Shown: positions 1-64,000 of the stretch, in pieces
Numbering within the stretch: position 1 is the stretch's first letter
Layout: the number at the start of each line of letters is the position of its first letter
Assembly (NCBI GenBank): GCA_024236215.1
Contig: JACKKX010000002.1
Coordinates: 682,001-746,000, forward strand
Length of the DNA stretch: 64,000 nt
Source of the DNA: Novosphingobium sp.
GTDB taxonomy: Bacteria; Pseudomonadota; Alphaproteobacteria; Sphingomonadales; Sphingomonadaceae
Direction: 5' to 3'
The notes under the pieces: generated by a model
Told to the model about the DNA's origin: nothing
Seen by the model: only the letters and a program-made list of their open reading frames with translations
The model's database searches: none
Translations under genes and position numbers: made by a program

Positions 1-603
1 GATGCAGCGCATGTCGCGCGGCTTTTCGCCGCCAGGCTCGACGATATCGATGCCGGGTTCGGGATCGAACTGGCGCGGCTGGCCGTTCCGTGGAGCGAGC
101 CGCTGCCGCTCAGCCAGCGCGATCTCGATGCTGCGGCCGAGGCGCATGGCACCTCGCTTTTCGCCTGTATCGATCGGCTGGCGACGCGGCTGGGCGAGCA
201 GGCGGTGCGGCGCCCTGTGCCCCAGGCCAGCCATGTGCCGGAACGCGCTCAGCACTGGGTGCCCCCGCTTGTTCCCGGGATTCCGGGCCAGAAGCAGCCC
301 GACTTCCAGACCCGCCCCTTGAAACTGCTCGACCGGGCAGAGCCGATCGCGGTGCTCCACGCCAGCCCCGATGGGTTGCCGCATCGTTTTCGCTGGCGCG
401 GCGAGGTTCACGAGATCGCCCGCGCCGAAGGGCCCGAGCGGATCGCCCCCGAATGGTGGCGCGAGCGCTCGGGTACGCGGCTGCGCGACTATTACCGGGT
501 CGAGGACAGGGCAGGGCGGCGCTACTGGATCTACCGTGCCGGGCTGGTGGACGACGGACGCGGCGGCATACCCGAATGGTTTCTCCAGGGGCTCTATGCC
601 TGA
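1..603 (+). CDS. imuB: ImuB, Y-family DNA polymerase-like protein, C-terminal part (cut by window edge)
   Basis: The reading frame is open from base 1 and ends at TGA 601-603, so only about 200 C-terminal residues are present and the catalytic-like core lies outside the window. The tail with its closing Trp/Tyr-rich segment (EWW, RDYYRV, YWIYRAGL, PEWFLQGLYA) is typical of ImuB. In known systems ImuB is a catalytically inactive Y-family homologue that links ImuA and DnaE2 to the beta clamp during SOS mutagenesis. The dnaE2 start codon at 596 overlaps the end of this gene, which implies translational coupling. The identification rests on the tail plus the dnaE2 neighbour. Confidence 0.85.
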   Translation, partial: DAAHVARLFAARLDDIDAGFGIELARLAVPWSEPLPLSQRDLDAAAEAHGTSLFACIDRLATRLGEQAVRRPVPQASHVPERAQHWVPPLVPGIPGQKQPDFQTRPLKLLDRAEPIAVLHASPDGLPHRFRWRGEVHEIARAEGPERIAPEWWRERSGTRLRDYYRVEDRAGRRYWIYRAGLVDDGRGGIPEWFLQGLYA

Positions 604-3600
604 AGCCCCGCTCACCCCGCCGCGCCGCCATGGCGGTGGCGCGCATCTGCAGCCGCCGCGGCCCGCGCCGTTCGTCGAGCTTGGGCTGGTGAGCTGCTTT
701 TCCTTTCTGCGCGGGGCTTCGGATGCGGTGGATCTGGCCGCGCGTGCCAGGGCGCTGGGTTACGATGCGCTGGGGATCGCCGATGCCAACAGTCTGGCCG
801 GGGTGGTGCGGCTCCACAGCGAGGCGCGGGCGCTGGGGCTGCGCCCGGTGATCGGTTGCCGGATCGAGACTGCCGAGGGGCTGGAATTCCTGGCCTATCC
901 TGCCGACCGCGCCGCTTATGGCCGCCTCAGCCGCCTGATCTCGGCCGGGCGGATGGCGACGCTGGAGGGCGCGTGGCAGGACAAGGGCGTCTGCGACATC
1001 TCGCTCGCCATGCTGGCCGGGCACAGCGAGGGCGTGCACCTGGTGCTGGTGCCGCCGCGCGATCTGGAAGCGCAGTTCACCATCGCGGGGACGGGCAATG
1101 TTGTTGCGCTCGATGGCTCCCGGCGCGAGCAGGCTCTGCAAGCCCCGCTTTCCGGGCTTCTCCCGCATCTTGCCGCCCGGCTTCCCACGCTGCGCCACCT
1201 TGCCGCGAGCTATCTCTACAGCGGGGACGATCTGGCCCGGATCAACGCGCTCGATGCCCTGGCGCGACAGCATGGCCTGGCGATCCTTGCGACCAACCTG
1301 CCGCTCTATCATGCCCCCCAGCGCCGCCCCTTGCACGACGTGATGACGGCGATCCGCCACAAGACCACCGTTGCCGCAGCCGGGCATCTGCTTGAGGGCA
1401 ATGCCGAGCGGCATCTCAAGGGGCCGGAGGAGATGGTGCGGCTGTTCGCGGCTTGGCCACACGCGCTGGAAGCGGCCCGGAATCTGGCGGATTCGTGCCA
1501 TTTCAGCCTTGAGGAACTGCGCTACGAATATCCCCGCCAGACCTATCCCGACGGGCTCGATGCGCAGGGCTATCTTACCCGGCTGACCTGGGAAGGGGCC
1601 ACAGGGCACTATCCGCACGGGGTGCCCGAAGAGGTTGCCGCGACGCTGCGCAAGGAACTGGCGTTGATCGGCCGGAAAAACCTCGCGCAGTACTTTCTGA
1701 CTATCAAGGAAGTGGTTGATTTTGCGCGCGGTCGTGTGCCGCCGATCCTGTGTCAGGGGCGCGGCAGCGCGGCCAATTCGGCGGTCTGCTTTTGCCTTGG
1801 GATCACCTCGGTCAACCCGGTCGAGCATGCCCTGCTGTTCGAGCGGTTCATTTCCGAGGACCGCGACGAACCCCCTGATATCGATGTCGATTTCGAGCAC
1901 GAGCGGCGCGAGGAGGTGATCCAGCACATCTATGAAAAGTATGGCCGCCACCGCGCCGGACTCTGCGCCACGGTGATTCACTACCGCCCGCGCATGGCGA
2001 TCCGCGAGGTCGGCAAGGCGATGGGGCTGTCCGAGGACGTGACCGCAGCCCTGGCGAAAACTGTCTGGGGCGGGCACGGCAGGTCGATCAACGAGCACCA
2101 CATAGGCACTGAAACGGGGCTCGATGCTACCCAACCGCACCTCAAACGCGTTCTAGTGCTGACTGAGCAGATGATCGGCATGCCCCGCCACCTTTCGCAG
2201 CACGTCGGCGGCTTCATCCTCACCGAAGGACCGTTGATCGAGACCGTCCCGATCGGCAACGGCGCCATGCCCGACCGCAGCTTCATCGAGTGGGACAAGG
2301 ACGACATCGATGCGCTCGGCATCCTCAAGGTCGATGTCCTGGCGCTGGGTATGCTGACCTGCATCCGCAAGTGTCTTGACCTGCTGCGCCAGCACCACGG
2401 CCGCGATCTGGTGCTGGCCAGCGTCCCGCGCGAGGACCCGGCGGTTTATGACATGCTGTGCCGGGGGGATTCGCTGGGTGTGTTCCAGGTCGAAAGCCGG
2501 GCGCAGATGAACATGCTCCCCCGTCTGCGCCCGCGCTGCTTCTACGATCTGGTGATCGAGGTGGCGATCGTGCGGCCCGGGCCAATCCAGGGCGATATGG
2601 TTCACCCCTACCTCAAACGGCGGCGCGGAGCCGAGCGGGTGGAGATCCCCGCACCGGGTCCGGCCCACGGCCCGCCCGACGAGCTGACCAGCATCCTTGG
2701 CCGCACGCTGGGGGTGCCGATCTTTCAGGAACAGGCAATGAAGATCGCGCTCGACGCGGCGAAATTCTCGAGCGCCGAGGCCAACCGGCTGAGGAAGGCG
2801 ATGGCGACCTTCCGCAGCCGCGGGAACCTTGAGGAACTGGAGGGTCTGATGGTCGGACGGATGGTTGCGCGCGGCTACGATCCGGAATTTTCCGCGCGCT
2901 GCTTCAACCAGATCAAGGGGTTCGGCGAATACGGTTTTCCTGAAAGCCATGCCGCCAGCTTCGCGCTGCTGGTCTATGTTTCATCGTGGCTGAAATGCCA
3001 CTATCCGGCGGCCTTCGCTGCGGCCCTGCTCAATTCGCAGCCGATGGGCTTCTATGCCCCGGCCCAGATCGTGCGCGATGCGAGGGAGCATGGGGTGGCG
3101 GTGCTGCCGGTGGACGTGAACGCCAGCGGCTGGGACAATGGGCTGGAGGAGGGTGGCTCACGCGGAGACGCGGAGACGCGGAGAAAGGAAGAAGAAAAAG
3201 GATTCTCACGCAAAGGCGCAAAGACGCAAAGAGGCGGTGCTGCGCCGCAGGCATTTCTTTCACTTTCAAACGGGTCAGCTGGATCGCGGATGGAATCGAA
3301 AGCGGCTGCGCCGCAAATCGAACCTCTTTGCGTCTTTGCGTCTTTGCGTGAACCAAATCCTTCTTCCCTCCGCGCCTCCGCGCCTCCGCGCGAACCAGAG
3401 CTCGCCCTGCGCCTCGGCCTGCGCCAGGTCGATGGCTTCCCCGAGGCCGCTGCTGCCCGGATCGTCGCCGCGCGCGAGGCGGGCGGGCCGTTTCGCGATG
3501 TGCGCGAACTCAAGGAACGGGCCGGGCTTTCTCCGGCGCTGGTCGAGCGGCTGGCGAGCGCGGATTGCTTCAATTCGCTTGATCTCACCCGCAGGCAGGC

Positions 3601-4204
3601 GCTGTGGGATGCGCGCAGCCTGATCTCCGCGCCCGAGCTGCCGCTGTTCGCGGCGATGCGCCAGCGCGGTGAGGGGGCAGAGCCCACCGCCACCCGTCTT
3701 CCAGTCATGCCGCTGTCCGAGGAAGTGGTGGCCGATTACCAGACCCAGCGGCTGTCGCTGAGGGCCCATCCGCTCGCCTTCCTGCGCGCCGATCTGGCCG
3801 ATCGCGGCTTTATCCGCGCGGCCGATCTGCGCCAGCGCAAGTATCGCTCAAGCGTGCAGGTCGCGGGCGTGGTACTGATCCGCCAGCGCCCGGGCAGCGC
3901 CAAGGGGGTGTGTTTCATCACGCTGGAGGACGAAAGCGGGGTGGTCAATCTGGTGGTCTGGCCCGACGTGATGGAGCGCCAGCGCAAGGTAATCATGGGC
4001 GCACGGCTGATCGAGGTGAGGGGCCGGGTGGAATACGACGACGAGGTGATCCACGTCATCGCCCAGCAGCTGACCGATGCGACGCCATCGCTGCGCGCCC
4101 TGTCAGACGACCTGCTCGCCCCGGCGGTGGACCGCGCCGACCACGTAGCTCGCGGTCATCCCCGCAGCACCCGCGTGATTCCGAAATCGCGGGATTTTCA
4201 TTAG
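596..4204 (+). CDS. dnaE2: Error-prone DNA polymerase DnaE2 (ImuC) with an internal in-frame repeat insertion
   Basis: This 1202-residue C-family polymerase starts at ATG 596, overlapping the imuB stop. The N-terminal PHP domain (about residues 20-270, FVELGLVSCFSFLRGASDA), the polymerase core with PPDIDVDFEHERREE and GRGSAANSAVCFCLGI, the helix-hairpin-helix region (LRLGLRQVDGFPEA) and the C-terminal OB fold (VQVAGVVLIRQRPGSAKG) are all recognisable. The family carries out translesion synthesis with ImuA/ImuB under LexA control; any LexA site lies outside the window. Residues of about 853-934 (bases 3152-3397) are not polymerase-like. They are encoded by a nested inverted-repeat element that keeps the frame open. 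Whether the polymerase is still active cannot be judged from sequence. Confidence 0.95.
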   Translation: MPEAPLTPPRRHGGGAHLQPPRPAPFVELGLVSCFSFLRGASDAVDLAARARALGYDALGIADANSLAGVVRLHSEARALGLRPVIGCRIETAEGLEFLAYPADRAAYGRLSRLISAGRMATLEGAWQDKGVCDISLAMLAGHSEGVHLVLVPPRDLEAQFTIAGTGNVVALDGSRREQALQAPLSGLLPHLAARLPTLRHLAASYLYSGDDLARINALDALARQHGLAILATNLPLYHAPQRRPLHDVMTAIRHKTTVAAAGHLLEGNAERHLKGPEEMVRLFAAWPHALEAARNLADSCHFSLEELRYEYPRQTYPDGLDAQGYLTRLTWEGATGHYPHGVPEEVAATLRKELALIGRKNLAQYFLTIKEVVDFARGRVPPILCQGRGSAANSAVCFCLGITSVNPVEHALLFERFISEDRDEPPDIDVDFEHERREEVIQHIYEKYGRHRAGLCATVIHYRPRMAIREVGKAMGLSEDVTAALAKTVWGGHGRSINEHHIGTETGLDATQPHLKRVLVLTEQMIGMPRHLSQHVGGFILTEGPLIETVPIGNGAMPDRSFIEWDKDDIDALGILKVDVLALGMLTCIRKCLDLLRQHHGRDLVLASVPREDPAVYDMLCRGDSLGVFQVESRAQMNMLPRLRPRCFYDLVIEVAIVRPGPIQGDMVHPYLKRRRGAERVEIPAPGPAHGPPDELTSILGRTLGVPIFQEQAMKIALDAAKFSSAEANRLRKAMATFRSRGNLEELEGLMVGRMVARGYDPEFSARCFNQIKGFGEYGFPESHAASFALLVYVSSWLKCHYPAAFAAALLNSQPMGFYAPAQIVRDAREHGVAVLPVDVNASGWDNGLEEGGSRGDAETRRKEEEKGFSRKGAKTQRGGAAPQAFLSLSNGSAGSRMESKAAAPQIEPLCVFASLREPNPSSLRASAPPREPELALRLGLRQVDGFPEAAAARIVAAREAGGPFRDVRELKERAGLSPALVERLASADCFNSLDLTRRQALWDARSLISAPELPLFAAMRQRGEGAEPTATRLPVMPLSEEVVADYQTQRLSLRAHPLAFLRADLADRGFIRAADLRQRKYRSSVQVAGVVLIRQRPGSAKGVCFITLEDESGVVNLVVWPDVMERQRKVIMGARLIEVRGRVEYDDEVIHVIAQQLTDATPSLRALSDDLLAPAVDRADHVARGHPRSTRVIPKSRDFH
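3152..3397. repeat. Nested inverted-repeat element inserted in frame within dnaE2
   Basis: About 246 bp (82 codons, a multiple of three) with two nested pairs of inverted arms. The outer arms are built on an ACGCGGAG unit (left about 3154-3187, right to 3396 as CCTCCGCG units). The inner arms are built on an ACGCAAAG unit (left 3203-3234, right 3323-3354 as CTTTGCGT units). Each arm has three or so tandem 8-mer copies. Similar ACGCAAAG/ACGCGGAG repeats are dispersed in many bacterial genomes, usually between genes. Here the element is translated as a low-complexity Arg/Lys/Ser/Ala-rich peptide between the polymerase fingers region and the helix-hairpin-helix domain. Confidence 0.9.
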
Positions 4205-4245
4205 CCGAACATGGCACTAGGCTGGACAGCAACAGGGAGAAACCG

Positions 4246-5136
4246 ATGCGCCGAATTGTCCCCGCGCTTGCACTGATCGCCGTTGCCGCCCCGCTTGCCG
4301 CCCCACTTGTCGCCAAACCCGCACCGATCCCGCCCGCGATTTTCACCGATCCCGCTCCCGATCCGGCCCACCCGGCGCGCAGCGAGGTATTGCACGTGCC
4401 GAGTGGCGGGGTGGAGATCAATGCGCTGGCCTATCTTGCCGCGGGGGCAGGGCCGCATCCCACGCTGGTGCTGTGCCACGGCTGGCCGGGGAACGAGAAG
4501 AACCTCGATCTTGCCCAGGCGGTGCGCCGCGCCGGGTGGAACGTGGTAACGTTCAACTATCGCGGCTCGTGGGGCAGCGGCGGCACCTTTCACTTCGCCC
4601 AGAACCCCGAGGATGCCGCAGCGGTGCTGGCCTTCCTCCGCGATCCGGCCAATGCCGCGCGGCTGGGGGTAGACACCGGCAAGATCGCGATGATCGGCCA
4701 TTCGATGGGCGGCTGGGTTACCGCGATGACCGGGGGCAAGGACGCCGGCCTGATCGGTGCCGGGCTGATCTCCGCCGCCAACATGGGGGCATCGGGCGGG
4801 CGCGAACGCACCGAAGTGGTCAAACTCGCCGCCAGCAACGCCGAAACGCTCGCCGGAACCTCGCCCGAGCAGATGGCCGATGAACTGATCGCCAACCGGG
4901 AGGCGTTCGATTTTCTTCAAGCCGCGCCCGGCCTCGCGAAAATGCCGCTGCTGGTGTTGACCAGCGATGACGGCCTCGCCCTGCAGAGCCAGGCGTTGGT
5001 TACAGCGGTGCGCTGGCACGGCGGCCAGCGCATCACCGAAGTTCATGCGGCCACCGATCACAGCTGGTCGGATCGGCGCATCTTCCTCGAAGTGCAGGTG
5101 ATCCGCTGGTTGCAGGGGCTGTTGAAGAAAAGCTAG
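4246..5136 (+). CDS. Exported alpha/beta hydrolase
   Basis: A 296-residue protein. ATG 4246 has an AGGGAG ribosome site just upstream and gives a clean signal peptide (MRRIVPALALIAVAAPLAAPLVA). The fold is an alpha/beta hydrolase: oxyanion-type HGWPGNEKN, nucleophile elbow GHSMGG, and a late His in TDHSWSD that would complete the triad. It resembles the dienelactone hydrolase/BAAT-type serine hydrolases, so an esterase or peptidase-like periplasmic activity is likely, but the substrate is unknown. It follows dnaE2 by 41 bp and is probably transcribed separately. Confidence 0.85.
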   Translation: MRRIVPALALIAVAAPLAAPLVAKPAPIPPAIFTDPAPDPAHPARSEVLHVPSGGVEINALAYLAAGAGPHPTLVLCHGWPGNEKNLDLAQAVRRAGWNVVTFNYRGSWGSGGTFHFAQNPEDAAAVLAFLRDPANAARLGVDTGKIAMIGHSMGGWVTAMTGGKDAGLIGAGLISAANMGASGGRERTEVVKLAASNAETLAGTSPEQMADELIANREAFDFLQAAPGLAKMPLLVLTSDDGLALQSQALVTAVRWHGGQRITEVHAATDHSWSDRRIFLEVQVIRWLQGLLKKS

Positions 5137-5238
5137 ATCGTGTGGAGAAATTCCAACGGCCGGAATCATGTCAGATTTTGGTTCTTTGGGATACAAGCTG
5201 TCGCTCCGGACACGAGGGCATAGCCGTCCCACGATCAT

Positions 5239-5343
5239 CGTCGCCCCGTGCCTGACACGGGGCTTGGCTGCCTTTGCCGACCCTGCGGTTTGCCGAGAGC
5301 TTTGAGCAGAAAAGCCAAGCCCCGGATCAAGTCCGGGGCGACG
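5239..5343. repeat. Long imperfect inverted repeat in the 5137-5482 intergenic gap
   Basis: The left arm 5239-5269 and right arm 5313-5343 are 31 bp each and complementary at about 26 positions. The arms contain the CGTCGCCCCG...CGGGGCTTGG and CCCCGGATCAAGTCCGGGG motifs typical of dispersed repeats in sphingomonads. The rest of this 346-bp gap, between the hydrolase and the end of phoB, holds no supportable gene. The hairpin could act as a transcription barrier between the convergent hydrolase and pho operon transcripts. Confidence 0.75.
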
Positions 5344-5482
5344 GAAGAGCTGGCCGAGGATCCCCAACTTTCCAGTCGTTTGGCAGCTTGCTGGACCTAG
5401 CCGAAGGCAGTCGGTCACTCATTCAGGTTGGTGCCCACGCGGCCTGGGGCGTGAACCGGTATCCAGACCCTGAGCCGGTGAC

Positions 5483-6172
5483 CTAGACCGCTTCGAGCGA
5501 ATAGCCTGCCGAGCGCACCGTGCGCACCGGATCGGGCGCGCCGGGCACTTCGATCCCCTTGCGCAGACGGCGGATATGGACGTCCACTGTGCGCAGCTCG
5601 ATATCGCTTTCGGTGCCCCAGACTGCATCGAGCAGCTGGCCGCGGCTGAACACCCGCCCGGGGTGCTCCATGAAGAACTTGAGTAGGCGGAACTCGGTCG
5701 GCCCGAGCGAGAGGATCTGGCCGCGCCGGGTGGCCTTGTGGGCCTTGGCATCGAGCGCAAGATCGCCCACGCTCAGCACCTCGCCGGCCAGCGCCGGGCG
5801 AATCCGGCGCATGATCGCATTAACCCGGGCAACCAGCTCGCGCGGCGAAAACGGCTTGGTGACATAATCGTCGGCGCCGGTATCGAGCCCGCGGATCCTG
5901 TCATCCTCGGCGCCGCGCGCGGTGAGCATGATAATCGGGACGTGGGCGGTTTCCTGCAACCGGCGCAAACGGCGGCAGACTTCGATCCCGCTAGTGCCCT
6001 CGATCATCCAGTCGAGCAGGACCAGATCGGGGGCTTCCTCCTGGGCCAGCAGCAGGGCTTCGTCGCCATCGGGGGTGGCGGTCACGGCATAGCCTTCGGC
6101 CTTGAAGCGGAACTCGATCAGTTCGGCGAGAGCCGGGTCATCCTCGACCAGCAACAGGCGCGGCACGGTCAT
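5483..6172 (-). CDS. phoB: Phosphate regulon response regulator PhoB
   Basis: 229 residues, the normal PhoB length. The N-terminal receiver domain has the acidic pocket (LLVEDD), phosphoacceptor Asp in DLVLLDWM, the switch Thr in IIMLTAR and Lys in VTKPFSPREL. The C-terminal OmpR-type winged helix is seen in LSLGPTEFRLLKFFMEHPGRVFSR and VDVHIRRLRKGIE. It is the last gene of the pst operon and its start overlaps the phoU stop by 4 bp (6169-6172). The phosphorylated protein is expected to bind the Pho boxes upstream of pstS in this same window. Confidence 0.97.
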   Translation of the reverse strand: MTVPRLLLVEDDPALAELIEFRFKAEGYAVTATPDGDEALLLAQEEAPDLVLLDWMIEGTSGIEVCRRLRRLQETAHVPIIMLTARGAEDDRIRGLDTGADDYVTKPFSPRELVARVNAIMRRIRPALAGEVLSVGDLALDAKAHKATRRGQILSLGPTEFRLLKFFMEHPGRVFSRGQLLDAVWGTESDIELRTVDVHIRRLRKGIEVPGAPDPVRTVRSAGYSLEAV

Positions 6173-6852
6173 TGCTGGCCCTTGTCTTCCTTGTCGGTGA
6201 GATAGGCGCCGGTGGCGGCGTAATAGACCATTTCCGCCACATTGGTGGCGTGATCGCCGATCCGCTCGATATTGCGGGCGACGAACAGCAACTGGGCGGC
6301 GCTGGAGATGGTCGAGGGATTTTCCATCATGTGGCTGACAAGATTGCGGAAGATGCTTTCGTAGAAGGCATCGACCTTGTCATCGCGCTCAACCACCTCG
6401 CGGGCCAGTTCGGCATCGCGGGCGGCATAGGCGGTCAGCACGTCGTGAACCATCTCGCTCGCCAATTCGGCCATCGCCGGAACCAGCGTGAGCGGCTCGA
6501 ACTGGCGCCGGCCCTTGATCTTGTCGGCGCTCTTGGCGATGTTCTTGGCATAGTCGCCGATCCGCTCGATCACGCCCGCGATCTTGAGCGCGGCGATCAC
6601 CTCGCGCAGGTCATCGGCCATCGGCGCGCGCAGCGCGATGATCCGCACCGCCAGCTTGTCGATCTCGGCTTCAAGCGAATCGATCCGTCTGTCGCGTTCG
6701 ACCACGCTTTGGGCGAGTTCCTTGTTGCCCCTGACCAGGGCCTCCATCGCTTCGTTGATCGAGACTTCGGCCAGCCCGCCCATTTCGGCGATCATGCCGC
6801 GCAGGCGGGTGATGTCTTCGTCGAAGGCTTTGACAGTGTGTTCGGAAGCCAT
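6169..6852 (-). CDS. phoU: Phosphate signalling complex protein PhoU
   Basis: 227 residues forming two tandem PhoU helical bundles. The first has RIIALRAPMADDLREVIAALKIAGVIERIGDYAKN and the second LLFVARNIERIGDHATNVAEMVYY; the E(R)IGDxAxN metal-binding motif occurs in both. In the family PhoU couples PstB activity to PhoR so that the kinase is silenced when phosphate is plentiful. The gene starts 8 bp after pstB and overlaps phoB, so it is translated within the operon. Confidence 0.97.
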   Translation of the reverse strand: MASEHTVKAFDEDITRLRGMIAEMGGLAEVSINEAMEALVRGNKELAQSVVERDRRIDSLEAEIDKLAVRIIALRAPMADDLREVIAALKIAGVIERIGDYAKNIAKSADKIKGRRQFEPLTLVPAMAELASEMVHDVLTAYAARDAELAREVVERDDKVDAFYESIFRNLVSHMMENPSTISSAAQLLFVARNIERIGDHATNVAEMVYYAATGAYLTDKEDKGQQ

Positions 6853-6860
6853 ATCAAGTC

Positions 6861-7646
6861 CTAACCGTAACGTCCGGTAATATAGTCTTTTGTCTTTTCC
6901 TCACGCGGGTTGGTGAAGATGTCGGAAGTCTTGCCGTATTCGACCATCCGTCCAAGATGAAAGAAGGCCGTGCGCTGCGATACGCGCGCCGCCTGCTGCA
7001 TCGAATGGGTGACGATGACGATGGCATATTTGCCGCGCAGTTCGTCGATCAGTTCCTCGATCCGCGCGGTGGCGATCGGATCGAGCGCCGAGCACGGCTC
7101 GTCCATCAGGATCACCTCGGGATCGACCGCGATGGCTCGGGCGATGCACAGGCGCTGCTGCTGGCCGCCCGACAAGGCGGTGCCGCTGTCCGACAGGCGG
7201 TCCTTGACCTCATCCCACAGCCCGGCGCGTCGCAGCGAGGTCTCGACGATTTCGTTCAGCTCCGTGCGGCTGGCCGCCAGCCCGTGGATGCGCGGGCCAT
7301 AGGCAACGTTCTCGAAGATCGACTTGGGAAAGGGGTTGGGCTTCTGGAACACCATGCCCACCCGCGCACGCAGTTGCACCACGTCCATTCCCGAACGGTA
7401 GATGTCCTTGCCGTCGAGCAGGATCTCGCCTTCGACCCGCGCTCCCGGAATGGTGTCGTTCATCCGGTTGAGCGAGCGCAGGAAGGTCGATTTGCCGCAG
7501 CCCGAAGGGCCGATGAAGGCGGTGACATATTGCGCGCCGATGTCGATCGACACGTCGTCGATCGCGCGTTTGTCGCCGTAATAGACCGAAACATCGCGCG
7601 CGGCGATCTTGGCGTCGATCGGGTCAAGGTCGTGTTGGATGGTCAC
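6861..7646 (-). CDS. pstB: Phosphate ABC transporter ATP-binding protein PstB
   Basis: 261 residues with all ABC ATPase motifs: Walker [11 protein letters not shown]-loop [12 protein letters not shown], signature LSGGQQQRL, Walker [14 protein letters not shown] and the H-switch VTHSMQQA. The specific PstB signatures [14 protein letters not shown] and [14 protein letters not shown] identify the family member. It energises phosphate import through PstC/PstA. Its start overlaps the pstA stop by 4 bp, indicating translational coupling. Confidence 0.98.
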
Positions 7647-8869
7647 CAGCGTTTCTCAAAGCGGTTGCGAAGGTAGATGGCGAGGCCGTTCATCGCCAGC
7701 AGGAACAGCAGCAGGACGATGATCGCGGCCGATGTGCGCTCGACGAAACCGCGGTCGATCTCGTCCGACCACAGGAAGATCTGCACCGGCAGCACCGTGG
7801 CGGGCGAGGTCAGTCCCTCGGGCGGGGTGGCGACGAAGGCGCGCATCCCGATCATCAGCAGCGGCGCGGTTTCGCCCAGGGCGCGGGCCATGCCAATGAT
7901 CGTGCCGGTGAGGATGCCCGGCATGGCCAGCGGCAACACATGGTGGAACACGGTCTGCACCCGGCTGGCGCCCACCGCCAGCGCCGCGTCGCGGATCGAA
8001 GGGGGAACAGCTTTGAGCGCGTTGCGCGCGGAAATCACGATTACCGGCATGGTCATCAAGGCCAGGGTCATCCCGCCGATCAGCGGGGCCGAGCGCCAGT
8101 TGGGAAACAGGCCAAGGAATACCGCCAGGCCGAGCAGGCCGAAGATGATCGAAGGGACGGCCGCCAGGTTGTTGATCGAAACCTCGATCATTTCTGCCCA
8201 GCGGTTGCGACCGGAAAACTCCTCGAGATAGACCGCCGCCAGCACCCCGACCGGGAACGCGAGCGCGAGCGTGACCGCCATGGTCAGGATCGAGCCCTTG
8301 AGCGCCCCCCAGATCCCTACATCCTGCGGGCCAGTCGCATCGCCGCGGCTCAGAAAGCCCCAGTCGAAGGCGCTTGCCAGTTTGCCTTCGTCGGCCAGCC
8401 TGCTGGCGAGAGGTTGCAATTCCTTGTGCGCATCACCGCGCAGGGCGGCGGCCAGATCGTCGCTGGCGGGAAGCGAGACGGTGAATTTTCCGGCCAGCAG
8501 CACCGGATCGCGCACGATCCGCGCGGCGACCTCGCGCCAGGCGCCGTCCTCGACCTCGGCGGCTCCGGCATCGCCCAGTTCCCGGGCCGCCGCGAAAGCC
8601 ACGACATCGGGCAGACCAGCGCCCTTGAGCGCGTCTTGCGCATCGGGGCCCCGCAGCTGTGCAGGATCGACGGTAAGCACGCCCGAAGTAAGATCCAGCT
8701 CGAAACGCAGCTCGGCGCGCTTGAACCCGCCGATGGCATTGGCGGTCATGCTGAACAGCAGGAAGGCGAGTACCAGGCCCGAGAAAAGCACTGCGGCCAT
8801 GCCCAGCACCTTGAAGCGGCGCTCGGCCGCATAGCGGCGCTTGAGGCGAAGGGCGGCGGGATCACTCAT
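7643..8869 (-). CDS. pstA: Phosphate ABC transporter permease PstA with an extended N-terminal domain
   Basis: 408 residues, longer than the roughly 290-residue enterobacterial PstA. After one N-terminal membrane segment ([21 protein letters not shown]) there is a periplasmic-type region to about residue 180, matching the DUF3333 extension known from alphaproteobacterial PstA. The six-helix permease follows, with the EAA-type loop [20 protein letters not shown] that contacts PstB. It overlaps pstC by 8 bp and pstB by 4 bp. The function of the extension is not established. Confidence 0.95.
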
Positions 8870-10250
8870 AGGCTTCGCGGAACCGCTTGACGACGCGCAG
8901 GGCGACGAAATTGAGGGTCAGGGTGACCAGGAACAGCACCATTCCCAGAGCAAAGGCAGAAAGCGTCGCGGGGTGGTCGAAGCTGCCCTCGCCGGTGAGC
9001 ATGGCGACGATCTGGAAGGTTACGGTGGTCATCGATTCGAACGGATTGGCCGTCAGCCGGGCGGTGGCCCCGGCGGCCATCACCACGATCATCGTTTCGC
9101 CGATCGCGCGGCTGACCGCCAGCATGATCCCCGCGACAATTCCCGGTAGCGCCGCCGGGATCAGCACCCTGCGGATCGTTTCAGAGGTCGTGGCGCCCAT
9201 CGCCAGGCTGCCGTCGCGCATCGCCTGGGGCACGGCGGCGATCGAATCGTCAGCCATCGAGGAAACGAAGGGGATAATCATGATTCCCATCACCACGCCG
9301 GCTGCGAGCGCGCTTTCGCTCGACGCGCTGGCGATGCCGATGGCATGGCCAAAATCACGGATCAGCGGCGCCACGGTCAGCGCGGCGAAATAGCCGTAGA
9401 CCACGGTCGGCACCCCGGCGAGGATTTCGAGCAACGGTTTCATCCACTTGCGCAAGGTCGGCGTAGCGTATTGCGTGAGGTAGATTGCGCTCATCATGCC
9501 CAGCGGGATCGCCACCACCATGGCGATGATCGCGCCGATGAATACAGTGCCCCAGAACAGCGGGATTGCGCCGTAATTGTCCGGCCGGATCGCAGAGGGA
9601 TCGACCATCGGGTCTGGTCCCCAATGGGTGCCCAGCAGGAAATCGGCCGGGCTGACCACCTGGAAGAAACGCAGCGTCTCGAACATCAGCGAGGCAAGGA
9701 TGCCGAAGGTGGTGAAGATCGCCACCAGCGAGGCCAGCACCAACCCTCCCATGACCATCCGCTCAACCCGGCTGCGCGCGGTGAAATCGGCGCGCAACCG
9801 CAGGAAGGCAAATACCCCGCCCGCCAGACCCAGCAGCAAGGTTACAGCGATCCCGATGGTGGAGTAGAATCCGCTCGCCGCCCGGAACGGCTCGACCAGC
9901 GCGGCCGAAGCGGGGTTGAAGGCGGTGCCTCCGCCGCTCGCCAGCGATTGGGCTTCGGCCAGGATCGCATCGCGCTGGATCCCGAAGGCGGGAAGCGCGC
10001 TGGCCGCAGGGGCAGCCAGGACGCGTGCCAACACCAATGCCGGGCTTGCCGCCGCCCAGACGATAGCGAAGATCGTGGCCGGTGCGGCTGCCCACAGGGC
10101 AACGTACCAGCCATGATAGCCCGGCAAGGAGTGCAGATCGCTCTCCATGGCACGGGCCTCGCGGCGCAAGGCCCAGGCGCGCGCGCGTGCCGCCAGCCAT
10201 CCGGTCAGGCCCAGTGCCAGAGCAAGCAGGATCGGAATGGCGGGCGACAT
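8862..10250 (-). CDS. pstC: Phosphate ABC transporter permease PstC
   Basis: 462 residues. The C-terminal half is a standard permease with the loop AVPQAMRDGSLAMGATTSETIRRVLIP and the helix AVSRAIGETMIVVMAAGA, both characteristic of PstC. The N-terminal part adds membrane segments and a soluble stretch (about residues 70-150) beyond the enterobacterial form, as is usual in alphaproteobacteria. It pairs with PstA to form the phosphate channel. It starts 22 bp after the pstS stop in the same transcription unit. Confidence 0.96.
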   Translation of the reverse strand: MSPAIPILLALALGLTGWLAARARAWALRREARAMESDLHSLPGYHGWYVALWAAAPATIFAIVWAAASPALVLARVLAAPAASALPAFGIQRDAILAEAQSLASGGGTAFNPASAALVEPFRAASGFYSTIGIAVTLLLGLAGGVFAFLRLRADFTARSRVERMVMGGLVLASLVAIFTTFGILASLMFETLRFFQVVSPADFLLGTHWGPDPMVDPSAIRPDNYGAIPLFWGTVFIGAIIAMVVAIPLGMMSAIYLTQYATPTLRKWMKPLLEILAGVPTVVYGYFAALTVAPLIRDFGHAIGIASASSESALAAGVVMGIMIIPFVSSMADDSIAAVPQAMRDGSLAMGATTSETIRRVLIPAALPGIVAGIMLAVSRAIGETMIVVMAAGATARLTANPFESMTTVTFQIVAMLTGEGSFDHPATLSAFALGMVLFLVTLTLNFVALRVVKRFREAYE

Positions 10251-10272
10251 TGCGCGGGGTGCTCCAGAGGAA

Positions 10273-11316
10273 CTATTTCAGGTCCGCGGCATCAAGCAAG
10301 GTGAACTCGGAAGCCGTCTTCGCGCTCTTTGCCTGGACGGCATCGGGCGAGACCACCATGCCCTGCTTGGCGAGCAGACCATCCTTGCCCCACGACTTGG
10401 CCCATTCGGCAACGAATTCGCGCAGGCCCTTGATCGCGTCGAGATGCGCCGCCTTGACATAGATGAACAGCGGACGGGCACCCGGATAGCTGAAATCGGA
10501 GATCGAGGCATAGGTCGGGGTCACGCCGCCGATGGTCAGCCCCATCAGTTTGTCCGAGTTCTCTTCGAGGTAGGAAAAGCCGAAGATGCCCACAGCCTTG
10601 GGATTGGCCTCAAGCTTCTGGACGATCAGGTTGTCGTTCTCGCCCGAATCGACATAGGCGCCGTCGCTGCGCACTTCGGTACAGACCTTGTCGTGCTGTT
10701 CCTTGTCACTGTCCTTGAGCGCCTTCATCGCCGCATCGGCGTCGCAGCCCTTGGTCAGGATCAGTTCCTTGAGCGCATCGCGCGTCCCCGAAGTGCTGGG
10801 CGGGCCATAGACCAGGATCGGCTCGGCCGGGAACGCAGGATTGACGTCCTTCCAGGTCTTGGCGGAATTGGGCTTGCCATAGGGGTTGGCGGCAAGCGCC
10901 TTGTAGATGTCTTCGGGGGTGAGCTTGAGGCCCAGTCCGCCCTTGGCTTCGGCAAAGGCCACGCCATCGAGCCCGACCTGGATCTCGACGATCTTGTCGA
11001 CCCCGTTCTTGGCGCAATCCTCGTATTCCGACTTCTTCATCCGCCGCGAGGCGTTTTCGATATCGGGGAACTGCACGCCGACCCCGGCGCAGAACAGCTT
11101 CATTCCCGCGCCGGTTCCCGTCGATTCGATAATCGGCGACTTGATCGCAGAGTTCGATTTGGCGAGCGAATCCGCCACCGCCTTGGCAAAGGGATAGACC
11201 GTGGATGAGCCAACCGCGCGAATCTGGTCGCGCGAGCCGCTCTGGGCGCCGCCGCAGGCGGAAAGCAGGGTTGTCGCGCAAAGCGACGCTGTCAGGAGGG
11301 CAAGTCTGGACTTCAT
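10273..11316 (-). CDS. pstS: Phosphate-binding lipoprotein PstS
   Basis: 347 residues. ATG 11316 is preferred over the upstream ATG at 11337 because a GGAG ribosome site precedes it and it yields a lipoprotein signal (MKSRLALLTASLCATTLLSAC, lipobox LSAC, Cys21). Phosphate-binding features include AVGSSTVYPFAKAVA near the N terminus and the later YGPPSTSGTRDALKELI. This is the high-affinity phosphate receptor that delivers phosphate to PstCA. A strong Pho box lies 51 bp upstream of the chosen start. Confidence 0.96.
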   Translation of the reverse strand: MKSRLALLTASLCATTLLSACGGAQSGSRDQIRAVGSSTVYPFAKAVADSLAKSNSAIKSPIIESTGTGAGMKLFCAGVGVQFPDIENASRRMKKSEYEDCAKNGVDKIVEIQVGLDGVAFAEAKGGLGLKLTPEDIYKALAANPYGKPNSAKTWKDVNPAFPAEPILVYGPPSTSGTRDALKELILTKGCDADAAMKALKDSDKEQHDKVCTEVRSDGAYVDSGENDNLIVQKLEANPKAVGIFGFSYLEENSDKLMGLTIGGVTPTYASISDFSYPGARPLFIYVKAAHLDAIKGLREFVAEWAKSWGKDGLLAKQGMVVSPDAVQAKSAKTASEFTLLDAADLK

Positions 11317-11366
11317 GGCGAATCGCTCCGTTCGCATTATGATGCCGCCCGCTCTGATGCGGTTTG

Positions 11367-11384
11367 ATGACAGGTTTGTGACAG
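11367..11384 (-). promoter_or_regulatory. Pho box upstream of pstS
   Basis: Read on the minus strand this is CTGTCACAAACCTGTCAT, two CTGTCA direct repeats 11 bp apart. That is a near-exact match to the classical PhoB site (CTGTCAT, 4 bp, CTGTCAT). It is oriented toward pstS and would place PhoB where the -35 element would otherwise sit. This is strong evidence for phosphate-starvation induction of the pst operon. Confidence 0.9.
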
Positions 11385-11402
11385 ATGGAGCGATGACGCT
11401 CT

Positions 11403-11454
11403 CTGTCGGACAAATGTCAGATCGAAGTCATGAAGAGTCATTTAAGTGTCACAT
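11403..11454 (+). promoter_or_regulatory. Array of five phased GTC(A) half-sites facing the DUF2490 gene
   Basis: GTC cores begin at 11405, 11416, 11427, 11437 and 11448, a spacing of 11, 11, 10 and 11 bp. The first pair, CTGTCGGACAAATGTCAG, is Pho-box-like. The orientation matches the gene starting at 11501. PhoB is known to bind tandem 11-bp half-sites, so cooperative PhoB binding is inferred here, placing the DUF2490 gene in the Pho regulon. Confidence 0.65.
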
Positions 11455-11500
11455 AACTGACTTAACCGCCGCGACACAGCAACTGAACGGGATCCATGCG

Positions 11501-12169
11501 ATGCGCATTCTTGCCACTGCTCTGGCCACCTTGATGGCTCTGGCGGCCACGCCGGTCCAGGCGAGCGAAGACACCCAATACTGGCAGACGCTGAGCGTGA
11601 ATGTGGCGCTTGCGCCCAACCTCAAGCTTCAGAACGAAAACGTTGTCCGATCGGGCGAGGCCAAGGGGCTCTACGAAATCGAATCCGTGCTGCTGCTTGC
11701 CTACAAGCCCAGCAAGCAGGTGACGATCGCCGCAGGTTATCTTCACAACCCTACCTACCTGCACGGCAATTTCCGGGTGATGGAGCACCGCCTGCGCGAA
11801 CAGGTCAGCGTCGACAATTTCGCCAGGCTTGGGCCGGTCAAGTTTTCCGCGCGGCTGCGGATGGAACAGCGCTTTCGCGAAGGCGTGTCGGGCACCGCAT
11901 GGCGGCTGCGCCCCTATCTAAAGGCATCGATGCCACTGACCGGCAAGGCCTCGCTCAACCTCACCCACGAATCGTTCGTCAATCTCAACAACACCGCATT
12001 CCAACAGACCGACGGGCTTGACCGGATGCGCAATGCCGTTTCGATCAGTGTGCCGATCAGCAAGACGGTGGGGGTCGATTTCGGTTATCTCAACCAGCAC
12101 GGATTCGTGCGCGGTGGCCCCGACAGCAGCGATCACGTGCTGACACTTGGTCTTTCGGCCAACTTCTGA
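11501..12169 (+). CDS. DUF2490 family outer-membrane beta-barrel protein
   Basis: 222 residues. ATG 11501 gives a signal peptide ending in TPVQASED. The mature part has alternating short beta strands (LAPNLKLQNENVV, KFSARLRMEQRF, ASLNLTHESFVNL, VGVDFGYLNQHGF) and ends in a C-terminal aromatic residue (LSANF), the outer-membrane insertion signal. DUF2490 proteins have no assigned function. It lies divergently from pstS inside the phosphate block, behind a phased array of PhoB-like half-sites. A role in the outer membrane under phosphate limitation is inferred from position only. Confidence 0.85.
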   Translation: MRILATALATLMALAATPVQASEDTQYWQTLSVNVALAPNLKLQNENVVRSGEAKGLYEIESVLLLAYKPSKQVTIAAGYLHNPTYLHGNFRVMEHRLREQVSVDNFARLGPVKFSARLRMEQRFREGVSGTAWRLRPYLKASMPLTGKASLNLTHESFVNLNNTAFQQTDGLDRMRNAVSISVPISKTVGVDFGYLNQHGFVRGGPDSSDHVLTLGLSANF

Positions 12170-12194
12170 TCCTATTTGCCCCGCGCACTGGCGC

Positions 12195-13415
12195 TTAGGG
12201 AGTAACCGGGACCGGGGGCAGGGTGACTGAAACGGTCGTCCCTTCACCGAGGATGGATGCAATGTCGAGCCGACCGCCGTGGCGCTCGACAATGTGCTTG
12301 ACGATCGCCAGCCCCAGCCCGGTCCCGCCCGAGGCACGGCTGCGGCCCGGATCGGTACGGTAGAAGCGCCGCGTCAGATGCGGCAAATGTTCCGGCGCGA
12401 TCCCCGGACCTCGATCGGCGACCGTCAGGACCGCGCCCTTGCCGTTGTGGCATGACAGGCTCACCCGCACCGGCTGATCGGGGCTGCCGTATTTGAGCGC
12501 ATTGTCGATCAGGTTGCGCAGCAGCTGTTCAAGCTGTGTGGCATCCCCGCGCACCGCGCATCCGGCATCGATGGCTGCCGCTTCGACCCTTTCCTTGCCG
12601 CGAAGCGACGCCACTTCGCCGATCACCCGCCGGGCAAGCTGTGACAGATCGAGTTCCTCGCTGGGCCGGTCGTGCTTTTCTGCTTCGACATGGCTGAGCG
12701 TCATCAGGTCCTCGACCAGCGAGAGCATTCGTTTCGCCTCGCGCTGGACGATGTCGAGAAACCGCCTGGAAGTGTCCGCGTCGATCGACGTGCCGCCGTC
12801 GGACAGTGTTTCGACATAGCCGATGATGGAGGCGAGCGGGGTTCGCAGTTCATGGCTGGCATTGGCGACGAAGTCGGTGTGGGCGCGTCCAACGTCTGCT
12901 TCGGCGGTGCGATCGGCCAATTCGATCACGGTGCGGCGATCATTGATGCGCCGCCTCGTGAGCTGCCACAGGCTGCGCGTGCCCGTGAAGCCGGGGATGG
13001 TCACGCTGTCGCCGTCGCCCATTTCGAGCAATCTCATGGCATCGGGATGACGCAGCGCGATCCGTGCGTCCTGCCCCTTGATATGGGCGCCCAGCGCCGC
13101 GCGCGCGGTCGCGTTAGCAATCATGATTCGGTTTTCTTCGAGTACCAGGATGGGCTTGCCGAGCGGCTCGAGCGCTTCGCTTGCCGCGTCGTTGGAAACC
13201 ACGGCGATATCGATCCGCTCAGGCGCGATTTCGGGTTCGGGCGCGGCAAGCCAAAGACTTCCCAGCCAGAGCGCGAGGATGACCACAACTAGCCACAGGC
13301 TTGATCCGGCGGCAAGCAAGCCTACCGCTGCAATCAGGGCGACAATCGCACCCGGCCAGGAAAAGAGGCGCTTGGCGTTCATTCCGGAGACGGCTTCTAG
13401 GGAAGGGATTTTCAT
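12195..13415 (-). CDS. phoR: Phosphate regulon sensor histidine kinase PhoR
   Basis: 406 residues. Two membrane helices near the N terminus (AIVALIAAVGLLAAGSSLWLVVVILALW) are followed by a PAS-like sensor region. The DHp domain has the phosphoaccepting His in ANASHELRTPLASIIGYVE. The catalytic ATPase has the N box NLIDNALKY, G1 DRGPGIAPEHL and G2 GGTGLGLAIVKHI. Its place in the pst/phoB block identifies it as PhoR. A second ATG at 13382 (MNAKRLFSW) is an alternative start. It converges on the DUF2490 gene. Confidence 0.93.
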   Translation of the reverse strand: MKIPSLEAVSGMNAKRLFSWPGAIVALIAAVGLLAAGSSLWLVVVILALWLGSLWLAAPEPEIAPERIDIAVVSNDAASEALEPLGKPILVLEENRIMIANATARAALGAHIKGQDARIALRHPDAMRLLEMGDGDSVTIPGFTGTRSLWQLTRRRINDRRTVIELADRTAEADVGRAHTDFVANASHELRTPLASIIGYVETLSDGGTSIDADTSRRFLDIVQREAKRMLSLVEDLMTLSHVEAEKHDRPSEELDLSQLARRVIGEVASLRGKERVEAAAIDAGCAVRGDATQLEQLLRNLIDNALKYGSPDQPVRVSLSCHNGKGAVLTVADRGPGIAPEHLPHLTRRFYRTDPGRSRASGGTGLGLAIVKHIVERHGGRLDIASILGEGTTVSVTLPPVPVTP

Positions 13416-13489
13416 CTCGCCAGCAGCAAATGCGGACGGCGTGTGACGGTTTGGAGACAGTTGATACCGGCCACCGGAATCTGTCCGGC

Positions 13490-13564
13490 TGGTGACCCCT
13501 ACGGGAATCGAACCCGTGTTTCAGCCGTGAGAGGGCCGCGTCCTGACCGCTAGACGAAGGGGCC
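13490..13564 (-). tRNA. tRNA-Glu (anticodon CTC)
   Basis: Minus-strand cloverleaf with a GGCCCCT/AGGGGTC acceptor stem (one G-U pair), discriminator A and an encoded CCA. The anticodon loop CTCTCAC reads CTC. The T arm is CGGGTTCGATTCCCG. It lies 44 bp downstream of the TTC isoacceptor and is probably co-transcribed with it. Confidence 0.95.
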
Positions 13565-13608
13565 TTGCAAAGGGCCTGGTCGAAAGCAAACAACCCCGGC
13601 GCGGCTGG

Positions 13609-13684
13609 TGGTGACCCCTACGGGAATCGAACCCGTGTTTCAGCCGTGAAAGGGCCGCGTCCTAGGCCTCTAGACGAAGGGGCC
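13609..13684 (-). tRNA. tRNA-Glu (anticodon TTC)
   Basis: Minus-strand cloverleaf almost identical to its neighbour. It differs in the D loop (one base longer) and in the anticodon loop, CTTTCAC, which reads TTC. CCA is encoded. The pair looks like a tandem duplication that produced both glutamate isoacceptors. Confidence 0.95.
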
Positions 13685-13761
13685 ACACCGGCTGCGCCGG
13701 GGTAGGGCCGGGCCTTTAGGCAAGGGCGGGGGAAGGGTCAAGTCCCGAGCGAAAGATTGTT

Positions 13762-15552
13762 TCAGTCGGCGAAGGCGGCGTCCTCGAGATGCAGCTCCGC
13801 AGCGGGGCGGTTGCCCCAGTCGTCGATCTTCGCGCGCCCCGCCAGCCACAGGCGCCGCTGGGGCGCCGTGCGCAGCAGTGTCTGGCCCATTTCACTGTTG
13901 GCGGCGCGAAAGGCGATGGCCTTGAAGCTGGCGCCGTCTTGGCCGCGCACGATCAGTCGCAGATGGTCGGTTCCGACCACGTCGGCCTTGACAAGCCGCA
14001 CCGGCCCCACCGCCACGCGCGGCGCGGGCCAGCCCACGCCGAACGGCCCGGCGCTCTCCATCGCCTCGACCAGTGAGGGCACCAGGCCGCCCGGGGCGAT
14101 CGACAGATCGAGCAGCATCGCCTGGTTGGCAGCGGCCCGGGCGACCGCCGCGCCGAGCCGCTCATCGAGCCATTCGCCCAGCGCATCAACCGCGCCGGGG
14201 GCCACGGTCAGCCCCGCCGCCATCGCATGCCCGCCACCCGCCAGCAGCAGCCCGTGCTCGCGTGCAGCGATGATCGCGGCGCCAAGGTCAACACCCGAGA
14301 TCGAGCGGCCCGAGCCCTTGCCGTTGCCCGCTTCGTCGGCGTCGAGCGCGATAACCAGCGCAGGCTTGCCGGTCTTTTCCTTGATCCGCCCGGCAACGAT
14401 CCCGATCACTCCGGGGTGCCAACCGCGTCCCGCCAGGGTCAGAACCGCCCGGTTGTGCTGCGCGGCAAGCTGAGCCTCGGCGGCCTCCTGAACCTCGGCC
14501 TCGATCGCTCGGCGTTCCTCGTTGAGCGCGGAAAGCCGTGCGGCGATGTCGCGCGCTTCGTCGCTGTCGCCGGTGGTCAGCAGCCGCACCCCCAGGCTTG
14601 CTTCGCCCACGCGCCCTCCGGCATTGATCCGGGGGCCGAGCGCGAACCCAAGGTCGCTACATGTCGGCGCGCGGGTCAGGCGGCTGGCATCGATCAGCGC
14701 GGCAAGGCCGGTGTTCTCGCGCCGGGCCATGATCTTGAGACCCTGCGCCACCAGCGCCCGGTTGAGCCCGTGGAGCGAAGCGACATCGGCTACCGTGCCG
14801 AGCGCCACGAGATCGAGCAGAGCGAACAGGTCCGGCTCGCCCCGCGCGGCGAACAGCCCGCGCTGGCGCAGCACCCGCACTGTCGCCACCGCGAGCAGAA
14901 AGGCGACCCCGACCGCGGCAAGGTTGCCATGGGCCGCCGCCTCGTCGCTCTCGTCGAGCCGGTTGGGATTGACCAGCGCGAGGGCCGGGGGCAGCTCGGC
15001 CGCGCATTTGTGATGATCGACCACCACCACGTCGATCCCGGCATCGCGTGCCATGCCCAGCGCCTCGAAGGCCATTGCCCCGCAATCGACCGTGACGATC
15101 AGGCTCGATCCTTCGCGGCCCAGCCGCACCAGCGCCTCTCCCGAGGGGCCATAGCCCTCAAGCAGCCGGTCGGGGATGTAGGCGCGGGGATCGAGCCCGA
15201 GATCGCGCAGCAAACGGATCAGCAGCGCCGCGCTGGTCGCGCCGTCGACATCGTAATCGCCGTAGATGGTGACCTGTTCCCTGGCTAGCACCGCCTGGGC
15301 CAGCCGTTCGGCGGCTGCGTCCATGTCGCGCAGCAGGCTGGGATCGGGCAGGAACGCACGCAGCGAAGGGTTGCGGTGGCGATCGACGTCATCGGGAGCA
15401 ACGCCGCGGGCGAGCAGAAGTTGGGTGACGAGATCGTGTTCAAGCCCAGTAACCGAACCGGAATCGAGCGCCATGTTGCCCGCCCGCCAGCGCCAGACGC
15501 GCCCGGAAAGCGATTTGTCGATACCAAGAACGGAGGGAAGGGCGGCGCTCAC
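13762..15552 (-). CDS. recJ: Single-stranded-DNA-specific 5'-3' exonuclease RecJ
   Basis: 596 residues from a GTG start. The DHH domain motifs are VTIYGDYDVDGATSAALL, VDCGAMAF and VVDHHKCAAELPPALALVNPN. The C-terminal DHHA1 motif is seen as GGGHAMAAGLTV. RecJ degrades single-stranded DNA during recombinational repair, base excision and mismatch repair in the cytoplasm. Length and motif set are complete. It ends 77 bp from the tRNA-Glu pair, reading toward it. Confidence 0.96.
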   Translation of the reverse strand: MSAALPSVLGIDKSLSGRVWRWRAGNMALDSGSVTGLEHDLVTQLLLARGVAPDDVDRHRNPSLRAFLPDPSLLRDMDAAAERLAQAVLAREQVTIYGDYDVDGATSAALLIRLLRDLGLDPRAYIPDRLLEGYGPSGEALVRLGREGSSLIVTVDCGAMAFEALGMARDAGIDVVVVDHHKCAAELPPALALVNPNRLDESDEAAAHGNLAAVGVAFLLAVATVRVLRQRGLFAARGEPDLFALLDLVALGTVADVASLHGLNRALVAQGLKIMARRENTGLAALIDASRLTRAPTCSDLGFALGPRINAGGRVGEASLGVRLLTTGDSDEARDIAARLSALNEERRAIEAEVQEAAEAQLAAQHNRAVLTLAGRGWHPGVIGIVAGRIKEKTGKPALVIALDADEAGNGKGSGRSISGVDLGAAIIAAREHGLLLAGGGHAMAAGLTVAPGAVDALGEWLDERLGAAVARAAANQAMLLDLSIAPGGLVPSLVEAMESAGPFGVGWPAPRVAVGPVRLVKADVVGTDHLRLIVRGQDGASFKAIAFRAANSEMGQTLLRTAPQRRLWLAGRAKIDDWGNRPAAELHLEDAAFAD

Positions 15553-15679
15553 CCGGCGGGGTTAGCCGATTGGGCCGACGAACAAAAGAATCGCTCGAAT
15601 TTTGATGTCGGCAAATGACAATGCTTCGTGGCAGGATTGGACTACACCGGTTGAGGTAATCCTGGATTGGAGTCGTTTC

Positions 15680-16915
15680 ATGGTCAGCCATCGCTCGAAG
15701 ATCGCATTGGCCGCGCTGGGAAGCGCGGCGCTGATTGCCGTTCCCGTCATCGCGCAGCGCAAGGCCGATAGCGGCCCGGTTGCCCGCTATGACATGCGCG
15801 CGGGCACGCTCTCCGGCTTTGCCGCGATGGGCGGCGGCATGGGCGGCGGGATGGGCATGATGTTCGGCGGCGGGGGCGGAGACAAGCTCCAGCACGAGCT
15901 CTACCTGCGGCTCGGCTCCTCGCAGGCCCCGGCCAAGGGCGGCCCCAAGGCCGACCATTTCATGCCGCCCAATGCCAAGCTGGGCAAATCGGTCGCGCTG
16001 GTCACCCCGCGCGAAGAACGCGAGCCCGAAGGATTTCCCGAAGGCCAGAAGCCCAAGGGGCGGCTGCTGGTGTTCTGGGGCTGCGGCGAACACGCGCCCA
16101 AGGGCCAGCCGGTAATCATCGATTTCGCCAAGATTGCCGCCGGTCAGGTTCCGCCGGGCCTATGGACCGCGCGGATCATCCGCGACTGGGGGCCAAGCCT
16201 GGCCAACAGCAAGACCTTCGGGCGCTGGCCGGCGGAGGACCACAAGTTCGTCAAGCCAGACAGTTCGTTGCCCGGTCCGCACCGCGTCGCGGGCACCTAT
16301 TCGCCGGAGATGAACTTTACCCTGGTGAACGATTTCATGGCTCCGCTGCGTTCGAGCACAGGAACGCTGCCGAGCGGGGCGACCTTGCTCAAATGGGGGG
16401 CGATCACCAATGCCACTGGCTATCTGGCAACGCTGATCGGAGGCAAGATGGGGCCCGGCGGAGAAATGGGCGATATGGTGATGTGGACCAGCAGCGCGGC
16501 GCGCGAATTCGGCGGCGGGCTGGATGACTGGCTGAGCCCGGGCGACGTTGCGGCGCTGGTCAGGGATCGTACCGTGATGGCGCCCGCCACCACCAGCTGC
16601 ACGATCCCGATCGAAGTCAACCGGGCTGCGGCGGAATTCAAGATGGGCACGCTGGTTGCCTATGGTCCGCAGGAAGACTTTGCCTATCCGCCCCGGCCCG
16701 CCGATCCCAAGGCGCGCTGGGATTTGCAGTGGACCGCACGGATTCGCCATCGTTCCATGACCTCGTGGATGGACATGCCCGGCATGGGTGAGATGATGAG
16801 CGCGCAGGGCGAGGCCGAGAGCAGCCAGCAGCAGTCCCAGAAGTGCAAGAAGCGTGGCGGGCTGGGCGGCCTTGGCGGGGTTGTCGGCGGGGTGCTGGGC
16901 GGCAACGGCTGCTGA
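15680..16915 (+). CDS. Exported glycine-rich hypothetical protein
   Basis: 411 residues from ATG 15680, chosen because GGAG lies 8 bp upstream and a signal peptide follows (KIALAALGSAALIAVPVIAQ). Near the N terminus is a Gly/Met-rich run (AMGGGMGGGMGMMFGGGGG). The C terminus is Lys/Gly-rich (KCKKRGGLGGLGGVVGG) and ends in Cys. The middle has GRLLVFWGCGEHAPKGQP and a YSPEMNFTLVNDFMAP segment. No known enzyme motif was found. Its stop overlaps the start of the next gene (TGATG), so the two are translationally coupled. Confidence 0.75.
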   Translation: MVSHRSKIALAALGSAALIAVPVIAQRKADSGPVARYDMRAGTLSGFAAMGGGMGGGMGMMFGGGGGDKLQHELYLRLGSSQAPAKGGPKADHFMPPNAKLGKSVALVTPREEREPEGFPEGQKPKGRLLVFWGCGEHAPKGQPVIIDFAKIAAGQVPPGLWTARIIRDWGPSLANSKTFGRWPAEDHKFVKPDSSLPGPHRVAGTYSPEMNFTLVNDFMAPLRSSTGTLPSGATLLKWGAITNATGYLATLIGGKMGPGGEMGDMVMWTSSAAREFGGGLDDWLSPGDVAALVRDRTVMAPATTSCTIPIEVNRAAAEFKMGTLVAYGPQEDFAYPPRPADPKARWDLQWTARIRHRSMTSWMDMPGMGEMMSAQGEAESSQQQSQKCKKRGGLGGLGGVVGGVLGGNGC

Positions 16916-17388
16916 TGCTGGCGATCGTCTGGCACAGCCGGACGGGCGCGGCGCGGGCCATGGCCCGCGCCGCCCACGAAGCGGCAGCCGGGAGATCGCT
17001 ACTTCTGTTGGCGGAGGAGGTCGATACGGCGGATCTGCTGGCCGCTGCGGGCTATCTGTTCGTCTGTCCCGAGAACCTCGGCGCGATGAGCGGGGCGATG
17101 AAGGAGCTGTTCGACCGCAGCTATTATCCGCTGCTGGGCCGGATCGAGGGGCGCCCCTATGCGACCATGATCGCTGCGGGATCCGACGGGCGGGGAGCAC
17201 AGGCCCAGCTCGATCGGATCGTTACCGGCTGGCGTTTGCGACGGGTGGCGGACCCCCTGATCGTCAACCTAGGAGCGCAAACGGCTGAGGATATTCTTGC
17301 CGAAAAATCGGTTCCGCCACCCGAGCTCGATCGTTGCGGCGAACTTGGCGCGCTGATGAGCGAGGGGATTGCACTCGGCCTGTTCTAG
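16915..17388 (+). CDS. Flavodoxin-like NAD(P)H-dependent oxidoreductase
   Basis: 157 residues. The start MLAIVWHSRTGAARAMARA is the FMN phosphate-binding loop of the flavodoxin fold. Further family features are YLFVCPENLGAMSGAMKELFDRSYYPL and the GRPYATMIAAGSDG strand-loop. It probably carries FMN and acts as a small quinone/flavin reductase or electron carrier; the partner is unknown. ATG 16915 overlaps the stop of the preceding exported protein. Confidence 0.8.
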   Translation: MLAIVWHSRTGAARAMARAAHEAAAGRSLLLLAEEVDTADLLAAAGYLFVCPENLGAMSGAMKELFDRSYYPLLGRIEGRPYATMIAAGSDGRGAQAQLDRIVTGWRLRRVADPLIVNLGAQTAEDILAEKSVPPPELDRCGELGALMSEGIALGLF

Positions 17389-17478
17389 GCGCAGGAAGAC
17401 TTGATCCGCTTTGGAGCGGTCTTGCGCGTGGGGACTCGACTAAGGGCGCGCAATAGTGCCAGAGAATACAAGGCAATA

Positions 17479-18253
17479 ATGCCTGTGATCGGGGGGTGCC
17501 ATCGTCGGCAGGGATGACAGCGAGGCGCATGCCGGCGGTCCGGTCCTTTCGCTGCTCTTCGCGAAAGGTCATCGGCCCGATGCCGCTGCGATTGCGGGTC
17601 TGGCCGGGCTGGCCGATGCCGGCCTGGGATTCTCGATCAGCCACGATCCGGGCGGACAGGCAGGCTGGCTCGAACTGCTGGCGCTGGGGCTGACATTCGA
17701 CTGTACCGGGCTTGCACCGGCTGCTGCGGCCACGCTGCCTCCGCCTGGCACCTTGCTGGGTTTGGACATCAAGCCGCAGGGCGAAGCAATCGCCTTGGCC
17801 CCGGGGCCGCACCTGGTCGAAGGTCGGGCGATGATGCCGGTGGTTCGGGCGCTGGCGGGGCTGGGTACGCGGCTGGCGGAATTGCCGGGGCTTCTCGCGG
17901 TATCCTGGCTGCCCGCGCGCAGCTGGATCGAACCGGGCTATTTCCGCAAGGTAGTGAGCGATTGGCTCAACGGCGGTGCCTTTCCCGCGCTGGGGCTGAC
18001 AACGCTGCACCGCCAGAATGACGGAAAGATGGTCTCACTGGGCCTGCACTATTTTACAGGACAGGAATTGACCCTCGATGCCGGAGAGGCGCGCGATACC
18101 GCCGAGGCGGCGCGCATTGCCGTGCGCCTTATCAACGAGCTGGTTCTCTCCGGCCCGCTGCGCCAGCGTATCGACCTGCCTGGTCCGGCAGGTGCCCGCC
18201 TGATCGCCGAACCGCGCCCGGACGGGGCGATGGTCATGGCCCGGATCGGCTGA
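17479..18253 (+). pseudogene. Conserved-looking hypothetical gene with an apparent frameshift in a G6 tract
   Basis: ATG 17479 has an AAGG site upstream and reads MPVIGG, then stops after about 12 codons. Removing one G from the six-G run at 17491-17496 joins it to a long frame (AIVGRDDSEAHAGGPVLSLLF...) that runs to TGA 18253, giving 257 residues. That downstream frame has no ATG or GTG start before the G-run; the first usable start is TTG 17753 in mid-protein. The protein has no recognised domain (notable segments PGPHLVEGRAMMPVVRALAGL and YFTGQELTLDAGEARD). It may be a genuine mutation, a sequencing error or recoding. Confidence 0.6.
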
Positions 18254-18282
18254 ATGCGGCGGCGCGGGGAGAGGAAGCGGCA

Positions 18283-18834
18283 TTGGCCTGCCTGACCCGC
18301 ACCGGATCCGGTCTGCTCGCGGCGCAGCGCACCCGGCTGAGCTTTCGCGCGGTCAACCGCTGCGGCGATCCCGGCTACGATCCGGGCTTGCAACGCCATC
18401 ATATCCTGCCGCGCCAGTTGCTCGGCCGGGCGTGCTTCGCGCCGCTGCTCGACGGCCTGGGGCGGGAGCGGCTGGGGTTCGACGACTTCCGCAGCAACGG
18501 TCTGTTGCTCCCCGCGAACGACAGTGCGGCGGTGCGGATCGGCCTGCCGCTCCACCGCGGGCCGCACCGCAACTATAACGAACTGGTGATCGAACGCGTC
18601 GGCCAGATCGAGGTAAACTGGTCCGTGGTACGGTTGAAGGCACCCGAGGTGGCGCTGAGCGAAGCGCTCGAACGGCTGCGCCTACTACAACGCGCCTTGC
18701 GGCGGCGTCTGCTCGACCAGCAACGACGGATGCGGCTCAACCGCCGCGATCCGCTCGGCACGGGCTTCGATTTCAGCGAACTCGATGCGATGGCCGATGC
18801 GCTGTGGCCGGTCACGGCTCCCGAAGGCGATTAG
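18283..18834 (+). CDS. AHH-type HNH/EndoVII-superfamily nuclease-like protein
   Basis: 183 residues from TTG 18283, supported by a strong GGGGAGAGG site 8 bp upstream. The motif QRHHILPRQLLG, then FRSNGLLLP and LPLHRGPHRNYNELV, matches the AHH pattern (paired His, Asn, late His-x-x-His) of nucleases in the HNH/EndoVII superfamily. No signal peptide and no toxin-delivery domain are visible. It begins 29 bp after the frameshifted gene and ends tail-to-tail with the next gene. Activity is inferred from the motif only. Confidence 0.65.
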   Translation: MACLTRTGSGLLAAQRTRLSFRAVNRCGDPGYDPGLQRHHILPRQLLGRACFAPLLDGLGRERLGFDDFRSNGLLLPANDSAAVRIGLPLHRGPHRNYNELVIERVGQIEVNWSVVRLKAPEVALSEALERLRLLQRALRRRLLDQQRRMRLNRRDPLGTGFDFSELDAMADALWPVTAPEGD

Positions 18835-19811
18835 GCGAGGCTCATTCCGGCCTTGGCCGCCAATTCGGCGCGGGCCTGGTTGTATTCGGCCTCAAGCCGG
18901 TCGACCCGCTCGGCTACGCTTTCCACCGCCTTGACCGCACCGATCCCCTGACCCGAACCCCAGATGTCCTTCCAGGCCTTGGCTTCGGTATTCCCGCCTG
19001 ATCCAAAGTTCATCTTGGTCGGATCGCTCTCGGGCAGATTGTCGGGATCGAGACCCGCCGCGACGATCGAGGGGCGCAGGTAATTGCCGTGAACCCCGGT
19101 GAAGAGGTTGGAATAGACAATGTCCTCGGCCCGTCCGGCGACCACGGCATCCTTGTAGCCCTCGACGGCATTGGCCTCGCGCGTGGCGATCCATGGCGAA
19201 CCGACATAGGCGAAGTCCGCCCCCATCGCTTGCGCGGCCAGGATCGAATGGCCGCAGGCAATCGAGCCCGACAGTGCAATCAGCCCCTTATGCCATTCGC
19301 GGATCTCCGCCATCAGCGCGAAAGGGGAAAGCGTGCTGGCGTGTCCGCCGGCCCCGGCCGCAACCGGGATCAGCCCGTCAGCGCCCTTTTCGATCGCCTT
19401 GCGGGCAAAGCGGTCGTTGATGACATCGTGCATCACGATCGCGCCCCACTTGTGAGCCGCCTGATTGACGTCCTCGCGCGCGCCGAGCGAGGTGATGATC
19501 ATCGGCACCTGCCACTTGGCGCAGACCTCCATGTCCTCCTCAAGCCGGTTGTTCGATTTGTGGACGATCTGGTTCACCGCGAAGGGCGCGGCGGGCCTAT
19601 CGAGGTGGTCGCGATTGTGCGCGGCCAGCTCCTCGGTAATCCGGTGCAGCCACTCGTCCAGCATGCCCGAGGGGCGCGCGTTGAGCGCGGGAAAGCTGCC
19701 GATGATCCCTGCCTTGCACTGCGCGATCACCAGCTCGGGGCCGGAAATGATGAACAACGGCGAACCGATTACGGGCAGACGCAGGCGATCGAACGGGGTG
19801 GGAAGCGGCAT
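18831..19811 (-). CDS. Nitronate monooxygenase family FMN enzyme
   Basis: 326 residues of the 2-nitropropane dioxygenase/nitronate monooxygenase TIM barrel. Features include PVIGSPLFIISGPELVIAQCKAGIIGSFPALNARP, VAAGAGGHASTLSPFALMAEI with the catalytic-type His, and GSIACGHSILAAQAMGADFAYVGSPWIAT for phosphate/FMN binding. These enzymes oxidise alkyl nitronates or related substrates with O2; family members vary widely in true substrate. It overlaps the AHH gene tail-to-tail. Confidence 0.88.
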   Translation of the reverse strand: MPLPTPFDRLRLPVIGSPLFIISGPELVIAQCKAGIIGSFPALNARPSGMLDEWLHRITEELAAHNRDHLDRPAAPFAVNQIVHKSNNRLEEDMEVCAKWQVPMIITSLGAREDVNQAAHKWGAIVMHDVINDRFARKAIEKGADGLIPVAAGAGGHASTLSPFALMAEIREWHKGLIALSGSIACGHSILAAQAMGADFAYVGSPWIATREANAVEGYKDAVVAGRAEDIVYSNLFTGVHGNYLRPSIVAAGLDPDNLPESDPTKMNFGSGGNTEAKAWKDIWGSGQGIGAVKAVESVAERVDRLEAEYNQARAELAAKAGMSLA

Positions 19812-19887
19812 GATCGAGCAAGTCCTCTCCAGGTGATTTCGGTTTTCCTATGAGGCCGATCGTCCTGTGTCGAGGGGGGAGCCTCCA

Positions 19888-22800
19888 TTAGGATGTCGCC
19901 GCCATGACCGCGCCGGTCCGCTCAAGCTTGCCCCAACCGACAAGGCGACCGCGCGCGGCTGCCCAGATCGAACGGATCACGATGCCGTACATCAGCTGGC
20001 GATAGACAAAGCGCTGGCCCAGCATCAGCAATGCTGGAAAGCGCTGGCGGTTTGGTTCGAGGCGATAGGCGATCCAGCCGGCCAGCAAGTCCACAGTCAC
20101 AAAGGCAGCCCAATAGGCCGCCATCCGCAACACGTCGCTCTGGGTCTGGGCCCAGCCATGTTGGTTGACCCGCACGATCGTTCCGACGATCGAGGCAATA
20201 AGTGCAAAATCGATCAAGGGTGAGATCGCGGCGAAAACAATCTGAAACAACCAGGCCTGGGGCATGCCGAACCAGGCCAACCCGCGCGGACGACCGCGCC
20301 GCTGAATGCCGCGATGCTTCCACAAGCATTGCAGAGTGCCGAAAGACCAGCGAAATCGTTGTTTGCCCAGCGCCCGAAAGGTTTCGGGTGCTTCGGTCAA
20401 GGCAATCGCTTCAACGTCGTAGGCAACACGCCATCCGCGTCGCTGGATCGCGATGGTCAGGTCCTGATCTTCGGCCAGGGTGTCCTCCGGGTAGCCGCCA
20501 ACCGCATCGAGCGCGGTGCGTCGCCAGGCTCCAACGGCTCCGGGGACGACCGTGATTGCACCGAGCGCGTCGAGCGCGCGGCGTTCGACGTTCTGCGCTG
20601 TGACGTATTCGATCGCCTGCCAGCGCGTCACCAGATTGATACGGTTCCCGACCCGCGCATTGCCGGCGACTGCCCCGATCCCTGGCTCCGCGAACCACCG
20701 CACCAGCTTGGTGATCGTGTCGGGAAGAAACTGGGTGTCGGCGTCGAGCGCGATTACGATCTCACCCTGGGCCTGTTTCAAAGCCCTATTCAGCGCCGAA
20801 GCCTTTCCCCCGTTGCTCAGCGTCAGCAAGGTTACGCGCGTATCTGTGCCGAAGTGCTCGGTAACGAGGGCGCTGGTGCGATCCTTCGAACCGTCGTCGG
20901 CAACGATCAGTTCAAGGCCCGGATAGTCACTGGTCAGCACCCGTGCGACCGAGGCGACAATTACCATCTCCTCATTGTAGGCGGGAATGATCACCGAAAC
21001 CCGGGGCTTCCAGGGGGTGTCCGCCCAGGGGGCCAGGCTGGCGCGATTGAGCAGAGCCAGGGTCGTCATCAGGACTGCCCTGGCGATCCCGAGCGCGATC
21101 GCGAAGAAGAACAGCCAGCGAAGGACATAACCCAGCGTCGCAAGAGCGATGAACATGCTGACATCGGCACCGACCGACAGCCGCTGATGACCGCTAACAA
21201 TCGGCATTACAGTGTCGTGCGATAGGCCAGCGAGGCGCGAAACGGGCACCAGTTCGTATCCACGGGCGCGAAGCTGATCGATCAGTTGTGGGAGAGCGGC
21301 AACCGTCTGCTCGCGGTTCCCGCCTCCGTCGTGCAGGAGCACGATGTTGGCACTGCGATCGGGCGAGGCCCGCCCAATCTGCGCGAGCGTGCGAGCGATG
21401 ATCGCGCTGGTGCCGGGGGTCTTCCAGTCACCGGGATCGACATGCAGCCCTACAATCGTATAGCCACGCTGTTGCGCGATCCTTGCCGGGACGAGTTCAT
21501 CGGCGGTAGTTGGCTCGGCATCGCCAAAGTAGGGCGCACGAAAAAGTCTGGTCGAACGACCGGTATAGGCCTCGATCAACCGCTGGGTGGCATTGAGCTC
21601 AAGCTCGGTACCGAAATTCGAGCTTTCTGCCAGGTTGGGGTGAGTATAGCTGTGATTGCCGATTTCATCGCCATCTGCTGCGATGCGGCGCAGGATTTCC
21701 GGATGCTCCAGTCCGTTTTCGCCGATCACGAAAAATGTCGCCGGAGCGTGTTTGCGCTCAAGTACATCGAGAATTCGGGGGGTGAAGTCCGGATCGGGAC
21801 CATCATCGAAGGTCAGCGCGATCAGCCTTGGATTTTCAGCGCCGCCGCGTTGCACCTCGACCGGCGTTGGCAATGCGGCATAGCTCTCGCCGGTTATGGC
21901 ACCGTCACGCCCAAATGCGATTGAGCGGCGTCCGCCGGTCGGCCCGCCGCCGATCTTCAGAATCTCGCCATTTCCCTCGACGTCGGTTCCCTGAGCTGGT
22001 GCAATTGCATCGAGACGAGGGGGGCGGCTTCTTCTGCTGGCATCGATCGCTTCCCAAAAACTGGGATCCTCGCTGCCCAGTCGCCACAGTGCGATACCCT
22101 CGATACCCTTCAGCTGCCGGATCTGGTTCCAGCTGGTCGCCGCATCCATCATCCAGATGGTGTGGCGATGTTCGCCATCCGCCCCGCTTTCAACATAGGC
22201 AAATCCGGAATTGCCGCTGGCCGGATCGAAGCGCGGAACCGAACCGCTGTCATGCGCCGCCAGCCATGCTTCATTGAGGGTCAGTGCATCGGCATGGCCG
22301 TCATGCCAATCATAGCCGTAGCTTCCGACAGCGACGATCAGCTTGTTTGCGGGCACCTTGATCCGGGCCTTGGCGAGCTCTGTAGCAAACCATTCGGCAT
22401 CGGCGATCGGGCCGGGCTGGCCGCCTTGCCAGTGCTGGTCATAGTCCATCAGGATCAGGCTATCGACCGCTCGTGCAAAGGCTGCTTCATCCCACGAAGG
22501 TTCCCCGGCCGGGATCGTCACCGCAAGGTGCAAGCGCGATGCGGCCATCAGGAGATGAAGTCGCCCGAGAAACCCGAGGTATGCGGGAAGCGCAGTTTCA
22601 GGCATGTTCTCGATGTCCATGACCACGCCGTTCCAACCACCCGCCCGAGCCGATGCGACGATTTCGTCCGCAATGCGCGATGCGGCTGGCCGATTGGCGA
22701 GCAAATGCGCCATTCCTTCGCCATCCCACCTTTCATTGTTCAGGTTTTGCACCATCAGCAGTCGGTCGGGATCGTGCAGACGGCCGTGAACAAGCGATGC

Positions 22801-23193
22801 TAGGGCGGGATCGATTTGGCTCCGGATGTGCCCGCCTGGCAGACCAATGGCCGCATCGGCCGCGATCACCCAGTCGAGCGCATCGTAATTGCGCCGCAAT
22901 GAAGCGGCACTCTCCGGATCCCAGGGAACATAGAACCCGATCCGCAGCGGTGCGGCGCCTGACCGAAGCTGCAAGCGGGGGAAGCGATGCCGCAGGTGAG
23001 CAATCCCGGTGACGAAGGGCAGCGGCTGAATCCGCTCATGAATGAAGTCGAGTGGCTGATCGGACGGAACCTCGATCACGGTCGCGGCGAAGATCATCGC
23101 GGACAGCACGATCAGGAACAACAAAAGGGTAACGATTCGCCCGACCAGCTTGCGACGATGGCCCGAAGCGTCGAAAAACACCGGAGAACTCAT
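19888..23193 (-). CDS. Three-domain membrane protein: GH18-like hydrolase, NodB deacetylase and GT2 glycosyltransferase
   Basis: 1101 residues. A membrane anchor at about 18-40 precedes a GH18-like barrel (about 80-390) that retains the D-I-E catalytic signature at 193-195. A NodB polysaccharide deacetylase domain (about 455-650) has TFDDGP at 461-466 and HSYTH at 514-518. Membrane helices near 675-715 lead to a processive GT2 domain with D817-A-D819, E908-D-Q-D and Q945-R-F-R-W, then further membrane helices. The combination implies synthesis, deacetylation and trimming of a beta-linked amino-sugar polymer, comparable to PgaB plus PgaC in one chain. The product is unknown. Confidence 0.9.
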   Translation of the reverse strand: MSSPVFFDASGHRRKLVGRIVTLLLFLIVLSAMIFAATVIEVPSDQPLDFIHERIQPLPFVTGIAHLRHRFPRLQLRSGAAPLRIGFYVPWDPESAASLRRNYDALDWVIAADAAIGLPGGHIRSQIDPALASLVHGRLHDPDRLLMVQNLNNERWDGEGMAHLLANRPAASRIADEIVASARAGGWNGVVMDIENMPETALPAYLGFLGRLHLLMAASRLHLAVTIPAGEPSWDEAAFARAVDSLILMDYDQHWQGGQPGPIADAEWFATELAKARIKVPANKLIVAVGSYGYDWHDGHADALTLNEAWLAAHDSGSVPRFDPASGNSGFAYVESGADGEHRHTIWMMDAATSWNQIRQLKGIEGIALWRLGSEDPSFWEAIDASRRSRPPRLDAIAPAQGTDVEGNGEILKIGGGPTGGRRSIAFGRDGAITGESYAALPTPVEVQRGGAENPRLIALTFDDGPDPDFTPRILDVLERKHAPATFFVIGENGLEHPEILRRIAADGDEIGNHSYTHPNLAESSNFGTELELNATQRLIEAYTGRSTRLFRAPYFGDAEPTTADELVPARIAQQRGYTIVGLHVDPGDWKTPGTSAIIARTLAQIGRASPDRSANIVLLHDGGGNREQTVAALPQLIDQLRARGYELVPVSRLAGLSHDTVMPIVSGHQRLSVGADVSMFIALATLGYVLRWLFFFAIALGIARAVLMTTLALLNRASLAPWADTPWKPRVSVIIPAYNEEMVIVASVARVLTSDYPGLELIVADDGSKDRTSALVTEHFGTDTRVTLLTLSNGGKASALNRALKQAQGEIVIALDADTQFLPDTITKLVRWFAEPGIGAVAGNARVGNRINLVTRWQAIEYVTAQNVERRALDALGAITVVPGAVGAWRRTALDAVGGYPEDTLAEDQDLTIAIQRRGWRVAYDVEAIALTEAPETFRALGKQRFRWSFGTLQCLWKHRGIQRRGRPRGLAWFGMPQAWLFQIVFAAISPLIDFALIASIVGTIVRVNQHGWAQTQSDVLRMAAYWAAFVTVDLLAGWIAYRLEPNRQRFPALLMLGQRFVYRQLMYGIVIRSIWAAARGRLVGWGKLERTGAVMAATS

Positions 23194-23268
23194 GCGATCG
23201 CGCTCCCGGCGCAGGCAAGAACGCGGGAAGCGCTAGGCTCGCGCGAATTGCCCAGCGATGAACAAGGA

Positions 23269-24426
23269 TCAGCTCCAGGCCTGTCCGTATAGCTCGACGA
23301 TCTCATCGGCCTGGGGAACGCGTGGATTGTTACCGGGCGAGCCCGAGGCGAGGGCCTGTTCGGCCATCAACGGTAGCAGTTCGTCCCAGCGCGCCTTGTC
23401 GATGCCGTAGGCGGCCGGACTGGGAACCTTTAGTTCGGCATTGATCGCATGCAACGCCTCGACCAGACGGCCCACCGCCGTCTGATCGCTCTCGCTATCA
23501 TGCGCGATCGCCATCGTCCGCGCGCATTCGGCGTAGCGATGCAGGGCACCGGGCGCGGACCACCGGGTGACCACCGGCATCAGCATCGCGTTGGACAGGC
23601 CATGACTGACATGGAAATGCGCGCCGATCGGGCGGCTCATCCCGTGAACCAGCGCGACCGAGGAATTGGAAAAGGCGATCCCGCCCTGCAAGGCCCCCAG
23701 CATCAGTGCCTCGCGCGCGGCGCGGTCGCCGGGATCGGCGCAGGCGCGCGGAAGGTTGGGCCAGATCAGGCGCATCGCGGAGAGCGCCATCGAATCCGCG
23801 AAGGGATTGGCGCGTTTCGAGACATAGGCCTCTATCGCGTGAACCAGGCTGTCGATCCCGGTATCGGCGGTGAGGCGCGCGGGCATGCTCAGCGTCAGCT
23901 CGAAATCGACGATCGCGATGCTTGGCAGATAAGCCAGGCCCGCGCAGAGCATTTTTTCATCGGTTGTCTGGTCGGTTATGATGGTGAAGCGCGTGGCTTC
24001 CGATCCTGTTCCGGCGGTGGTCGGGATCGCAACGATCGGCAGTCCCGGTTCGTCTTCCTGGTGAGGGGACTTGAGCTCGCGCATCGGGCGCGGACTGCGC
24101 ACCAGCACCGCCACGGCCTTGGCGGTATCGATTGGACTGCCGCCGCCCAATCCGATCACGCAATCGTGATCGCCATCGCGGACGAAGGCGGTTGCCGCCT
24201 CGACCGAGGCCACGGTAGGATCGGGGATCACCTCGCAAAAGGCGCGGGCCGGCATCCCCGCCTCGGCAAGGATCGCCAGCACCTGATCGAGCACCCCGCA
24301 CTGGGCGATCCACGCGTCGGTCACGATAGCCGGACGCGACAGCCCCGATTGCGCCAGTGCCTGTGGCAACTCGGCCAGCGTTCCGCCGCCGATGCGGATC
24401 GTGCGCGGGAGGTGGATCGCGGCCAC
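23269..24426 (-). CDS. Iron-containing (group III) alcohol dehydrogenase
   Basis: 385 residues from GTG 24426. The NAD(P)-binding glycine motif is GLGGGSPIDTAKA. Further family motifs are PTTAGTGSEATRF and the metal-ligand region DTGIDSLVHAIEAYVS and ALVHGMSRPIGAHFHVSHGLSNA, which supplies the Asp and His ligands. It oxidises an alcohol or reduces an aldehyde/ketone in the cytoplasm. It is the third gene of a tight operon and starts 4 bp after the DUF3604 stop, so its substrate is probably linked to the two preceding proteins. Confidence 0.92.
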   Translation of the reverse strand: MAAIHLPRTIRIGGGTLAELPQALAQSGLSRPAIVTDAWIAQCGVLDQVLAILAEAGMPARAFCEVIPDPTVASVEAATAFVRDGDHDCVIGLGGGSPIDTAKAVAVLVRSPRPMRELKSPHQEDEPGLPIVAIPTTAGTGSEATRFTIITDQTTDEKMLCAGLAYLPSIAIVDFELTLSMPARLTADTGIDSLVHAIEAYVSKRANPFADSMALSAMRLIWPNLPRACADPGDRAAREALMLGALQGGIAFSNSSVALVHGMSRPIGAHFHVSHGLSNAMLMPVVTRWSAPGALHRYAECARTMAIAHDSESDQTAVGRLVEALHAINAELKVPSPAAYGIDKARWDELLPLMAEQALASGSPGNNPRVPQADEIVELYGQAWS

Positions 24427-24430
24427 TGCG

Positions 24431-26329
24431 TCAGGTCCGCGGGCCGTACCAGATCGGCGAGGTATAGGCGCGTTCCTGATCCTTCATCCGCACGCCTTCG
24501 GGGGCCTTGCTTTTGTAGCGGACCACATCGTAGGCCACCCAGCGCGGGGTCGGGATCTCAAGCACCCGTGCGTAATAGAAAGCATGCTCGCCGGGCTTGA
24601 AATCGGGATCGCGCCACACGGCGTGCAGCTCGCTCGCGCCAATCGTGTTGCGATAGGTTGCCGTTGCCAAGTCAACCGTATCGCCCACCGGAGTCAGATG
24701 GCCCTTGCGCAGCTTGCGCTTGCCTGGCTCGCTCCAGATGACATCGTAAACCCTCTCGTGGGTCTGGCCCCGGGCATCGACCCAGCCCTTGACGATCTGG
24801 ACCCGGTCAAGGTTAGCTCCTTCGGGATCCTTGAGCGCAGATACCAGAAATACGGGCTTGCCCTTTCCGGGCTTCAGCTGTGCCCCCATCGGCACCCCGC
24901 GCGCATATCCGGCCTTGACCCAGTCACCCTTGAAATCCCGGGCCGAAAAATCCCATCCGCCGAACAGGCGCACAGTCATGCGCGGGCCGGTGGTGGCATA
25001 GACCTCGCGCCGTTCCATCGCATCGAAGATCGCCTCGCGGGTGTTGGCATTGGCCCAGACCGCGGCCATCCCGCCGGCCTGATATTGCCAGCCGATGCGC
25101 GATTCCTTGACCCCTGGATTGACCACGGCTTTGATGCGATCGCTGCCCGGGCCTTCATTGGAGAACTTGCCGTAGAAATTGTCCTCCTCGGCCGAAGACA
25201 GCGCGGTGTGGCTGTCGGTCGAGCCGATCATCCCGAACGCATAAGGGTTGATCCCGATCAGGTGTTCGATCGCCAGCCCGCGTTTGAGCGCTTCGCGGGC
25301 ATATTCCCCGCCATACATCTCGGGCTTCTTGAGCGTGGTGAGCGGGGCATTGCCGTTTTCCCATCCCGCGTCGCCGAAATCGGCGAATTCGTCGTTGCGC
25401 GAGAGGAACGGATGGGCCTCGCTGTCACCCTTGTACTGGGTGACCTCTACCAGTGGTTCGTGCGCCGCGCGGCGCCGGGCGTAGGCAGCGCTCATCGGGC
25501 CACCCGAAGGGTCGGTGAGCATGAAGGCCAGGCCGTTGGACAGGTTGGAATTATGCGGGATCGCGAGGGTGCGCCCGCCGGTCTTGGCCTCATAACGGTC
25601 CATGTAATCCCACAGCGCCTCAGGTCCAGTCTGTCCGTCAGAGGGGAAGGGCAGAACCTGCCGGGCGCGATCCGCACCATCGCGGAATATCACGTTGCGG
25701 TGCAGGGTGTTGCCCTTGGGCTGGAGCGAATATTCAAAGCCCACCAGCGCGGTGAACTTGCCCGGCCGGTTGTAGCGCTCAACCGCGTCGAGCTGCCCGT
25801 CCCACACCCGTCGTGCGGTCTTGCGCATCTTTTCAACGTCGGCGAAATCGGCGGGCAAGGTTCCGTTGGACGCGGCGGTGACCATTTCACGAAACGCCTT
25901 GTAGGCCGCGTTTCCACCTTCGTGCATCATTGCGCGCCAGCGCTTGAGCGTGGGATCGGAAAGCTGATCCTCAGGGGTGTTGTAGAGGTCTGCGGTCACC
26001 CCGATCGCATCCGAATGGTCGGTCACCACCAGGAAATCGAGCGGGCGGTGCAGCTTGGCCTCGATCCCGCTGGCAGTCATCACCGCTTCGCCGCTGGCAA
26101 AGCGCAACGCCTCTTCCGGGCCGAGCCGTAGGCCGGCGGTGAAGGCATCGAACGAATTGGCGGTATGCAGGTGCGTATCGCCCCATAGCGGTCGCTGAGG
26201 GTAGGCGGTCTGCCCGGCGTTCAGCGAAGCTGCCACTGAGGCCCGTGCCGGGGCCTGTTCGCCGGAAATCAGCGACAGGCCTGCGGCAATCGTGATGGCT
26301 CCAAGGGCGGCAGATGCAAGCAGTCTCAT
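24431..26329 (-). CDS. Exported DUF3604 protein (PHP-like metal hydrolase family)
   Basis: 632 residues with an N-terminal signal (LLASAALGAITIAAGLSL). Early PHP-like motifs are LWGDTHLHTANSFDA and FLVVTDHSDAIG, followed later by GSTDSHTALSSAEEDNF, which together could form a metal-binding site. DUF3604 proteins lack an established biochemical activity. Its ATG overlaps the DUF1254 stop by 4 bp. The operon context suggests a periplasmic step before the cytoplasmic alcohol dehydrogenase. Confidence 0.9.
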   Translation of the reverse strand: MRLLASAALGAITIAAGLSLISGEQAPARASVAASLNAGQTAYPQRPLWGDTHLHTANSFDAFTAGLRLGPEEALRFASGEAVMTASGIEAKLHRPLDFLVVTDHSDAIGVTADLYNTPEDQLSDPTLKRWRAMMHEGGNAAYKAFREMVTAASNGTLPADFADVEKMRKTARRVWDGQLDAVERYNRPGKFTALVGFEYSLQPKGNTLHRNVIFRDGADRARQVLPFPSDGQTGPEALWDYMDRYEAKTGGRTLAIPHNSNLSNGLAFMLTDPSGGPMSAAYARRRAAHEPLVEVTQYKGDSEAHPFLSRNDEFADFGDAGWENGNAPLTTLKKPEMYGGEYAREALKRGLAIEHLIGINPYAFGMIGSTDSHTALSSAEEDNFYGKFSNEGPGSDRIKAVVNPGVKESRIGWQYQAGGMAAVWANANTREAIFDAMERREVYATTGPRMTVRLFGGWDFSARDFKGDWVKAGYARGVPMGAQLKPGKGKPVFLVSALKDPEGANLDRVQIVKGWVDARGQTHERVYDVIWSEPGKRKLRKGHLTPVGDTVDLATATYRNTIGASELHAVWRDPDFKPGEHAFYYARVLEIPTPRWVAYDVVRYKSKAPEGVRMKDQERAYTSPIWYGPRT

Positions 26330-27759
26330 GGCACTTTCCTTACCGGCGGCGGGGCGTAGCTTTGTTGCTGCATCGCTACATCAGGCAAATAGGCGCGCAG
26401 GAAAAGGTTGAATTGCGCCTTTGGCACCGGAAGCCAGTTTGGCATCAGCTTCTTTGCCGGGGGATCGGCCTGAATATAGAGAGTTAGACTACCGTCCTTG
26501 TTGCGCTTCATCGCGGTGTCGTGGCTTCCCAGGGCAAAGCGCGAAAGCGGGTTTTCGACTAGATCGTATTCGCCATTGTATACCGTGACGGACCAGAATG
26601 CGCGGGCCACCGGAATTTCGGAGGGCTGGAAGGTCAGGGTATAGGTGTGCTTCGATCCGTCGAGCAGTTCGCCATCGCCATCGTGGTGGGCACGCAGTTT
26701 GACGACTTCCTCGATCCAATGTTCCTGCATTCCCGAAAAGCTCTGGTTGGCGCTACGGGTCAGGAAGTCGTTGCTCGATGCGGTTCTACCCCAGTCGGCC
26801 TGGCCATAGGCCCAGCCGTTGATCTTCTTGGCATTGCCGCCAGCAATCGAAACCTGGCGCAGAAAAGCAAGACCGTCCCCCATGGCCCGGGCCAGTCCCT
26901 TGCGGGTGGCAGGATCGAGCGCGGCGAAATCGTCGGGCATTCCGGCTCCGATCCCGACGCTGCGGAACTGGGCGATCAGGGCCGCGTCCTTGGCCGGGGG
27001 CGGGTTTTCGGTCATCCCGCGATTGAGCATGGCAAAGAACGGCAGCGGCGAGGTGCCCGGAGCAACCGGATCGAGCACGTCGCGGCCATGATCAAGCGCG
27101 GCGCCACCGATTCCTTCGACCGTGACTTTGTCCTGTAGCGCATGGGCCAGTTCGAGCCGCGTGCGATCGGCAAATCCCACCCGCAGCAGGATCAGCCCGG
27201 TGGGTGAGGGCGAATGCAGCACGCCGGCGATTCCATCCGGAATCTCGCCCTTCCAGTCCTGCTCGGCGAGCAGGTATTTTCCCGCTTTGCCGCCGGTCGC
27301 ACGACTGCCGAGATAGGCGAAGATGTCGGAATACATCTCCATGAATTGCAGGCTGTAATAGGTGCCGCCACCGTCGGGTACGGAAATCACGATCGGCCCC
27401 TTGCGCAGATCGAACCACAGAGCGGAATAGAGCAGGTCCGGGGTGACCGAGGAATGTACCTTGTCGGTGTGATCGCTTGCCCGGCGCGAATGGAACCAGG
27501 TGTTCAACGGCATGTCGGCCTGGCCGGTGGAGCGCTCAATCATGCCATGGCGGACGGTCAGGTTCTTCACCACCGGATAGCCATAGACCACGGCCTGCAT
27601 GCCAACCTGATAGGCCCAGGTCTCGCGCCAGTCCGACTGGGTCTGCTGCTCTGCCGGTGCAGGCGCTGCGGGCGACGAAGCTGCTGATGCCGTCTGGGCT
27701 GCCAGCGGCGCGGCCAAGGCAAGGGCGGAAAGGACGATGGGTGTGTGTAGGCGCAACAT
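26326..27759 (-). CDS. Exported DUF1254/DUF1214 protein
   Basis: 477 residues. The second ATG (27759) is preferred because GGGAG lies 8 bp upstream and a signal peptide follows directly (MLRLHTPIVLSALALAAPLAAQ). The N-terminal DUF1254 has GMQAVVYGYPVVKNLTVRH, then NTWFHSRRASDHTDKVHSSVTPDLLYS and YYSLQFMEMYSDIFAYLGSR. The C-terminal DUF1214 has ARAFWSVTVYNGEYDLVEN and a NWLPVP segment. The function is unknown. It leads an operon with DUF3604 and Fe-ADH genes and diverges from a Crp/Fnr regulator. Confidence 0.9.
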   Translation of the reverse strand: MLRLHTPIVLSALALAAPLAAQTASAASSPAAPAPAEQQTQSDWRETWAYQVGMQAVVYGYPVVKNLTVRHGMIERSTGQADMPLNTWFHSRRASDHTDKVHSSVTPDLLYSALWFDLRKGPIVISVPDGGGTYYSLQFMEMYSDIFAYLGSRATGGKAGKYLLAEQDWKGEIPDGIAGVLHSPSPTGLILLRVGFADRTRLELAHALQDKVTVEGIGGAALDHGRDVLDPVAPGTSPLPFFAMLNRGMTENPPPAKDAALIAQFRSVGIGAGMPDDFAALDPATRKGLARAMGDGLAFLRQVSIAGGNAKKINGWAYGQADWGRTASSNDFLTRSANQSFSGMQEHWIEEVVKLRAHHDGDGELLDGSKHTYTLTFQPSEIPVARAFWSVTVYNGEYDLVENPLSRFALGSHDTAMKRNKDGSLTLYIQADPPAKKLMPNWLPVPKAQFNLFLRAYLPDVAMQQQSYAPPPVRKVP

Positions 27760-27816
27760 CGGCAAGGCTCCCATTCGTATTGTCGAACCGTTCTTAGCGT
27801 GGCATCCAGCGAAAGA

Positions 27817-27834
27817 TTGTCATCTGGACGACAA
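27817..27834. promoter_or_regulatory. Palindromic candidate operator for the Crp/Fnr-family regulator
   Basis: TTGTCATCTGGACGACAA is an 18-bp dyad with seven of nine complementary pairs. It ends 6 bp before the regulator start (27841), over its ribosome-site region, and lies 57 bp upstream of the divergent DUF1254 start. A lone TTGTC half-site occurs at 27780-27784. The geometry fits autoregulation and control of the divergent operon; binding is inferred, not shown. Confidence 0.5.
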
Positions 27835-27840
27835 ATTAGC

Positions 27841-28515
27841 ATGCACGAGAACTGGATCGACCGCCTTTCGGAGGCACCCCGGGCTGCCTTGCGTGCGGCG
27901 ATGGTTCTGCGCCGGTTCGATCGCGGGGCCCTGATCTATGGCCGAACCGAAGCGCCGCAGGGTCTCTATGTGATCCGCGCCGGCTCGGCGCTGTTCTGTC
28001 TCGATGGCGTCGGCGGACGCCGCCTGCTGCTCAAGATTCTTCGGGAGAACGAGCTGTTTGGTGAAACCGTGGCCTTCGACGGTCGGCCCGCACCTGTTTC
28101 GATCGAGGCCCGCAGCGAGCTGTTTGCCGAAATGATCCCGGCTTCGCGGCTGGGAGCGCTGCGCGCCGCCTATCCTGAAATCGACCAGGCGCTGGCCCGG
28201 GTGGCCATGGCCAACCTGCGCGCAGTACTCGACATTCTGGAGGAGCAGGCGCTTCTTTCCCTCGCCGAACGGACGATCCAGCGGCTGGCGATCCTGTGCC
28301 GAGAAGACCAGGAGGTGGGAAAGGGCGAGCGTACGGGCTACGTGAGGCTACACATCAGCCAGTCCGACCTGGCTGCGGCGCTGGGAGCATCGCGCCAGGC
28401 GGTCAATTCCGTTCTCGCCGAGCTTGAAGCCTCCGCTCTCGTTCAGCGCGGATTCCGCTGGATCGACTGCAATCTCACACGGCTAGGTCAGTCGAGCAGA
28501 TATTCGATCCCATAA
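27841..28515 (+). CDS. Crp/Fnr-family transcriptional regulator
   Basis: 224 residues. The N-terminal cyclic-nucleotide-binding-like beta barrel has GALIYGRTEAPQGLYVIRAGSALF and ENELFGETVAFDGRP. A long dimer helix leads to the C-terminal winged helix with the recognition region ISQSDLAAALGASRQAVNSVLAELEASALVQRG. It lacks the N-terminal cysteine cluster of FNR, so oxygen sensing through an FeS cluster is unlikely; the ligand is unknown. It diverges from the DUF1254 operon across an 81-bp gap containing a palindrome. Confidence 0.9.
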   Translation: MHENWIDRLSEAPRAALRAAMVLRRFDRGALIYGRTEAPQGLYVIRAGSALFCLDGVGGRRLLLKILRENELFGETVAFDGRPAPVSIEARSELFAEMIPASRLGALRAAYPEIDQALARVAMANLRAVLDILEEQALLSLAERTIQRLAILCREDQEVGKGERTGYVRLHISQSDLAAALGASRQAVNSVLAELEASALVQRGFRWIDCNLTRLGQSSRYSIP

Positions 28516-29528
28516 AACCGCGCCGCATTGCTGGCATAGAGCGCGCGCTTTTCGTCGGCCGAGGCGCCCAGGGTCAGGTGCTTGAAGGCGTTCCACAGCA
28601 CCGCATAGCTCGCTCCCCATTTGTCGACCGGAAAGTTGCTTTCGAACATCGCCCGCGCGGGGCCGAAGGCTTCGATGCAGGTTTCGATATAGGGGCGCCA
28701 CATTGCGGCGAGCACCTCGCTGGAAAGCCCGGCTTCTGGCCCGTGATCGGGCATGCCCGCAAACGACATCGCCAGCCCGCCCAGCTTGACCATCACGTTG
28801 GGACAGCGCGCTATCTCGTGGATATTGCTGCGCCAGGTGTCGAAGCGTTCGTGCAGCTTGCCGTGGTAACTCGCCATGCCCAGCGGGGTGCCGCAATGAT
28901 CGAGAACGATCGGCTGGTCGGGAAAGGCCCGCGCCAGATCGATCACGTCGCCAAGCTGCGGTTCGAGCAGCCAGGCATCGAAAGTCAGCCCGCGCTTGCC
29001 CAGCTCGGCAAAGCCCTCGCGGAAGGCCGCGTCGCGATAGAGCCCTGCGGGGTGGTGGAAGGGCGGGCCGAGCACCTCGGGGTCGGCATCCCAGGCAGCG
29101 GCGTGGCGGATGCCCTTGAAGCGCGGGCTGGCTGAGGCCAGGGCATCGAGCACGGCCCCGGCCCTGCTGCCCAGGGTGAGATCGGCGTGGCCGATGATCG
29201 CCTCGCACAGGCGGATGCTGCCGTAGAGCCCGCTCGCGCTCTGCGCGGCGACGCCGTTGACGTATTCGACCTCACCCACGACCTTGAGTGCGTCGCTGGC
29301 CCCGGCGCGGTAGAAGGCGCCGCATTCCATGAATACCGTGCCAATCACGTTGTGCCCGCTGGTGGCATCGGCGTGCAGCCCGTCGAAGGTGTAATAGGGG
29401 GTGCGCGCGATTGCTTCGATGAAGGGGTGGCGCGGTTCGGGAAAGGCCGCCATCAGCGGGCGCAGATCCCACAAGTGATGGTGCGGATCGATGATCGGCA
29501 GGTCGGGTTCGAGGATCGCTTCGCTCAT
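28488..29528 (-). CDS. Amidohydrolase-2 family metal-dependent hydrolase
   Basis: 346 residues. Start 29528 has GGAG 8 bp upstream. The N-terminal metal motif is DPHHHLWD; further barrel motifs are RFKGIRHAAAW, PIVLDHCGTPLG and AMFESNFPVDKWGASYAVLWN with the C-terminal Asp region. Members include lactonases and decarboxylases acting on sugar lactones or aromatic acids; this one resembles L-fuconolactonase/dicarboxylate-lactonase types. It overlaps the end of the Crp/Fnr gene and diverges from an SDR, suggesting a small catabolic pair. Confidence 0.88.
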   Translation of the reverse strand: MSEAILEPDLPIIDPHHHLWDLRPLMAAFPEPRHPFIEAIARTPYYTFDGLHADATSGHNVIGTVFMECGAFYRAGASDALKVVGEVEYVNGVAAQSASGLYGSIRLCEAIIGHADLTLGSRAGAVLDALASASPRFKGIRHAAAWDADPEVLGPPFHHPAGLYRDAAFREGFAELGKRGLTFDAWLLEPQLGDVIDLARAFPDQPIVLDHCGTPLGMASYHGKLHERFDTWRSNIHEIARCPNVMVKLGGLAMSFAGMPDHGPEAGLSSEVLAAMWRPYIETCIEAFGPARAMFESNFPVDKWGASYAVLWNAFKHLTLGASADEKRALYASNAARFYGIEYLLD

Positions 29529-29608
29529 GCTCGCATCTCCATTCGCCGGGTTTGACAGCGCGGCCGCGCCCCGCATTAACCGAACGATTAAGCCCACAGG
29601 AGGCTCGC

Positions 29609-30346
29609 ATGCAAGACGATACCGATTTCACCGGCAAGAATGTTGTGGTCGTCGGCGGATCGAGCGGGATCGGCAACGGCATTGCCCAGGCCTTTCGTCT
29701 GCGCGGGGCGCGGGTCCATGTATGGGGTACGCGCGCCGCCGCGGCGGACTACGATCCGGCCGAGGGTTCGGACCTTGCCGGGCTGGGCTATAGCTGCGTC
29801 GACGTGGGCGACGCCGGGGCGATCGAGGATGCGGCGGTTCCCTTCGCCAGCCTCGACGTGCTGGTATTGTGCCAGGGAACGGTGATCTACAAGCGCGGGG
29901 AGTTCGAGCGGCCAGGCTGGGGCCGGGTGATGGCGGTCAACCTCGACAGCGTGATGAACTGCGCGCGCAGGTTCCATGCCGCACTTGGCGCCGCCCGGGG
30001 CAGCGTGATCGTGGTCTCCTCGATCGCCGGGTTCAAGGCTAACATCGGCAATCCGGCCTATGCTGCGTCAAAGGCCGGGGCGATCAGCCTGACCAAGTCA
30101 CTCGCCCAGGCCTGGGCGGGCGAGGGCATTCGGGTCAACGGGATCGCGCCGGGTCTGGTCGATACCAAGCTGACCAAGGTGACCACCGGGAATCCGCAGC
30201 GGCTGGCCGGATCGCTGGCACGGATTCCGCAAGGACGGCTGGGCACTCCGGCCGACATGGCGGGGGCCGCGCTGTTCCTGGCCAGCCCGCTCGCCGCCTA
30301 TGTCACCGGCCATACCGTCATCGTCGACGGCGGGCTTTCGCTCTAG
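29609..30346 (+). CDS. Short-chain dehydrogenase/reductase
   Basis: 245 residues. ATG 29609 follows an ACAGGAGG ribosome site. The cofactor motif is VVVVGGSSGIGNGIAQAF. The active site has Ser in IVVVSSIAG and YAASKAG (Tyr-x-x-x-Lys). The C-terminal GHTVIVDGGLSL is typical of classical SDRs. It is probably an NAD(P)-dependent alcohol/ketone oxidoreductase of unknown substrate. It diverges from the amidohydrolase across 80 bp and ends overlapping leuA tail-to-tail. Confidence 0.93.
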   Translation: MQDDTDFTGKNVVVVGGSSGIGNGIAQAFRLRGARVHVWGTRAAAADYDPAEGSDLAGLGYSCVDVGDAGAIEDAAVPFASLDVLVLCQGTVIYKRGEFERPGWGRVMAVNLDSVMNCARRFHAALGAARGSVIVVSSIAGFKANIGNPAYAASKAGAISLTKSLAQAWAGEGIRVNGIAPGLVDTKLTKVTTGNPQRLAGSLARIPQGRLGTPADMAGAALFLASPLAAYVTGHTVIVDGGLSL

Positions 30347-32019
30347 CCCCGGGCCGCCTCGTTGGCGGCGCTGAGCACGGCGCGGACCGAGGCTGTCGCA
30401 ACGTCCTCGTCAATTCCCACGCCCCAGACCGTCTTGCCGTTGGCGCCGACGCATTCGACGTAGGCGGCCGCGCGGGCATCGGTGCCACCGGTCATGGCGT
30501 GTTCGGAATAGTCGCTGATTTCCAGCTTCACCCCGAAGGTCTCGCCGATTGTCGCCACCACCGAGCTGATTAGTCCGTTGCCGCGCCCTGAGACCGACTG
30601 CTCCTTGTCATCCACCGCGATCTTGCCCGCGAACAGGCGAGTGCCATCGGGCGTCTTGCTCTCTTCGTAGTCGAGCAACTGGAAATGCTGCGGGGTGTTG
30701 AGGTGATAGACCCGCTGAAAAACCTCCCAGATGTCTTCGGCAAACAGCTCGCGGCCCAGCTGGTCGGCCAGTTCCTGAACGTGTTTGGAGAAGTGGGCCT
30801 GCATCTTCTTGGGCAGCTTGAGGCCCTGATCCTGCTCGATCACCCAGGCGAAGCCGCCCTTGCCGCTTTGCGAGTTGACCCGGATCACCGCTTCGTAGTC
30901 GCGGCCCAGATCGGCCGGATCGATCGGCAGATAGGGCATTTCCCAGAGCGGATCGTTCTTCGCCTCCATCGCGGCGAAGCCCTTCTTGATCGCGTCCTGA
31001 TGGCTGCCCGAGAACGAGGTATAGACCAGCTCGCCCACATAGGGATGGCGCGGGTGGATCGGCAGCTGGTTGCAGTATTCCACAGTCTGCGCGATCTCAT
31101 CGATGTTCGAGAAATCGAGCCCGGGGTTGACCCCTTGCGTGTACATGTTGAGAGCAACGGTCACCAGATCGCAGTTGCCGGTACGCTCACCATTGCCGAA
31201 CAGGCAGCCTTCGACGCGGTCGGCCCCGGCCATCAGCCCCAGCTCGGCCGCGGCCACGCCGGTGCCACGATCGTTGTGGGTGTGCAGACAGATCACCACG
31301 CTTTCGCGATGGGGGATCATTTGCCCGAACAGCTCAATCTGGTCGGCATAGACATTGGGCGTCGCGCATTCGACCGTGGCGGGCAGGTTGAAGATGATCG
31401 GGTGATCCTTGCTCGGCTGGAGCACGTCCATCACCGCAGCGCAGACCTCGACCGAGAAATCGACCTCGGCGGTGGAGAAGGTTTCGGGGCTGTACTGGAA
31501 ATGCCAGTCGGTGTCGGGATATTTCGCGGCCTGATCGCGCAGCACCTTGGCGCCCTCGATCGCGATCTGGCGGATCTCATCCTTGCCCATGCCGAACACG
31601 ACCTTGCGCCAGACTGGCGAAACCGCGTTGTAGAGATGAACGATCGCCTGTTTCGCCCCCGCCAGGCTGGCGAAGGTGGTTTCGATCAGGTCGCGGCGCG
31701 ATTGGGTCAGCACCTGAACGATCACGTCGTCGGGGATGCGCCCGTCCTTGACCAGGCCCGAGATGAAATCGAAGTCGGTCGCGCCCGAAGCTGGAAAACC
31801 GACCTCGATTTCCTTGACCCCCACCTTCAGCAGCAGGTCGAAGAAACGGCTCTTCTTTTCCGCGCCCATCGGATCGATCAACGCCTGATTGCCGTCGCGC
31901 AGGTCGGTGGAAAGCCAGCGCGGGGCCTTTTCGATCACCCGCGAAGGCCAGGTGCGGTCGGGCAGGTTGATCGGCGGGAAGGGGCGATACTTGACGCCCG
32001 GGTTGTTCAGCATGGTCAT
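30343..32019 (-). CDS. leuA: 2-isopropylmalate synthase
   Basis: 558 residues. The catalytic barrel begins APRWLSTDLRDGNQALIDPM and includes ICLHTHNDRGTGVAAAELGLMAGADRVEGCLFGNGERTGN, the metal-binding HxH and Asn-rich motifs. The C-terminal LeuA dimer domain (leucine feedback) covers about residues 420-558 with SGRGNGLISSVVATI. It condenses acetyl-CoA with 2-oxoisovalerate, the first committed step to leucine. Two starts are possible (32019, 32013). A Leu-rich leader ORF lies 85 bp upstream. Confidence 0.97.
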   Translation of the reverse strand: MTMLNNPGVKYRPFPPINLPDRTWPSRVIEKAPRWLSTDLRDGNQALIDPMGAEKKSRFFDLLLKVGVKEIEVGFPASGATDFDFISGLVKDGRIPDDVIVQVLTQSRRDLIETTFASLAGAKQAIVHLYNAVSPVWRKVVFGMGKDEIRQIAIEGAKVLRDQAAKYPDTDWHFQYSPETFSTAEVDFSVEVCAAVMDVLQPSKDHPIIFNLPATVECATPNVYADQIELFGQMIPHRESVVICLHTHNDRGTGVAAAELGLMAGADRVEGCLFGNGERTGNCDLVTVALNMYTQGVNPGLDFSNIDEIAQTVEYCNQLPIHPRHPYVGELVYTSFSGSHQDAIKKGFAAMEAKNDPLWEMPYLPIDPADLGRDYEAVIRVNSQSGKGGFAWVIEQDQGLKLPKKMQAHFSKHVQELADQLGRELFAEDIWEVFQRVYHLNTPQHFQLLDYEESKTPDGTRLFAGKIAVDDKEQSVSGRGNGLISSVVATIGETFGVKLEISDYSEHAMTGGTDARAAAYVECVGANGKTVWGVGIDEDVATASVRAVLSAANEAARG

Positions 32020-32071
32020 ATCGGTATCTCGGATTGGCAGTGCGACGATTTGGCGATTGCGGTTCCCTTGA

Positions 32072-32100
32072 GCGGCGCTGCGTGCCGCCCAGGTGCACGC
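32072..32100 (-). promoter_or_regulatory. Two mutually exclusive hairpins between the leader ORF and leuA
   Basis: On the minus-strand RNA, GCGUGC (32100-32095) can pair with GCACGC (32085-32080). Alternatively GCGGC (32088-32084) can pair with GCCGC (32076-32072). The two structures share bases, as expected for an attenuator. No U-run follows the second hairpin, so it is not a classical intrinsic terminator; any control could be Rho-dependent or translational. Confidence 0.4.
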
Positions 32101-32104
32101 CAGC

Positions 32105-32155
32105 TCACGCCCAAGGGCGGATAAGTCGCAGGGTAAGAGCCAGAGGCGAGATCAT
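32105..32155 (-). CDS. Candidate leucine leader peptide upstream of leuA
   Basis: A 16-codon ORF, MISPLALTLRLIRPWA, then TGA. Four leucines alternate in the stretch LALTLRL, using CTG, CTT, CTG and CTT codons. It sits in the 145-bp gap between trhO and leuA, 85 bp before leuA, and is followed by alternative hairpins. Leucine-rich leaders that sense charged tRNA-Leu are known before leu operons. The ribosome site is weak (AGG 9-10 bp upstream), which is the main doubt. Confidence 0.5.
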   Translation of the reverse strand: MISPLALTLRLIRPWA

Positions 32156-32164
32156 GGGCAAAGC

Positions 32165-33004
32165 CTATGGCGAGGCGGGGAGGGGTTGTAAAGGGGAGAA
32201 GCTGCAGCCGCACGCGCCGCCTGCTTTGCCCAGCGGCCGGCCGCAGTCCTTGCAGGTGGTGAACCGCCCCGGGACCAGCCCGTGCCCGACGCTGACCCGC
32301 TCGTCGAAGACATAGCATTCGCCTTGCCACAGGCTCAGCTCAGGCGGGGTCTCCTCCAGATATTGCAGGATTCCGCCCCTGAGGTGATAGACCTCGTCAA
32401 TCCCTTCGGATTTGAGGAATGCGGTCGATTTCTCGCAGCGGATCCCGCCGGTGCAGAACATCGCGACCTTGGGCGGCTTGCCGTTGCCGAGTAGCTCATC
32501 GCGCCGCTGCCGGAACCATTCGGGAAACTCCCTGAAAGAGGCCGTGCCGGGGTCGATCGCGCCGCGAAAAGTCCCGATCGCCACTTCATAATCGTTGCGG
32601 GTGTCGATCACGATCGTGTCGGGATCGGAAATCAGCGCGTTCCAGTCCAGCGCGGAAACATACTTGCCGGTTGCTTGCGGATCGACCTGCGGCTGGCCGA
32701 GGGTGACGATCTCACGCTTGATCTTCACCTTCATCCGTCCGAACGGCAAGCTTCCCGCGCGCGAGAACTTGACGTCGAGATCGTCGCAGCCGGGCAACTG
32801 GCGCAGCGCGGCGATCGCGGCCTCGATCGCCTCATCGCTGCCGGCGATCGTCCCGTTGATCCCTTCTTCCGCAATCAGCAGCGTGCCCCGGATCCCCAGC
32901 GGTCGGCACAGCGCCAGCAGCTGCTCGCGCAATGCGGGCAGATCGGCCAGGGGCGCAAAGCGGTAGAGCGCGGCAACAAGGATCGGCAGCTCGGCTTGGG
33001 TCAT
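32165..33004 (-). CDS. trhO: tRNA uridine(34) hydroxylase TrhO (rhodanese-like)
   Basis: 279 residues. An N-terminal acylphosphatase-like domain ([45 protein letters not shown]) precedes a rhodanese domain with [15 protein letters not shown] and the catalytic loop [14 protein letters not shown]-terminal extension has two pairs of Cys ([17 protein letters not shown]). The YceA/TrhO family hydroxylates wobble uridine 34 of certain tRNAs. It lies upstream of leuA on the same strand. Confidence 0.92.
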
Positions 33005-33099
33005 TCCCGCCCCCTAATCGAACGTGTGCAGCATTGACCAGCCTTGTCGCACCAGCAATAGTCGGTGCGAAACTGCAACTGAACGAGGCCCTGCCCTGT

Positions 33100-34314
33100 A
33101 TGACGCCAGCGACCGGACGCTTCGACCCCCAGCGCCTTGCCCGGATCGATGCCTTCCTCAAGGAACGCTATCTCGACACCGGCAAGCTGGCCAACGCCCA
33201 GGTGCTGGTCGCGCACCAGGGTGAGATCGCCCATTTCTCGTCGCAGGGACCTGCGCGTGAGGGATCGGCCAAGACGATCGACGAGGGTTCGCTGTTCCGC
33301 ATCGCCTCGATGACCAAGCCGGTCACCTCGATCGCCTTCATGATGCTTGTGGAGGAAGGCAAGGTCGCGCTCGACACGCCGGTCCACCATGTCCTGCCCG
33401 AATTCGTCGACCTGGGGGTGTACAACGGCGGCGGGGCCGGGGTGCCGTTCCTGACCAAACCGCTCGCCCGGCCGATGCTGATGGTCGATCTGCTGCGTCA
33501 CACCTCGGGGCTGACCTATTCGTTCCAGAACCGCTCCAACATCGATCTGGCGATGCGCGAGAAGAAGATGGAGAACTGGCACAGCAATCTCGATCTCGAT
33601 GAATTCGTTGCCGCGCTGGGCAAGCTGCCGCTGGAATTCTCGCCGGGCGAGGCGTGGAACTATTCGGTTTCGACCGACGTGCTCGGTGCGGTGGTGCAGC
33701 GCGTTTCGGGCCAGCCGCTATACGAATTCTTCCATGACCGGATCTTCGTGCCGCTGGGCATGCACGATACCTTCTTTGCCGTGCCCGAGGGCAAGATCGA
33801 CCGCCTTACCGATTGCTTCACCATGGCGCCGGGCAAGGGCCGGGTGATCTACGATCGCGGCGCGGAAAGCGCCTGGAGCCGGATGCCGCGCCAGCTTTCG
33901 GGCGGGGGCGGGCTGGTTTCGACCGCGCTTGACTATCACCGCTTCTGCACCATGCTGCTGAACGGCGGCGAGCTGGACGGCGCGCGGATCGTTTCGCGCA
34001 AGACGATCGAGCTGATGACGCTCAACCACCTGCCGGATAACGGCGATCTTGCTTCGTGGTCGAAATCTCTGTTCAGCGAGGCGACCAATGCCGGGGTCGG
34101 TTTCGGGCTGGGCTTTGCGGTCAACATCGATCCGGCGGCCAACCTGATCCCAGGGTCGGTGGGCGAATATTACTGGGGCGGCCTGTTCTCTACCGCGTTC
34201 TTCGTAGATCCGGTGGAGCAGGTGCACATGGTGTTCATGACCCAGCTCAGCCCGTCGAGCACCTGGCCGGTCAGGCGCGAGCTCAAGACCCTGATCTATT
34301 CGGCGCTGCTGTGA
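33100..34314 (+). CDS. Serine hydrolase of the beta-lactamase (class C/EstB) family
   Basis: 404 residues from ATG 33100. The SxxK motif is SMTK in FRIASMTKPVTSIAFMML, the Tyr motif is in PGEAWNYSVSTDVLG, and the C-terminal region has the GVGFGLGFAV turn and a YYWGGLFST segment. There is no signal peptide, so a cytoplasmic esterase/carboxylesterase is more likely than an antibiotic-resistance enzyme. Its TGA overlaps the ATG of the following thioesterase (GTGATG). Confidence 0.9.
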   Translation: MTPATGRFDPQRLARIDAFLKERYLDTGKLANAQVLVAHQGEIAHFSSQGPAREGSAKTIDEGSLFRIASMTKPVTSIAFMMLVEEGKVALDTPVHHVLPEFVDLGVYNGGGAGVPFLTKPLARPMLMVDLLRHTSGLTYSFQNRSNIDLAMREKKMENWHSNLDLDEFVAALGKLPLEFSPGEAWNYSVSTDVLGAVVQRVSGQPLYEFFHDRIFVPLGMHDTFFAVPEGKIDRLTDCFTMAPGKGRVIYDRGAESAWSRMPRQLSGGGGLVSTALDYHRFCTMLLNGGELDGARIVSRKTIELMTLNHLPDNGDLASWSKSLFSEATNAGVGFGLGFAVNIDPAANLIPGSVGEYYWGGLFSTAFFVDPVEQVHMVFMTQLSPSSTWPVRRELKTLIYSALL

Positions 34315-34733
34315 TGAAGGGCGACAATCTTTACGAGACGATGGGGCTGGTGCGCATCGCCGAGATGAGCGCGGACAAGGGCGCGGTGCTCGAATATGAA
34401 GCCCGACCCGAGCAGTGCCATTCGGGCGGGGTGGTGCAGGGAGGCTTCGTTACCGGTTGGATCGATGCGGCAATGGCCCACGCCGCCATGGCGGTGGCGG
34501 GCAAGGATGTTGTGCCGATGACGCTGGAGCTCAAGGTCAGCTTCCTTGCCCCGGTCCGCCCTGGACGGGTACTGGCCGAAGGCTGGGCGGTGAGACACGG
34601 CCGCAAGACCTGCTTTTACGAAGGGGCGCTCAAGGACGGGGCGGGCAACCTGCTCGCCAAGGCCAGCTGCACCATGCTGCTGGCCGATCGCGCCAAGGTT
34701 GAAGCGGCCTCGGCCACGGCGTTGGGGGGATGA
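34314..34733 (+). CDS. PaaI-type hotdog-fold thioesterase
   Basis: 139 residues with the hotdog-fold hallmarks HSGGVVQGGFVTGWIDAAMAHAAMA (central helix with the Asp) and LELKVSFLAPVRPGRVLAEGWAVRHGRKTCFYEG. Members hydrolyse acyl- or aryl-CoA thioesters. The gene is coupled at both ends: 1-bp overlap with the serine hydrolase stop and 4-bp overlap with the epoxide hydrolase start. The three adjacent hydrolases probably form one catabolic operon. Confidence 0.9.
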   Translation: MKGDNLYETMGLVRIAEMSADKGAVLEYEARPEQCHSGGVVQGGFVTGWIDAAMAHAAMAVAGKDVVPMTLELKVSFLAPVRPGRVLAEGWAVRHGRKTCFYEGALKDGAGNLLAKASCTMLLADRAKVEAASATALGG

Positions 34734-35860
34734 CCGTGGAAGCGATCCGGCCCTTCACCCTGGCAGTGCCCCAGACGCAGCTTGACGATCTCAAGGCCCG
34801 GATTGCCCTGACCCGCTGGCCGGAGCGGGAGACCGTATCCGATTGGTCGCAGGGCGCGCCGCTGACTGCAGTGCAGGATCTGGTGACCTATTGGGGTGAG
34901 GGCTATGACTGGCGCCGGTGCGAGGCGCGGCTCAACGCGCTGGGCCAGTTCAAGACTGAAATTCAGGGTCTCGAAATCCATTTTCTTCACGTGCGCTCGC
35001 CGCGCGCCGATGCGCTGCCGCTGGTCATCACCCACGGCTGGCCGGGATCGGTGGTTGAATTCCTCGGGGTTATCGATGCTTTGACCAATCCGCCCAAGGG
35101 TGAGCTGGCATTCGATGTGGTCGCGCCCTCACTGCCGGGGTTCGGTTTTTCGGGCAAGCCGGTGGAAACCGGATGGGGTGTGCCCCGAATCGCCTTCGCC
35201 TGGGCCGAGCTGATGGGGCGGCTGGGCTATTCGCGCTGGGTAGCGCAGGGCGGGGACTGGGGCAGCGCGGTCACCACCGCGATCGGTGCGATCAGGCCTG
35301 CGGGATGCCAGGGTATCCACCTCAACATGCCGATCGGGCGCCCCTTGACCGAAGATCTGGAAAACCCAGCCCCGGACGAGGCGCGGGCGCTCAAGGCGCT
35401 GCAATTCTATCAGGATTGGGATTCGGGCTATTCCAAGCAGCAAAGCACCCGCCCGCAGAGTCTGGGTTATGGGCTGGTCGATAGTCCGGCGGGGCTGGCG
35501 GGGTGGATTCTTGAGAAGATCCGGGCCTGGACCGACAATTCCGGCTCGCCCTACGATGCGCTCAGCCGCGATGCGGTGCTGGATAACCTGATGCTCTACT
35601 GGCTTCCGGGCACCGGGGCATCTTCGGCGCGGCTCTATTGGGAAAGCTTCAACAGCTTTGCCCCGGTGGAGATCGATCTGCCCGTGGCGGTCAGCGCCTT
35701 TCCGAAGGAGATCCTTCCCACCCCGCGCAAATGGGCCGAGCGCAGTTTCCGCAACCTCGTCCACTGGGGTGAGATGGACCGGGGCGGGCACTTCGCAGCC
35801 TGGGAGCAGCCCGAAGCCTTCGTGCGCGAGCTGCGGAGCGCTTTTGCGAAGATGATCTGA
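34730..35860 (+). CDS. Epoxide hydrolase (EHN-type alpha/beta hydrolase)
   Basis: 376 residues. The N-terminal EHN domain (IRPFTLAVPQTQLDDLKARIALTRWPERE...WGEGYDWRRCEARLNAL) is specific to microsomal-type epoxide hydrolases. The core has oxyanion motif HGWPGS, nucleophile Asp in GGDWGSAVTTAIG and the late His in MDRGGHFAAWEQPE. It opens epoxides to diols. ATG 34730 overlaps the thioesterase stop. Confidence 0.94.
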   Translation: MTVEAIRPFTLAVPQTQLDDLKARIALTRWPERETVSDWSQGAPLTAVQDLVTYWGEGYDWRRCEARLNALGQFKTEIQGLEIHFLHVRSPRADALPLVITHGWPGSVVEFLGVIDALTNPPKGELAFDVVAPSLPGFGFSGKPVETGWGVPRIAFAWAELMGRLGYSRWVAQGGDWGSAVTTAIGAIRPAGCQGIHLNMPIGRPLTEDLENPAPDEARALKALQFYQDWDSGYSKQQSTRPQSLGYGLVDSPAGLAGWILEKIRAWTDNSGSPYDALSRDAVLDNLMLYWLPGTGASSARLYWESFNSFAPVEIDLPVAVSAFPKEILPTPRKWAERSFRNLVHWGEMDRGGHFAAWEQPEAFVRELRSAFAKMI

Positions 35861-35916
35861 CCAACCCCTTGCCCTCCTTTCGCCACCCGCTAAGCCTTGG
35901 GGCAAAGGGGAGGGAC

Positions 35917-37302
35917 ATGAACGACCAGATTCCAGCCGAGGATATCGCTACCGGTGCCTATGGCGCTCCCGCGCTTAGCAAATCGCTGGAGAACCGGCAC
36001 ATCTCGATGATCGCGATAGGCGGGATTATCGGCGCGGGGTTGTTCGTAGGTTCTTCGACCACGATCAGCCAGGTTGGCCCGGCGGCAGTGGTTTCCTATG
36101 GCGTGGCGGGGCTCATCATCATGCTGGTGATGCGGATGATCTCGGAAATGGCCGCCGCGCTCAGCGGAGTGCAGGCGTTTCCCGATTTCGCTCGCGCCGG
36201 GATCGGCCACTGGGCCGGGTTCCTTTCGGGCTGGCTCTATTGGTATTTCTGGGTGGTGGTGGTCGCGATCGAGGCGATCGCGGGTGCCAAGATTCTCAGC
36301 CATTGGTACCCGCAGTTTGCCACCTGGGAGATCGGGGTAGGGCTGATGGCGCTTCTCACCGCAGTCAACCTGATGTCGACCCGTTCCTACGGCGAGTTCG
36401 AGTTCTGGTTTTCGCTGACCAAGGTGGTGGCAATCGTGGTGTTCATCGCGGTGGCGGGCGCCTGGGCCACAGGCATGACCAGCCCGGAGGGATCGACCTT
36501 CGGCAACCTTACCGCGCACGGCGGCTTTGCGCCCAACGGCTGGGGCGGGGTGATGGCGGCGGTCGCATCGACCATCTTCGCGCTGTGCGGGGCGGAGATT
36601 TCGACCATCGCCGCGGCCGAAAGCGCCGAACCGGCGAGGGCGGTGGCGCGGCTTTCGGTATCGGTGACGGTCCGGATCGTGGTGTTCTACATCCTCTCGC
36701 TGCTGATGATCGTGGCCGTGGTGCCCTGGCAGCAGATCGTCCCGGGCTATTCGCCCTTTGCCACCACTCTGGCGGCGATGCAGGTGCCGGGCGGTGAAAC
36801 GATCATGAACCTGGTGGTTCTGGTGGCGGTGCTTTCGTGCCTCAATTCGGGTCTTTATGTGACCAGCCGCACGCTGTTCAACCTCGCAGGTCATGGCGAT
36901 GCGCCGCAGTGGCTGGTGGCGGTTAACCGGCGGCAGGTGCCGGCGCGCGCGATCCTGGTTGCCAGCCTGTTTTCATATGGCGCGCTGGCGGCGGAGCGAC
37001 TCTCGCCCGACAAGGTGTTCAGCTTCCTGCTCAATTCCTCGGGGGTGACGATGCTGCTGCTCTACCTGATGGTGGCCGCAGCGCAGCTGCGCCTACGGGC
37101 GCGTTTTGCGGCCGAGGGACGGCAACTGCAGCTCAGGATGTGGTTCCACCCGTTCGGCACGCTGTTTGCCGTTGCGGCGATGCTGTCGGTGATCCTGTTC
37201 ATGGCCGCGACGCCCGATCTCGCCAGCCAGTTCTGGATGAGCCTGGCGGTGGCGACGGCATTCCTGCTGGGGTTCGGGGCTATGAAGGCTGCGCGGGGCT
37301 GA
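35917..37302 (+). CDS. Amino acid permease (APC superfamily)
   Basis: 461 residues; ATG 35917 follows a strong GGGGAGGG site. About twelve membrane helices are visible. The first, HISMIAIGGIIGAGLFVGSS, is the substrate-binding signature of the amino acid transporter family, and FALCGAEISTIAAAESAEPARAV is the conserved helix-6 region. It is closest in look to GabP/ProY-type proton symporters, so an amino acid or GABA substrate is likely but not resolved. Confidence 0.92.
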   Translation: MNDQIPAEDIATGAYGAPALSKSLENRHISMIAIGGIIGAGLFVGSSTTISQVGPAAVVSYGVAGLIIMLVMRMISEMAAALSGVQAFPDFARAGIGHWAGFLSGWLYWYFWVVVVAIEAIAGAKILSHWYPQFATWEIGVGLMALLTAVNLMSTRSYGEFEFWFSLTKVVAIVVFIAVAGAWATGMTSPEGSTFGNLTAHGGFAPNGWGGVMAAVASTIFALCGAEISTIAAAESAEPARAVARLSVSVTVRIVVFYILSLLMIVAVVPWQQIVPGYSPFATTLAAMQVPGGETIMNLVVLVAVLSCLNSGLYVTSRTLFNLAGHGDAPQWLVAVNRRQVPARAILVASLFSYGALAAERLSPDKVFSFLLNSSGVTMLLLYLMVAAAQLRLRARFAAEGRQLQLRMWFHPFGTLFAVAAMLSVILFMAATPDLASQFWMSLAVATAFLLGFGAMKAARG

Positions 37303-37304
37303 CG

Positions 37305-37901
37305 CTAGTCGAGCGCCCGACGTTCTTCCCGGCTGAGGCGATAGGGAGCCACGATCGGCGCAAGCGTATCGTGATCGAACAGCGGGCATCGGCGCCTGTC
37401 GCCCGAGAGAGTATCTTTCGCCGCCCGTTTGAGGAAACCCCAGGTCAGGCCCATGAAGGTCAATTCGTGCAACCCGCCCGTGTCACCCAAGGCTTCGCGC
37501 AAAAACAGATGGCCTTTCGGTGGTCCAAGCACCGCATTTACTTGATCGGGGTTACAGGCGCTGAGATGCGTGGTGACAAAGGGCACGCGCCCATTTGCCC
37601 AGGTGTTGAACAGCGGCGAGCGACAACAGGCCGCGTACCAGCGCATCAGCGGCTTGTCGGTCAGGTGCAGGGTGGCGAGATGGTCCAGGCCGGAGGCGAT
37701 CCGCAAACGTGCGCAGCGCGACTGGTAGAGCTCGGTCCCGCCATTTCGGTCGAGTACCCGCTCGGAATGCCCGAGATAGCGGGTCAGGGCGCGGCAGTCG
37801 GTGCAATGGCAGACAACATGATCGCCGTCTGCCGGGCTGGCTTCATTCACCACGCCGGTCACCGCGCCGCACTGGCAGGAAAAAGGAAGGTCGAACCCCA
37901 T
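37305..37901 (-). CDS. DUF6151 (GFA-like, zinc-cysteine) protein
   Basis: 198 residues. Cysteine motifs CQCGAVTG, CHCTDC and CCRSPLFNTW are laid out like the zinc sites of the glutathione-dependent formaldehyde-activating (GFA/Mss4) fold. No enzyme function is established for DUF6151. It lies between the convergent permease and the ilvC gene and is probably its own unit. Confidence 0.8.
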   Translation of the reverse strand: MGFDLPFSCQCGAVTGVVNEASPADGDHVVCHCTDCRALTRYLGHSERVLDRNGGTELYQSRCARLRIASGLDHLATLHLTDKPLMRWYAACCRSPLFNTWANGRVPFVTTHLSACNPDQVNAVLGPPKGHLFLREALGDTGGLHELTFMGLTWGFLKRAAKDTLSGDRRRCPLFDHDTLAPIVAPYRLSREERRALD

Positions 37902-37948
37902 GGCCCGACCTTACCCTTGTTCTTCGCTTTTGGAACCCTTGGCGGCGC

Positions 37949-38977
<1,029 letters not shown>

Positions 38978-38987
38978 TTACTTCATT

Positions 38988-39080
38988 CGTCATGCTGAAC
39001 TCGTTTCAGCATCCATTGTGCCATGATCACCGACCAGTGCCTTGAGGCACGATGGACCCTGAAACAAGATCAGGGCGACG
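38988..39080. repeat. Imperfect inverted repeat between ilvN and ilvC
   Basis: Left arm CGTC-(A/G)-T/C-G/C-CTGA...GTTTCAG...TCCAT from 38988 pairs with the right arm ending at 39080 (GGACCCTGAAACAAGATCAG), about 35 bp per arm around a 23-bp loop. The arm resembles the CGTCACCCTGAACTTGTTTCAG repeat also present at 46004. It fills most of the ilvN-ilvC gap and might shape transcript processing between them. Confidence 0.75.
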
Positions 39081-39100
39081 GTGAAAGTGAAAATTCGAAT

Positions 39101-39619
39101 CTATGCCCCTGCAGCTCCGCGCATCATGCCGACCACCCCGGTGCGGCCCACCTCGACCAGCCCCAGCTCGCGCATCAGCGCGACGAAGCGGTCGATCTTC
39201 TCGGGCGCGCCGGTCAGCTCGAAGATGAAGCTGCTGGTGGTGGTGTCGATCACGCTGGCGCGGAACACATCGGCGAGGCGCAGGGCCTCGACCCGGGCGT
39301 CGCCGGTGCCCGCCACCTTGACCAGCGCCAGCTCCCGCTCGACGTGCGGGCCAGCCTCGGTCAGATCGATCACCCGATGAACCGGCACCAGCCGGTCGAG
39401 CTGGGCGTGGATCTGGTCGATCACCGCAGGTGGTCCGTGGGTGACGATGGTGATCCGGCTGACCGAATGGTTCTCGGTGATGTCGGCCACGGTCAGGCTG
39501 TCGATGTTATAGCCGCGCGCGGTGAACAGCCCGGCGATCTTGGCCAGAATCCCGGCTTCGTTATCGACCGTGATGGTCAGGACATGGCGTTCTGACGCCT
39601 CTTGCTTGATCTTCATCAT
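39101..39619 (-). CDS. ilvN: Acetolactate synthase small (regulatory) subunit
   Basis: 172 residues from 39619 (an ATG one codon downstream is also possible). An N-terminal ACT domain (HVLTITVDNEAGILAKIAGLFTARGYNIDSLTVA) is followed by the C-terminal small-subunit domain with ELALVKVAGTGDARVEALRLADVFRASVIDTTTSSFIFELTG. It binds valine and regulates the large subunit. It starts 11 bp after the ilvB stop. The IlvN and IlvH names are used interchangeably for this form. Confidence 0.95.
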   Translation of the reverse strand: MMKIKQEASERHVLTITVDNEAGILAKIAGLFTARGYNIDSLTVADITENHSVSRITIVTHGPPAVIDQIHAQLDRLVPVHRVIDLTEAGPHVERELALVKVAGTGDARVEALRLADVFRASVIDTTTSSFIFELTGAPEKIDRFVALMRELGLVEVGRTGVVGMMRGAAGA

Positions 39620-39630
39620 CACAGGTGTCC

Positions 39631-41373
39631 TCACACCAGCGCCTTGGCGGCATCGTCCATGGTGCCCGCCACCGCATCGCCGTAGAGGATCATCTCGGTA
39701 TGCGCCGCGCCCGAGGGGATCATCGGGAAGCAATTGGCCTCCTTGGCGACCAGGCAATCGACGAAGACCGGGCCGGGATGATCGATCATCGCCTGGATGC
39801 CCGCGTCTAGCTGGCTTTCGTTCTCGATGCGGATGCCCTTCCACCCGTAGGCTTCAGCCAGCTTCACGAAATCGGGCAGACTGTCGGAATAGCTTTCCGA
39901 ATAGCGGCTTTCATAGGTCAGTTCCTGCCATTGGCGGACCATGCCCATCCATTCGTTGTTGAGTACGAAAACCTTGACCGGGAGGCGGAACTGGGTGGCA
40001 GTACCCATTTCCTGCACGTTCATCTGGATCGAGGCGTCGCCGGCGATGTCGATCACCAGGCGGCCCGGATTGCCCAGCTGCGCGCCAATCGCGGCGGGCA
40101 GGCCATAGCCCATCGTGCCCAGCCCGCCCGAGGTGAGCCAGCGGTTGGGGGCGAACTGCGGGAAATACTGCGCAGCCCACATCTGGTGCTGGCCGACTTC
40201 GGTGGCGATCACCGGGTCCTTGTCGCGGGTCAGCGCGAACAGACGTTCGATCGCCAGCTGCGGCATGATCGCCTGAGCATTTTTGGGGTAGGCCAGGCTG
40301 TTGCGCGCACGCCAGCCGTCGATCCGGGCCTTCCATTCGCTGAGATCCTGCGGCTTGCGGGTCCCCCAGGCCTCGATCAGCTGTTCCAGCACCTCGGCAC
40401 AATCACCGATTATCGGCAGGTCGACCCGCACGGTCTTATTGATCGAGGCGCGGTCGATATCGACGTGGATCTTGGTGGAATGGGGCGAAAAGGCATCAAG
40501 CCGCCCGGTCACCCGGTCATCGAAGCGCGCGCCCAGGCACAGGATCAAGTCGGCCCGGTTCATCGCCATGTTGGATTCGAAGGTGCCGTGCATGCCCAGC
40601 ATGCCCAGCCAGTCCGGGTGATCGGCGGGAAAGGCGCCAAGACCCATCAGGGTCGAAGTGGTCGGCGCGCCGGTCAGTTCCTGGAGTCGGCGCAGCAGCG
40701 CGGCGGCATGGGGGCCGGAATTGATGACACCGCCGCCAGTATAGAACACAGGGGCTTTGGCATTGGCGAGCAGCTCGATCGCGCGGGCAATGTCGCGGTC
40801 GGCCGCGCGGGTCTGCGGATTGTAGCGCACCTCGCGCTGCGGAGCGGCTTCGCTCCACGCGGCGGACGCAATCTGCACATCCTTGGGAATGTCGATTACC
40901 ACCGGGCCGGGGCGGCCGGTGGTGGCGATGCGAAACGCTTCCTCGACAATCCCCGCCAGTTCGGAAGGGTCCTTCACCAGATAGTTGTGCTTGGTGCAGT
41001 GGCGGGTGATGCCGACGGTATCGGCTTCCTGAAAGGCATCCGATCCGATCAGCGCAGTGGGAACCTGGCCGGTAATCACCACCAGCGGGATCGAATCCAG
41101 AAAGGCATCGGCAATGCCGGTAACGGCATTGGTGGCGCCCGGTCCCGAGGTGACCAGCACCACGCCGGGCTTGCCGGTGGAGCGGGCATAGCCTTCCGCG
41201 GCATGGGCCGCGCCGGCCTCGTGCCGGACCAGGATGTGGCGGATCCGGGCATCGCCGAACAGGGCGTCATAGATCGGCAGGACCGCTCCGCCGGGATAGC
41301 CGAACACGAATTCGACCCCCTGCTTAACCAGGCTTTCGACCAGGATGCTTGCGCCGCTGCGCTCCTCGCTCAC
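39631..41373 (-). CDS. ilvB: Acetolactate synthase large (catalytic) subunit
   Basis: 580 residues from GTG 41373, with AAAGG about 9 bp upstream. The thiamine-diphosphate enzyme motifs are the active-site Glu region [23 protein letters not shown] and the C-terminal [39 protein letters not shown] metal/ThDP motif. It forms acetolactate and acetohydroxybutyrate, the first shared step for valine, leucine and isoleucine. A hairpin-rich leader lies upstream. Confidence 0.97.
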
Positions 41374-41418
41374 CGAACCAGACCTTTCATTTCATTGCGC
41401 GGGCCGCCTGAAAGGACC

Positions 41419-41446
41419 GACCCGGCACAGTTGCCTGTGCCGGGTC
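41419..41446 (-). terminator. Strong hairpin in the ilvB leader, possible attenuator
   Basis: A perfect 12-bp stem (GACCCGGCACAG/CTGTGCCGGGTC) with a 4-nt loop is followed on the minus-strand RNA by GGUCCUUUC, a poor U-tract. A second hairpin with 6-bp arms (AACCGC/GCGGTT) lies just upstream at 41468-41483. Placement between the gap start and ilvB suits attenuation, but no convincing Ile/Val/Leu leader peptide with ATG/GTG was found. Confidence 0.45.
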
Positions 41447-41525
41447 TCCCTCTCCAACTCGCGCAAGAACCGCAAGAGCGGTTGTGAGGTGCGCCTCTAT
41501 TTGACGCAAAATATCATGTCAAGCA

Positions 41526-42485
41526 TCAATCACGCAATAAAGATACAAATTGACTATCTACGTCGAAAGTTTTGCTCTCGACTCTAGGCCAATCGCGCGG
41601 CGGCTGGCGGCGGAACCAGGTGAATTGCCGCTTGGCATAGTTGCGGGTGGCCTGGGCACCGCGTCCGCGGGCCTGTTCCAGGGTCATCTCACCGCGCAGC
41701 ATGGCAGCAAGTTCGGGCACTCCGATCGCCCGCATGACAGGTAGCGCTGGATCGAGCTTGCGGGCGAGAAGCTGTCGCACCTCGTCGGTTGCGCCGCGTT
41801 CGAGCATCTGCGCGAAGCGCAGGTCGCAGCGCGCATAGAGCCAGTCGCGCGGAGGCAGCAGCACCAGCGGGTGCAGGGCTACTGCAGTGCCGATCCCGCC
41901 GGTCAGTTCGGCTTGCCATGCCGCCAGCGGCTTGCCGGTGGAACGAACAACCTCGAGCGCGCGGGCGATCCGCGCCGCATCGTTGGGCGCAAGTGCAGCG
42001 GCTCGCGCGGGATCTTCGCGCGAGAGCGCGGAAAAGGCTTCGGCCGCCGGAAGCGCGCGCACTGCCTCGCGCACAGCCGGATCGATTGGCGGAACCGGGG
42101 CGATTCCCTCAAGCAAGGTGCGCAGGTACAGACCGGTGCCGCCAACCAGGATCGGCACTCTGCCCGCGCCGTGCACTTCGGCGATTACGCCGCGCGCGCG
42201 CTCGGCCCAGTCGGCTGCGGAACAGGCCTCGGCCCCGTCCCATTCCCCGAACAGCCGATGCGCCACACCCTGCATTTCATCGGGCGTGGGGCGGGCGGAA
42301 AGCACGGCAAGATCGGCATAGACCTGCGCGCTGTCGGCATTGATGATCGTGGCCGGGCGTCCCTGCGCGATCAGCGCCAGTGCGAGGCGCACCGCCAGAT
42401 CGCTCTTGCCGCTGGCGGTCGGCCCTGCGATGAGCGCCAGCGGCGGCGCCTGGCCGTCCGATTCAGGGGATTGCGACGTGCTCAT
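41526..42485 (-). CDS. miaA: tRNA dimethylallyltransferase MiaA
   Basis: 319 residues. The P-loop is [14 protein letters not shown]; other motifs are [19 protein letters not shown], the DWAERAR helix, [15 protein letters not shown] and the C-terminal [18 protein letters not shown]. It adds the isoprenyl group to A37 of tRNAs reading U-starting codons. ATG 42485 overlaps the divergent serB GTG by 8 bp. Confidence 0.96.
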
Positions 42486-43350
42486 TGCCCGGGTGATAGC
42501 ACAGGCCGAAGCGCTGTCTGCCAATTGCGATGCAGCTGTCCACGCGCTTGAGACGGCGGGGCTGGCGGTGCGCGTGGCGGAACCGCTGCGCGGCGATGCG
42601 GGCGTACTGGAGATCGAGACCGGGGCAGGGGATTCTGCGGTGTTACGCGCAGTGATCGATGCACACTTCCATCCGGCGGATCTGCTGGTCAGCGATCACC
42701 GTCCCACCGTGCCTTCGGTTTTCGTTTCGGACATGGATTCGACCATGATCGGGCAGGAATGCATCGACGAGCTGGCCGATTTTGCCGGGATCAAGGACCA
42801 GATCGCCGCGATCACCGAACGCGCGATGCAGGGTGAGCTGGACTTTGCCGAGGCACTGACCGAACGGGTGCGGCTGCTGGGCGGGCTGGGCGAGGACGCG
42901 ATTGTGCAATGCCTGGACGAGCGCATTCGTGACATGCCCGGAGCCGTCACCCTGGTCGCGACGCTGAAGGCACACGGTTGCCGCACCGTGCTGGTAACGG
43001 GCGGATTTCACCAGTTTGCCGATCCCGTGGCCGAGCGGCTGGGTTTCGAGCAGGTGGTGGGCAATCGGCTGGCGACGGCGCATGGTCGGCTGACCGGGGG
43101 TCTGGTGGGCGACATCGTTGACAGTTCGGTCAAGCAGCGGGTGCTGCGCGAGGAAATGGCGCGCCACGGCGGCACCAGTCTGGCTACCGGTGACGGCGCC
43201 AACGACATCCCGATGCTGGTCGCTGCGCATTATGGCCTGGCCTATCACGCCAAGCCCAAGGCACGCCTTGCCGCCAACGGCGCGATCGATCGCGGCGATC
43301 TGACCTCGGTGCTGCGCTTGCTGGGCGTGGCAGAAGGAGAGTGGGCCTAG
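42478..43350 (+). CDS. serB: Phosphoserine phosphatase SerB
   Basis: 290 residues from GTG 42478, supported by AGGGGA 7 bp upstream. HAD motifs are [19 protein letters not shown] (motif I), [10 protein letters not shown] (motif II), the [12 protein letters not shown] lysine region and [24 protein letters not shown] (motifs III/IV). An N-terminal ACT-like stretch precedes. It makes serine from phosphoserine. It is divergent from and overlaps miaA. Confidence 0.95.
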
Positions 43351-43928
43351 GCGCCCTTGCGCCCCCTGACCCAGACCGCGATCCGCAGCCCCAGCGCACC
43401 GAGTGAAACCGCCAGCGCCAACACGGCAAAAGGCATCTCTCGCCCCTGGATGACCCGGCCCAGATAGGAAAAGGTGAAGACGAACCACAACCAGTGGATC
43501 CCCAGCGTGTGCAGCCGCTTCCAGTTGCGGCCTAGCTTGCGCATTGCCGCGTCGTTCGATGTCAGGGCCATCAGATAGAGCAGGACATAGGCACCCCCGC
43601 CGCCGATCAGCGTCTGCGCCGTCAGTGCCTTGCCCGCCATGCTGTTGTAGGTTGCCAGCGCATAGAGGTGGACCGTGTGACTGCCAGCAAAACCCAGACC
43701 CCACCAACGCCGGTCGCGCCACAACGCACGGGTGAGAGGGGAGTGCCAGAGCCTCCCGAGCGAGGATGCGGCATAGGTCAGGATGAATAGCGGGAAGCCG
43801 GCCCTTGCGGTCCAGCGCGCGGCATGGAGCCAGCCATCGATCGGATCGACACCCGATCTGAGCCCCAGCATCAGCGCAGAAAGGCTCAGCACCAAGCCCA
43901 GAGCGATCGGCCAGCGACGTGCGATCAT
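43347..43928 (-). CDS. Ferric-reductase-like transmembrane protein
   Basis: 193 residues with about five to six membrane helices. Paired His motifs GSHTVHLYAL and RLHTLGIHWLW, with WKRLH between helices, fit the heme-binding transmembrane domain of the ferric reductase/MsrQ superfamily. No flavin or NADPH domain is attached, so it needs a partner, not seen nearby. It ends tail-to-tail with serB. Confidence 0.7.
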   Translation of the reverse strand: MIARRWPIALGLVLSLSALMLGLRSGVDPIDGWLHAARWTARAGFPLFILTYAASSLGRLWHSPLTRALWRDRRWWGLGFAGSHTVHLYALATYNSMAGKALTAQTLIGGGGAYVLLYLMALTSNDAAMRKLGRNWKRLHTLGIHWLWFVFTFSYLGRVIQGREMPFAVLALAVSLGALGLRIAVWVRGRKGA

Positions 43929-44042
43929 ATCCCTCTCCCAACTCTCTTATGGGCCAGATGGGTAGGCAATTTGCAACTTGATTGCCATCGGATTCAGCTG
44001 TATTGACACTTCTGTAAGTAAGTCGCAGTAACAGGTCCTGCC

Positions 44043-44894
44043 ATGAACATGATGACTTCACCGCCCGAAATCCTGCCCTCGCAGCGCCAGACCCATGTCG
44101 ACTTTGCCGCACCGGACCTGCCGATGATGCTGCCCGGCCGCCCGGAGATGCGCTATGACCTGCCCAAGGCCTGGCGCAATTTCCGCGAGTTGGTAAAGAA
44201 CAAGGAAGATACTTCCAAGGTCACTCCGATTTTCGAAGCCTTGCCCTGGCGTGGGATTTACGACGCGGCACTGAGCTTCCTTAAGACCGAACGCGCGCAG
44301 GAAATCCGCCGCAAGGAACCCTCGCTGGTGCCGATCCTCGACAACCACGAGGAGCTGCGCAAGATGCCCGCGGGCAGCCTCGCCGAGATTTATTGCGATT
44401 TCATGGAGCGCGAAGGGCTCTCGGCGCACGGCCTGGTCGACGAGCTCGACAAGAACCGCCCGCCCGAGATGTACTGGGACGATCAGGTTACCTGGTACTT
44501 CAACCGCATGCGCGACACCCACGATCTGATGCACATCCTTTCCGGGTTCGGCCGCGATGCGCTGGGCGAACAGTGCGTGCTGGCCTTCACCTACAGCCAG
44601 CAGCCGTCGCCTGCGCACCTGTTCCTGGGATACGCCGGGGCGATCGAAATCGCCAAGCGCGCGACGGTCAAGGTTCCGGTGTTCCGTGCAGTGCGCGAAG
44701 GCCAGAAAATGGGCAAGGCCTGCCCGCGGCTGGTCGAGATGGCGATCACCGAGCTGCTGCCACTGCCGATCGAGGAAGTGCGCCGCCGCCTCAACATCAA
44801 GGCGCCGACCTATTACAACCAGGCCCATGCGATGTGGCGCGCGGCGGGGATCGATCCCTACGATTTGATGGCACCGGCCCAGGCTGCGGCCTGA
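44043..44894 (+). CDS. Coq4-family ubiquinone biosynthesis protein
   Basis: 283 residues. The hallmark is the HDxxH-type metal motif in RMRDTHDLMHILSGFGRDALGE, followed by the LGYAGAIEIAKRATVKVPVFRAVREG segment of the Coq4 family. In eukaryotes Coq4 supports ubiquinone assembly, and related bacterial proteins occur in alphaproteobacteria. A TTGACA element at 44003 lies 35 bp upstream with no clear -10. The start may be ATG 44043 or 44049. Confidence 0.9.
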   Translation: MNMMTSPPEILPSQRQTHVDFAAPDLPMMLPGRPEMRYDLPKAWRNFRELVKNKEDTSKVTPIFEALPWRGIYDAALSFLKTERAQEIRRKEPSLVPILDNHEELRKMPAGSLAEIYCDFMEREGLSAHGLVDELDKNRPPEMYWDDQVTWYFNRMRDTHDLMHILSGFGRDALGEQCVLAFTYSQQPSPAHLFLGYAGAIEIAKRATVKVPVFRAVREGQKMGKACPRLVEMAITELLPLPIEEVRRRLNIKAPTYYNQAHAMWRAAGIDPYDLMAPAQAAA

Positions 44895-44898
44895 CCGG

Positions 44899-45573
44899 CT
44901 AGATCCAGCTGGAGATAGCGCCGATCGGCTTGCGCTGCACGGCATGGGCCGGAACCGTGGCGTCTGGCGCGGGGTGACCGACCACTACCAGCATCATCGG
45001 CTTTTCATCGCTGGGCCGCTGGCAGATCGCGTTGAGGAATTTCATCGGCGCGGGCGTGTGGGTCAGCGTGGCAAGCCCCGCCTCGTGCAAGGTCGCGAGC
45101 AGCAATCCCACTGCTATCCCGACGCTTTCGGTGACATAATAGTTCTGCCGATTGTCGCCGGGATTGGGGCCGCCCCGGCGCTGCCCGAACACCGCGATCA
45201 GCCAGGGTGCGGTCTCGAGATAAGGTTTGACATCGTCGGTGCCGAGTGGAGCCAGGGCTTCGAGCCACTCGTCGCTCGCCTTGCCGGCATAGAATTCGCG
45301 TTCCTCTTCCTCCGCCAGTCGGCGTACTTCGCGCTTGGCCTCGAGCGAGGAGATTGCCGCGAAGTGCCACGGCTGATGATTGGCCCCCGATGGCGCAGTG
45401 CCCGCCGCAAGGATTGCCTGCTCAATCACCCGGCGCGGAACCGGGGCATCGGTGAAAAAGCGGCACGTACGCCGGGTGCGCAGGCGCTCATAGCTGGCCC
45501 TCGCCCGCGCAAGCCGCTCCGCATCGGTGAGCACCGGCAGGGCGGGATAGGGCAGCTGGGGATAGTCTCTCAT
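44899..45573 (-). CDS. Nitroreductase-family flavin protein
   Basis: 224 residues from ATG 45573. FMN-binding motif RRTCRFFTDAPVPRRVIEQAILAAGTAPSGANHQPWHF and the later ESVGIAVGLLLATLHEAGLATLTHTPAPMKFL region are typical of NAD(P)H nitroreductases. The physiological substrate is unknown. Its start overlaps the stop of the DUF3052 gene by 4 bp. Iodotyrosine-deiodinase-like relatives share this fold, so the function is not fixed by sequence. Confidence 0.88.
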   Translation of the reverse strand: MRDYPQLPYPALPVLTDAERLARARASYERLRTRRTCRFFTDAPVPRRVIEQAILAAGTAPSGANHQPWHFAAISSLEAKREVRRLAEEEEREFYAGKASDEWLEALAPLGTDDVKPYLETAPWLIAVFGQRRGGPNPGDNRQNYYVTESVGIAVGLLLATLHEAGLATLTHTPAPMKFLNAICQRPSDEKPMMLVVVGHPAPDATVPAHAVQRKPIGAISSWI

Positions 45574-45977
45574 CGCAGCTCCTTGCGGATCACCAGTTTC
45601 AGCCCGGACCAGACATCGTCCAGCGCGCAGACCTTGGTATCGACCAGGCCGAGCGGCAAGCACAGCTCGCGGATGGTGTCCTCGGTAATGTCGGTCGGCA
45701 CTTTCGCGGCCTTCTTGGGCCACGAAACCCAGATCTGCCCATCGGGCGCGATCTGATGGCGCAGCGCCTGAAGGCGGGCTGCTAACGCCCCGCGCTCGGT
45801 TACGAAAACATGCGCAGCGTCGATCCCCTGCGCAGGATCGGCTACGAATGTCAGCTCCAGGGCATATTCGTCGATTTCGTCAGCCACGCTTTCGGGCATG
45901 GCATCGAACCACACCCGCATCCCGTCGCGCAGCGAGAGCTTCTTGGCGAGCGGAGTACCGGAATAGCCAGTGGTCAT
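45570..45977 (-). CDS. DUF3052 family protein
   Basis: 135 residues; ATG 45977 gives the family start MTTGYSGTPLAKKLSLRDGMRV, with the WVSWPKKAAKVPTDITEDTIRELCLPLGLVDTKVCALDDVWSGLKLV segment further on. DUF3052 proteins lack an assigned function. It is translationally coupled to the following nitroreductase, hinting at a functional link. An in-frame ATG 9 bp upstream is a weaker alternative. Confidence 0.85.
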   Translation of the reverse strand: MTTGYSGTPLAKKLSLRDGMRVWFDAMPESVADEIDEYALELTFVADPAQGIDAAHVFVTERGALAARLQALRHQIAPDGQIWVSWPKKAAKVPTDITEDTIRELCLPLGLVDTKVCALDDVWSGLKLVIRKELR

Positions 45978-46003
45978 GTGAGCCACCTAGCTTACCCCCT
46001 TAT

Positions 46004-46040
46004 CCTCGTCACCCTGAACTTGTTTCAGAGTAACGAGAGG
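46004..46040. repeat. Short inverted repeat of the CGTCACCCTGAACTTGTTTCAG family
   Basis: Arms of about 16 bp (CTCGTCACCCTGAA and TTTCAGAGTAACGAG) form an imperfect hairpin in the gap between DUF3052 and purL. The sequence matches a repeat type widely dispersed in sphingomonads and partly present at 38988-39080. It probably lies downstream of purL on its transcript. Confidence 0.75.
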
Positions 46041-46053
46041 GGGTTGGGAGCTC

Positions 46054-48234
46054 TCAGCTTTCCATCCAGTCGCGGAAAAAGCTGTCGCTGGCTTTGCGCA
46101 GGGTGGCGAGGGGGATCGGCTTGCCGTTCACTTCGAGCACGTTCCCGCCGGTCTTGCCGATCCGCATCAAGGGCAGATCCAATCCTTCGAGTGCGTCGGC
46201 ATCGGGCAGCGTCACCACATAGCGCGATTGCGCTTCGCCGAAGGCGAGGCCCGCGTTCATGCCATCCAGCTCGGCGCCGATGTTTCCGCCCAGCGCCATC
46301 TCGGCAATCGCCACCAGCAGGCCACCGTCGCTGACATCGTGGACCGCGCTGACCGTGCCGTTTGCGACCAGGCTACGCACAGCCTCACCCAGCTTGCGCT
46401 CAAGTTCGAGATCGACCACTGGCGCGTCGCCGTCTTCGCGGCCATGGATTTCGCGCAGGTAGAGCGATTGGCCAAGCTGGTCGTAATTGTAGCCGATAAC
46501 CACGATGTCCTCGCCCGCGGCCTTGAAGGCGATCGTCGCCATTGCCGCATGGTCGTCCATCAGTCCGACGCCGCCGATCGCGGGGGTAGGGAGGATGGCG
46601 GAGCCACCGCCGGTCGCTTTGCTCTCGTTGTAAAGGCTGACATTTCCCGAGACGATCGGATAATCCAGCGCCCGGCAGGCATCGCCCATTCCGCGCAGGC
46701 ACTCGACGATCTGGGCCATGATTTCGGGCCGCTGGGGGTTTGCGAAGTTGAGGCAGTTGGTGATCGCCAGCGGCCGCGCGCCCACCGCCGAGATATTGCG
46801 CCAGGTTTCCGCCACCGCCTGCTTGCCGCCCTCATAGGGATCGGCATAGCAATAGCGCGGTGTGCAATCGGTGCTCATCGCCAGCGCCTTACGGGTGCCG
46901 TGAATCCGCACCACCGCCGCGTCGCCGCCGCTCTTCTGGAGCGTATCGGCACCTACCTGGCTGTCATACTGCTCCCAGATCCAGCGCCGGCTGGCGAGAT
47001 CGGGGCAGGCCATCAGCTTGAGCAGATCGGCGGCAAGGTCGGTGCTTTCGGGCACATCGCCCAGCGGCTTGACCCTGGCCCAGGCCTTGTATTCCTCTAG
47101 GCTGAGGTGCGGGCGGTCGTAGAGCGGCGCCTCATCCGCCAGCGGACCCAGCGGAATGTCGCAGACAACATCGCCGCCCCATTCCAGCACCATGTGCCCG
47201 GTGTCGGTCACCTCGCCGATCACCGCGAAATCGAGTTCCCACTTTCGGAATATCGCCTCGGCCATGGCCTCCTTGCCGGGCTTGAGCACCATGAGCATCC
47301 GCTCCTGGCTCTCGCTCAGCATCATCTCATACGGCGTCATGCCCTCTTCGCGGCAAGGCACCGCGTCCATGTTGAGGCGGATGCCCGCGCCGCCCTTGCT
47401 GGCCATTTCAACCGACGAGCTGGTCAGCCCGGCCGCACCCATGTCCTGGATCGCCACGATCGCATCGGTTGCCATCAGTTCGAGACAGGCCTCGATCAGC
47501 AGCTTTTCGGTGAAGGGATCGCCGACCTGCACGGTCGGGCGCTTTTCTTCCGAATCTTCGCCGAAATCAGCGCTTGCCATGGTCGCACCGTGGATTCCGT
47601 CGCGCCCGGTCTTGGAGCCGACATAGACGATCGGATTGCCCAGCCCGGTGGCGGCGCAATAGAAGATCTTGTCGGTATCGGCGACGCCCACGGTCATCGC
47701 GTTGACCAGGATGTTGCCGTCATAGGCGGAGTGGAAGTTGGTCTCGCCGCCCACGGTAGGTACGCCCACGCAGTTGCCGTAGCCGCCAATCCCGGCAACC
47801 ACACCCTTGACCAGGCTCTTCATCTTGGGATGGTCGGGGCGACCGAACCGCAGCGCGTTCATGTTGGCGACCGGGCGGGCGCCCATAGTGAACACGTCGC
47901 GCAGGATCCCGCCCACCCCGGTTGCCGCGCCCTGGTAGGGTTCGATGTAGCTGGGGTGGTTGTGGCTCTCCATCTTGAAGATCGCCGCCTGGCCATCGCC
48001 GATGTCGATCACGCCCGCGTTCTCGCCCGGACCGCAGATCACCCAGGGGGCCTCGGTCGGGAGCTTCTTGAGGTGGAGGCGGCTCGATTTGTAGCTGCAA
48101 TGCTCGGACCACATCACCGAGAAGATGCCCAGCTCGACCAGATTGGGCTCGCGCCCCAGTGCGTGGAGCACATGGGCGTATTCTTCCTCGGAAAGCCCGT
48201 GCTGGGCGACGACATCGGGGGTGATTTCGGCCAT
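46054..48234 (-). CDS. purL: Phosphoribosylformylglycinamidine synthase subunit PurL
   Basis: 726 residues, the small-PurL length. Motifs include [61 protein letters not shown], and in the second half [15 protein letters not shown] and a [12 protein letters not shown] stretch. It uses ATP and the PurQ-derived ammonia to make FGAM in purine synthesis. PurQ and PurS partners are not in this window. There is no sign of a purine riboswitch upstream. Confidence 0.97.
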
Positions 48235-48266
48235 GCGCGGCCCTTAGCGTCGCGCCCCGCTTCCCG

Positions 48267-48923
48267 CTAGCCCATTCCGGGCTGGCGGGTCTCGCTTTTC
48301 CCCATCCACCACGCCGCGAGCGTCGCCACGCCATAGGCGAAGAAGGCGAGGTAGCTGGTGCCGGCGGTTACCTCGGGCTCGACCGGTCCGAACCAGTTGA
48401 TCGCCTGAAGCAGCAACAGCACCGCCGCGAGCACGATCACGCGGCCGATGGCGGGTCTGCGCATGCGCACATACCACCACAGCGCGCCGAAAGTGATGCC
48501 CAGTTCCAGCGGCATTTCGATCGCCGGATGGTTCCATAGCCCCAGGCCCAGCTTGGGCGGCGAACCGGCGAGGGTCAGGTCGGGAACATGGACCAGCAGG
48601 TCAAGAAACCAGTGGCTCAGCACCACCGCGCCGCCGATCAGGCCGCCCACCGCATCGCGCAGCACCAGCGAGCGCCCCAGCCAGACCGCTCCGGCAAAGG
48701 CCGCCGCGCCCAGCAGGCTGTGGGTATAGGGCATGAAATAGAGGTCCATCGGGTTCATCGCGCTGATCCCCGGGGTGACGCGCATGTGCTCCACCCCCAG
48801 CAGCAGCAGTGCAAAAAAGGCCCAATCGACCAACTGCGCGCCGATGAACAGCAGCACCAGCGGCGGGGCCTTGCGGCTTGCGGCCGAGGCGGCGAGTGCC
48901 GGTGCCCAATGGCCGATGAACAT
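48267..48923 (-). CDS. Uncharacterised integral membrane protein
   Basis: 218 residues with roughly six hydrophobic helices. Polar anchors recur at helix ends: MDLYFMPYTHSLLGA, VLSHWFLDLLVHVPDL and LGLWNHPAIEMPLELGITFG. The His/Asp placement recalls membrane-bound metal-dependent hydrolases of the YdjM type, but this is only a resemblance. It follows the DUF2177 gene by 3 bp and is probably co-transcribed with it. Confidence 0.7.
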   Translation of the reverse strand: MFIGHWAPALAASAASRKAPPLVLLFIGAQLVDWAFFALLLLGVEHMRVTPGISAMNPMDLYFMPYTHSLLGAAAFAGAVWLGRSLVLRDAVGGLIGGAVVLSHWFLDLLVHVPDLTLAGSPPKLGLGLWNHPAIEMPLELGITFGALWWYVRMRRPAIGRVIVLAAVLLLLQAINWFGPVEPEVTAGTSYLAFFAYGVATLAAWWMGKSETRQPGMG

Positions 48924-48926
48924 GCC

Positions 48927-49352
48927 TCAGGCTCCGGGAAAACGCAGCGCGGCCAGACTGGCAAGACCGCTGGCCAATGCAGTTGCCGCCGCGCCCCAGG
49001 CGATGTCTATGACGGTAATCTGCAGATTCCAGACCTTGAGCGTGGCCTGGTTGGTGAGGTCATAGGTGGCATAGGCCAGCGCGCCGAGCAGCGCGCCGCT
49101 CAGCACCCCGAGCGGCACTCCGCCAAGTATCGCGAGCGGATCGGCAGGAGCCAGCGCCGGGCGCACTGCGAACCAGACGATCCCGGCGATATAGATCAGG
49201 TAGAACGCGATCGCCGGAACCGGGCGAAACGCCGGGGCGAGTACCTCTCCCAATGCCGGGCGATAAAGGCTCGGCGCGGCCCAGCGCAGCCACAGGAAAT
49301 CGAGCAATCCGAAAGCCGCCGCGGCGACGGCATAGGCAATAATCCACTTCAA
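48927..49352 (-). CDS. DUF2177 membrane protein
   Basis: 141 residues from TTG 49352, which has GGGGAG 7 bp upstream and immediately enters a membrane helix (WIIAYAVAAAAFGLLDFLWL). Four helices and the YATYDLTNQATLKVWNLQITVIDIAWG segment mark DUF2177. The function is unknown. It is followed after 3 bp by another membrane protein gene, suggesting a two-gene unit divergent from xseB. Confidence 0.8.
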   Translation of the reverse strand: MKWIIAYAVAAAAFGLLDFLWLRWAAPSLYRPALGEVLAPAFRPVPAIAFYLIYIAGIVWFAVRPALAPADPLAILGGVPLGVLSGALLGALAYATYDLTNQATLKVWNLQITVIDIAWGAAATALASGLASLAALRFPGA

Positions 49353-49414
49353 GTGAGGTCTCCCCTTTTGTCGCAGCTTGACCCTTGTGCCGCGCGCGGT
49401 CAATGCTTCGGCGT

Positions 49415-49672
49415 ATGGAAAACGCTTCACCCGATCTTGCCGCGATGAGCTTCGAGGACGCGCTGCGCGCGCTTGAGGACATGGTGCGCAAGCTTGAAAG
49501 CGGCGAAGTGCCGCTCGATCAGTCGATCATGCTCTACGAACGGGGCGAGGCGCTGCGCAAGCATTGCCAGACCCGGCTCGATGCCGCCTCGGCCCGGATC
49601 GAGAAAATCGTCACCGGCACCGGGGGCGAAGCCGCTGGAACCCAGCCGTTCGATCCCGAATCCGGGCGCTGA
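49415..49672 (+). CDS. xseB: Exodeoxyribonuclease VII small subunit
   Basis: 85 residues of the XseB type, a two-helix coiled coil: MSFEDALRALEDMVRKLESGEVPLDQSIMLYERGEALRKHCQTRLDAA. It binds the large subunit XseA, not in this window, to form exonuclease VII. The stop is 2 bp from the ispA start, a linkage common in proteobacteria (xseB-ispA). Confidence 0.93.
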   Translation: MENASPDLAAMSFEDALRALEDMVRKLESGEVPLDQSIMLYERGEALRKHCQTRLDAASARIEKIVTGTGGEAAGTQPFDPESGR

Positions 49673-49674
49673 GC

Positions 49675-50565
49675 GTGGGCAACCTGCTCGCTCCGGCGCT
49701 GGCACAAATCGCCCGCGAGGTCGATGCCGGGTTCGATGCCCTGCTTCCCGTGCCTCAAGACGCGCGTGCGAGCCTGGTCGAGGCGATGCGCCATGCCACG
49801 GTCGGCGGGGGCAAGCGGCTGCGCCCGCTGCTGCTGGTCGCCACCGCGCAGCTTTATGGTGCCGATCGTGGGCAAGCCCTTCGCGCCGGGCTGGCGATCG
49901 AGGCGGTCCATGCCTATTCGCTGGTCCACGACGATCTGCCGTGCATGGACGACGATGCCATGCGCCACGGCAAGCCAAGCGTGCACAAGGCCTTTGGCGA
50001 GGCGGTTGCCGTGCTGGTCGGCGATGCCCTGCAGGCGCTTGCTTTCGAGATCGTGACCGATCCGGCAACCAGCGGCGATCCCTTCGTGCGGGCCGAGCTG
50101 GCCCATGCCCTGGCAATGGCGGCGGGCGGCACGGGGATGGTTGGCGGGCAAGCGATGGATATTGCCGCCGTCGATACGGTTTTTGACCTTCCCGCGATCA
50201 CCCGGCTGCAACAGCTAAAGACCGGGGCTTTGCTGGGCGCGGCAGTCGAGATGGGTGCAATTCTGGCCCATGTTCCGCACGAAGGCCGCCGCCACCTGCG
50301 CGGCTATGCCCACGATATCGGCCTGGCCTTTCAGATTACCGATGATCTGATCGACCACGAAGGCGACGCCGATCGCGCCGGAAAGGCCGTTGGCAAGGAT
50401 GCGGCCGCTGGCAAGGCCACCTTCGTTTCCCTGCTCGGGCCCGAGCGAGCGCGGGAGCAGGCACGGATGCTGGTGGATCAGGCCATTGCACATCTGGCCT
50501 CGCATGGGGCAGAAGCCGACCTGTTGCGCGAGGTGGCGCGATTCATCGTCGAGAGGGACCGTTGA
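49675..50565 (+). CDS. ispA: Farnesyl diphosphate synthase (polyprenyl synthetase)
   Basis: 296 residues from GTG 49675. The first aspartate-rich motif is HDDLPCMDDDAMRHGKPSVHKAFGEA and the second DDLIDHEGD; GGGKRLRPLLLVAT and GLAIEAVHAYSLVHDD are further family marks. It condenses DMAPP/IPP to the C15 precursor for quinones, carotenoids and undecaprenol. It lies in a xseB-ispA-coaD cluster; coaD begins at the base after its stop. Confidence 0.96.
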   Translation: MGNLLAPALAQIAREVDAGFDALLPVPQDARASLVEAMRHATVGGGKRLRPLLLVATAQLYGADRGQALRAGLAIEAVHAYSLVHDDLPCMDDDAMRHGKPSVHKAFGEAVAVLVGDALQALAFEIVTDPATSGDPFVRAELAHALAMAAGGTGMVGGQAMDIAAVDTVFDLPAITRLQQLKTGALLGAAVEMGAILAHVPHEGRRHLRGYAHDIGLAFQITDDLIDHEGDADRAGKAVGKDAAAGKATFVSLLGPERAREQARMLVDQAIAHLASHGAEADLLREVARFIVERDR

Positions 50566-51078
50566 ATGACCACACGCATCGGCGTCTATCCTGGGACTTT
50601 CGATCCGATCACGCTGGGCCATGCCGATATCATCCGGCGTGGGGCCAAGCTGGTTGACCGGCTGATTATCGGGGTGACCACCAATCCCTCGAAAGATCCG
50701 CTGTTCACGCCCGACGAGCGTATCGCGATGGTCACGCGCGAGGCGGCGGCGCTGGGGCTCGACAATGTCGAGGTCGTGGGGTTCAACGCCCTGCTGATGA
50801 AGTTCGCCGAAAAGCAGGGGGCGACAGTGATTGTGCGTGGGCTGCGCGCGGTGGCCGATTTCGAATACGAGTTCCAGATGGCCGGCATGAACCAGCAGCT
50901 CAACGCCGGGATCGAAACCCTGTTCCTGATGGCGGACGTCTCCTTGCAACCGATCGCCTCCAAGCTGGTCAAGGAAATCGCGCTGTTCGGCGGCGATATC
51001 TCCAAATTCGTCAGTCCCGCCGTGCGCGAGGACGTGATGGCGCGAATTGCCAAGACCGGAACGCTGGGGGACTATTAG
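50566..51078 (+). CDS. coaD: Phosphopantetheine adenylyltransferase
   Basis: 170 residues. The nucleotidyltransferase motif GTFDPITLGHADIIRRGAKL and later RGLRAVADFEYEFQMAGMNQQL and LVKEIALFGGDISKFVSPAV are diagnostic of CoaD. It makes dephospho-CoA from 4'-phosphopantetheine and ATP. Its ATG directly abuts the ispA stop. Confidence 0.97.
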   Translation: MTTRIGVYPGTFDPITLGHADIIRRGAKLVDRLIIGVTTNPSKDPLFTPDERIAMVTREAAALGLDNVEVVGFNALLMKFAEKQGATVIVRGLRAVADFEYEFQMAGMNQQLNAGIETLFLMADVSLQPIASKLVKEIALFGGDISKFVSPAVREDVMARIAKTGTLGDY

Positions 51079-51156
51079 AACCCATTCATTGCCACTTCAG
51101 CCAGCGGCGGCTATCCCGCTGCCCAACCTGACCATTCAGTTTCGAGATTGCCCAGC

Positions 51157-51861
51157 ATGATCCGTCGTTTCCTTGCCCTTTTCGCCATCTTCCTGGGCCT
51201 TGCCGCCACCCCCGCGCTGGCCAAGGACAAGAAGCCGATCACCCCGCCGCCCGTGGCGATGAGCGCCTATGTCGATCCCGATCCGACCCATGACCCTGAC
51301 AATATTCTGGTGCTTGACCTGTCAAACGGCGGGCGCGTGCTGATCCGGATGATGCCGAGCTGGGCACCCAACCATGTCGAGCGGGTCAAGACCTTGGCCA
51401 AGCAGGGCTTTTACGACGGGATCATTTTTCACCGCGTGATCGAAGGGTTCATGGCCCAGACCGGCGATCCCACCGGCACCGGCGCGGGCGGATCGCCGCT
51501 GCCCGATCTCAAGGCCGAGTTCAACTATATGCCGCACGTGCGCGGCACGGTTTCGATGGCGCGGACCGATCAGCCCGATACCGCCAACAGCCAGTTCTTC
51601 ATCGTCTTTTTCCCACGCTTCTCGCTCGATCACCGTTACACCAATTTTGGCCGGGTGATTTCCGGCATGGAAGCGGTTGACGCGATTGCCCGGGGCGAAC
51701 CGCCCGCCAACCCGACCCGTATCCTCCAGGCTTCGATCCTGTCGGACAACCGCCCGCAGCCCGCCGGGCAGGTTCCGATCGCGCCGACCGTGATCACCGC
51801 CGACATGCTCAACAATTCGAGCTCGGATAGTCCGCCGCCATCCGATCCGCCCTCGAATTGA
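51157..51861 (+). CDS. Exported cyclophilin-type peptidyl-prolyl isomerase
   Basis: 234 residues from ATG 51157, giving a signal peptide (MIRRFLALFAIFLGLAATPALA). The cyclophilin core has FYDGIIFHRVIEGFMAQTGDPTGTG, MPHVRGTVSMARTDQPDTANSQFFI and YTNFGRVISGMEAVDAI. It likely assists folding in the periplasm. The C terminus is a Ser/Pro-rich tail (NSSSDSPPPSDPPS). It is followed by queA. Confidence 0.93.
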   Translation: MIRRFLALFAIFLGLAATPALAKDKKPITPPPVAMSAYVDPDPTHDPDNILVLDLSNGGRVLIRMMPSWAPNHVERVKTLAKQGFYDGIIFHRVIEGFMAQTGDPTGTGAGGSPLPDLKAEFNYMPHVRGTVSMARTDQPDTANSQFFIVFFPRFSLDHRYTNFGRVISGMEAVDAIARGEPPANPTRILQASILSDNRPQPAGQVPIAPTVITADMLNNSSSDSPPPSDPPSN

Positions 51862-51888
51862 GGCGCGGATGCGGCTAGGGCCGCGGCG

Positions 51889-52917
51889 ATGAAGGTTGAT
51901 CTGTTCGATTTCGAGCTTCCGCCCGAGCGGATCGCGCTGCGCCCGGCCCGGCCGCGCGATGCGGCACGGATGCTCTTCGTGCCGGGGGAAGGGGCGCTCG
52001 CCGACCTGACCGTGCGCGATCTGCCCGGCCTGCTGCGCCAGGGCGATGTGCTGGTCTTCAACGACACCCGCGTAATTCCCGCCCAGCTTGAAGGGCGCCG
52101 CGGCGAGGCGCGGATCGGCGCCACGCTGCACAAACGGATCGATCTGCGGCGCTGGCAGGCCTTCGTGCGCAATGCCAAGCGATTGCATCCTGGCGATACG
52201 ATTGATTTCGCCGCAGGGGTTCAGGCCCAAGCGGAGGAACGCCACAGCGACGGCAGCTGGAGCCTGGCCTTTCTGGGCGAGGAACCGGTCGAGGTCTTGC
52301 TCGATCGGGCCGGGCAGATGCCGCTGCCCCCTTACATCGCCGGCAAGCGCCCGACCGACGCGGATGACCGCTTGGACTATCAGACGATGTTCGCGGACAA
52401 GGACGGCGCCGTTGCCGCGCCCACGGCCGCGCTGCACTTCACGCCCGCGCTGATGGCCGCGCTGGACACGGCGGGGGTGGGCAAGGAAGTTTTGACGCTC
52501 CATGTGGGTGCGGGCACTTTCCTCCCGGTCAAGGCCGAGGATACAGCCGAACACCGGATGCACGCCGAATGGGGCACGATTTCCGCCGCCAGCGCCCAAC
52601 GCCTCAACCAGGTGCGCCAATCCGGGGGCAGGGTGATCGCGGTTGGCACCACCAGCCTACGTCTGCTGGAGAGCGCGGCGGATGAGCAGGGCACGATCCA
52701 CCCCTTCGCAGGCGACACCGCCATCTTTATCACCCCGGGTTACCGCTTCCGCGCGGTCGACGGGCTGATGACCAACTTCCATCTGCCGCGCAGCACGTTG
52801 TTCATGCTGGTTTCCGCGCTGATGGGACTTGAAAAAATGCATGCTGCTTATGCTCACGCGATTGGCGAAGGCTACCGGTTCTACAGTTACGGGGATTCGA
52901 GCCTGTTGCTGCCCTAG
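51889..52917 (+). CDS. queA: S-adenosylmethionine:tRNA ribosyltransferase-isomerase
   Basis: 342 residues. Motifs: [63 protein letters not shown] and [11 protein letters not shown], then [19 protein letters not shown]. QueA adds the epoxycyclopentane ring to preQ1 in tRNA, making epoxyqueuosine. tgt, its usual neighbour, is 3.1 kb away with a TetR/carotenoid oxygenase module between. It overlaps the TetR gene tail-to-tail. Confidence 0.97.
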
Positions 52918-53471
52918 GCGCGGAACAAGGTGCCCGCGTCGATCACCCGGTCGATCAGTGCTTCGTCCTTGGGCAGTTGCCCGTCGAGCATTAGCATGGC
53001 GAGGCCGTGAACCACGGCCCAGGCCTGGAGCATGAAGCGCTGGGTGCCGGCCTCGGTTCCGGTGAAGTTTTCGGCATAGGAGCGCAGCATCTGCGCGGCG
53101 GCATTGTCACCAAAGACCGATTCGCCCACTGTTTCGCACTTGCCGAACACCAGCCGGAACAGCGCCGGGTGGGCCAGAGCCCAGCGGACATAGGCGCGGC
53201 CGGTGGCGGCGAAGGCATCGTCCGCGCCGCTCGCTTCGGCAGCGGCTTTTTGCCAGGCGGCCATCTGCTCGATCCCGGTCTGGGCGAGAGCGGCGAGCAG
53301 CGCGTCCTTGTCGGGAAAGTGGCGATAGACCGCGGTTGGCGATACACCGACCTCACGGGCCAACTTGCGCAGCGAAAGGTCCCCTGCGTCCTGCACTTCG
53401 AGCGCGCTCAAGCCCGCTTCGATCAGGGCTGCGTGAAGATCGCCGTGGTGATAGGATTTCGATGTTGACAC
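52914..53471 (-). CDS. TetR-family transcriptional repressor
   Basis: 185 residues from GTG 53471, chosen because AAGG lies 5 bp upstream and because the alternative start at 53531 would place coding sequence across the operator and divergent promoter. The N-terminal DNA-binding helix-turn-helix is [31 protein letters not shown]. The ligand domain is of the TetR C-terminal kind and the effector is unknown. It diverges from the carotenoid oxygenase gene across a perfect palindrome. Confidence 0.9.
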
Positions 53472-53492
53472 TGTTACCTTCGCGGTTATGTT
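53465..53492 (+). promoter_or_regulatory. Sigma-70-type promoter of the carotenoid oxygenase gene
   Basis: TTGACA (53465-53470), 16 bp, TATGTT (53487-53492). The -35 matches the consensus exactly. The -10 overlaps the left arm of the palindromic operator at 53488-53506, and the -35 overlaps the TetR start codon region. Confidence 0.65.
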
Positions 53493-53506
53493 TACGGCAT
53501 AAACAT
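53488..53506. promoter_or_regulatory. Palindromic TetR-type operator
   Basis: ATGTTTACGGCATAAACAT: perfect 7-bp arms around a 5-bp centre, halfway between the divergent TetR start and the oxygenase start at 53525. It overlaps the -10 of the oxygenase promoter, so bound repressor would block it. The link to this TetR is inferred from position. Confidence 0.75.
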
Positions 53507-53524
53507 TAGAGGGAGATTCGCAAC

Positions 53525-54958
53525 ATGGCAAGCGCAGTCGAAAGTGCGATCCGCGGCGTGGTGACCAAGGGGATCGTGGGCGTGGCCAAATTCAACCGGG
53601 CGCTGATGAACAAGGACCGGGCGCACCCGTTCCTGACAGGAATTCACGCGCCGCTTCACGATGAACGCACGATCAGCGATCTCAAGGTAACCGGCACCAT
53701 CCCGCCCGAACTCAACGGGCGCTATGTCCGCAACGGACCCAATCCCTTTGCGCCCGATCCGCGCGGGCACCACTGGTTCCTGGGCGACGGCATGGTCCAC
53801 GGGGTCTGCCTCAAGAACGGTAAGGCGATGTGGTATCGCAACCGCTATATCCGTACCACCATGCTCGAAGCCCAGGGCGGGCCCAAGGCCGCGCCCGGAC
53901 CCCGCCGGGGTGAGCGCGAGGTGATCAACACCAACGTGATCCAGCACGCCGGCAAGACCCTGGCGATCGTCGAGGCCAACGCCTTTCCGCAGGAACTGAC
54001 CTATGAACTCGACGCGGTCTCAACCCATGATTTCGAAGGCACCCTCAAGGGACCGTTCAGCGCCCACCCGCATCTCGATCCGCTGACCGGCGAACTCCAC
54101 GTCGTCACCTATGACGCGATGGTGCAGGACACTGTCTGGCACGTGGTGGTCAGCCCCGAGGGCAAGGTAACCCGCGAGGAACCGATCCCGGTGCGCGACG
54201 GGCCCTCGATCCACGAATGCACCATTACCAAGAACTACGTGGTGATCTTCGACCTGCCGGTGACCTTCTCGATGAAGGCGCTGATCGCGGGTGAGCAGTT
54301 TCCCTACAAGTGGAACCCGGAACACCCGGCGCGGGTCGGGCTGATGCCGCGCAAGGGCACCGCCGATGAGATCATCTGGTGCGATGTCGATCCCTGCTAC
54401 GTGTTCCACGTCGCCAATTCCTATGAGCGCGAGGACGGGGTGGTGATCATCGACAGCTCTGTGCATGAGACCATGTTTGCCGGCGGGCCGGACGGCCCCA
54501 ATGGCAAGCAGCTCGGGATGGAGCGCTGGGAAGTCGATCCGGTGACGCGCAAGGTCAAGCGGACCACCGTCGATACCGCGCCGCAGGAATTCCATCGCCC
54601 CGACGAGCGCTATTTCGGCCAGCCTTACAGCCTGTCCTGGTCGCTCGGTCTGCCTGGCGATGACAGCGCCTTTGTCGGGTCGGCGCCGATCTATCGCTAC
54701 GATATGGCTGGTGGTCCCCGCCAGGCGCACGATTTCGGCCCTGGGCGGGTTCCGGGTGAATTCGTCTTCGTGCCGCGCAGCGCCGATGCGCCCGAGGGCG
54801 ATGGCTGGGTGATGGGCTATGTGATCGATCAGGCTACCGATACCACCGATCTGGTGATCCTCGACGCCTCCGACATGTCCAGGCCTCCGGTCGCCTCGGT
54901 GCACATCCCGCACCGCATCCCGCCCGGCTTCCACGGTAACTGGCTGGCGGACGCATAG
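53525..54958 (+). CDS. Carotenoid cleavage oxygenase (RPE65 family)
   Basis: 477 residues. Family motifs begin [19 protein letters not shown] and [15 protein letters not shown]. All four iron-binding His are present: H181 (SAHPHLDP), H230 (SIHECTIT), H295 (VFHVANSYE) and H470 (GFHGNW). It should cleave a carbon-carbon double bond in a carotenoid, apocarotenoid or stilbene-like phenylpropanoid; some sphingomonad members cleave lignin stilbenes. It is repressed, by inference, by the divergent TetR and is followed after 4 bp by a flavodoxin-like reductase. Confidence 0.93.
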
Positions 54959-54962
54959 GGCG

Positions 54963-55571
54963 ATGCGCTGCCTGGTTATCGACGGGTACCCGGACAGCGG
55001 GCGGCTCGTCACCGCGTTGCTCGACGGCTATGTCGCGGCCCTGCCAGGGGGGACCGAGATCGATCGCTTTGCGGTGCGCGATCTGGCCTTCGATCCGGTG
55101 CTGCACCGCGGCTATGCCGAAGACCAGCCTCTGGAACCCGACCTGAGGCGGCTCGCCGATGCGGTGCTGGCCTGTGACCATCTGGTTGTGGCCTTTCCGA
55201 TGTGGTGGGGGGCGGAACCTGCGCCCCTCAAGGGTCTGCTCGACCGGCTGCTGCTGCCCGGATGGGCCTTTCGCTATCACCGCGACGATCCGATGTGGGA
55301 CCGGCTGCTGGCGGGGCGTTCGGCCGATCTGATCGTCACCATGGATACCCCGCCGTGGTATCTGCGTCTGGCCTATGGCGATGCCGTGATCAAACGCTGG
55401 AAGCGCCAGGTTCTGGGCTTCACCGGGTTCAAGCCGGTGCGGGTGTTCCGTTTCGGTCCGACCCGTCAGGGCGGGACGGAAAAGGGGCTGGTACGCTGGA
55501 ACGCCAGCCTGGCCCGGGCGGCGGCCAGCGCGGGTGCTCTCAAGCGGGGAATTAAACAGAGCGGGGCTTGA
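54963..55571 (+). CDS. NAD(P)H dehydrogenase/flavodoxin-like fold oxidoreductase
   Basis: 202 residues. The start MRCLVIDGYPDSGRLVTALLDGY is the phosphate-binding loop, and DHLVVAFPMWWGAEPAPLKGLLDRLLLPGWAFRY is the quinone-reductase (NQO/KefF-like) motif. It likely reduces quinones or aromatic products by two electrons. It starts 4 bp after the carotenoid oxygenase and belongs to the same operon. The substrate may be the aldehyde/phenol or quinone made by that enzyme, which is inference. Confidence 0.85.
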   Translation: MRCLVIDGYPDSGRLVTALLDGYVAALPGGTEIDRFAVRDLAFDPVLHRGYAEDQPLEPDLRRLADAVLACDHLVVAFPMWWGAEPAPLKGLLDRLLLPGWAFRYHRDDPMWDRLLAGRSADLIVTMDTPPWYLRLAYGDAVIKRWKRQVLGFTGFKPVRVFRFGPTRQGGTEKGLVRWNASLARAAASAGALKRGIKQSGA

Positions 55572-55629
55572 TATTGCGCAAAGCCCGATGCCATCCTGGC
55601 TGCAAGCATAGCCCAAGGGAGGATGGGGC

Positions 55630-56049
55630 ATGGATGAGGTTCGGCTGCGGCTGATCGAGCAGGGACTGGAGCGCGCGGCCGAAGCGCTGGGCGATATCAC
55701 CCAACCGGTGATGGCCGAGTTCTATGCCCGCTACCCCGATGCCCGCGCCAGCTTCGTGCATCATTCTCCGCTCAAGCCCGCCAGCCTTGAGGCCGAGATG
55801 GTTGGCAACACGCTTTACTACGTGATGAGCTGGTTCGAGAATCCGGTCGAGGCGCGGATCGCCTTTGACAGCTCGGTGCCGCATCACCGCGTCGCGCTCG
55901 ATGTGCCGCCGGATTGGTATCGCGGGATGATCGAGGCGTTCCTGGCGGTGGTCGAACCTGCGGCGATTGCCGACGAAGCCGATCGCGAGGCGTGGCAGGA
56001 GCTCCGCGAAGGGCTGGTGGGGCTGGTCGAACGCAACCGTTTCCTCTAG
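55630..56049 (+). CDS. Globin-like heme protein
   Basis: 139 residues, single-domain globin length. The helix pattern [26 protein letters not shown] (B-C-CD region) and [26 protein letters not shown] (proximal F helix, His85/His86) fits bacterial globins. There is no attached reductase domain. It lies 58 bp after the flavodoxin-like gene and 10 bp before tgt. A role in O2 or NO handling for the iron-dependent oxygenase is possible but not shown. Confidence 0.7.
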
Positions 56050-56059
56050 CGGGCGGGGG

Positions 56060-57187
56060 ATGACCGCCCCGCGCTTTGCATTCACTCTTCACGCCACCGA
56101 TGGAAAGGCCCGCACCGGCACGATCCGAATGATGCGCGGGGAAATCCGCACACCCGCCTTCATGCCGGTGGGGACGGCGGCCACGGTCAAGGCGATGAAG
56201 CCCGAAGGCGTCCGCGCCACCGGGGCCGACATCCTGTTGGGAAATACCTACCACCTGATGCTGCGCCCCGGGGCGGAACGGGTGGCGCGGCTGGGCGGGC
56301 TGCACAAGTTCATGAACTGGGATCGCCCGATCCTGACCGACAGCGGCGGCTACCAGGTGATGAGCCTCAGCGATCTGCGCAAGATCACAGAGGAAGGGGT
56401 GACCTTTGCCAGCCACCTCGATGGATCGCGGCATTTGCTCACCCCGGAACGCTCGATGGAGATCCAGCGCCTGCTTGGGTCTGACATCGTCATGGCCTTC
56501 GATGAGTGCCCGCGCGCAGACGCGCCGCGGGAAGTGATCGCAGCGTCCATGCGGATGAGCATGCGCTGGGCCGCGCGCAGCCGCGCCGGGTTCGATGCCG
56601 GCGAGGATCATGCCGCGCGCGCCGCTTTGTTCGGGATTCAGCAAGGCGCGCTCGATGAAAGCCTGCGCCGCGAAAGCGCCGATGCCCTGCGCGAAATCGG
56701 CTTCGACGGCTATGCCATCGGCGGGCTGGCGGTGGGCGAGGGGCAGGAGGCAATGTTCGCCACGCTTGATTTCGCGCCTGGCATGCTGCCCGAGGACAGG
56801 CCTCGCTACCTGATGGGGGTGGGCAAGCCCGACGATCTGGTCGGCGCGGTTGAGCGCGGGGTCGACATGTTCGATTGCGTTTTGCCGACGCGCTCAGGCC
56901 GCAACGGGCAGGCTTTCACCTGGAACGGCCCGGTCAATCTGCGCAACGCCCGCCACGCCGAGGATCCTGCGCCGCTTGAGGAGCGCTGTCCCTGCGATGC
57001 CTGCACCAAGTATGGCCGCGCCTATCTGCACCATCTGATCAAAAGCGGCGAAATCCTCGGCGCGATGCTGCTGACCGAGCACAATCTGACCTTCTACCAG
57101 CAATTGATGGCCGGAATGCGCGATGCAATCGCCGGGGGGCGTTTTGCGGCCTTTGCGACGGATTTCCGACGAGGCTATTTGGGTTAG
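56060..57187 (+). CDS. tgt: tRNA-guanine transglycosylase
   Basis: 375 residues from ATG 56060. Catalytic [37 protein letters not shown] and the zinc site CPCDACTKY...H with C-terminal [25 protein letters not shown] identify Tgt. It exchanges guanine 34 for preQ1 in GUN tRNAs. It is only 10 bp after the globin gene and may be partly expressed from that operon; queA lies 3.1 kb upstream. Confidence 0.97.
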
Positions 57188-57861
57188 CCGTCAAACCCGA
57201 CGAACCGCGCAGCCTCGGCCACGCTTTTGCGTTCGGAAACCACCGCGTTGGCAGGAAAGCCTTCGTCCGGCCAGCCTAGCGCCACGGCCTTCATAATCAC
57301 CTGATCCTCGGGAATGCCTGCGTGTTCGCGCACCACCGGGCTTTGCATGATCCCTTGGCTGTTGATCACGCAGCCAAGCCCGCGCGACCAGGCGGCGTTG
57401 ACCAGCGCCGTCGTCACCGCGCCGCAATCGAAGGCGGTATCGTCGCTGTCGGCCAGCTCCCGGTCGTAGCTGACGATCACGCAGACCGGGGCATCGAACT
57501 GGCGAAAGCCGCGCAGCACCCAGTCGAGCCGGGCCTCCTTGTCGTCGCGGGCGATGCCCATGGCAGCGAACAGCTGCTTGGCAACGCCGATCTGGCGCTC
57601 GCGATGCACGCCTTCAAAGGCATGGCCGGTGCGGAATTCGCGGCTGTGCGGCACGCCCGCCAGGTTGCGCTCGGTGTTGCCGGCACGGATCCGGTCAAGC
57701 GGTTCGCCGGTCAGAACGTGAAAGTGCCAGGGCTGGGTGTTCATCGAACTGGGCGCGCGTATCGCCAGTGCCAGCACTTCTTCGATCAGGGCGCGGGGAA
57801 CCGGCTTGTCCAGATAGCCCCGGATCGAGCGGCGACCGAGGACGACTTGATCGTATTCCAT
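57184..57861 (-). CDS. Nitroreductase family protein
   Basis: 225 residues from ATG 57861. FMN motif [47 protein letters not shown], later [23 protein letters not shown] and [20 protein letters not shown]. It is closest to NADPH-dependent nitroreductases with C-terminal GYPDE-type motifs. The substrate is unknown. It overlaps the tgt stop tail-to-tail. Confidence 0.9.
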
Positions 57862-57918
57862 GCATTCCCCCAAAAGCTTTGGCGGGCATGTTAACCGCTC
57901 GCTTAAGAGGTGCAAACG

Positions 57919-57947
57919 AAAAGGGCGGCCGCTTAGGACCGCCCTTT
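57919..57947 (-). terminator. Intrinsic terminator of rpsD
   Basis: On the minus strand AAAGGGCGG...CCGCCCTTTT forms a strong hairpin followed by TTTTCGTTT. It lies 21 bp after the rpsD stop and separates it from the nitroreductase. Confidence 0.8.
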
Positions 57948-57967
57948 CGCAATTTCTTGGCGCCGGA

Positions 57968-58582
57968 TCAGCGCGAGTAGAATTCGACCACCAGGTTCGG
58001 TTCCATCTTCACCGGATAGGGCACTTCGTCGAGCGAGGGAACGCGCACGAAGGTAGCCTTGTCGGTGCCGTCGGTGGCGACGTATTCGGGCACTTCACGC
58101 TCGGGCAGGCTTTGCGCTTCGGCGATCAGGGCCATGTCCTTGGCCTTCTTGCCCAGGCTGATCACGTCACCGGGGCGCACGCGGCGGCTGGCGATGTTGC
58201 ACTTCACGCCGTTGACCCAGATGTGGCCGTGGCTGACGATCTGGCGGGCCGAGAAGATGGTTGGCGCGAACTTGGCGCGATAGACCACCATGTCGAGCCG
58301 CTGCTCGAGCAGGCCGATCAGGTTCTGACCGGTGTCGCCCTTCATGCGGCTGGCTTCCTGATAGGTACGCTTGAACTGCTTTTCGGTGACGTCGCCGTAA
58401 TAGCCCTTGAGCTTCTGCTTGGCGCGCAGCTGGATGCCGTAGTCCGAGAGCTTGCCCTTGCGGCGCTGGCCGTGCTGGCCGGGGCCGTAGGAGCGGCGGT
58501 TGACCGAGCTCTTGGGACGACCCCAGATGTTCTCGCCCATCCGGCGATCGATCTTGTACTTCGACGAATTGCGCTTCGACAT
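57968..58582 (-). CDS. rpsD: 30S ribosomal protein S4
   Basis: 204 residues. The start [41 protein letters not shown] and the S4 RNA-binding domain ([34 protein letters not shown]) are typical. It lies alone, as usual for many alphaproteobacteria, with its own terminator. The 154-bp region upstream (58583-58736) shows no gene. Confidence 0.98.
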
Positions 58583-58736
58583 GGCGCGTCTGGTCCTTCA
58601 ATTTGCGTGCCAGGCACTGTGCCCCGCTTCTGGTCCGGAACCGCACCGCCCGACCTGCTGCCGGACGCGACCAAGGCTTCACCGGAGTGCCTGGTCAATT
58701 GCGAAGGCGCGCCTATTGCTGCACCGCCGCGAAAAG

Positions 58737-59468
58737 TCAAGGCTTGCGTAGCCCTTTGCCGAGCGAGGACAGCACCCCGCGCATGGTCCGCACCTCAAGG
58801 TGGTTCCAGCCGGGCTTGGTCAGCATGTTGCGCAGGGTGCGGCGGGTGGCGGCGGCGCGGCTGGGGGGGCGGAAATAGCCGGTCGGTTCCAACAGCGCCT
58901 CGAACTGGGCAATCATTCCTTCAAGCTCGTCCTGAGGGGCAGGGGGAAGCAGCTCTTCGATGGTCGGCTGCTCCAGCTCCGCCTGTTTGGACCATTCATA
59001 GGCCAGCAGAATAACCGCCTGGGCGAGGTTGAGCGAACCGAACTCGGGATTGATCGGCACGGTCACAATCGCGCGGGCCAGTGCCACGTCGTCGGTTTCC
59101 AGGCCCGAACGCTCTGGGCCGAAGACGTAGGCCGAGCGGCCCGGCTCGGAATGCACCAGCAACGCCGCCTGCTCGGGCGTCAGCACCGGCTTGGTCACCC
59201 CGCGCTTGCGCACGGTGGTGGCATAGACGTGAGCGCAGTCCGCCACGGCGTCGGCCAGGGTTTCAAACACTTCGGCCTGTTCCAGCACCACATCCGCGCC
59301 AGCCGCCGCCGGCCCCGCACTGGGATTGGGCCAGCCGTCACGCGGGGAAACCAGCCGCATCTCGGCCAGTCCGAAGTTGAGCATCGCCCGCGCTGCCTTG
59401 CCGATATTCTCGCCTAGCTGAGGACGGACGAGAACGATGACGGGTTTGCGATCAGTTCTTGCCGGCAT
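58737..59468 (-). CDS. trmJ: tRNA (Cm32/Um32) methyltransferase-like SPOUT protein
   Basis: 243 residues from ATG 59468. SPOUT motifs: [81 protein letters not shown]. The C-terminal basic tail ([19 protein letters not shown]) fits TrmJ. It methylates ribose 32 of tRNAs using SAM. Its start overlaps nrdR by 17 bp; it is the last gene of the rpiB-glyA-nrdR operon. Confidence 0.9.
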
Positions 59469-59913
59469 CGCGAACCGTACTGGCGAATTCCTCGAAGTCC
59501 CTCGCTTCGGTGAAATCGCGGTAGACGCTGGCGAAGCGTATGTAGGCGACCGAATCAAGCTTGCGCAGCCCTTCCATGACCATTTCGCCGATCGCCTTGG
59601 ATGCGATTTCGTTTTCGCCCAGTGTTTCGATCTGGCGCTGTACCCCGGTGACCAGCTGATCGAGCCGCTCTTGCGCCAGGCCGCGCTTGCGGCAGGCGAG
59701 CGCGACCGATTGTTCGATCTTGGCGCGGTCGAATGTCTCGCGCTTGTCGTCGCTCTTGACCACGGTGATCTCGCGCAGCTGCACCCTCTCGAAGGTGGTG
59801 AAGCGTGCGCCGCAGCTATCGCACTGGCGGCGGCGGCGGATCGCGGTGTTGTCCTCGGTGGGGCGCGAATCCTTTACCTGGCTGTCATCGTGGGCGCAGA
59901 ACGGGCAACGCAC
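59452..59913 (-). CDS. nrdR: Transcriptional repressor NrdR
   Basis: 153 residues. Zinc ribbon [42 protein letters not shown] and ATP-cone [32 protein letters not shown] are diagnostic. It senses nucleotides and represses ribonucleotide reductase genes, none of which is in this window. The ATG immediately follows the stop of the small membrane protein. Confidence 0.97.
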
Positions 59914-60114
59914 TTACGGGCGCAACCGTTTGTAGAGCGTGAAGCCCGCGCCGATCAGCAAACCCACCGGCCAGGTCACCACCGGAAGCACCGCCCCGGC
60001 AACCGCGCCAATCGCCGCGCCGGTCAGCACCGGGCCGGTCGAGGGATGCTTCATCCCCTGTTTGGCCATTCCAACCACTTCGTCCTTGGCATCGCCGATC
60101 AGATCGTCGCTCAT
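59914..60114 (-). CDS. Small membrane protein between glyA and nrdR
   Basis: 66 residues: MSDDLIGDAKDEVVG, then a Gly/Ala/Val-rich segment TGAAIGAVAGAVLPVVTW and a second hydrophobic stretch PVGLLIGAGFTLY ending KRLRP. It probably forms one or two membrane passes with glycine-zipper packing. GGAGG lies 9 bp upstream, inside the glyA end. It begins 4 bp after the glyA stop and ends right at the nrdR start. The function is unknown; it may be an inserted small gene or a conserved operon member. Confidence 0.65.
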   Translation of the reverse strand: MSDDLIGDAKDEVVGMAKQGMKHPSTGPVLTGAAIGAVAGAVLPVVTWPVGLLIGAGFTLYKRLRP

Positions 60115-60118
60115 CGCA

Positions 60119-61414
<1,296 letters not shown>

Positions 61415-61428
61415 CGGTGGGCAGGCCT

Positions 61429-61866
61429 TCAAATGCTGGGGGACGAGAGCTTGTCGACGCGCGGGCCGTGACGACCGCCGCCGAAAGGAGTGGCAAGGAA
61501 GGCGTCGAGGCAGGCCTTGGCCATGTCGACTCCGGTCAGCCGCGCGCCGATTGCGATCACGTTGGCATCGTTATGCTCGCGCGCAAGGGCGGCAGAGAGC
61601 GGCTCGGAAACCAGCGCGCAGCGGCAAGCCGGATTGCGGTTGACCGCGATCGAAATGCCGATTCCCGATCCACACAGCGCCACCCCGCGCTCCGCCGTGC
61701 CATCGGCGACGACTGCCGCAAGCTTGTAGCCATAGTCGGGATAATCGACCCGTTCGGTGGTCTCGGGGCCGAGATCGGCCACCTCATGGCCCAGGCCGAT
61801 CAGATATTCGCGCAGTTCGGCCTTGAGCTCGACGGCGGCGTGATCGGAAGCGATGGCGATGCGCAT
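61429..61866 (-). CDS. rpiB: Ribose-5-phosphate isomerase B
   Basis: 145 residues. Motifs [54 protein letters not shown] and [16 protein letters not shown] match RpiB (not RpiA). It interconverts ribose-5-P and ribulose-5-P. It is the first gene of the rpiB-glyA-small ORF-nrdR-trmJ operon. Confidence 0.96.
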
Positions 61867-62022
61867 GGGCGGCCCTGAACTGGCTGGGGAATCGGTGCGC
61901 CCCCCTTAGTCGCGAGCGGCTTGCAATTCCAGTGCGCGCTTGGGCGGGTTCCACAAGCCCGGGTTTGACATTGCCCGCGCCCGATCCCAGCCTGCGTTCC
62001 TGGGCAAGGGTGGAGAAGCGGA

Positions 62023-63720
62023 ATGAGGGCTTGGCTGGGACTGGTCGCGGCATTGGTAATGGGCGTCATCCTGGCGATCTTGGCCACCACGCCGCCCGCG
62101 CCGCGCGATCCCAAACTGACCCAGGGCCTGTTCGATCTGCCCCGCGCCGAAGCCGATCTGCGCCGCATCGCCCGCGCGCCGCATCCTACCGGATCGGCGG
62201 AAAGCGCCCTGGTCCGAGGGTTCCTTGCCGGGGAAATGGCCCGGATCGGCATGGAAGTGAGCACGCGCGAGGGCGTTCTTGACGCGAAATCGACGCAGCG
62301 CCTCAACAAGTGGAGTGGACGCAGCGATCCTCCGGCGGCGACGGTCAACCTGGTCGGCGTGCTGCCGGGCCGCGATCGCGCGGCGCCTGCGGTGCTGCTG
62401 ATGGCGCACCACGATTCGGTCTGGGGCTCACCCGGCGCGAGCGATGACGGGGCAGGGGTAGTCACCGCGCTCGAGGTAGCCCGGCAGGTCGCCGCCAAGG
62501 GACCACCGCCGCGGGATCTAATCGTGCTGCTGACCGATGGTGAGGAGCTGGGCCTGCAAGGTGCAGCGCAGTTCTTTGCCGGTGATCCGCTGCTTGGACA
62601 TGTCGGCGCGGTGATCAATATGGAGGCACGCGGAGGTGGTGGGCGGACCACCCTATTCCAAACCTCAGCGAACAACGGCGAGGCGGTAGCAGCCTATGCC
62701 CGCGCGGTACATCACCCCGGCGGATCCTCGCTTGCGGCCTACATCTACTCTGTTCTGCCCAACGATACCGACCTGACCCCGGCGCTCAAGGGCGACTGGG
62801 CGGCATGGAATTTTGCCTTCATCGGCCGTCCGGGACTCTACCATTCGCCCAAGGCCACCCCCGAAGCGCTCGATCTGGGCGCGTTGCAGGATATGGGCTG
62901 GCAGGTATCCGAATTGACCCAGGCGCTGCTCGCCGCGCCGGAGCTGCCCGGCAAGGCCCCCGATGTGGTGTTTTTCGACCTGTTCGGAATGCTGCTGCTG
63001 TCATGGCCGGCCTGGCTTGGCTGGGCGATGCTGGGTCTGGCGGCGGGCGGCCTGGTGCTGGCAGCGAACCGCGAAGGCAATCTGCGCGCACTCGGCAGCG
63101 GAGCGGGGCGGATGGTGAGCCTGATCGCGCTGGCGGCGGCAGCGCTCTACACGCTCAATCTGGCTTCGGGCGCGGGCCAGGGGGCTAATTACTACGACCG
63201 GCTGGCGGCAATTCCCTTGCTTGAGGTGATGGTGCTGCTCGCCGCGCTCGGCTGCTTCATGGTGGTTCTGGGCAAGGGCTTCGCCGGAGCGGCCCGCCAG
63301 GCCGGAGCCGCGCTGCCTCTGCTGGTGATTGCCGCAGCGATGCAGGGGATCGCGCCCACCGCAGCCTATGTCGCGGTGGTGCCGGTCATGGTCGGTGCTG
63401 TGGCGCTGGTCCTCGGGGAGGTGCTTGCCAAGCCCGCTGCAACCCTGGCTTGCGCCGCGCTGGCAGGGCCGATCGTGGGCTACCAGCTCGCGCTGGGCCA
63501 CCAGCTGATGCAGGGGGTGGGGCCAACATTGCCCTCGGCAGCTGCGCTTCCGCTCGCGCTTGGTGCGTTGGTTATCTTGCCGCTGTGGCCGGGAACCAGC
63601 ACCCGTACCGCAACCCTCACCGGACTGGCGCTGCTTGGTGCCGCGCTGGCGGTTGCCCTTTGGGTGCGGCTCGATCCCATGGCCGATACGGTGGCGATCT
63701 ATTCGCTCGCCAGCCGGTGA
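62023..63720 (+). CDS. M28-family membrane-anchored metallopeptidase
   Basis: 565 residues with an N-terminal membrane segment (WLGLVAALVMGVILAILATT). The peptidase domain (about 40-310) carries VLLMAHHDSVWG, GASDDGAGV, TDGEELGLQGAA and a YIYSVLPNDTDL segment, the zinc-site layout of family M28. After about residue 320 there are seven or eight membrane helices. It acts probably on peptides at the membrane/periplasm; the substrate is unknown. Confidence 0.88.
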   Translation: MRAWLGLVAALVMGVILAILATTPPAPRDPKLTQGLFDLPRAEADLRRIARAPHPTGSAESALVRGFLAGEMARIGMEVSTREGVLDAKSTQRLNKWSGRSDPPAATVNLVGVLPGRDRAAPAVLLMAHHDSVWGSPGASDDGAGVVTALEVARQVAAKGPPPRDLIVLLTDGEELGLQGAAQFFAGDPLLGHVGAVINMEARGGGGRTTLFQTSANNGEAVAAYARAVHHPGGSSLAAYIYSVLPNDTDLTPALKGDWAAWNFAFIGRPGLYHSPKATPEALDLGALQDMGWQVSELTQALLAAPELPGKAPDVVFFDLFGMLLLSWPAWLGWAMLGLAAGGLVLAANREGNLRALGSGAGRMVSLIALAAAALYTLNLASGAGQGANYYDRLAAIPLLEVMVLLAALGCFMVVLGKGFAGAARQAGAALPLLVIAAAMQGIAPTAAYVAVVPVMVGAVALVLGEVLAKPAATLACAALAGPIVGYQLALGHQLMQGVGPTLPSAAALPLALGALVILPLWPGTSTRTATLTGLALLGAALAVALWVRLDPMADTVAIYSLASR

Positions 63721-63727
63721 TATGAAT

Positions 63728-63749
63728 AGGCCCCGCCGAAGCAGGGCCT
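63728..63749 (-). terminator. Intrinsic terminator downstream of rpoD
   Basis: The hairpin AGGCCCTGC...GCGGGGCCT with a TTCG loop lies 8 bp past the rpoD stop on the minus strand. It could also end the facing M28 peptidase transcript. Confidence 0.65.
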
Positions 63750-63756
63750 TGCCGAA

Positions 63757-64000
63757 TTACTGATCGAGGAAAGAGCGCATCTTCCTTGACCGGCTCGGGT
63801 GCTTGAGCTTCCTCAGCGCCTTAGCTTCGATCTGGCGGATACGTTCGCGGGTAACCGAGAACTGCTGACCGACTTCTTCGAGCGTGTGATCGGTGTTCAT
63901 CCCGATCCCGAAGCGCATGCGCAGCACGCGTTCCTCGCGCGGGGTGAGCGAAGCCAAGACCCGGGTGACAGTCTCCTTGAGGTTGGCCTGAATCGCGGCA
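63757..64000 (-). CDS. rpoD: RNA polymerase sigma factor RpoD, C-terminal part (cut by window edge)
   Basis: The frame is open to the window end and closes at 63757. The visible 80 residues are region 4 of primary sigma factor: [53 protein letters not shown] and the C-terminal LDQ. The DNA-binding helix-turn-helix for the -35 element is intact. The rest lies to the right, outside the window. Confidence 0.96.

Follow-up and report, generated by a model that had tools for sequence, protein, structure and literature searches.

The dnaE2 locus and its insert

The window analyzed here is a stretch of 64,000 nucleotides from Novosphingobium sp., and the gene of interest in it is dnaE2 (imuC). The following features were located:

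596..4204, plus strand: dnaE2 (imuC), an error-prone DNA polymerase with an in-frame insert (open reading frame and family match)
3149..3397, plus strand: the whole insert as measured against insert-free relatives, 249 nt or 83 codons, between GLE and ELALR
3160..3184, plus strand: outer 5' arm, 3.1 copies of ACGCGGAG (tandem-repeat search)
3206..3351, plus strand: inner nested element, arm-to-arm 140 by pattern (modal length class of copies in other genomes)
3206..3234, plus strand: inner 5' arm, ACGCAAAG type (inverted- and tandem-repeat search)
3323..3351, plus strand: inner 3' arm, inverted, 97% complementary to 3206-3234 over 29 nt
3367..3391, plus strand: outer 3' arm, 3.1 copies of CCTCCGCG, inverted (tandem-repeat search)

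The dnaE2 frame is open from 371 to 4204 on the plus strand with a likely start at 596, and the product gives a full-length match to the NCBIfam family 'error-prone DNA polymerase' (PRK05672.1, 1368.5 bits). Upstream of it lie an ImuB-like open reading frame (ORF), with Pfam IMS above the cut-off, and an ORF with a weak ImuA match below the cut-off. The genome carrying this dnaE2 is 3.08 Mb.

A sequence-only reading of the window had described a nested palindrome translated in frame inside an intact dnaE2, and this description was confirmed. The insert has 8-bp tandem arms and, by comparison with insert-free relatives, spans 249 nt at 3149-3397; the 246 nt at 3152-3397 given at first were one codon short. 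The tandem 8-mers of the inner arm occupy 3208-3232 and their inverted counterparts 3325-3349, with the outer inverted set at 3367-3391. The nesting of the arms is real, but the outer pairing is imperfect, since the 3' outer arm is of the GCGCGGAG type and produces mismatches. The insert is a composite, with one palindromic element nested in another.

Allowing up to two mismatches, the ACGCAAAG-type and ACGCGGAG-type arm patterns each match the window four times, a count reached in 0 of 100 shuffles for the former and 1 of 100 for the latter. The RNA fold of 3144-3403 has a predicted energy of -150.8 kcal/mol compared to -95.4 +/- 5.1 for shuffles (z -10.85; 0 of 200 as good). No Rfam family was matched by 3000-3600 at E values up to 1, and the arm sequences were not found in the open-licence literature searched.

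The placement of the insert before the helix-hairpin-helix domain was correct, with the refinement that the two touch. The Pfam HHH_6 match starts at residue 923 (frame counted from 590), inside the last residues of the insert (854-936), and the insert therefore directly abuts the HHH_6 domain. By sequence, the insertion site corresponds approximately to residues 821-832 of E. coli Pol III alpha. Structure modeling, which had been proposed along with the first reading, was carried out with AlphaFold (61 sequences; mean pLDDT 67.6, pTM 0.46) and returned the insert as a low-confidence stretch between two hairpin strands. The short strands 264-267 and 351-354 flank residues 270-346 at pLDDT below 50, and the helix-hairpin-helix region after the insert reaches a pLDDT of about 95. 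In this model, the insert reads as a probably disordered loop on the tip of a beta-hairpin before the helix-hairpin-helix domain.

Occupancy of the hairpin among relatives

A total of 150 dnaE2 loci were compared: 80 from genome contigs, 30 from a genus search and 40 from fetched regions. Both flanks of the hairpin are present in 148 of them, with L090 and L128 having no left flank, and in all 148 the hairpin gap is a multiple of three and free of stops. The gap measures at least 60 nt, 9 nt of which are native, in 46 of 134 distinct loci, and is below 60 nt in the other 88. Of the 46 long gaps, 32 contain an inverted repeat that scores at the shuffle floor (1 in 61); among 46 length-matched stretches downstream, taken as controls, 2 do. 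The sequence-only reading had allowed that most orthologues might carry an insertion lacking the inverted repeat; the majority were found to have short gaps, and most of the longer loops are palindromic. The orthologue alignment that it had suggested showed no insert in close relatives of the window: L028, L030 and L034 read GLE-DG-ALR or ALE-DG-ALR. Its notion of a single recent, strain-specific event is not supported: in many other sphingomonad dnaE2 genes this hairpin also holds an insert, from one or another of several repeat families.

These families were first labeled by eye. All-against-all blastn of the 46 inserts bore out family A (18 inserts), family B (8), family C (3) and family E (3), each of which forms one connected group with no between-group match at E 1e-3. 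The remainder are two singletons, L061 and L074, and 12 unclassed inserts, one of which is joined to a B insert by a single blastn match. A family D composed of L061 and L074 was rejected because the two loci do not match each other by blastn. Family A has the 8-bp tandem arms, family B reads CTCCCC...GGGGAGG and family E is CGTC-REP-like by eye. In this survey, inserts at the one hairpin occur in many lineages and come from several repeat families without mutual match. At the four loci L084, L085, L103 and L121, which come from non-sphingomonads or unplaced bacteria, the hairpin has 123-237 nt and no significant palindrome.

When filled and empty sister sites were compared by eye, no clean target duplication was seen, and neighboring codons also differ. 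At the left junction of L023, L040, L054, L060 and L067, the TLE codons seem to be repeated (TLE-xLE) just before the element, which might be a trace of insertion. In L076 and L031 the loops are short and by eye look like what is left when the two ends of an A-type and of a B-type element are joined; they are possibly deletion scars.

Along 67 full-length DnaE2 sequences, inserts of at least 30 residues occur at the hairpin in 23 and at three further sites, once each. A second insertion site, at reference position 266 in the N-terminal part, is used in 9 of the 67; the dnaE2 of the window has no insert there. Family-A and other repeats lie in frame at this second site (L054, L057, L073, L049 and L060), and those of family A have the same frame by eye. 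DnaE1, examined as a control, showed no insert in the 89 of 99 genomes with a near-full-length match among the matches listed; all of these matches span 1017-1050 nt, with at most about 7 extra residues. A class sample of 190 genomes, nearly all from other families, serves only to bound inserts there, as several of its dnaE2 matches are split and it was measured among the matches listed: the one-piece matches have at most about 22 extra residues, and a split match in G220 implies roughly 50-60.

Copies of the repeats elsewhere

The sequence-only reading had held that such repeats are normally intergenic and had suggested a genome search for other copies. The search was run, and ACGCGGAG-type arms were found at three further places in the same genome, all between ORFs as read. 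The copy at L129 adjoins a methionine-aminopeptidase-like ORF, that at L130 lies between sufD- and sufC-like ORFs and that at L131 between regulator-like and carboxylase-like ORFs (gene names read from translations). The L130 copy (L130:465-529; C3:53060-53128 of the genome) is a compact tail-to-tail arm pair. Exact ACGCAAAG-type arm pairs occur only in the dnaE2 insert, and one-mismatch matches number five versus 4 for the reversed control.

Among 64 clusters listed outside dnaE2 in seven genomes, 50 have no spanning reading frame with 150 nt on each side, a test that counted only frames open through the element for at least 150 nt each way and so misses broken genes and elements at gene ends. 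Pfam domains were found in 4 of all 19 spanning frames, always on one side, and none of the 64 clusters lies in frame between two Pfam-recognized gene parts among the matches listed, although genes without a Pfam family could be missed by this test, L222 being the doubtful case. L222:324-2123 is a long ORF without a Pfam match, and a family-A element may form its C-terminal tail.

The family-A triple-arm pattern was found in 34 of 99 genus genomes (reversed control, 4) and family B in 69 of 99. Of the 13 genomes searched, the family-C pattern matched exactly those three that carry a C insert (16, 59 and 9 times), leaving the other 10 without a match. For family E, 11 of 14 genomes matched, the E carriers with 13, 20 and 37 matches and the other 11 genomes with 0-14. 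The L061 motif occurs in 12 of 13 genomes, with 15 matches in the genome of L061 and 110 in G297, the genome of L054, which is rich in this motif yet has a family-A insert in its hairpin. The innermost family-A arm pairs fall into the modal class of 140-144 nt in 13 of 45 cases, including the inner element of the window (140). Their arms co-vary: the 5' arm and the reverse complement of the 3' arm are 83.4% identical, compared to 75.7 +/- 1.1% and a maximum of 79.4% in 2000 re-pairings of 40 pairs.

As for arrangement, G037, G085, G088 and G059 contain 74-161 matches each to the family-B palindrome, and many of the places listed (for example in G037) are inverted pairs about 110-120 nt apart. 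Family C, in the genomes of L058, L055 and L059, forms mostly inverted pairs with starts 37-41 nt apart and is narrowly spread, with none in the other genomes of the 13 searched.

A, B, C and E, the families that occupy the hairpin, are also dispersed through the genomes of their carriers. Carrier status covers 67 of the 99 genus genomes, and these genomes are related, so the following p-values are too small: 9 of 10 A carriers have A copies elsewhere versus 17 of 57 other genomes (Mann-Whitney p 7e-5, after subtraction of 4 dnaE2 matches), and B carriers have more B copies elsewhere than others (4 versus 63 genomes, p 9e-4). Counter to a simple dose rule, the dnaE2 copies examined from G007 (81 A matches) and G063 (39) are divergent ones whose hairpin is empty.

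A Y1 transposase was rejected as a necessary mover of family A, being present in 13 of 34 genomes with the family versus 16 of 65 without (99 genomes, Fisher p 0.17). No Y1_Tnp (PF01797) gene was detected at E 0.001 in the genome of the window or in the element-rich G007, G063 and G037. Two plasmid records match at 70-76% identity, neither with 80% cover nor with an annotated feature under the match.

Reading frame, repeated change and selection

Among 16 family-A inserts at the hairpin, 15 share one phase of the first 5' arm and all 16 share one phase of the last 3' arm; the phase of inner, nested arms varies. Five family-A inserts at the second DnaE2 site have the same reading by eye. L063 is read in another frame, and perhaps L124, a doubtful A member at the second site, is likewise. 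In 32 intergenic A copies, the three phases are about equally open (27, 31 and 24 of 64 readings) and the lengths are spread over the three remainders as 13, 11 and 8. The one-frame end arms at the hairpin reflect either a constant junction or a preferred peptide. A purely neutral permissive site does not predict them unless the junction is constant.

On a flank tree built without the insert, family A requires 14 changes, at least 8 of which are forced by starred branches. The tree was made by a quick method, with 46 of 131 inner branches weakly supported, and parsimony on it does not separate gain from loss. The five family labels together require 27 changes, where counts using label D rest on two unrelated inserts and the 12 unclassed inserts were omitted from two counts. 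The inserts are not all independent events. L022, at 168 nt, has an insert that its sister L028, at 9 nt, does not, at a dS of 0.25.

The polymerase around the insert is under purifying selection, with a flank dN/dS of about 0.06-0.12 in 8 pairs; the ninth pair, L028/L030, was dropped since it had been compared without alignment and was visibly misaligned. Together with the open frame in all 148 loci, this low ratio makes it doubtful that the insert abolishes activity, an outcome that the sequence-only reading had considered. The amino-acid sequence of the insert itself is poorly constrained in the two usable pairs, which are those with at least 85% identity among many: pN/pS is about 1.1 for L062/L065 (8 changes in total) versus about 0.10 for the flanks, and 0.57 for L025/L026 versus about 0.15. 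L039/L062, at 84% identity, gives about 0.8.

Discussion

These data are best explained by dispersed palindromes that repeatedly enter one permissive DnaE2 loop, where the in-frame cases survive; we put the probability of this reading at roughly 0.8. The repeats would insert widely in the genome, and most insertions inside genes would be lost, a loss that is presumed rather than observed. The DnaE2 hairpin would be one of few internal gene sites that tolerate a stop-free, hydrophilic and probably disordered stretch, and insertions there could accumulate, nest, erode to scars and be replaced. Speaking against this reading, the search for a mobilizing enzyme, which covered PF01797 only, found none, and inspection by eye revealed no clean target duplication. 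The one-frame end arms, the empty hairpins of the A-rich G007 and G063, and G297, rich in one family yet carrying another, weigh against it too.

Another possible explanation is that the long, basic, disordered loop is kept because it changes DnaE2, through partner binding, processivity or mutagenesis. Many separate gains at one site would fit this idea, as would the end arms that share a frame at the hairpin with no such bias in intergenic copies, the five second-site family-A inserts that read alike by eye and the speculation, printed in the text of a 2013 paper, about a mutator role of REP-tagged repair proteins (PMC3733652). Nevertheless, we regard it as unlikely, since the peptide is weakly constrained in the two usable pairs, the loop is filled by families with different peptides, 88 of 134 loci do without an insert, occupancy goes with element abundance in the genome, and the frame differs in L063 and perhaps in the second-site insert of L124. 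A more specific version, to which we give similarly little weight, has the hairpin as a landing pad that captures unrelated palindromes, the commonest family in its preferred frame (SRxxAE... / ...LRE) supplying a disordered basic arm that tunes damage-induced mutagenesis. If true, non-coding repeats would have become part of a protein convergently in many lineages.

Focus might also lie in the insertion itself rather than in survival, if the moving machinery favors a DNA feature near the CTGGAG codons. The left ends of family A do start in a single phase, no more than a few codons from the conserved GAG. That several mutually non-matching families use the same place, that inserts also occur at a second DnaE2 site of different sequence and that no clean target duplication is seen by eye all make such a preference improbable. 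A single ancient insertion, inherited vertically and followed by losses and divergence, would account for the inserts shared by the neighboring pairs L062/L065 and L025/L026. It is very unlikely, given that the families differ between lineages and do not match, and that carriers are nested among empty relatives with at least 8 family-A changes forced. An assembly error or a dead gene can practically be dismissed, since comparable in-frame inserts occur in many separately sequenced genomes, both isolates and MAGs, and the gene has a low dN/dS and a full-length family match.

Comparison with known systems

The likeness to Rickettsia palindromic elements (RPEs) drawn by the sequence-only reading is apt. 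As described in the text of PMC2229807, which reviews RPEs and other translated repeats, RPEs are palindromic repeats about 105-146 bp long that have an open frame and become in-frame parts of conserved proteins; one studied product (gmk) kept its activity with an altered substrate affinity. The repeat in the window is also translated in frame inside a conserved protein. The difference is that for RPEs 19 reading frames, in different genes, are reported, whereas here several families occupy one hairpin of one gene. Residence in frame in many ORFs was not seen: the three other places in the genome of the window lie between ORFs, and 0 of the 64 clusters listed in seven genomes showed it. Bacterial MITEs and ERIC (RU-1) are likewise described as short elements with inverted repeats, capable of in-frame translation inside genes (texts of PMC2759123 and PMC2229807). 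Dispersed family-A copies share terminal inverted repeats with MITEs; by eye no clean target duplication was seen, and, with PF01797 the only family searched, no parent transposon was identified.

The nearest precedent is intragenic REPs of the GTAG/CGTC families. According to the text of PMC3733652, many of them lie in DNA-repair genes, with DnaE2 named, some clusters code for 43-82 residues, and insertions at the same site were noted in Xanthomonas recB. Palindromic repeats inside repair genes, DnaE2 included, are thus common to both cases. Family A differs in its 8-bp tandem arms and in its unit length of about 140 bp, compared to 20-40 bp for REPs, in showing no terminal GTAG/CGTC tag by eye and in being present in genomes where no Y1 transposase was detected. 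Family E, which fills the same hairpin, is the one that by eye has a CGTC-REP-like look. The distinction from the published REP-tagged DnaE2 is drawn from that paper's text, the species and positions of those cases being given in a figure and supplement.

Translated palindromes in Rickettsia and REP-tagged DnaE2 are already published, as the texts of these papers state. The convergence of several repeat families on one DnaE2 hairpin appears to be new; the texts found in the open-licence literature contained no report of it, and PMC3733652 comes nearest. Such convergence shows a route from non-coding repeats to protein sequence, and permissive protein sites can be read off genomes in this way. 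Different repeats have occupied a single loop again and again, and several of these cases have an empty sister species next to them; together they form a replicated natural experiment. It makes testable the suggestion printed in 2013 for REP-tagged proteins, namely that repeat insertions in repair polymerases change the mutation rate.
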